A stretch of DNA of 23,622 nucleotides, from positions 1 through 23,622 of IMG/VR virus record IMGVR_UViG_3300037119_006610; one strand, written 5' to 3'. The notes beneath the pieces were generated by a model that did no database searches, was not told the DNA's origin, and worked only from the letters and a program-made list of their open reading frames with translations. Made by a program: the position numbers and the translations under genes. Below, piece by piece: positions 1 to 23,622 of this stretch (positions are counted from its first letter, which is position 1; each line of letters starts with the position of its first letter). The DNA comes from a virus.

Positions 1-1
1 A

Positions 2-2140
2 GAAGGCGTCATCCTCGCGAAGGGCAGCGGCGGCCTCGGCAACGTCGCGTTCCAGGACACCGTCGGCACCGGTAAGACCGTCAACCTCACGGTCTCGCAG
101 AACTCCGGGGTCGCGCTCATCGCCGCCGACTGGGACGCGTTGACCGTCGGCACCGCGTGGGTGCCCAGCGCGAACGCGAACCTCGTGCAGCGCACCGCCA
201 CGGCGAACATGACGTGGCACGGCGTGTACTGGACGGGGCAGTCGGCGGGGACTACCGCCTACGGGTGGTCCGGTGGCACGACGGACAAGAACCGGATCAT
301 CGCCCTCGAAATCCTGGAGGCCGGTGGCGCCGCCCCCGAGTCCCCGGCATTCGCCCCGCAGGCGCCGGGGCTGTTCCAGAGCCCGGGCAGCAATTTCACG
401 AGTGCCTGGATGGGCACGGGCGACGACGGCCCGGCGTCGCCGACGTCCGCCGTCGTCGGTGCCGCCGCAGCAGGGGCCGCCGCTGCAGCCACGACCGCGA
501 AGGTCGCTGTCGTCACCGCCCGCTGCGCTGCTGGAGCCGCGGCGGCGGGTGTGGTCGTCAAGCGGGCGACCCCGACGGTCGCCGCGCAGGCTGGGGCCGC
601 AGCATCGGGCGCGAGCCGCAAGGTGGCCCCCGTCGTCGGCGTCGCCGCGGCCGGCTCCGCCGCTCGGGCGGCCGTGGCGCACGGCGTGTCGGGGCGAGCT
701 GCCGCCGGAATCGCCGCAACACCCACGACCCGCCGCGTCGCCGTCGTCGTGGGTCGCTCCGCGCTCGGCGCCAGCTCGGCTGGTTCGGTCGCGCACGGGG
801 TGGCCGCGAGAGCAGCCGCCGGCCCGACCGCGGGCTCCACGACGAGGCGCGTCGCACTGGTCGCGGGTTCCTCGACGGTCGGCTCGGCGGCGTCGGGATC
901 GGTCGCGCACGGTGTCACCGCTCGTGTCGTGGCGGGGTTCTCCGCGACGCGCACCACCGCCGCCGGTCGAGCGGTCACCGCGGTCGCCGCCCTCGGCGCC
1001 GCAGCTGCCGGGGCGGTCGCGCACGGTGTCGCCGCTCGTGCTGCCGCCGGAATCGCCGCCGTCGTCGCGAGCCGCCGCGTCGCCCCCGTCGTCGGCAACG
1101 CCCCGGCCGGAACCGCCGCCCGAGGAGCGGTCGCGCACGGAGTCGCTGCCCGAGCGCAGACAGCGGCCGCGTCGAACTCGACCCCGCGGAAGGTCGCGCC
1201 GAGCACGGTCTCGGGCGCTGCCGGCGGCGCCGCCCGAGCGGCGGTCGCGCACGGCGTCACCGGACGGGGCCTCGCCGGGCTCGCCGCGGGTTCGACGACG
1301 CGGAAGGTCGCGCCGGGCACCGGTTCGAGCCCGGTTGGTGCGCTCGCGTCGGCTGCCGGGCAGAAGCTCACCGCTGTCACGGCCCGCGCGCCCGCCGGAG
1401 CCGTCGCGTCGCACAGCGGGGTCGCCGGCCGAGCCGTCACCGCGCTCGCCACGCTCGGGGCCGCCGCAGCCGCAGCGGTCCGCAAGACCGCGACGAGCAT
1501 CACCACCGCCGCCGCCGGGACGAGCACCACGGCCGGGAGCCGGAAGGTCGCGCCCGCCGTTGCGCGCACCCCGGCCGGCGGGAGCGCGACCGCGACGAGC
1601 CGGAAGGTCGCGCCCACCTCCACGCGCAGCGCTGCGGGAGCCGCAGCCGGATCGACGACGGTACGGGTCGCCAGCGTCATCGCCCGCGCGTTCGGCGGGG
1701 TGGAGGCCCTCCAGACGGGGTCGCTGCCCCGCGCGGTCACCGCCCTCGCCTCGGCCGGCGGGTCCGCAGCCGGCGCGGTGCGGAAGACCACCGTCGCTGT
1801 CACCCGCGCCGCCGTCGGCAGCGTGGCGCGCGGGCTGGTCGGGCACCGCGGCAGCGCCACCGGTTCGGCGCGGGCCGGCATCACGGCGACCGGCTCGGCG
1901 GGGAAGCGGACGTCGCTCACAGCCCGCGTCATCGCCGCCGTAGTCGCCCAGGGCGAGGTCTCCGGCTCCGTAGCAGGGTTCACCCGCCCCGGCGACGACG
2001 CGCCGCCCACAGCGCTCCTGGGGGCCGAAACGGGCTCAATTTCGCGGCTCGGCCCCGATGAGGGCGCCCTCGCGGTCGCTGGGACCGCCACGAGCGCCAC
2101 CACGAGCTCGGGGATGGACTCCGCACCCACAAGCCGCTAA
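2..2140 (+). CDS. Ala-rich repeat protein, possible virion fibre or decoration protein (5' partial)
   Basis: The frame is open to the left edge, so the true start lies outside the window; at least 712 residues are visible. The first ~110 residues look like a beta-sandwich domain rich in Thr, Gly and Trp that ends in the pattern ALEI, as seen in phage surface proteins. A Pro/Gly-rich linker follows (PAFAPQAPGLFQSPGSNF). From about nt 480 to 1970 the protein is almost only Ala, Gly, Val, Thr, Ser and Arg/Lys, arranged in a 19-residue period whose units begin RKVAP/RRVA or VAHGV. The last ~50 residues are more acidic. It sits just upstream of the head-tail connector, where capsid, decoration or head-fibre genes lie, so a virion surface role is plausible but not proven. 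Other frames are also open here because of base composition; this frame alone carries the orderly repeat and runs into the connector's ribosome binding site. Confidence 0.75.
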   Translation, partial: EGVILAKGSGGLGNVAFQDTVGTGKTVNLTVSQNSGVALIAADWDALTVGTAWVPSANANLVQRTATANMTWHGVYWTGQSAGTTAYGWSGGTTDKNRIIALEILEAGGAAPESPAFAPQAPGLFQSPGSNFTSAWMGTGDDGPASPTSAVVGAAAAGAAAAATTAKVAVVTARCAAGAAAAGVVVKRATPTVAAQAGAAASGASRKVAPVVGVAAAGSAARAAVAHGVSGRAAAGIAATPTTRRVAVVVGRSALGASSAGSVAHGVAARAAAGPTAGSTTRRVALVAGSSTVGSAASGSVAHGVTARVVAGFSATRTTAAGRAVTAVAALGAAAAGAVAHGVAARAAAGIAAVVASRRVAPVVGNAPAGTAARGAVAHGVAARAQTAAASNSTPRKVAPSTVSGAAGGAARAAVAHGVTGRGLAGLAAGSTTRKVAPGTGSSPVGALASAAGQKLTAVTARAPAGAVASHSGVAGRAVTALATLGAAAAAAVRKTATSITTAAAGTSTTAGSRKVAPAVARTPAGGSATATSRKVAPTSTRSAAGAAAGSTTVRVASVIARAFGGVEALQTGSLPRAVTALASAGGSAAGAVRKTTVAVTRAAVGSVARGLVGHRGSATGSARAGITATGSAGKRTSLTARVIAAVVAQGEVSGSVAGFTRPGDDAPPTALLGAETGSISRLGPDEGALAVAGTATSATTSSGMDSAPTSR
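677..1254 (+). repeat. Degenerate in-frame tandem repeat, 114-bp period (2 x 57 bp)
   Basis: The octamer GCGCACGG occurs at 677, 791, 905, 1019, 1133 and 1247, each exactly 114 nt from the last. This gives six VAHGV units 38 residues apart, each separated by a 19-residue half-unit that usually starts RKVA or RRVA. The 19-residue rhythm continues in degenerate form on both sides, from about 480 to 1970, with occasional 20-residue units at the left end. No indel breaks the 114-nt spacing in the core. Confidence 0.9.
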
Positions 2141-2149
2141 CGGAGGGGA
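2141..2149 (+). promoter_or_regulatory. Ribosome binding site for the connector gene
   Basis: A purine run containing GGAGGGGAGG follows the upstream stop directly and stands about 9 nt before the GTG at 2159. It decides that start over later candidates. Confidence 0.7.
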
Positions 2150-2158
2150 GGCCCCCCG

Positions 2159-2977
2159 GTGCTCGACCTCGGCGACACCTACACGACGTCGATCCGCGTC
2201 TACGACGCGCCGCCCGATGCGGGCGGGGTTCTCATCAACGCGGGCACCGTCACCCTGACGATCACCCTCCCCGACGGCACAGTTACGACGCCGACGCCGG
2301 TGAACTCCTCCACCGGCCGCTACAAGTACGACCTCATCACCACCCAAGAGGGGCTGCACAGCATCCGCTGGCAGACGCTGAACCCGGCGACCGCGCAGCC
2401 GGACGTCGCGATCGTCCGCGCGGCGGCGCCCCTGTTCCTGATGAGCCTCGCCGACGCGAAACGCGCGCTGAACAAGAGCCCGTCGATCACCGTCGACGAT
2501 GAGGAGATCCGCGACCTCATGGAGGCGACGACCCTCGTCGTCGAGGAGCATTTGAACGAGGTCGTCCCCCCGCGCGTCGTCACCCAACGGATCGACGCCT
2601 ACGGGCAGGACCGGCTGCTGCTGAAGGCCCCCGTCATCAGCCTGACGTCGATCACGAGGGTCGCGCCGAGCGCCGGCACATACCCGGTCGGGAGCCTCGT
2701 CGTCAACAAGCCGTTCGGCTTCGTCGACAGCTACGGGCAGCCGTTCTTCGGCGCCCTCGACGTCGTGTACCGCGCCGGGTACGTGCTGCCCCCCGCGAAC
2801 TACGTCGAGGCCGCGAAGGTCACGCTGAAACACCTGTGGCAGGAGCAGCAGCAGGCGGGTGTCGGCCCGAGCAGCCCGTTCACCGACCAGGAGTTCGCGG
2901 TCCCGTCGGGTAGTTTCTTCGCCCTCCCCCCGCGGGCGATAGAGCTGCTCGGCGGCCGCGGCCCCGGCTTCGCATGA
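2159..2977 (+). CDS. Head-tail connector (gp6-like) with an N-terminal Ig-like domain
   Basis: This 272-aa protein begins at GTG after a strong Shine-Dalgarno. Residues ~1-90 read as a beta-rich Ig-like or BppU-like module (TVTLTITLPDGTV, then a conserved GRYKYDL stretch). Residues ~95-270 match the gp6/QLRG head-tail connector pattern: a helical start (SLADAKRALNKSP, DDEEIRDLMEATTLVVEE), then VVTQRIDAYGQDRLLL, a beta hairpin with PVISLTSI, and VVYRAGY followed by a helix containing KHLWQEQQQAG. Connectors of this family form the ring that joins the portal to the tail. The fused N-terminal domain may be displayed on the neck surface, which is inference. Its end overlaps the next start as ATGA. 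Confidence 0.8.
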   Translation: MLDLGDTYTTSIRVYDAPPDAGGVLINAGTVTLTITLPDGTVTTPTPVNSSTGRYKYDLITTQEGLHSIRWQTLNPATAQPDVAIVRAAAPLFLMSLADAKRALNKSPSITVDDEEIRDLMEATTLVVEEHLNEVVPPRVVTQRIDAYGQDRLLLKAPVISLTSITRVAPSAGTYPVGSLVVNKPFGFVDSYGQPFFGALDVVYRAGYVLPPANYVEAAKVTLKHLWQEQQQAGVGPSSPFTDQEFAVPSGSFFALPPRAIELLGGRGPGFA

Positions 2978-3396
2978 CCGCCATCCCGCAGGTGCTTGAC
3001 GCGCTCGTCGCCGCGCTCCGCCTCGCGCTGCCCGCCGTCGACGTCTTCGACGGCCCCCAGTCGGGCGCCGTCGGCGGGGAGGGCATAGCGGTCGGCACGA
3101 GCCGCGAAGACAACTCGGTGGAGTTCACGTGGCCCGCCGCGGACCTCGCCGGCGGCGACGCCGAACACGCCACGATCGCATGCCTCGTGTGGTCGGGCAG
3201 CGGCGACAGCACGTATCAGGCCGCGCGGCAGCGGGTCGCCGTCCTCCTCGACGCGGTCGCCGCGGCGTTGGCCGCGAACCGCACGTTGGGCGGCGCCGTC
3301 AGCTCCGCGTGGATCACCGGCGGGGTCTGGCAGCAGCAGGCCGTCACGGGGGTGCTCGTCACCTGCGAGTTTCAAGTGGAGATCGACACGTTCTAA
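2974..3396 (+). CDS. Tail terminator / minor tail protein
   Basis: 140 aa, translationally coupled to the connector by an ATGA overlap. The layout is typical of tail terminators, which cap the growing tail tube and dock it to the head: an amphipathic N-terminal helix (VLDALVAALRLALPAVDVFDG), a central beta sheet (HATIACLVWSGSGDS), a long helix of alternating Ala and hydrophobics (RQRVAVLLDAVAAALAAN), and a final strand (VTGVLVTCEFQVEI). Size and position between connector and tail tube also fit. No single residue signature proves the assignment, so it rests on fold pattern and gene order. Confidence 0.65.
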   Translation: MTAIPQVLDALVAALRLALPAVDVFDGPQSGAVGGEGIAVGTSREDNSVEFTWPAADLAGGDAEHATIACLVWSGSGDSTYQAARQRVAVLLDAVAAALAANRTLGGAVSSAWITGGVWQQQAVTGVLVTCEFQVEIDTF

Positions 3397-3410
3397 CGGA
3401 GGACACGCTC

Positions 3411-3752
3411 ATGGCCCTACTCACGAAGCAGGACGCGTCGCCCCTCGCCGGCAACGTCATCACCCCCGTCGCGGCCGCCGGTGGCGGCGACACGATGGTC
3501 GGCGGGCAGGGGATGAACCTGTACGTCAACAACGGGGGCGGCGCGCCGATCACCGTCACGCTCGTGACCCCGGAGGTGGTGGAGGGCAGCCTCGCCGTCA
3601 CCGACCGCGCGGTGTCGGTGACCAACGCCACCTTCAAGGTCATCCCGGTGCCGTCGCGGTACAACGACCCGATCACCGGCCTCGCGAGCATCACCTACTC
3701 CGCGGTCACGAGCGTCACGGTCGCGTGGGTCCAGACCGCGGTGCAGCCATGA
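3411..3752 (+). CDS. Small beta-rich capsid/tail decoration-like protein
   Basis: 113 aa. The start is ATG 3411, chosen because CGGAGGA stands 8 nt upstream and because residues before it in this frame are Arg-rich and uncoded in style. The sequence alternates short beta strands: GMNLYVNNGGGAPITVTL, LAVTDRAVSVTNATFKVIPV and ITYSAVTSVTVAWVQ. Small proteins with the same pattern (a VxNGG turn, an IxVTLVTP strand, a final TYSAVTSVTVA strand) recur in actinophage head-tail regions and are usually left as hypothetical or called decoration proteins. The stop overlaps the next ATG as ATGA. Confidence 0.7.
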   Translation: MALLTKQDASPLAGNVITPVAAAGGGDTMVGGQGMNLYVNNGGGAPITVTLVTPEVVEGSLAVTDRAVSVTNATFKVIPVPSRYNDPITGLASITYSAVTSVTVAWVQTAVQP

Positions 3753-4027
3753 GCGTCTGGATCACCCACCCGGAGACCGGCGGCGTCGTCGAGGTCGATG
3801 AGGCTGCCGTGCCGATGTACCGGCAGTCGGGGTGGGATCTGCTGCCCGAGAAGGACGTCGCGAAGCGCGCGAAGGCCGCCGCCGACGAGGCCGCCGCCGA
3901 CGAGGCGCGCATGGTTGAGCTCGGGAGGGTCGCGCTCGGGCAGGTCCCGCCGCCGCCGACCCCCGAGCCGCCCCCCGAGGTTCCCGTTGATTCGGACGCC
4001 AAGTCCACGAAGAAGGAGAACGGCTGA
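3749..4027 (+). CDS. Short conserved phage protein with N-terminal HPETGG module
   Basis: 92 aa, coupled to its upstream neighbour by ATGA and to its downstream neighbour by a 1-nt TGATG overlap. The first ~35 residues (WITHPETGGVVEVDEAAV, then a QSGWDLL turn) form a small module common in actinophage genes next to capsid or tail tube genes. The middle is an Ala/Asp/Lys-rich helix likely to be solvent exposed, followed by a Pro/Glu linker and a basic C-terminus. I know no established function. Its place just before the major tail protein suggests a structural or assembly role. Confidence 0.65.
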   Translation: MSVWITHPETGGVVEVDEAAVPMYRQSGWDLLPEKDVAKRAKAAADEAAADEARMVELGRVALGQVPPPPTPEPPPEVPVDSDAKSTKKENG

Positions 4028-4512
4028 TGGCTGCGCCGGCTATTACCGCGAGCGTCCGCTACACGTCTCGCGGCACCACGAAAATCTACTGGGTCGTCAC
4101 GGCGGCGAACTACCTGACGCCGACGCGGCCGGAGCTGAACGCGGGGGTCGACCTGAGCCCGCAGCTCAACGACTCCGCCGGCTGGTCGGTCAGCTCGGAG
4201 CAAATTGATACGCCGGACATGGCCAACCGTTTCACCAGCAAGATCCCCGGGGCGATCACCGCGGAGGACTCGTCGCTGACGATGTACGCGTCGAAGACCG
4301 GCGCGGACGCCCGCACCGTCATGCCGCAGGACGCCGTCGGGAACATCGTCCTGCTGTTCGGCGGGGACACCGCCGGCAACAAAATGGACGTCTGGCCCGT
4401 CACCGTCGCGAGCGTGTCGAAGCAGATCAGCGTGCAGGGCGGCGACGCCGACACCCTGCAGATCAGCTTCTCGCCGACGAACGTGCCGGCGCAGAACGTC
4501 ACCATCCCGTAG
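4027..4512 (+). CDS. Major tail tube protein
   Basis: 161 aa, starting at ATG within the TGATGG overlap. It has the profile of siphovirus tail tube subunits: a beta-rich protein of about 160 residues with a Pro/Thr-rich early loop (TAANYLTPTRPELNAGVDLS), a central region of Ser/Thr and small residues (IPGAITAEDSSLTMYASK), a strand with NIVLLFGGDTAGNKMDVWPV, and a last strand pair (DTLQISFSPTNVPAQNVTIP). Tail tube subunits polymerise around the tape measure. It lies directly before the chaperone gene with the frameshift and upstream of the tape measure, which is where the tail tube gene is expected in siphophages. Confidence 0.85.
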   Translation: MAAPAITASVRYTSRGTTKIYWVVTAANYLTPTRPELNAGVDLSPQLNDSAGWSVSSEQIDTPDMANRFTSKIPGAITAEDSSLTMYASKTGADARTVMPQDAVGNIVLLFGGDTAGNKMDVWPVTVASVSKQISVQGGDADTLQISFSPTNVPAQNVTIP

Positions 4513-4518
4513 CCGCTC

Positions 4519-5025
4519 GTGAGTCTGCTGGATCGGCTCCGCGCCCGGGAGCTGCCGTCGGTCACCGTGGGAATCCCCGTCGACGCCGTCGCCTACGCGC
4601 GGCTCGACGGGGAACTCGCGCAGGCGACGTGGCGGTTGGAGGACGCCCGCGGCCGCGTCGGCGGCGATGTGGCGGTGCTCCGCGCCGAGCAGGCCGCGGC
4701 GCAGGCCGCGCTGGACGCGTGCCCGGTCGAGGCGGTGGTGTTGCGCGCGTTGCCTCCCGCTGAGTGGGAAGCGCTCGTCGACGCGCACCCGCCGACCGAG
4801 GAGCAGATGAACGGCGGCGCGCAGTGGAACGTCGCGACGTTCCGGCCGGCGCTGCTCGCCGTCTCGGTGGTCGTCGACTCGGATGATGACGCGATGACCG
4901 AGTCGGACTGGGCGGCGCTCGCGAAGGAGGGCGCGCTCGCCGCCGGGGAACTCGGCGCGCTGTTCCATGCCGCCGTCACCCTCAATTTGCGCGGGCCGAG
5001 CGCCTCGGTGGGAAAAGATCGCTGA
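4519..5025 (+). CDS. Tail assembly chaperone, zero-frame product
   Basis: 168 aa from GTG 4519. An N-terminal helical stretch with heptad-like Ala and Leu (LDGELAQATWRLEDARGRV, then LRAEQAAAQAALDA) precedes the conserved actinophage chaperone core: LPPAEWEALVDAHPP, WNVATFRPALLAVSV, and ESDWAALAKEGALAAGELG leading into a helix ending LFHAAVTLNLRG. The zero frame stops at TGA 5023-5025, just after a slippery sequence. Chaperones of this type coat the tape measure during tail assembly and are made as short and frameshifted long forms. The long N-terminal helical extension is not part of the core as I know it. Confidence 0.85.
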   Translation: MSLLDRLRARELPSVTVGIPVDAVAYARLDGELAQATWRLEDARGRVGGDVAVLRAEQAAAQAALDACPVEAVVLRALPPAEWEALVDAHPPTEEQMNGGAQWNVATFRPALLAVSVVVDSDDDAMTESDWAALAKEGALAAGELGALFHAAVTLNLRGPSASVGKDR

Positions 5026-5354
5026 CGAACCCGCAGCTGCGGCTGGAACTCGCCTACTGCGCGCCCCGCGGCATCCCGCACAGCGCGTTCCTGCAGTGGC
5101 CGCGGGCCGATCAGGACAAAGCGCTGTGGTGGTTCATCCACGACGCGCAGGCGTGCAAGTCGTGCGGCACCCGCCCGGACGAATGGGACGAGGACGCGGG
5201 CGGCAGCGAGGACGCGTACATCGCCGAGCCCTATGTGTGCAAGGGGTGCCGGGTCCGCGCCGACGGCGACGAGTGGCTGGAGAAGAACAAAAAGAGCGTG
5301 CCGAGGGGGACGCAGATGCGGCTCCGCCGGCCCGACCCCACGGAGGGTGACTGA
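4519..5354 (+). CDS. Tail assembly chaperone, -1 frameshift fusion with zinc ribbon
   Basis: Reading GTG 4519 to 5016 and then slipping back one base to continue at 5016 gives a 278-aa fusion. The -1 frame from 5016 encodes 112 residues of clear coding quality: SLTNPQLRLELAYCAPRGIP, then HSAFLQWPRADQDKALWW, then a CKSCGTRPDEWD ... CKGCRVRADGDEW zinc ribbon. The PRGIPHSxFLxW pattern and the paired CxxC motifs are known from frameshifted chaperone tails of many actinophages. This extension has no start codon of its own in the expected place, so it is expressed only by frameshifting. It ends at TGA 5352-5354, overlapping the next ATG by one base. Confidence 0.88.
5010..5016 (+). other. Programmed -1 ribosomal frameshift site (G_GGA_AAA)
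   Basis: In the zero frame the codons GGA (5011-5013) and AAA (5014-5016) are preceded by G, which is a perfect X_XXY_YYZ heptamer. After slipping, the codons read GGG and AAA. The zero-frame stop follows 6 nt later, and the -1 frame opens into the conserved chaperone extension. Confidence 0.9.
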
Positions 5355-5830
5355 TGCCGAGCGCGTGGCGGATCGTCAGCGCCGAGCTGGTGCAGCGCGG
5401 ACGAACCGACCTCTCCTCCGGGCTGCGGGCCGCGGTGCGGCGGGAGGGCGCCGTCGCGCTCGCCGAAACCAAGGCGGCGTGGCTGACCGTCGACGTCACC
5501 AGCACGAAGGGCGGCATCGTCCCGCCGGACAAGTCCACCGGGCTCCGACTGAGGGTGTCGGGTGCGACCCGCATCCAGACGACGATGACCGGGGTGCGGA
5601 TCACCGTCGCCCCCGGCAAGGTCGACCCCCGCTACGGCCGGACCCTGCCGTGGTACCTGAACGCCAGCGGCAGGCCGTGGCGGCACCCCGTGTTCGGTCG
5701 CAGCGCCAACCCGCAAGACTGGACAGTTCAGCGCGGGCAAGAGGTGTTCTTCTCGACGATCGGCGGCCACGCCCCCGCATTCCGGGCGGGCATCGAGCGG
5801 GCGATGGAGGACGTCGCCCGCCGATTCTGA
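5354..5830 (+). CDS. HK97 gp10-like tail/neck protein
   Basis: 158 aa, starting at ATG inside a TGATG overlap with the frameshifted chaperone tail. The motif WRHPVFGRSANPQDWTVQRG, followed by VFFSTIGGHAPAFRAGI, matches the end of the HK97 gp10 family, where RHPVFG and a terminal helix are the most constant parts. The N-terminal half is a basic amphipathic helix (LSSGLRAAVRREGAVALAET) and a beta region. Family members act at the head-tail joint or in tail completion. The unusual point is position: here it follows the tail chaperones rather than standing between connector and tail terminator. Confidence 0.7.
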   Translation: MPSAWRIVSAELVQRGRTDLSSGLRAAVRREGAVALAETKAAWLTVDVTSTKGGIVPPDKSTGLRLRVSGATRIQTTMTGVRITVAPGKVDPRYGRTLPWYLNASGRPWRHPVFGRSANPQDWTVQRGQEVFFSTIGGHAPAFRAGIERAMEDVARRF

Positions 5831-5834
5831 GGAG
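5829..5834 (+). promoter_or_regulatory. Ribosome binding site before the second chaperone-like gene
   Basis: GAGGAG overlaps the upstream stop codon and lies 9 nt before ATG 5844. It supports that start. Confidence 0.65.
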
Positions 5835-5843
5835 CCTAGGCGC

Positions 5844-6278
5844 ATGGCTGAGATCACGATGGTCATCAACGGGGAGCAGTTCGCGATCGATGACGACCCG
5901 CAGAAGTTCACCGCCGAAGAACTCATGGCCGTCGAGCAGCACACCGGGATGCTGGTCGTCGAGTGGGCGTCGAAACTCATGGACGAGCGGATCTCCACGC
6001 AGGCGTGGACGGCGCTCGCCTGGATCGCGGTCCGCCGCGCCAACCGACCGATCCGCTGGGACGACTTCGCGCGGAGCGTCTCGGTGATGGACCTGATCCA
6101 GAGCATGGGCACGAGGGCCGCCGCGCTCCCCGACCCGCCCGCGGTCGTGCCGAACCGGGCGGATCGCCGCGCGAAGAAGCCGAAGCCGCAGGGGCAGGGC
6201 GGTCAGGTGCTGGTGCCGGACGTCCACCCCGTGACTACGGACGGGCCGCCCGAACCGCCAGCCACCGCCAGCGCATGA
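5844..6278 (+). CDS. Second tail assembly chaperone-like protein
   Basis: 144 aa. The first ~85 residues follow the pattern of Phage_TAC-type chaperones: a beta hairpin (MVINGEQFAIDDDPQ), then a helix (TAEELMAVEQHTGMLVVEW), then TALAWIAVRRANRPIRWDDF, which compares with the EEL ... VExxTG ... LTALVWI ... RR pattern of that family. The rest is a low-complexity Pro/Ala tail with a basic patch (RADRRAKKPKPQGQG). It stands two genes before the tape measure, as such chaperones do. I found no slippery heptamer at its 3' end; the next gene starts by an ATGA overlap instead. Confidence 0.65.
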   Translation: MAEITMVINGEQFAIDDDPQKFTAEELMAVEQHTGMLVVEWASKLMDERISTQAWTALAWIAVRRANRPIRWDDFARSVSVMDLIQSMGTRAAALPDPPAVVPNRADRRAKKPKPQGQGGQVLVPDVHPVTTDGPPEPPATASA

Positions 6279-6541
6279 CGGAGGCGACGCACCTGCTCAC
6301 CGTCGACGCCGTTCGCGCCTGGCTCGCGGAGTACGGCATCGACGCCAACGACGCGATCGAGGCCCGCATCGTCATCGCCCGGCACGGCGCCCCCCACGGA
6401 CACGACATCGGCGCGTGGCTGTGCGTGGAGTGCTACCAGCGCGACAACCTCGGCTGGAAGGCCGTCGTCAACGGTGAGCCCGCGAGGCGCGGCGTTCTCG
6501 TCCCGCTCCACTCCTGGCCGCTCCTGACGCCCATCGAGTAA
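6275..6541 (+). CDS. Small unknown protein upstream of the tape measure
   Basis: 88 aa beginning at ATG 6275 in an ATGA overlap; upstream residues in the same frame are Arg/Pro-rich noise. It is a compact mixed-composition protein: a helix (VDAVRAWLAEYGIDANDAIE), a strand (ARIVIARHGAPHG), then GAWLCVECYQRDNLGWKAVV with a single CxxC. Its position between a chaperone-like gene and the tape measure suggests tail assembly. I do not recognise a family. It could be the separately initiated counterpart of a second chaperone partner. Confidence 0.6.
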   Translation: MTEATHLLTVDAVRAWLAEYGIDANDAIEARIVIARHGAPHGHDIGAWLCVECYQRDNLGWKAVVNGEPARRGVLVPLHSWPLLTPIE

Positions 6542-6562
6542 GCCGCGGAGGGGGGCTCGCGC

Positions 6563-9500
6563 GTGGCCACCCTCAAATACGACGTTGATGTTGACACGAA
6601 GCGCGCGGAGGCGCGGATCGGCGCGTTCGCGCTGCGGATGCGGAAGCAGATCAGCGACGCCATCAAGTCACTGCCGGAGATCGAACTCGACGCGAACAGC
6701 ACCAAGGCCGAAGTCGAGATCGCCCGCATCCGCCGCGAGCTCAAGGACCTCGCCGGCAAGAAGATCGGCGTCGACATCGACGCCAAGGCGGCGGAGGCGC
6801 AACTCCAGAAGCTCGGCGCGGAGCTGCGGGCGCTGTCCGGCAAGTCGGGGAGCGTCCAGGTCGACGCGGACGTCGCCTCCGCGCTGGCCGCGCTCGGGCT
6901 CGTCGACAAGGCCGTCGACAAGATCGACGGGCGGAAGGCCACCGTCAAGGTCGACGTCGACCGGTCGCTGGGCGACTCGATCATCCAGGTGACGCGGCTC
7001 GCCGGGGCGTTGAAGGTGCTGGCGCTGCCCGCGGCGGCGGCGTCGATCGCCCCGCAGCTCGCCGCGATCGGCGGGGCGCTCCTCGACGCGAGCGGCGCCG
7101 CCGGCCTCATCCCCGCCGTGGCGCTCGCCGCTGGCGGCGCCATCGGCACCCTCGCCGTCGGCTTCGCGCACCTCGGCGACGCGCTCGGCCCCGCCGGCAC
7201 ACCCGCGCAGTTGAAGAAGGTCACCGAGGCGCTCGCCGCGCTCGCCCCGAACGCGCGGGCGACCGTCGAGGAGGTCCGCGGCCTCGCTCGGGCGTGGACG
7301 GACCTGCGGCTCGACGTGCAGCAGCGGCTGTTCGCGGGGATGGCCGCCGAGGTGAAGTCCCTCGCGCGGGTCGCGCTGCCGATCCTCCGCACGGGGCTCA
7401 GCGGCATCGCCGTCGAGTTGAACCTCAGCGGCCGCGGCCTCGCGGACTGGGCGAAATCCGCGGGCACCGTCCGCGACGTCAGCAGCATCTTCATCAGGAT
7501 CAAGGAGTCGCTGCACGCGTTGGTGCCGGCTGGCGCGAACGTCGCCGCCGCGCTCCTCGACGTCGGCACGGTCGGCATGGGGTTCCTGCCGAAACTCGCG
7601 GACGCGACGAACAAGCTGACGACGCGGTTCCGCGAGTTCGTCGCGGAGGCCCGCCAGTCCGGTCAGCTCAGCGAGTGGATGTCAACCGGGATCGCCACGG
7701 TCAAGCAGTTGGGGCAGGTCGCCCTCAACGTCGGGTCGATCCTCAACTCGGTGTTCACCGCCGGTAAGACGGCGAGCGGCGGCCTCGTCGCGAACCTGCA
7801 GGAGGCGACGAAGGCGGTCGCCGACTTCCTCAAGTCGGCGCAGGGGCAGGACATCCTCGTCACCGTATTCCAGACGATCAACGGGTTGGTTCGGGCGCTG
7901 GTACCGGCGCTGCAGGCGCTCGGCCCGGTGATCGCCGCGGTCGCGCACGGTCTGTCCGATGTGCTCGGCGCCGCCGTGCAGGGCCTCGTCCCGATCGTGC
8001 AGTCCCTCGCGCCGCTGTTCGCGGAGCTGGCGCGCGTCGTGGGCGGCGCCCTGACGGCCGTCGTCAAGGCGTTGGCGCCGCCGCTGCTCGCCGTCACCCA
8101 GGCGATCACCCTCGCGTTGCTGCCGGTGCTGCCGCGGCTCGGGGACGCGTTCGCTCAGATCGTCGTCGCCGTCACCCCCGTGCTGTTCCAGCTCGCGGCG
8201 ATGACCCCCGTCTTCGGCAAGGTCGCGTCGGCGGTGACCGACGTCGTCGTCGCGCTCGCCCCGTTCCTCAACGCGATGGCGAACACCCTCGTCGGCGCGT
8301 TGCGGCTGATCATCCCGGCGCTCGGGGCGTTCGCCGACATCATCGGTGGGGTCGCGCGGGTCCTCGAACCGATCGCGCCGATCCTCGGGACAATCGTCGG
8401 TGGGTTCGTCGCGTTGAAGATCGCCGCCGCGGGCATCGGCCTCATGCAGACGGCGCTACTCGGGTTGGGCGCCGCGATCGCCGGAGCCGGCGCGACCGCG
8501 GGGACGCTCACGACCCGGCTCACCGGCAGCGCGGTGGCGGGGGAACGGTTCGCCAACGCCGGCGGCAAAATTGAGGGCGCGGTGTCGAAGGTGAGCGCCG
8601 CGCTGCCCGTCGTCAGCCTCCTCCTCATCGGGTTGACGGTGCTGTTCGATCAGCTGTCGGATAAGGCCGGCGAACTCGCGAAGGCCGTCCTCGACGGGTC
8701 GATGACGATGCAGCAGGCCGTCGCCGACGAGGTCACGCAAATCGAGCGGCGGAACCTCGCGATGGACGCGGCGACGACCGCCGCGAACGAGGGGATCGTG
8801 TCCTCGCAGGAGGGCGCGTCGGCGGCGGATGTTCACGCGGAGGCCGTCGCGAACGTTCGCGCCGAGCTGGAGAAGCAGGCTGCGGTCATGCCGCCCCTGC
8901 AGGCGGCGCAGGCTCAGCTACGGATCGCGCAGGATGACTACAACCAGGCGGTGAAGGACTACACGGCGAACTCGCCGCAGGCGCAGGCCGCGTCGGCGGC
9001 CCTCGCCGCCGCGAACCTGCATTTGAAGGACATCACGCGGGACACCGCCGACGCGACGAAAACCCTCGGCGACAAGATCGTGGAGACGTCGCAGGCCGGT
9101 GCGGCGGCGGCGAGTTCCGAGGTCGGCTACAAGCAGTCGCTGCTGAACCTCGCGGACGCGAGCAAGCGGGCCGCGCAGGCCACGAAGGAACACGGCGCCA
9201 GCTCAACGGAAGCGGCGGCGGCGAACCTCCAGATGGAGCAGGCGAGCCTGTCCGCGGCTGCGGCGGCGCAGCGGCTCGCGGAGGACAACGCGAAGGCTTC
9301 GGGGTCGACGAACGTCGCGGAGATCGGCGCCCAGGCGTACAAGGAGGAGTTGCTGCGGCAGGCCGCGACGATGACCGGGCCGCTGAAGCAGGCGCTCATC
9401 GACCAGGCCAACGGCCTGGACACCGCGAAGCGGGCGACGTCGACGGCGGAGATCCAAAGCCGCCTGTACAAGGATCAGTTGGGGACGCTCGCCGCGCAGA

Positions 9501-10804
9501 CCACCGGCCCGCTCGCGGCGGCGCTGGCGGGCGCCAAGCAGAACTTCGACACGTTGGGCGGCGCGCACGCCACGGCGGAGCAGAAGGCGGCGGCGCAGAA
9601 GACCGAGCTGCAGCGCCTCGCGAGCATGGCGAGCGGCCCGGTGAAGGCGTCGCTGCTGGCGATGGCAGCTCAGATCAACGCGACCCCCGACGGGTCGTTC
9701 ACGATCACCGGCACCGGGGTCATCAACCCCCTGCAAATCTCGAGCGGCACCGGGCGGGGCGCGTCGACGTTCGGGCTCGCCGAGGGCGGCGTCATCGGGC
9801 AGATGGCCGACGGTGGGGTGATGCCCGGTTACACCCCGGGCCGCGACGTGCACCGCTTCGTGTCCGCGACCGGGGGGATTCTGGACCTGGCCGGTGGGGA
9901 ACCGGTGATGCGCCCCGAGTTCGGTCGCGCCGTCGGCCACCAGTGGATCCACGCGGCGAACAAGGCGGCGCGGACCGGTGGGGTCGCCGGTGTCGCGAGT
10001 TTCATCGGCCGCACCGCGCCGCGCCCCGCGGGTGTGGAGGGGCAGCGGGGCGACGGCAGCGCGTTCGCCCGTGGTGGGGTGGTGCCGCATCAGCGGCTCG
10101 CGTTCGGCGGGTACGTCGGGACCGGCACGCAGCCGTTCCCGCGGGTCGCGACCGAGTCGTACGTCGCGGCGCGCAACAAGCTCGTCGCGATGGAAGCCGA
10201 GCGGATCAAGGCGCAGATCAAGAAGTGGTTGGAGGCCGGCGGGAACGGTCTCGCGTTCGCCCGCACCCAGGTCGGGAAACCCTACGTGTGGGGGGCTGTC
10301 GGACCCAGCTCCTACGATTGCTCCGGCTTCATGAGCGCCATAACGAATGTGATCCGCGGCCGTTATCCGTACTCGCGGGTCGGGTCGACGGGGACGTTCC
10401 CGTGGGCGGGGTTCTCCCCCGGCCTCGGCGCCGGGCTGAACATCGGCGCGTTCCGCGGCAACCCCGGGCACATGGCGGGCACCATCGCCGGCGTCAACGT
10501 CGAATCCGCCGGGTCCGTGGGGGTGCGGGTTGGTGGCCCGGTCGGCGCGACGAGCGGCATGTTCAACATCCGCGCGCACCTCGCCGACAAGGGCGGCCTC
10601 CTCCCGAGCGGGCACGCCGCCGTCAACCTGTCCGGCCGGGACGAGTACGTCGTCGCCCCCGCCGCCGCGCAGCAGATGGGGAGCACCTACAACGTGAGCG
10701 TGATCTTCCAGAACGCGATCAACGCGATGGACGACTCCCTCATGCGGCAGGCCGCCATCAAGGTCGCCGACGAGATCCGCAAAGTGGAGCGGAGCCGGAC
10801 GTGA
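6563..10804 (+). CDS. Tape measure protein with C-terminal NlpC/P60-like domain
   Basis: 1413 aa from GTG 6563, preceded by CGGAGGGGGG. The N-terminus is helical with repeated VDVD segments typical of actinophage tape measures. Residues ~150-720 hold many hydrophobic Ala/Val/Leu helices, and ~720-1050 are Ala/Gln-rich with a repeated unit containing YK-E-L ... TGPL-AL. Residues ~1075-1150 contain the GG-rich, YTPGRD and EPVMRPEFGRAVG patterns common near tape measure C-termini. Residues ~1225-1345 resemble an NlpC/P60 fold: VGKPYVWG, YDCSGFMSA with Cys1253, and GNPGHMAGTIAG with His1303, so cell-wall cleavage during DNA injection is likely. If fully helical at 0.15 nm per residue, the tail would be at most about 200 nm long. 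Confidence 0.9.
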   Translation: MATLKYDVDVDTKRAEARIGAFALRMRKQISDAIKSLPEIELDANSTKAEVEIARIRRELKDLAGKKIGVDIDAKAAEAQLQKLGAELRALSGKSGSVQVDADVASALAALGLVDKAVDKIDGRKATVKVDVDRSLGDSIIQVTRLAGALKVLALPAAAASIAPQLAAIGGALLDASGAAGLIPAVALAAGGAIGTLAVGFAHLGDALGPAGTPAQLKKVTEALAALAPNARATVEEVRGLARAWTDLRLDVQQRLFAGMAAEVKSLARVALPILRTGLSGIAVELNLSGRGLADWAKSAGTVRDVSSIFIRIKESLHALVPAGANVAAALLDVGTVGMGFLPKLADATNKLTTRFREFVAEARQSGQLSEWMSTGIATVKQLGQVALNVGSILNSVFTAGKTASGGLVANLQEATKAVADFLKSAQGQDILVTVFQTINGLVRALVPALQALGPVIAAVAHGLSDVLGAAVQGLVPIVQSLAPLFAELARVVGGALTAVVKALAPPLLAVTQAITLALLPVLPRLGDAFAQIVVAVTPVLFQLAAMTPVFGKVASAVTDVVVALAPFLNAMANTLVGALRLIIPALGAFADIIGGVARVLEPIAPILGTIVGGFVALKIAAAGIGLMQTALLGLGAAIAGAGATAGTLTTRLTGSAVAGERFANAGGKIEGAVSKVSAALPVVSLLLIGLTVLFDQLSDKAGELAKAVLDGSMTMQQAVADEVTQIERRNLAMDAATTAANEGIVSSQEGASAADVHAEAVANVRAELEKQAAVMPPLQAAQAQLRIAQDDYNQAVKDYTANSPQAQAASAALAAANLHLKDITRDTADATKTLGDKIVETSQAGAAAASSEVGYKQSLLNLADASKRAAQATKEHGASSTEAAAANLQMEQASLSAAAAAQRLAEDNAKASGSTNVAEIGAQAYKEELLRQAATMTGPLKQALIDQANGLDTAKRATSTAEIQSRLYKDQLGTLAAQTTGPLAAALAGAKQNFDTLGGAHATAEQKAAAQKTELQRLASMASGPVKASLLAMAAQINATPDGSFTITGTGVINPLQISSGTGRGASTFGLAEGGVIGQMADGGVMPGYTPGRDVHRFVSATGGILDLAGGEPVMRPEFGRAVGHQWIHAANKAARTGGVAGVASFIGRTAPRPAGVEGQRGDGSAFARGGVVPHQRLAFGGYVGTGTQPFPRVATESYVAARNKLVAMEAERIKAQIKKWLEAGGNGLAFARTQVGKPYVWGAVGPSSYDCSGFMSAITNVIRGRYPYSRVGSTGTFPWAGFSPGLGAGLNIGAFRGNPGHMAGTIAGVNVESAGSVGVRVGGPVGATSGMFNIRAHLADKGGLLPSGHAAVNLSGRDEYVVAPAAAQQMGSTYNVSVIFQNAINAMDDSLMRQAAIKVADEIRKVERSRT

Positions 10805-12018
10805 CGAGCCTCTACGGGACCGTCACCCTCGGCCGCCTCCCCGCCCTGTTCGAGGCGTTCGAGGTCACGCAGGGCGTCGACGGGCTCCTCGGCGTGTCGG
10901 TACAGGCGAGCTCGACGGCGTTGAGCACCGCGCGGGTCGAACGCTTGCGCGACGACCTCCTCGGGCTGCCCGGCAAGCTCATCCCCGTCGTGTGGTCCGA
11001 CAAGGTGTTCCTCGGCGGCTTCTACACCGTGTCGTCGGTCGACGTGAAGCACTGGTCATATCCCGGGCTCGCCGCCGCCGGCACCCGCCGCGTCTTCGGC
11101 TCCGCCGACGTGCGTTTGAAGGCGGGCGGCTACGCGAACACCGCGGACATCGAATCCCGCCTGTCGGGGGCGCAGACCCGGTCGAACGACTTCTCGGGCA
11201 CCGGGGAGATATGGCACGCCCCCCCGATCGGGCACAGCGGCTACCTCGCCGGCACCGCCGTCCCCACCGCCGTGACCCGCACGGGGGAGGACGGCGCCGT
11301 CGTCGTCTACCGCGGTCTCGCGTTCGGCGCGAACCCCCGGTGGGGCGCCACCACCTCGACGTACCCGCAGGGCCGGGTGCGGTTCATCGACTCCAACGCG
11401 GAGGAACGCAGCGGGCAGGGCGTCGCCCTCTCCCCCGTCGGGTGGGTGCTCAGCAACGGCTTGGTGCGCATCACACCGCTCGTCACGGGTGGGGTGTTCA
11501 GCGTCGACGCCTACACCGGCGGCGCGTGGCGGGCGAAGGCGTGGGACGTCCTCGACAACGCCGCGACGATCACCCCCGTCGACGGCGTCGACATCCTCCA
11601 GAACGACTACGAAACCGTCGTCGTCCGGCTCTACAAGGGACAGTCGCAGGGGCGCGTGACCGTCGACCTCACCCTCCGCCGCGGCTCGCGCTTCGTGGAG
11701 CTGTTCGTCCAGTCCGACACCTCGGCGACGTTGAAGATCGTCAAAGCGGCGACGGAGGCCGGGACGAACGCGACCGCCGGGATGGTCATCGCCAGCAGCA
11801 ACGACGCCGACGGCAACAAGTACGTCGTCGGGAGCAGCAAGAGCTTCACGGCGGACACCGCCATCGGCGGCGTCAGCAAGGCGTCGGTGACCGCGCTGGA
11901 CGCGTTCGTGGGGGTCGTGGCCGGCGGCACCGGCGCCGTCACCGGCGACCAGGCCGCGAACCTGTTCGCGCAGTACCTCGGCAGCTCGACGGAGGTCGTC
12001 GCCGCCGTGCGCCGCTAA
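10801..12018 (+). CDS. Distal tail protein / minor tail protein
   Basis: 405 aa, GTG start in a GTGA overlap with the tape measure stop. The N-terminal ~130 residues (TLGRLPALFEAFEVTQGV, then LRDDLLGLPGKLIPVVWSD and VFLGGFYTVSSVDVKHW) look like the ring-forming domain of distal tail proteins. The remainder is beta-rich with Thr, Gly and Val (GRVTVDLTLRRGSRFVELFV), like the carbohydrate-binding sandwich seen in evolved Dit proteins. Dit forms the hub beneath the tail tube and anchors the hub/fibre gene that follows. The call rests on gene order plus fold pattern. The stop overlaps the convergent minus-strand gene by 4 nt. Confidence 0.7.
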   Translation: MTSLYGTVTLGRLPALFEAFEVTQGVDGLLGVSVQASSTALSTARVERLRDDLLGLPGKLIPVVWSDKVFLGGFYTVSSVDVKHWSYPGLAAAGTRRVFGSADVRLKAGGYANTADIESRLSGAQTRSNDFSGTGEIWHAPPIGHSGYLAGTAVPTAVTRTGEDGAVVVYRGLAFGANPRWGATTSTYPQGRVRFIDSNAEERSGQGVALSPVGWVLSNGLVRITPLVTGGVFSVDAYTGGAWRAKAWDVLDNAATITPVDGVDILQNDYETVVVRLYKGQSQGRVTVDLTLRRGSRFVELFVQSDTSATLKIVKAATEAGTNATAGMVIASSNDADGNKYVVGSSKSFTADTAIGGVSKASVTALDAFVGVVAGGTGAVTGDQAANLFAQYLGSSTEVVAAVRR

Positions 12019-12218
12019 CGCCTCGCGTCCTCGGCGATCCGCTCCAAGCGGAGCGCTGCCTCCGTGAGCGGGGCGCGGAGGTCGAGCATCGCCGTCGCCG
12101 TATCGGTGACCTCACCCGAACTGCGGAGTGTCCCGGCGACCCGCTCGATCCCGGCGGCGAGCGCGAGCAACGCGCTGCGGAGCTGTTCATAGTTCGGCGG
12201 CGCTGTCACGCCGGGCAT
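12015..12218 (-). CDS. Lone 67-aa antisense gene inside the tail operon (moron candidate)
   Basis: ATG at 12218, TAG at 12015-12017. The product is a compact helical protein: PPNYEQLRSALLALAAGIER, then SSGEVTDTATAMLDLRAPL and EAALRLERIAED. It has balanced composition with hydrophobics spaced every 3-4 residues, unlike Arg/Pro-rich shadow frames. The plus strand offers no credible gene between 12019 and 12251, so this small gene explains an otherwise empty 230-nt gap between two tail genes. It ends exactly at the distal tail gene with a 4-nt tail-to-tail overlap. I see no strong Shine-Dalgarno (only GTGGGA near the start) and no clear promoter. I do not recognise a family; it could be a moron, a small regulator or an antisense-encoded structural peptide. 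Confidence 0.6.
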   Translation of the reverse strand: MPGVTAPPNYEQLRSALLALAAGIERVAGTLRSSGEVTDTATAMLDLRAPLTEAALRLERIAEDARR

Positions 12219-12251
12219 CGTCCCACGACCGACCGACTGAGCGGAGGGCGC

Positions 12252-15200
12252 GTGCCGATCACGGAGTCGTTGCAGGCGCTCGGGCAGTGGTCGATCAATT
12301 TGAAGGCGACGACGCCGAAGTCGGTGACCGACGCGATCCTCGACCTCGGGCACGTCTGCGTGCACGCGGCGCGGCAGAACCCGCGGATCAGCGGCGACGC
12401 GCTCCTCGCCAGCGCCCGCTATGTGGGGGTCGTGCGGACCCGCGAGTTCACCGACGACACCCGGCGGCTCGGCGGGCCGGGGATGGCGTTCTGGCTCGGC
12501 GACGAGGACGACAAGGGCTCCGTCTTCGAGACGGCGGTGAACCTCTCGGGGAGCAGCTTCATCACCGGCGTCACGAACCTCCTCCCCGCCTCCGGGTCGA
12601 TCACCGCCGGGACGATCAACACCGTGAGCGGGACGCCGTTCACCGGGTCGTTCGTGTTCATGTCGCCGAAGAAGGCGCTGAGCCAGTTCTGCGGCTACTG
12701 GTCGAACACGTTCGGGCAGGCGGAGTGGCAGGTCACCGGCGACGGGAAGCTCAACGCCGGCACCGTCGACCAGCTCTACGTCACCACGCCGACGGCGGTC
12801 ATCGCCCGGAAGATGAGCGGGCAGGACATGACGCTCCGCGGCCTCACTGGCAGCGCGGAGGCCACGAGCGACTTGTCGGAGTTCAGCACCCGCGTCGTCG
12901 TACTCGCGCAGGGCGAAGGCGACGCGACGGCGATCGGGCAGGCCAACATCTCCGGGGGGTTGAACCCGTACAAGGACATCCACGGCAACACCGCGGTCCT
13001 CACCCGCATCGTCTCCGCGAGCGACGTGGAGGCGACGAACGCGGACCCGCTGGCGCAGCTGCAACTGAACCGGTTCCTCCGCGCGAAGCGCACGTTGAAG
13101 GTCAACACCAGTGAGGTCGACATCGACGGGGCGTTCCGCGTCGGCGACTTCGTGTGGGTGTGGGACCCCGACAGCGGCATGGTCGACACCGCGGTGCCGG
13201 CCGCCGAAGTCATGTTCCGGGGGCACCGGCTCAACCCGCTGAAGGTGCGCGTCACGGAGCTGACGTGGCCGGTCAGCCGCGGCATGGGCGTCGCCTACCG
13301 CGACTACAACAACCAGTGGATCGACCTGACGGACTACCTCGAACCGGAGGAGAGCTCGACGGCGATCACCGTCGGGTCGGACCCGCGCGGGTTGCTGACG
13401 GACCTGACGGAGTCCGTCGGCTCACGGCCGAAGCCCGACGCGAGCATCCCCGCCGCGCCGGGCTGGACGCTGCCGTTCACCGTCAGCTCGTATCTCCCCA
13501 CGTCGGGGATCACGCGGGCGCAGGTCGCGGTGCGCTGGGCTCAGCCGCTGAACACCGACGGCACCCCGATCCTCGACGGCGCCTACTACGAGTTGCAGTG
13601 GCGCACCACCGACCACCTCGTCAACCCCGCCACCTGGGCGGTCGCGAGCGCCTACGTGTGGAGCCAACTCAACACGTGGGACGCGCCCGAACCCCCCGTC
13701 GCGTCGGGGCCGTGGACGGCGACGAGCGTCGGCTTCGACCTGAACTCGTTCACGGTCGCGGACCTCACCCCCGGCTCGTCGATCGAACTGCGGATCAGGG
13801 CGGTCGACACCGCGTCGCCCCCGAACCTCGGCGGCTGGTCCTCCAGCTCGACGGTGACGTTGCCGACCGACCCGTTCCCCCCGAGCCCCCCGGCGCCCCC
13901 GAGCATCGTGTCGTCGCTGCTCGGTGTGCAGATGACGCACACCCTCGGCCGCGCATCGGGCGGCACCTACAACCTGGAGGCCGACCTCGGGTGGCTGGAG
14001 CTGCACGGGGACCTCGACCCATTGTTCGCGCCGAGCGCGGCGACGCTGCTGGGGAAGGCCATCGCGAACCGGGGGATGATCGCCGCCGGCACCCCCGTCG
14101 TCGAGTCGTTCAAGGTCGACCAGGTGCTGTTCCCGACGCAGTTCAAGGTCATCGCCGTCGACCTCAACGGCAACCGGAGCCTGCCCTCCACGGCCTCGTC
14201 GGCGACGCCCGGGCTCATCAACTCGCAGTACGTGTCGGAACTGACCGCGTCGAAGATCAGCGCGGGGACGATCCTCGCGGCGCTGCTCATCGGCGGCAGC
14301 ATCAGCACGGCCGCCGCCGGGCAGCGCACGAGGATGGATGTCTCCGGGTTGCACACCTACGACTCGTCGAACACCCTGCTCGTCGACCTCAACAGCGACA
14401 CGAACACGAACCTGCTGACCGGCATCTTCCAGACCGCGCTGACCGGCACCCGCGTCGTCATCCCCACCACCGGTGAGATCAATTTCTATCCGTCGTCGGG
14501 CGCGAACTACTCGCGGCTCAACTTCATCGGCACCACCGACATCTCGGTGCGCGGCCCGCTCAACGGCTCCGGCCGCTCCGGTCGGATGAACGCCAGCTCG
14601 ACGAACGTCGCCATGACGTTCTGCGACGAGGACACCCTCGCCACCGGCGGATTGTTCACGTTCCTGACGATGACGCAAACCGACGTCCTGATGATCGCCC
14701 CGACCACGACGTTCGCGATCGACGGGATGAGCGCGCACCCCCCGGCGACGACCCGGCTGATCCAGTTCTGCACGAACGACAGCAGCAACGCCAACATCAG
14801 CGACAGCTTTATGATCTACAACCGGCGGGCGTCGGGCGGCGGGTCGAACATGCTCGCCCCGTCGCAGGGCACCGGGTTCGCGTTCTCCGGCGGCGTGATG
14901 TACTGCCGCAACGGCACCGACACCGGCAACGGCAACTTCGAGGCCCTCACCCTTTCTCAGCCGTCGTCGCGGGCGGTGAAGCGGAACCTCCGAGACATCG
15001 ACTGGGCCGGCGTCAAGGCCATCGACCTGATCACCCGCGTGAAGTCGCAGGAGTACGAATACCTCGTCGAGGCCGCCGAGGTCGAGACCCCCCGCCCCCA
15101 GTTCGTGCCCGGTGTGACCCGCCGCGTGCCCCGCTGGGCGGCGGACGGCACAACCCCCGTCCTCGACGCCGACGGGAATCAGATCGTCGACACGGCGCCC

Positions 15201-15674
15201 GGCGAGTGGGGGTACCCGCAGCCCACGGTCGTCCCCAAGCACTTCGGGCCGATGGCCGACGACATCGCCGCTATCGCCCCCGGCGTCGTCCAGACCAGCC
15301 CCGCGACCGGGGAGATGACCCTCCCGCTGAACGACGTCGTCGGGATCATGTGGGACGCGCTCGGGTCGGTCGCGCAGCGGGAGGTCCGCGCCAACGACAC
15401 GCGGGTCCTGTCGCCGTTGCTGTCCGCCACCGCGCCCGTCGACGTGCCCGTCACCTGGCCGGGCGGCCCGCTGCTCATCGAACCCGACGACGCGATGATC
15501 TGTAGGGAAGGGTTCACGGTCGCCCAGTCGGTGCGGATGCAGACGACGATCGTCCCCCTATCGATCACCCGCTCGGGCTGCACCGTGCGGGTCACGATCA
15601 CCGGGCCGGACATCGCCGCCAACGCCGGCCTCCTCCACGTCACCGCCCTGTCCTGGCGGACCACGATCATCTGA
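12252..15674 (+). CDS. Tail hub/fibre protein with FN3-like domains and peptidase S74 chaperone domain
   Basis: 1140 aa from GTG 12252, preceded by GCGGAGGG. Residues ~1-390 form a hub or Tal-like beta-rich region. Two FN3-like domains with Pro-rich joints lie at ~400-535 and ~540-655. A segment YVSELTASKISAGTILAALL (~655-690) marks the start of a trimeric fibre stalk. Residues ~690-900 are Thr/Asn/Gly-rich fibre. Residues ~900-1045 resemble the S74 intramolecular chaperone: Ser905 in SSRAVKRNL, then HFGPMADDIAAIAPGVV (His997), then LNDVVGIMWDAL. S74 domains fold the fibre trimer and then cut themselves off. Unusually, about 90 more residues, beta-rich, follow the S74 domain. The likely role is host recognition at the tail tip. 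Confidence 0.85.
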   Translation: MPITESLQALGQWSINLKATTPKSVTDAILDLGHVCVHAARQNPRISGDALLASARYVGVVRTREFTDDTRRLGGPGMAFWLGDEDDKGSVFETAVNLSGSSFITGVTNLLPASGSITAGTINTVSGTPFTGSFVFMSPKKALSQFCGYWSNTFGQAEWQVTGDGKLNAGTVDQLYVTTPTAVIARKMSGQDMTLRGLTGSAEATSDLSEFSTRVVVLAQGEGDATAIGQANISGGLNPYKDIHGNTAVLTRIVSASDVEATNADPLAQLQLNRFLRAKRTLKVNTSEVDIDGAFRVGDFVWVWDPDSGMVDTAVPAAEVMFRGHRLNPLKVRVTELTWPVSRGMGVAYRDYNNQWIDLTDYLEPEESSTAITVGSDPRGLLTDLTESVGSRPKPDASIPAAPGWTLPFTVSSYLPTSGITRAQVAVRWAQPLNTDGTPILDGAYYELQWRTTDHLVNPATWAVASAYVWSQLNTWDAPEPPVASGPWTATSVGFDLNSFTVADLTPGSSIELRIRAVDTASPPNLGGWSSSSTVTLPTDPFPPSPPAPPSIVSSLLGVQMTHTLGRASGGTYNLEADLGWLELHGDLDPLFAPSAATLLGKAIANRGMIAAGTPVVESFKVDQVLFPTQFKVIAVDLNGNRSLPSTASSATPGLINSQYVSELTASKISAGTILAALLIGGSISTAAAGQRTRMDVSGLHTYDSSNTLLVDLNSDTNTNLLTGIFQTALTGTRVVIPTTGEINFYPSSGANYSRLNFIGTTDISVRGPLNGSGRSGRMNASSTNVAMTFCDEDTLATGGLFTFLTMTQTDVLMIAPTTTFAIDGMSAHPPATTRLIQFCTNDSSNANISDSFMIYNRRASGGGSNMLAPSQGTGFAFSGGVMYCRNGTDTGNGNFEALTLSQPSSRAVKRNLRDIDWAGVKAIDLITRVKSQEYEYLVEAAEVETPRPQFVPGVTRRVPRWAADGTTPVLDADGNQIVDTAPGEWGYPQPTVVPKHFGPMADDIAAIAPGVVQTSPATGEMTLPLNDVVGIMWDALGSVAQREVRANDTRVLSPLLSATAPVDVPVTWPGGPLLIEPDDAMICREGFTVAQSVRMQTTIVPLSITRSGCTVRVTITGPDIAANAGLLHVTALSWRTTII

Positions 15675-15688
15675 GGGGGTGACTCGAC

Positions 15689-16354
15689 ATCGCTACGACC
15701 ACCACGCGCCTCGGGCTCCGCAAACCGGCGAGCGGTGACACCGTCAACGTCTCCACCGACCTCGGCGGCCCCTACGACAGCATCGACGCCGCGGTGGGCG
15801 CGACGAACGTCACCGCCGCCACCCGCCCCGGCTCGCCGTTCACCGGGCAGCACATCGTCGAGACCGACACGAACCGCACCTACGTGTACGACGGCGGGTG
15901 GCTGCTCATCGGGTCGATGGTCGCGGTGAAGACCACCGACAACACGGTCAACAACACCGCCACCCTCGCGAACGACGCGCAGCTCACCCTCCCCGCCGAA
16001 GCATCCACGACGTATGTGCTGGAGCTGTTCCTCGACTACTCCGCCGCCACCGCAGCCGACGTGAAGATCGGGTTGGTGGTGCCGGCGAGCGCGACGTGGA
16101 GCGTCGCCCCGAACGGGATGCTGACCGGCGTTGCCGCCACCAGCGGCAGCATCGAGACGGCGCCATCCGTGACCGCCGGCAACCTCCAATTCGGCGGGAA
16201 CGGCGCCGGGGTGCACCTCACCGCGAACCCCGTGGGCTGGCTCAAGACGGCGGGCACCGCCGGGAACGTCGTCGTGCAGTTCGCGCAGGCCACCGCCAAC
16301 GCCAGCAACGCGATCCTCTACACCGGCACCTGGATCAGGCTCACTAGGATCTGA
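15689..16354 (+). CDS. Minor tail/fibre protein with apparent ATC start codon
   Basis: 221 aa if started at ATC 15689. The first canonical start in frame is GTG 15794, but the 35 codons before it read TTTRLGLRKPASGDTVNVST and then DLGGPYDSID, which matches the usual N-terminus (MATTTRLGLR-P...) of actinophage minor tail proteins. An in-frame TGA at 15680-15682 blocks any start further upstream, and GAGGGGG stands 9 nt before the ATC. The middle has FTGQHIVETDTNRTYVYDGG, a motif of this family, and the rest is a beta-rich Thr/Ala/Asn domain that ends GTWIRLTRI. It probably attaches to or accompanies the hub/fibre. A G-to-C change or sequencing error in an original ATG would explain the odd start equally well. 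Confidence 0.75.
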   Translation: MATTTTRLGLRKPASGDTVNVSTDLGGPYDSIDAAVGATNVTAATRPGSPFTGQHIVETDTNRTYVYDGGWLLIGSMVAVKTTDNTVNNTATLANDAQLTLPAEASTTYVLELFLDYSAATAADVKIGLVVPASATWSVAPNGMLTGVAATSGSIETAPSVTAGNLQFGGNGAGVHLTANPVGWLKTAGTAGNVVVQFAQATANASNAILYTGTWIRLTRI

Positions 16355-16358
16355 CCCC

Positions 16359-16469
16359 GTGCGGCTCCTGACGGCGCTGTTCCTGCTGCTGTTCCTCACC
16401 GTCCCCCCGGCCGGCGGGGAGCCCGAGCAGCCGGGATGGACACCACCCGCCCAGTGCCAGCGCTGCTGA
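16359..16469 (+). CDS. 36-aa secreted or membrane peptide with C-terminal CxxC
   Basis: GTG 16359 to TGA 16469, with AGGA 9 nt upstream inside the end of the preceding gene. The first ~19 residues are a signal-like hydrophobic stretch (LLTALFLLLFLTVPPAGG) followed by EPEQPGWTPPAQCQRC. There is no lipobox. It fits the tight spacing of the operon (4 nt after the upstream stop). Function unknown; a small lysis-associated or exclusion peptide is possible. Confidence 0.5.
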   Translation: MRLLTALFLLLFLTVPPAGGEPEQPGWTPPAQCQRC

Positions 16470-16542
16470 CCTTCGCATGGGATAGTGCCGCCATCCCCCC
16501 GCCGAGACCCGTGGGGTGAGGGCTGCGAGGAGCACCACATCT

Positions 16543-16716
16543 GTGAGCGTCGACGTGTTGATCTGGAGCCGGGAGACCGGCGCGATGTGCGCCTGCGGGC
16601 ACCCGGTGCGGGACCACACGCGGCGATGGTTCCCGCCGTTCGATCAGTGCGTCGACGGCTGCCCCTGCCAGCTGGTGCGCGACCCGACGCTCCTCGCGGC
16701 GGGCGACGCTGAGTAG
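16543..16716 (+). CDS. 57-aa zinc knuckle-like protein
   Basis: The start chosen is GTG 16543 because GAGGAG lies 10 nt upstream; a GTG at 16516 is in frame but lacks a ribosome binding site. The protein holds CACGHPVRDHTRRWFPPFD followed by CVDGCPCQLV, giving at least five Cys and two His in 30 residues, which suggests a single bound zinc. Comparable CGHP...H...C short proteins occur in actinomycetes and their phages, mostly unannotated. Role unknown. The 73-nt gap before it (16470-16542) shows no further feature. Confidence 0.6.
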   Translation: MSVDVLIWSRETGAMCACGHPVRDHTRRWFPPFDQCVDGCPCQLVRDPTLLAAGDAE

Positions 16717-16783
16717 GGACACGCTCCTCGACCTCGCCCCGCGAGACCCCGCGCTGCGCCCCCCCACGCGACGTAGGAGGGCT

Positions 16784-17188
16784 GTGCGGACTGAGCGGCA
16801 GCGCCGCTACCTCCACCGGGTCGCGCTCCTGACGTTCGCTGTGGGCGCCGCGCCGGGGGTGCTGGTGGGCACGGTCCTCGGGTTGGAGAACCTCCGCGCG
16901 GCGTGGCCCGCCGACCCCGTCCCCCGCCCGCCCCCCATCACGGTCACCGCCCCGACGACGGCCGCGCTTGAGCGCGACCCGGCCGCGCTTGAGCGCGGTC
17001 CGACGCTCACACTGCGAGCAACACCCACTGCGGCGCGGACGACCACCCCGAAGCCGGTCGCGCCGCCTCCCGCTGCGGTGCCCCGCCGTAGCTCGGCTCC
17101 GCCTGCCCCGACGGCGCCGAGCACGGCGGCCCCACCCTCGGCTCCGCCGGTCTCGAGCGCTGCTCCGCCGAGCAGCCAACCGGGCTAA
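16784..17188 (+). CDS. Membrane-anchored Pro/Ala/Thr-rich protein
   Basis: 134 aa from GTG 16784 with TAGGAGGG just upstream. A short basic start (RTERQRRYLHR) leads into one hydrophobic helix at ~12-33 (VALLTFAVGAAPGVLVGTVL). The rest is low-complexity Pro, Ala, Thr and Ser, likely extended and outside the membrane. Residues ~60-73 are an exact-length duplication (AALERDP, AALERGP) encoded by two 21-bp units at 16961 and 16982. Such a single anchor with an extended Pro-rich arm, next to lysis genes, could act like a spanin or cell-wall-spanning peptide in a Gram-positive context, but nothing proves that. Confidence 0.6.
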   Translation: MRTERQRRYLHRVALLTFAVGAAPGVLVGTVLGLENLRAAWPADPVPRPPPITVTAPTTAALERDPAALERGPTLTLRATPTAARTTTPKPVAPPPAAVPRRSSAPPAPTAPSTAAPPSAPPVSSAAPPSSQPG

Positions 17189-17194
17189 CCACCC

Positions 17195-17247
17195 TTGCGC
17201 GGCTTTGCGCGCAACGACCCCTTGCGCCGTTCGCCAGTTACGCGCAA
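17195..17247. repeat. Cluster of TTGCGC/GCGCAA motifs and a short hairpin in an 86-nt gap
   Basis: TTGCGC occurs at 17195, 17205 and 17222, and its complement GCGCAA at 17209 and 17242, all in non-coding sequence. The first pair forms a 7-bp stem (17195-17201 with 17208-17214) around the loop GCTTTG. The stretch from 17232 to 17252 is AT-richer than its surroundings. It may be an operator, an internal promoter region or a weak attenuator. Confidence 0.4.
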
Positions 17248-17274
17248 TTTACGCACCCCCGGGAGGCCGCCCTC

Positions 17275-17454
17275 GTGATCCGCCGCGCCGGTTACGTCAG
17301 CCCCACCGCCTCCCGCAGCGAGTACGACGCGACCGTCGAACGATTGCGCGCCAGCATCGGCGCCGCCGCCGACCCGGACGACATCGACGTCGTCAGCTGG
17401 GCGGATGAGGACGGCGGCATCCGCATCGAAGTCACCTGCTCGACCGTCGGCTGA
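17275..17454 (+). CDS. 59-aa acidic protein of unknown function
   Basis: GTG 17275 to TGA 17454, with GGGAGG 8 nt upstream. The product starts IRRAGYVSPTASRSEYDATV, has a helix with ERLRASIGAAADPDD and ends with strands (VVSWADEDGGIRIEVTC). The composition is normal coding composition with acidic turns and no low complexity, so I accept it as real although it is short. It precedes the 2-TM lysis-region gene by 21 nt. No family recognised. Confidence 0.6.
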   Translation: MIRRAGYVSPTASRSEYDATVERLRASIGAAADPDDIDVVSWADEDGGIRIEVTCSTVG

Positions 17455-17475
17455 GCGGGCTCGAACGGGGGGGTT

Positions 17476-17754
17476 GTGAAGACCGGTCAGACCGTCGCCA
17501 TCGTCGCCGCCATCGTCGTCGTCGTCCTCGCGCTCGCCGCGTTCGTCCTCGGCGTCCTCGCGCTCACCGACCCGAACGACCAACGCATCGACCACCTCGG
17601 GATCTCCACCCTCGCGGTGTTCAGCTCCACCGTCTTCGGGCTGCTCGCGTTCCTCAAAGCCAGCGCCGTGCAGAAAGACCTCCGCAACGGCGCCATCGAG
17701 GAAGCCGTCCGCCGGGCGCTGGCCGCCGACCGCGAGGGAAGGGACACGCCGTGA
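17476..17754 (+). CDS. Two-TM protein, accessory holin candidate
   Basis: 92 aa from GTG 17476, after an ACGGGGGGG tract. Two hydrophobic helices are obvious: residues ~7-30 (VAIVAAIVVVVLALAAFVLG) and ~43-63 (STLAVFSSTVFGLLAFLKAS). A charged C-terminal helix follows (QKDLRNGAIEEAVRRALAAD). Two TM helices, small size and a GTGA overlap with the endolysin start fit a class II holin or antiholin. Because an r1t-type holin lies on the other side of the endolysin, this one may be the antagonist or a partner in a two-component system; that is inference. Confidence 0.65.
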   Translation: MKTGQTVAIVAAIVVVVLALAAFVLGVLALTDPNDQRIDHLGISTLAVFSSTVFGLLAFLKASAVQKDLRNGAIEEAVRRALAADREGRDTP

Positions 17755-18638
17755 GGGTCACGTGGATGTTCGACGTCCTCCGCGCTGCGGGGGTGCCCGT
17801 CGCGCAGGCCCCCGGCTGGCAGGCGCGCGGGCACGGGGAGATGAGCGGCTGCACCGGCGTCCTCGGGCATCACACCGCCGGGCCGGCGCGCGGCAACACC
17901 CCGAGCTACGGCGTGGTCGTCAACGGCCGACCCGGGCTCCCCGGCCCGCTCGCGAACCTGTACCTCGGCCGCGACGGCGTGTGGGTGTGCGTCGCCGCCG
18001 GCCTCGCCTACCACGCCGGCCTCGGGTCGCTGAGCTGGGTGCCGAGCGGGCAGGGCAACAACTACCTCATCGGCATCGAGGCGGAGTCCTCCGGGGTGCT
18101 GCAGAACGGTCAGCCCGATTGGACGCCGGCGCAGCTCGATAGCTACCCCCGGGGCGTCGCCGCGCTCCTCGCGCACATCGGGAAGAACGCCGACCGCTTC
18201 GCCGGGCACAAGGAATACACCAGCCGCAAGCCGGACCCCGCGTTCTGGCCCGGCGGCATGACCGGGTTCCGCACGACGGTCGCGGAGCACCTCGCCGGGG
18301 GAGCGCCGGCAGCCGCCCCGAGGAAGACGACACACCTGGAGATGGTCGACATGTTGGTCGGGCAGGATCAGTCAGACGGGCGGCTCTACCTCATATCGGG
18401 GAACAGCGCCCTGGAGTTCCCGAAGGGCGGAGGCGACCCGAAGGGGAGAGGCCACGGCAACCTGTACGCCGACATCCTCCTCGACATGATGGATCAGGCG
18501 TTCCCGGACGGGCCGAAGGCGCAACTCGTCGCGCTCAACCACGACATCGTCACCCGCATCCCGCCGGCGTGGAGCTTCATCGACGGTTCGGCGCCGAGCA
18601 CAACGAAGACCGCGCCGGGTGAGCAGGCGGTCAAGTGA
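17751..18638 (+). CDS. Endolysin, N-acetylmuramoyl-L-alanine amidase (Amidase_2)
   Basis: 295 aa from GTG 17751. Residues ~10-180 are an Amidase_2/PGRP domain that cuts the bond between muramic acid and L-Ala of peptidoglycan. Expected zinc ligands are His40 in LGHHTAG, His153 in AGHKEY and Asp162 in SRKPDP. Further family marks are YGVVVNGRPGLPGPLANLYL, YHAGLGS and YLIGIEAESSG. Residues ~180-193 are an Ala/Pro linker. The C-terminal ~100 residues (MVDMLVGQDQSDGRLYLISG, then LYADILLDMMDQAFPDGP) are probably the wall-binding part, but I recognise no LysM, SH3 or PGB repeat. No signal peptide is seen, so release depends on the holin. Confidence 0.92.
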   Translation: MRVTWMFDVLRAAGVPVAQAPGWQARGHGEMSGCTGVLGHHTAGPARGNTPSYGVVVNGRPGLPGPLANLYLGRDGVWVCVAAGLAYHAGLGSLSWVPSGQGNNYLIGIEAESSGVLQNGQPDWTPAQLDSYPRGVAALLAHIGKNADRFAGHKEYTSRKPDPAFWPGGMTGFRTTVAEHLAGGAPAAAPRKTTHLEMVDMLVGQDQSDGRLYLISGNSALEFPKGGGDPKGRGHGNLYADILLDMMDQAFPDGPKAQLVALNHDIVTRIPPAWSFIDGSAPSTTKTAPGEQAVK

Positions 18639-18949
18639 TGTTGACCGCGGAGTTCTGGAAGAACGCCGCCGAGCGCGCCGTCAAGACGTTCGCGCAGGCG
18701 CTCCTCGCCATCCTCACCGTCGAGCTCGCCACGGGCACCCCGGCGACCGTCGACTGGAAGACGATCCTGCTGACCGCGGCCGGCGCGACGATCCTGTCGG
18801 TGCTCACCTCGGTCGCGGGGGTGGCGGTCGGCCCGAGCGGCTCCCCGTCGCTGGTCGTCGACACCAACGCGACAGCCGCGACCGTGCCGCTCGCCGAGCC
18901 CCCACCGGCCGCGCAACCGGAGCCGCCGAGCCCCGCGCCACGCCCCTAG
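18638..18949 (+). CDS. Holin, phage r1t type
   Basis: 103 aa from ATG 18638, one base overlapping the endolysin stop (TGATG); GTG at 18635 would add one residue. The start LTAEFWKNAAERAVKTFAQA, then the hydrophobic LLAILTVELATGTPATVDWK, then ILLTAAGATILSVLTSVAG and a GSPSLV turn match r1t-family holins (FWkdaaERaiKTfaQt ... DW ... SvLTSi ... GSPSLV). Two TM helices are at ~17-30 and ~43-63. The Pro/Ala-rich C-terminus is disordered. Holins open the membrane so the cytoplasmic amidase can reach the wall. Confidence 0.88.
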   Translation: MLTAEFWKNAAERAVKTFAQALLAILTVELATGTPATVDWKTILLTAAGATILSVLTSVAGVAVGPSGSPSLVVDTNATAATVPLAEPPPAAQPEPPSPAPRP

Positions 18950-18979
18950 AACGGTCCGCCCCCAGCGTCGCCCCACGGT

Positions 18980-19006
18980 TGGGTTCTCCCGCGCCGAGGG
19001 AACCCA
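18980..19006. other. Short inverted repeat after the holin gene
   Basis: TGGGTTC (18980-18986) pairs with GAACCCA (19000-19006) around a 13-nt loop. It is a modest hairpin that may help terminate plus-strand transcription just before the larger hairpin. Confidence 0.35.
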
Positions 19007-19019
19007 CGGGCGGCACACA

Positions 19020-19068
19020 AGAACGCCCCCGCACCCAGGCCCCCCGAGGCCGGGTGCGGGGGCGTTCT
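19020..19068. terminator. Bidirectional terminator between convergent blocks
   Basis: Arms of 17 bp pair perfectly (19020-19036 with 19052-19068; AGAACGCCCCCGCACCC and its complement), and GGCC/GGCC in the 15-nt loop can extend the stem past one bulged A. It lies between the holin stop (18949) and the stop of the convergent minus gene (19076). On the minus strand it is followed by TTGTGTG, on the plus strand by CCCGCG, so it is better placed to stop leftward transcription but can serve both. Confidence 0.8.
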
Positions 19069-19075
19069 CCCGCGT

Positions 19076-19450
19076 TCAGGGATAGATCGGCATGGTCGTC
19101 GCCTCGCCGAAGCCGGGCCGGTGCGCGAGCGGCTGCGCGAGGAGCAGCAGCGTCGGGTCGAGCGCGTGGATGAACCCGGGGTCGACGAGCGTCGTCCGCG
19201 TCGGCAAACCGACGGCGTGCTCCGGCGCCCACACGACGCACTCATGGTGCCCGGTGTGCAATTCCACGATCTGCCGCCGCGCCTCGCACTCCGCGAGGAC
19301 CCGCGCCGCGTCCCAGTTCGCGATGTGCAACGCCAGCGTCCACGCCTCGATCGGCCAGTCCAGGTCGACCGTTAGCGGCACCGCCGCGGCGACGGCGAGT
19401 CGCTTATCCTCCGCGATCTGTTCGAGCATCCACGCCGGCAGGTCCGTCAC
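19076..19450 (-). CDS. DUF6221-like protein
   Basis: 124 aa from GTG 19450 in a GTGA overlap with the upstream gene; the residues before it in frame are Arg/Pro-rich and not credible. Marks of the DUF6221 family of actinomycetes and their phages are present: an early MLEQIAEDKRLAVAAA helix, ALHIANWDAARVLAECEARR, then QIVELHTGH and the LLLLAQPLAHRPGF ending (family pattern HIARHDPARVL.EVEAKRRI ... LRLLALPYA.HP.Y). Function is unknown for the whole family. The usual central Cys pair is reduced to a single Cys here (HECVVW). Confidence 0.75.
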   Translation of the reverse strand: MTDLPAWMLEQIAEDKRLAVAAAVPLTVDLDWPIEAWTLALHIANWDAARVLAECEARRQIVELHTGHHECVVWAPEHAVGLPTRTTLVDPGFIHALDPTLLLLAQPLAHRPGFGEATTMPIYP

Positions 19451-19863
19451 GGCGTCGGCGCCTGGGTGAAGTCCGGGTGCTGCCCGGCGATGTGCCGCGC
19501 GAGGTTCGCGAAGTGCCGGTGACACCCATCGACCGGGCACGTCCCCGCCGCCGCGCGGTTGCGCTGCCGGGTCACGACCGCCCGCGTTGCGCGTAGGGAC
19601 CGCGCCGTCGACTCCAGCTGGTCCTGCGTCGCGCCGAGCGCCGCGTAGGCGTCGTCCCGGTGCTGCCGGAGTCGCTCTGCCGTCCGCCGCAGCCGCGCGT
19701 TCTCATTGTCGCTGTAGTGGATCTTGTGGCCGTTGACGCAGTAGAAGTCCTGGCCGTCCTGCTTGCGGTCGGCGATGCGGCTGCGCTCCATGCCGAACCA
19801 CACCCCGCAGTTCCCGCATTCGATGGCGTCGATGACCAGGGCGACCCGCACACTCGTCGTCAC
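19447..19863 (-). CDS. Protein with N-terminal zinc ribbon, coiled coil and C-terminal CCHH-like motif
   Basis: 138 aa from GTG 19863, with AGGGGA 6-8 nt upstream. Three parts are visible: an N-terminal CGNCGVWFGMERSR ... FYCVNGHKIHYSDNE zinc ribbon (~15-50); a basic helical middle (ENARLRRTAERLRQHRDDAY and onwards, ~52-100); and CPVDGCHRHFANLARHIAGQH, a finger-like motif (~108-130). This architecture recurs in actinophage genomes under names such as HNH-like or zinc finger protein. DNA or RNA binding is likely from the motifs but undemonstrated. It is coupled to the downstream gene by GTGA. Confidence 0.8.
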   Translation of the reverse strand: MTTSVRVALVIDAIECGNCGVWFGMERSRIADRKQDGQDFYCVNGHKIHYSDNENARLRRTAERLRQHRDDAYAALGATQDQLESTARSLRATRAVVTRQRNRAAAGTCPVDGCHRHFANLARHIAGQHPDFTQAPTP

Positions 19864-19887
19864 GATCCGTTCCCCTTTCCGTGGTGG

Positions 19888-19949
19888 GTGTCGGGGCTCC
19901 GCACCCCCGACGGGCGTGGGTTGGGTTGCAACCTGCGGAGCCCCGACAC
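19888..19949. promoter_or_regulatory. Perfect 16-bp inverted repeat between two minus-strand genes
   Basis: GTGTCGGGGCTCCGCA (19888-19903) is repeated as its exact complement at 19934-19949, around a 30-nt spacer that also holds the 10-bp palindrome GGTTGCAACC (19924-19933). It lies just downstream of the stop of the 78-aa gene (19960) and 25 nt upstream of the next start (19863). No T tract follows on the minus strand, so an attenuator, mRNA-stability hairpin or protein-binding dyad is as likely as a terminator. Confidence 0.6.
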
Positions 19950-19959
19950 GATCAGAATG

Positions 19960-20196
19960 TCACCCCTGCCACCCGCGCGAGCGGGCGAGCCGCAGCGCCT
20001 GCTTCGCCACCGGCCCCACCTGGCAGTCCATCGTCGGCGACTTGCAATAGTCGCACCGCCCGTCGACCTGCCGGTGGCGCTCCGCGATCGCCTGCGTCGC
20101 CTCCGGGTACTGCGTCATCAGCTCCAGCAGCTCAGCCTTCAACGCCCGGTCGCGGGCGCGGTCCTCCCGCTCCCGCTCCTCGCGGCCCGTGACCAT
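19960..20196 (-). CDS. 78-aa protein with CxxC motif
   Basis: ATG 20196, preceded by a GGGGCGG stretch that could serve as a weak ribosome binding site. A very charged N-terminal helix (REEREREDRARDRALKAELL) leads to LMTQYPEATQAIAERHRQVD and then GRCDYCKSPTMDCQVGPVAK, which holds three Cys and may bind metal or act as a knuckle. The C-terminus is basic. It is the first gene after the repeat array on the minus strand. No known family; likely a small nucleic-acid-binding or regulatory protein. Confidence 0.6.
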   Translation of the reverse strand: MVTGREEREREDRARDRALKAELLELMTQYPEATQAIAERHRQVDGRCDYCKSPTMDCQVGPVAKQALRLARSRGWQG

Positions 20197-20229
20197 CAGA
20201 TGCCGCCCCGGGGGCCGAAACCGGCCCTC

Positions 20230-20376
20230 AACCCGTCACCAGGTGACGGGCTCGGGCAACCCGTCACCCCCGTCTCCACCCGCCCTGACCTGCGCGGAGG
20301 GGTGGAGACGGGGTGGAGACGGGGTGGAGACGGGTTGCGGCCCGTGGAGACGGGCTGGTGACGGGTTAGTGACGGG
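20230..20376. repeat. Iteron-like array: GTGACGGG and GTGGAGACGGG motifs with a 19-bp palindrome
   Basis: The 181-nt gap 20197-20377 holds no gene but many copies of two related motifs. GTGACGGG occurs at 20243, 20358 and 20369 and inverted at 20232 and 20260. GTGGAGACGGG (the same octamer with GAG inserted) occurs at 20302, 20313, 20324 and 20344 and inverted at 20269; the first three are head-to-tail 11-bp units. The inverted and direct octamers at 20232-20250 form a perfect 19-bp palindrome, CCCGTCACCAGGTGACGGG. Direct repeats plus an operator-like dyad suggest a binding region for a replication, transfer or partition protein, or an operator for the following genes. Confidence 0.75.
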
Positions 20377-20377
20377 C

Positions 20378-20833
20378 TCATACCCGCCCCCCTCGGGCGA
20401 GCTTCCGACCCACTGAGCCGATGTCGCCGCTGTGTTTGCGGACCATCCGGCGGGCCTCGCGCCGCGCTTCGCTCATCGACATGCCCTCGCGCCGGCACGC
20501 CTTCCGCGCGAACTTCCGGTCGCTGGCCGCGCCCCGCGAACCCGTCGCCGCCTCACCGGCGAGGGACATCACGGCGTCGCTGCGGGCGTCCCGCGGGTAC
20601 ACCTCCGAGTAGCCGTTCGAGTCGTCGAGGAGGACCGCGCCGACGGACCGGCCGCCGAGCCGCCGGTTCACCACGAGGTGCGCCGCCTCATGCTTCGCGG
20701 ACCGTCGCCGCTCCCCGTTCGGGTTGCGGGTCGGCGGCGCGCTCCGCACGCTGCGGACGCTGCGCGAGCCCCCACCGCCGAACAGCTTCATCAGGATGAA
20801 CGCGCCGACGAGCGCGATGATCGCCTGGCTCAC
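20378..20833 (-). CDS. Membrane-anchored mini-protease of M41 (FtsH peptidase) type, no AAA domain
   Basis: 151 aa from GTG 20833 (GTGA overlap). Residues 3-18 form one TM helix (QAIIALVGAFILMKLF), followed by a Gly/Ser/Arg linker. From residue 45 the sequence follows the FtsH zinc peptidase: AKHEAAHLVV gives the HExxH motif (His48, Glu49, His52), then GYSEVYP, AVMSLAGEAATG, and GAASDRKFARKACRREGMS, where Asp105 lines up with the third zinc ligand of FtsH (pattern TGA.NDL..AT..AR.MV...GMS). The spacing from HExxH to Asp (57 residues) is shorter than in FtsH, and the AAA ATPase is absent. It likely cuts a membrane or small protein partner, perhaps aided by another ATPase. Motif-level call; activity unproven. 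Confidence 0.7.
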   Translation of the reverse strand: MSQAIIALVGAFILMKLFGGGGSRSVRSVRSAPPTRNPNGERRRSAKHEAAHLVVNRRLGGRSVGAVLLDDSNGYSEVYPRDARSDAVMSLAGEAATGSRGAASDRKFARKACRREGMSMSEARREARRMVRKHSGDIGSVGRKLARGGRV

Positions 20834-21063
20834 GAGAGGTCGTCCGTGAAGCGGGTCTTGCCACGGCTCACCCGGTAGCTCCCCCGCCACTCGCGGGCGC
20901 CCTCGACGACCCGGTCGACGCGCGACTGAGCCATGTCGGAGTCCACCCACCGGTCGTAGATTTCGTTCATCGCCGCCTGGTCGCCCTCGCGTTCGGCCTT
21001 GGCGTAGGTGTTGCGCAGGTTCGTCGTCAGCCCGCGCTGCGCCGCCCGGCTGAGCTTGCTCAT
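20830..21063 (-). CDS. 77-aa helical protein in the translocase operon
   Basis: ATG 21063, overlapping the upstream TAA by one base (TAATG), and ending in a GTGA overlap with the protease gene. The sequence is basic at the start (SKLSRAAQRGLTTNLRNTY), then acidic and helical (AEREGDQAAMNEIYDRWVDS, SRVDRVVEGAREW) and basic again (RVSRGKTRF). No Cys, no TM. Tight coupling to both neighbours suggests it works with them, possibly as an adaptor or substrate of the protease; that is inference. No family recognised. Confidence 0.65.
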   Translation of the reverse strand: MSKLSRAAQRGLTTNLRNTYAKAEREGDQAAMNEIYDRWVDSDMAQSRVDRVVEGAREWRGSYRVSRGKTRFTDDLS

Positions 21064-21278
21064 TAGTGCCCCCTCGGGCAGGACTCGCCCGGCGCGTAGC
21101 TGAACCCGCACGGCGACCCCCGGTGGTCGACGGGGCACTGCGTGCACTTGCACGGTGACTTCTCACACTTGACGCAGACCAGTTTGCTCGCGGGGATCTT
21201 CCCGCTCGCGTAGTCGTCGAAGTTCGGCGACCACTTCGCGCCGAGCGCCTTCATCGCCTTCTCAGCCCTACTCGCCAT
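21063..21278 (-). CDS. 71-aa Cys-rich mini-protein
   Basis: ATG 21278 is chosen over upstream codons because AGGAGGAGG lies about 10 nt before it. The N-terminal half is a basic helix plus a short turn (RAEKAMKALGAKWSPNFDDY). The C-terminal half packs seven Cys and two His into 37 residues: CVKCEKSPCKCTQCPVDHRG, then SPCGFSYAPGESCPRGH. Two structural zincs are plausible. It resembles no named zinc ribbon I can identify. The operon context suggests a nucleic-acid or translocase partner. Confidence 0.65.
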   Translation of the reverse strand: MASRAEKAMKALGAKWSPNFDDYASGKIPASKLVCVKCEKSPCKCTQCPVDHRGSPCGFSYAPGESCPRGH

Positions 21279-21297
21279 CAACCCGCTCCTCCTCCTG

Positions 21298-23469
21298 TTA
21301 TCGGTGCATTTCGATGACCGTGCCACCGGCCCCGTCGTTGCGGAGCCGTTCAACCACTGAGCGGATGTCCGCCGTGCGGTACCCGCGGACCTGGTCGCGT
21401 TCCCCGGGCATCCGCCCCTTCCCCGGCGCCAACCCGATCGGGTCGGCCTTCATCCCCGCGGCGAGCGCCTCCGCCGTCAGCCCGAGTTCCTCGACGAGCT
21501 CAGCGGTCGGCACGAACGTCCGCCCGTCCGGGTCGAGGTCGTCGCCGAGGTGCCCGACGACGGAGCGCAGCGGCTCGGGCAGGTCCGGGTTGTCGATGAC
21601 CTCAGCGTCGAGCGCCGGCAGCGCGTCGGGCTCGGGCTCGGCGGCCTCGTCGAGCGCCGCCCGCGCCTGCGCCACGTCGAGCGCCTGGAACTGACCGGCG
21701 GCGTCACCGGCGAGGGTGCGGGTCTCCTCCCGCAGCGTCCGCCCCCGCTGACACAACGCGGTCCACTCGCGGCCCGTCATCCAGTCGACCTGCACGGTGG
21801 GGAACCCCGCGTCGACGGCCGCCAGCTCCCCATCCGGGCGGAGGATACCGACGCCCAGGTGGGTGCCGAGGAGCAGCGAAGCGTCGTATCCGCGGGTGTT
21901 CATCTGCTCCCCGAGGATGATGTTCGAGTCGCGCCAGTCCATCACCTTCAACGCGAACCGGTGACCCATCTGGCTCCGCAACCCCGTCGGCAGAGTCACC
22001 GAATCCGGGCGTTGCGTTTGGAGCAGGAGAACGACGCCGGCGCTCGGCGCGGTCTTCGCCAGGTAGGTGAGGAGCGTCGCGATGTTCTGCCCGACGGTCG
22101 CCTTCTTCCCCCGCTCCGGCCAGCCGGGGGCGCCGCAGTCGGTGTAATTCTGCAGCTCGTCGATGTTGACCACGGTGATCGGGTAGCCGTTGCGGCTCAT
22201 CTCCCGCGTGATCTTCCCGTCGGGGCACTCGTCGTCGTCCAGCTCATCCATCCGGTCGAAGCGGCCCATCACGTCGAGCTGCAACCCGGCGAGGGCGTCG
22301 CGGAGCCGGATGCACTCGGCGTCGCTGTGGCCCTTCCCGTAGCGGTAGGCGATGTCCTTGATCGCCTTCCACGCGCGGTCACCCTTCCCGTTCCAGCAAT
22401 AGATGCGGACGTGGGGGTCGAGCACGTAGGGGCTGATCGCCACGCGAGCGGTAAACGTCTTCCCCTTCCTCGGCTGGGCGCCGATCAGCAGCGACGACCA
22501 CACCAGCGACAGCGGGACCGGCCGGTCCCGCTTGTCGTGGCCGAACGGCGCCGGCTTCCACACATCCCACCGCTCCGCGCGGGCGAGCGCGAACGGGTGC
22601 GGAGCCCCACCGAACGGGTCCTTCGGCGACGCCCACTGGCTGACCCGCCCGGCGTGTCCCTCGTCGCCGCGCACCCGTTCGATGGACAGGCAGATTTCGT
22701 CGAGCGCGAGCGCCGACGCGACGGCCTCCGCCTCGCGCACCACGTCGCTGGCCTTCACCCCCGGCGGCAAATCGAACACGATCAACCAGCCCTTGCCGTC
22801 CCAGTAGGCGTGCTTGACGAGGAGCAGCACCTGATCCTTCTTGATGAGCTTCGCGTGCCGATACGCGTCGTTGAGCATCTCCGGGTTCATCGTCCAGCCG
22901 AAGCCGCGCCCCCCGAGGACGGGCTTCCGGCCGGGGGTGCCGTCCTTCGCGCGCCCGAGGAGCATCAGCGCGATCAGGAGTGCGGCGAGCGCCGGCCACA
23001 GCACGAGCGGCGCCGTCGCGGGGAACACGAACCGCAGCAGCAACCCGACCACGACGAGGGCGAGCAGCGCGAGCCCGGTGCCCTTCCAGCGGCGCCGCGA
23101 CGCCTCCCGCAGCCCGGGGCCCTTCTCGTGGAGCTTGTTGTCCTTCCGGGCGTGCTCCCGCTCCTCGTAGAGGACGATGAAATGCCACCACAACCGGGCG
23201 GCGACAACCACGCCGCGGGCGACGGCGCGGGGCATCGTCGTGACGGGGGCTCGGGCCGAGCGGATCGCGAGGTCGCGGCGCGCGGCCTTCGCGTCGGGCA
23301 CCAGCGACGTCGGCTTGAACACCACGGGGACGCGGGGTGCTCGCGCCCAGCGCTGCGTGAGCGTCTTCGGCGACTCGTCGACGATCTCCCCCTCGACGAC
23401 CGGGGCGGGCTCGGGGAGGTTCTCCGGCCGGACCTCCAGCTCAGCGCCCGGCGGCTGCGGCTCGGTCAT
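21298..23469 (-). CDS. FtsK/SpoIIIE/TraB-type DNA translocase
   Basis: 723 aa from ATG 23469, one base overlapping the upstream stop. The N-terminal ~85 residues are Pro-rich; two TM helices lie at ~131-149 and ~153-171. The motor domain starts near residue 300: Walker A GAQPRKGKTF at 330-339 (Lys337), PHVRIYCWNGKGD, Walker B ITVVNIDELQN with Asp437-Glu438, and TQRPDSVTLPTGLRSQMGHR. This order (PR-GKTF, DE-Q, TQRPD..SLPTG) is the signature of actinomycete conjugation translocases such as TraSA/TraB and of their phage homologues. The C-terminal part has VPTAELVEELGLTAEALAAG and RGYRTADIRSVVERL, a probable winged helix for DNA recognition. It pumps double-stranded DNA; membrane anchoring fits cell-to-cell transfer. 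Confidence 0.88.
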   Translation of the reverse strand: MTEPQPPGAELEVRPENLPEPAPVVEGEIVDESPKTLTQRWARAPRVPVVFKPTSLVPDAKAARRDLAIRSARAPVTTMPRAVARGVVVAARLWWHFIVLYEEREHARKDNKLHEKGPGLREASRRRWKGTGLALLALVVVGLLLRFVFPATAPLVLWPALAALLIALMLLGRAKDGTPGRKPVLGGRGFGWTMNPEMLNDAYRHAKLIKKDQVLLLVKHAYWDGKGWLIVFDLPPGVKASDVVREAEAVASALALDEICLSIERVRGDEGHAGRVSQWASPKDPFGGAPHPFALARAERWDVWKPAPFGHDKRDRPVPLSLVWSSLLIGAQPRKGKTFTARVAISPYVLDPHVRIYCWNGKGDRAWKAIKDIAYRYGKGHSDAECIRLRDALAGLQLDVMGRFDRMDELDDDECPDGKITREMSRNGYPITVVNIDELQNYTDCGAPGWPERGKKATVGQNIATLLTYLAKTAPSAGVVLLLQTQRPDSVTLPTGLRSQMGHRFALKVMDWRDSNIILGEQMNTRGYDASLLLGTHLGVGILRPDGELAAVDAGFPTVQVDWMTGREWTALCQRGRTLREETRTLAGDAAGQFQALDVAQARAALDEAAEPEPDALPALDAEVIDNPDLPEPLRSVVGHLGDDLDPDGRTFVPTAELVEELGLTAEALAAGMKADPIGLAPGKGRMPGERDQVRGYRTADIRSVVERLRNDGAGGTVIEMHR

Positions 23470-23622
23470 CAGCCGGTCTCGTGCGTCGGGCAGCGGAGCC
23501 CGCCGGGGCTGTAGACGAAGCAGCTCGCGCACTCCGTGCAATGGTTGTCGCGGTCGCGGCCGCAACTCACGCAGAGCTTCGGGGTCGCCGTGCTCCGGCT
23601 GGTGTCTCGGCGCGGCCAGCTC
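23469..23622 (-). CDS. Zinc-finger protein (partial at window edge)
   Basis: Only the last 50 residues are in the window; the frame is open to the right edge and no start is visible. They contain KLCVSCGRDRDNHCTECASC, then CFVYSPGGLRCPTHETG, with six Cys and two His in a CxxC ... CxxCxxC arrangement. The stop TGA overlaps the translocase start as TGATG. An overlapping frame that would extend the translocase upstream is Arg/Pro/Leu-rich, while this frame has a regular zinc motif, so I prefer this reading. Role unknown; likely co-expressed with the translocase. Confidence 0.65.
   Translation of the reverse strand, partial: SWPRRDTSRSTATPKLCVSCGRDRDNHCTECASCFVYSPGGLRCPTHETG

Follow-up and report, generated by a model that had tools for sequence, protein, structure and literature searches.

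FtsH is an ATP-driven machine, and an M41 domain that stands alone, and recurs as such in phages, raises the question of what the cutting domain does without its motor. Such a domain is encoded in virus record IMGVR_UViG_3300037119_006610, which derives from an uncultured, GC-rich and probably actinobacterial phage. The window, i.e. the whole 23.6-kb stretch of DNA that was analyzed, has a GC content of about 70-74%, and genes for phage tape-measure, endolysin and holin proteins are found on its plus strand. The gene of interest lies on the opposite strand:

20378..20833, minus strand: membrane-anchored, motorless M41-type peptidase, 151 aa, GTG start

Coding potential and sequence motifs

The initial annotation had described a 151-aa protein carrying HEAAH, GYSEVYP and SLAGEAATG, and these motifs are indeed present at residues 48-52, 74-80 and 90-98, respectively. 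The further motif quoted there, ASDRKFARKACRREGMS, was recovered at residues 103-119. GC content by codon position is 0.70/0.59/0.92 in this frame and resembles that of the operon neighbors on the same strand, whereas an overlapping plus-strand ORF yields 0.91/0.57/0.72, unlike the operon genes. An artefact of GC-rich DNA was ruled out by GC content at the third codon position, conservation across relatives and the predicted fold. A DNA-identical copy of the gene is present in a second contig, IMGVR_UViG_3300037071_006542.

An M41 domain beyond the reach of curated models

When the 151-aa protein was searched alone against Pfam, PHROG and NCBIfam, no model recognized it. The cut-off of Pfam PF01434 was not reached and no match appeared even at E 10, placing the protein as a distant relative beyond the cover of the curated model. 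Sequence searches of the PDB gave weak matches only. An hhalign comparison of the lone protein with FtsH was likewise weak (15%), so that the case for its identity depends on relatives. A profile (A3) built from the 151-aa protein and a Streptomyces relative (L033) matched full-length FtsH in a set of 396 actinobacterial genomes, with a best E of 1.3e-5; the matched frames comprise 637-777 aa, and several of them were checked for GPPGTGKT and the M41 motifs. By hhalign, the family profile matched FtsH with 96.6% probability (E 6.9e-10), and in this alignment Asp105 falls on the invariant Asp of FtsH. In addition, phmmer with the 151-aa protein against 10,700 ORFs detected relative L159 at E 3.5e-9, which itself matches the FtsH model TIGR01241 (E 1.9e-5).

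Structure prediction led to the same family. AlphaFold2 models reached a mean pLDDT of 72.7 with four sequences and 83.5 with six, the M41 core of the latter scoring about 90-98. The elements of the model are, in order, helix 38-58, strands 62-68 and 74-79, and helices 83-97, 103-116, 120-133 and 135-148. Hence, all elements of the M41 fold are present in order: the catalytic helix, the beta hairpin, the GGxxAE-like helix, the Asp helix and the C-terminal helices. Structural neighbors of the six-sequence model were FtsH, YME1, AFG3L2 and FtsHi chains as well as 5IQJ, at Z 9.0-12.8, including 12.5 for 3kds_F (rmsd 2.7, 117 residues aligned), 12.0 for YME1 and 11.8 for AFG3L2. Only M41 proteins exceeded Z 9, and the best unrelated fold reached 5.5. 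For the first, four-sequence model the M41 neighbors scored Z 10.5-13.6 versus 4.0 for the next. Structure prediction and profile comparison thus agree in matching FtsH-type peptidases over the whole domain, and we consider the M41 fold and homology of the 151-aa protein practically certain. Neither an AAA domain nor a P-loop was found in the ORF, by sequence or with Pfam and NCBIfam. The proposal of an M41-type peptidase devoid of the AAA motor is supported by profile, fold and homologue evidence.

Catalytic residues and membrane anchor

The following features were assigned to the 151-aa protein:

20780..20827, minus strand: residues 3-18, a predicted transmembrane helix with an Arg-rich linker after it (from hydropathy; low-confidence helix in the model)
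20678..20692, minus strand: HEAAH, residues 48-52 in helix 38-58, aligned with HEAGH of FtsH
20594..20614, minus strand: GYSEVYP, residues 74-80, with strand 74-79 of the M41 beta hairpin in the model
20543..20587, minus strand: helix 83-97 containing SLAGEAA, by alignment the counterpart of the GGRxAEE helix of FtsH
20519..20521, minus strand: Asp105 in helix 103-116, aligned to the invariant Asp of FtsH and predicted to be the third zinc ligand

HEAAH is predicted to supply two zinc-ligand His residues and the catalytic Glu. His48, Glu49 and His52 sit in the first helix of the model core and are invariant across the aligned relatives; Asp105 is located near the start of the Asp helix. G74 is likewise invariant in relatives, as are A92 and G93 in alignment A9. 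HExxH and the downstream Asp are retained in every aligned relative at only 26-35% identity, and the homologues lacking HExxH that would have spoken against the initial proposal were not encountered among them. From the alignment we infer that His48, His52 and Asp105 join in one metal site, and the protein is predicted to bind zinc and to be active; its catalytic competence appears quite probable.

The anchor proposed initially, one transmembrane helix joined to the M41-type core, is in keeping with hydropathy and with the predicted helix. Residues 4-20 form the only strongly hydrophobic stretch of the protein (mean Kyte-Doolittle value 2.17). By the positive-inside rule, the Arg-rich linker that follows would place the catalytic domain in the cytoplasm, which suggests an N-out, C-in topology. 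N-terminal hydrophobic segments are also found in two relatives from other virus contigs (L208, 181 aa; L210, 170 aa), where they were read as two helices. No membrane helix was detected by hydropathy in relatives L033, L141 and L159, indicating that the anchor varies by lineage.

The peptidase gene shares an operon with a translocase-type ATPase

The operon and its flanking elements comprise:

21298..23469, minus strand: TraB/FtsK-type DNA-translocase ATPase, 723 aa (phrog_1358, E 1.1e-19; alignment A1)
21063..21278, minus strand: 71-aa Cys-rich (zinc-ribbon-like) protein with the ribosome site AGGAGGAG upstream
20830..21063, minus strand: 77-aa soluble protein, overlapping the M41-like start by 4 nt (GTGA)
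20232..20376, no strand: repeat array in the intergenic stretch that follows the M41-like gene; G[AT]GACGGG occurs 10 times
19960..20196, minus strand: Cys-containing protein of 78 aa on the far (downstream) side of the repeat array, a tentative member of the module

Genes on the minus strand thus follow the order FtsK-type ATPase, 71-aa protein, 77-aa protein and M41-like protein, and the repeat array comes next. The stop codon of the 71-aa ORF overlaps the start of the 77-aa ORF (TAATG), and the TGA of the latter overlaps the GTG of the M41-like gene (CTCGTGAGC). These two junctions make translational coupling plausible; the proposed coupling to the 77-aa gene is in keeping with the overlapping stop and start, and the operon shared with an FtsK-type ATPase with the position of the latter on the same strand. 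The 723-aa ATPase scored 26.4 bits with TraB model NF041214, which is below the cut-off of 800. Among annotated genes, it is closest to FtsK/SpoIIIE-domain genes carried by Streptomyces plasmids, with up to 36.5% identity, and by sequence it resembles the plasmid-transfer type (TraB) of actinobacteria. For the 77-aa protein no convincing family match was obtained in Pfam, PHROG or NCBIfam; acylphosphatase-like NCBIfam matches were dismissed as far below cut-off.

The repeat array spans 145 bp with mostly 11-bp spacing and includes an inverted pair at 20232-20250. The pattern GNGACGGG has 21 matches in the whole window. The array could possibly represent iterons, an operator or a TraB-recognition (clt-like) site. 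Further downstream (19076-19863), the minus strand encodes a DUF6221 protein and a 138-aa phrog_33336 protein with Cys/His motifs. In the sister contig, an XRE-type regulator was recognized by eye beyond the FtsK gene.

Relatives and their genomic neighborhoods

Relatives were collected by several routes. L033, a protein of 126 aa from Streptomyces wuyuanensis with the arrangement HEAAH...CSD, was found by scanning with the neighboring ATPase, i.e. through TraB. The A3 profile detected an M41-only protein (L126/L141) at E 2.6e-14 among 395 genomes of the family of the Streptomyces carrying L033. L159, L208 and L210 came from motif scans of virus contigs, and a degenerate motif-spacing pattern yielded two more distant M41-only proteins (L022 and L018). 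Many chance ORFs in wrong frames, which arose from degenerate DNA-pattern scans, were discarded. Two more scans of virus contigs, with profiles A3 and A4, returned the identical copy only, and a peptide-pattern scan of genome contigs with the 151-aa protein gave no match. No significant match was obtained by tblastn with the 151-aa protein and L208 against plasmids.

Most relatives adjoin a TraB/FtsK-type or similar ATPase, and three of these were not found via the ATPase. In L208, the M41-like gene is followed by genes for a small membrane protein, a DUF2637 protein and a TraB/FtsK-type ATPase. In L141, a locus found by the M41 profile, 2.3 kb separate the M41-like gene from the end of the TraB/FtsK gene. 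In L210/L247, the M41-like gene directly precedes a gene for a DUF2637-like protein (overlapping start/stop; assigned by eye, without a Pfam match), followed by a P-loop ATPase. The ATPase of L247 carries GSGGGKS and VLIIVDEAN, which by eye are FtsK-like Walker motifs, and was not recognized by the TraB profile or PF01580. In L159, the M41-like and TraB genes are far apart (83.7 kb versus 20.3 kb), and the remaining virus loci of the same motif scans gave no TraB match. Viewed from the ATPase, the peptidase was present at one of 75 actinobacterial TraB loci and absent from the other 74; TraB machines thus do without it as a rule. The surroundings of six plasmid TraB genes contained no M41-like gene. 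The association is thus one-sided and, at few loci, suggestive: loci with the peptidase tend to have such an ATPase nearby, but the ATPase loci seldom have the peptidase.

The relatives also occur in other settings. L033 and L141 are TraB-carrying integrated elements in Streptomyces. A lone phage tape-measure-like gene lies next to or near their M41-like gene (L033, 5398-8016, recognized by eye; L141, 7169-9079, by PF10145); in the stretches read, a primase is present and other tail or head genes were not seen. The 138.8-kb virus contig L247 carries two M41-like/DUF2637-like cassettes (1619-2760 and 11431-12554) about 9.8 kb apart. In L152 (582-1748, minus strand) the M41-like domain starts a longer ORF, the C-terminal part of which resembles an HK97-type prohead protease by eye and was not confirmed by Pfam. 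Among 83 motif-selected virus loci (L152-L232), a loose profile screen picked out about 40 short ORFs as M41/M50B-like candidates, none with an AAA motif; the group is largely unannotated, and some of its members are probably false.

Possible function and alternative explanations

On balance we favor the view that the 151-aa protein is a membrane-anchored zinc metallopeptidase with a minimal M41 domain, which most likely trims or turns over part of a TraB/FtsK-type DNA-translocation machine. TraB of Streptomyces plasmids acts as a hexamer that moves double-stranded DNA; it cooperates with Spd proteins of the membrane and interacts with one of them, SpdB2 (PMC4170104). In the view favored here, one N-terminal helix would tether the catalytic domain to the membrane on its cytoplasmic side. 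The enzyme would be ATP-independent and, because no motor supplies unfolding, would cut exposed or already unfolded segments rather than processively pulled chains. Its operon would serve TraB/FtsK-type DNA translocation in a temperate actinobacterial phage or an element resembling a phage-plasmid, and candidate substrates would be the translocase itself, the coupled 77-aa protein or a small membrane partner of the DUF2637/Spd kind. Arguments for and against a functional tie between the peptidase and the TraB/FtsK-type module appear to us evenly balanced, and that the substrate itself lies within this module is a tentative suggestion. It is conceivable, if rather doubtful, that TraB/FtsK modules of actinobacterial phages and of phage-plasmid hybrids contain motorless membrane-anchored M41 peptidases as a distinct part that has escaped description, and that these gate or reset the channel by cutting one of its membrane parts.

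The protease might instead serve phage development, destroying a repressor, an anti-sigma factor or a host membrane protein and thereby steering lysogeny or excluding other phages, much as host FtsH destroys lambda CII. The tape-measure, endolysin and holin genes of the window, the regulator in the sister contig and the position of L159 in a prophage-like region with no TraB gene nearby would all suit such a role. However, the operons of the closest membrane-anchored relatives also encode translocase-type ATPases and DUF2637-like proteins, and the elements harboring L033 and L141 carry TraB, and we regard a developmental role as unlikely. Less likely still is an action through host FtsH, in which the small protein would dock into the ring or replace ring subunits, redirecting or poisoning it. 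It shares the fold of the FtsH peptidase domain, along with a probable membrane location and cytoplasmic orientation, but the stretch from HExxH to the Asp is about 20 residues shorter, and its own catalytic residues have been retained even in divergent relatives, although a pure decoy could do without them.

Two further alternatives concern the chemistry. Pseudo-proteases of the M41 fold exist, namely plant FtsHi (title of PMC8197885), and a catalytically dead scaffold would have this precedent; retention of HExxH and the third-ligand Asp at such low identity nevertheless makes it very improbable here. A site-2-like (M50B) membrane peptidase in place of an M41 relative would account for the shared HExxH and for the weak to moderate scores of several relatives with PF13398 (Peptidase_M50B). 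Yet the structures that match are M41 enzymes, with agreement along the entire domain and its C-terminal helices, the third-ligand Asp is in the M41 position and the catalytic helix is too little hydrophobic for membrane embedding, leaving this assignment with hardly any credibility.

Comparison with known systems

The initial annotation knew of no characterized phage protease of this shape. This holds insofar as tblastn with five family members found no significant match in 50,697 phage records, and a literature search of partial coverage found no description of a motorless M41 protein in phages or of a membrane-anchored one in a translocase operon. It does not extend to the M41-only shape as such, since uncultured phages have M41-only proteins and one from Vibrio cholerae (5IQJ) has been solved. 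M41-only proteins are already known as such and appear to be common in virus contigs; since family databases miss the 151-aa protein, proteins of its kind are hidden among "hypothetical" phage genes.

With FtsH, YME1 and AFG3L2 the 151-aa protein shares the M41 fold over the whole domain, HExxH and the downstream Asp, the C-terminal helices, an N-terminal anchor and, probably, a cytoplasmic catalytic domain. It differs from FtsH-type proteases in lacking the AAA+ unfoldase, in having one membrane helix rather than two and in its length of 151 versus about 640 aa. The distance from the second His to the Asp is 53 residues, compared to 72 for the FtsH listed first in alignment A7. The Vibrio cholerae protein 5IQJ (about 131 aa, function unassigned) is likewise an M41 domain alone without AAA (Z 12.8, rmsd 2.2, 100 residues); its solved chain has no membrane anchor, unlike the 151-aa protein. 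A "Peptidase M41 domain-containing protein" of an uncultured Caudovirales phage (A0A6J5RJ76, 214 aa) also comprises M41 without AAA and superimposes with a TM-score of 0.66 by query length; its assignment comes from a predicted structure and the database name, and its similarity to the 151-aa protein is low.

The module as a whole shares with the TraB/Spd genes of Streptomyces a TraB/FtsK-type ATPase in an operon with small proteins and a repeat array nearby. The available part of PMC4170104 describes no M41 peptidase among the Spd proteins and characterizes the partner proteins of the actinobacterial DNA transfer system as largely uncharacterized. In contrast to the Streptomyces genes, the TraB/FtsK module studied here lies on a phage contig that also encodes tail and lysis functions. 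If the proposed link is true, a protease would join the single-protein double-stranded DNA transfer system of actinobacteria.
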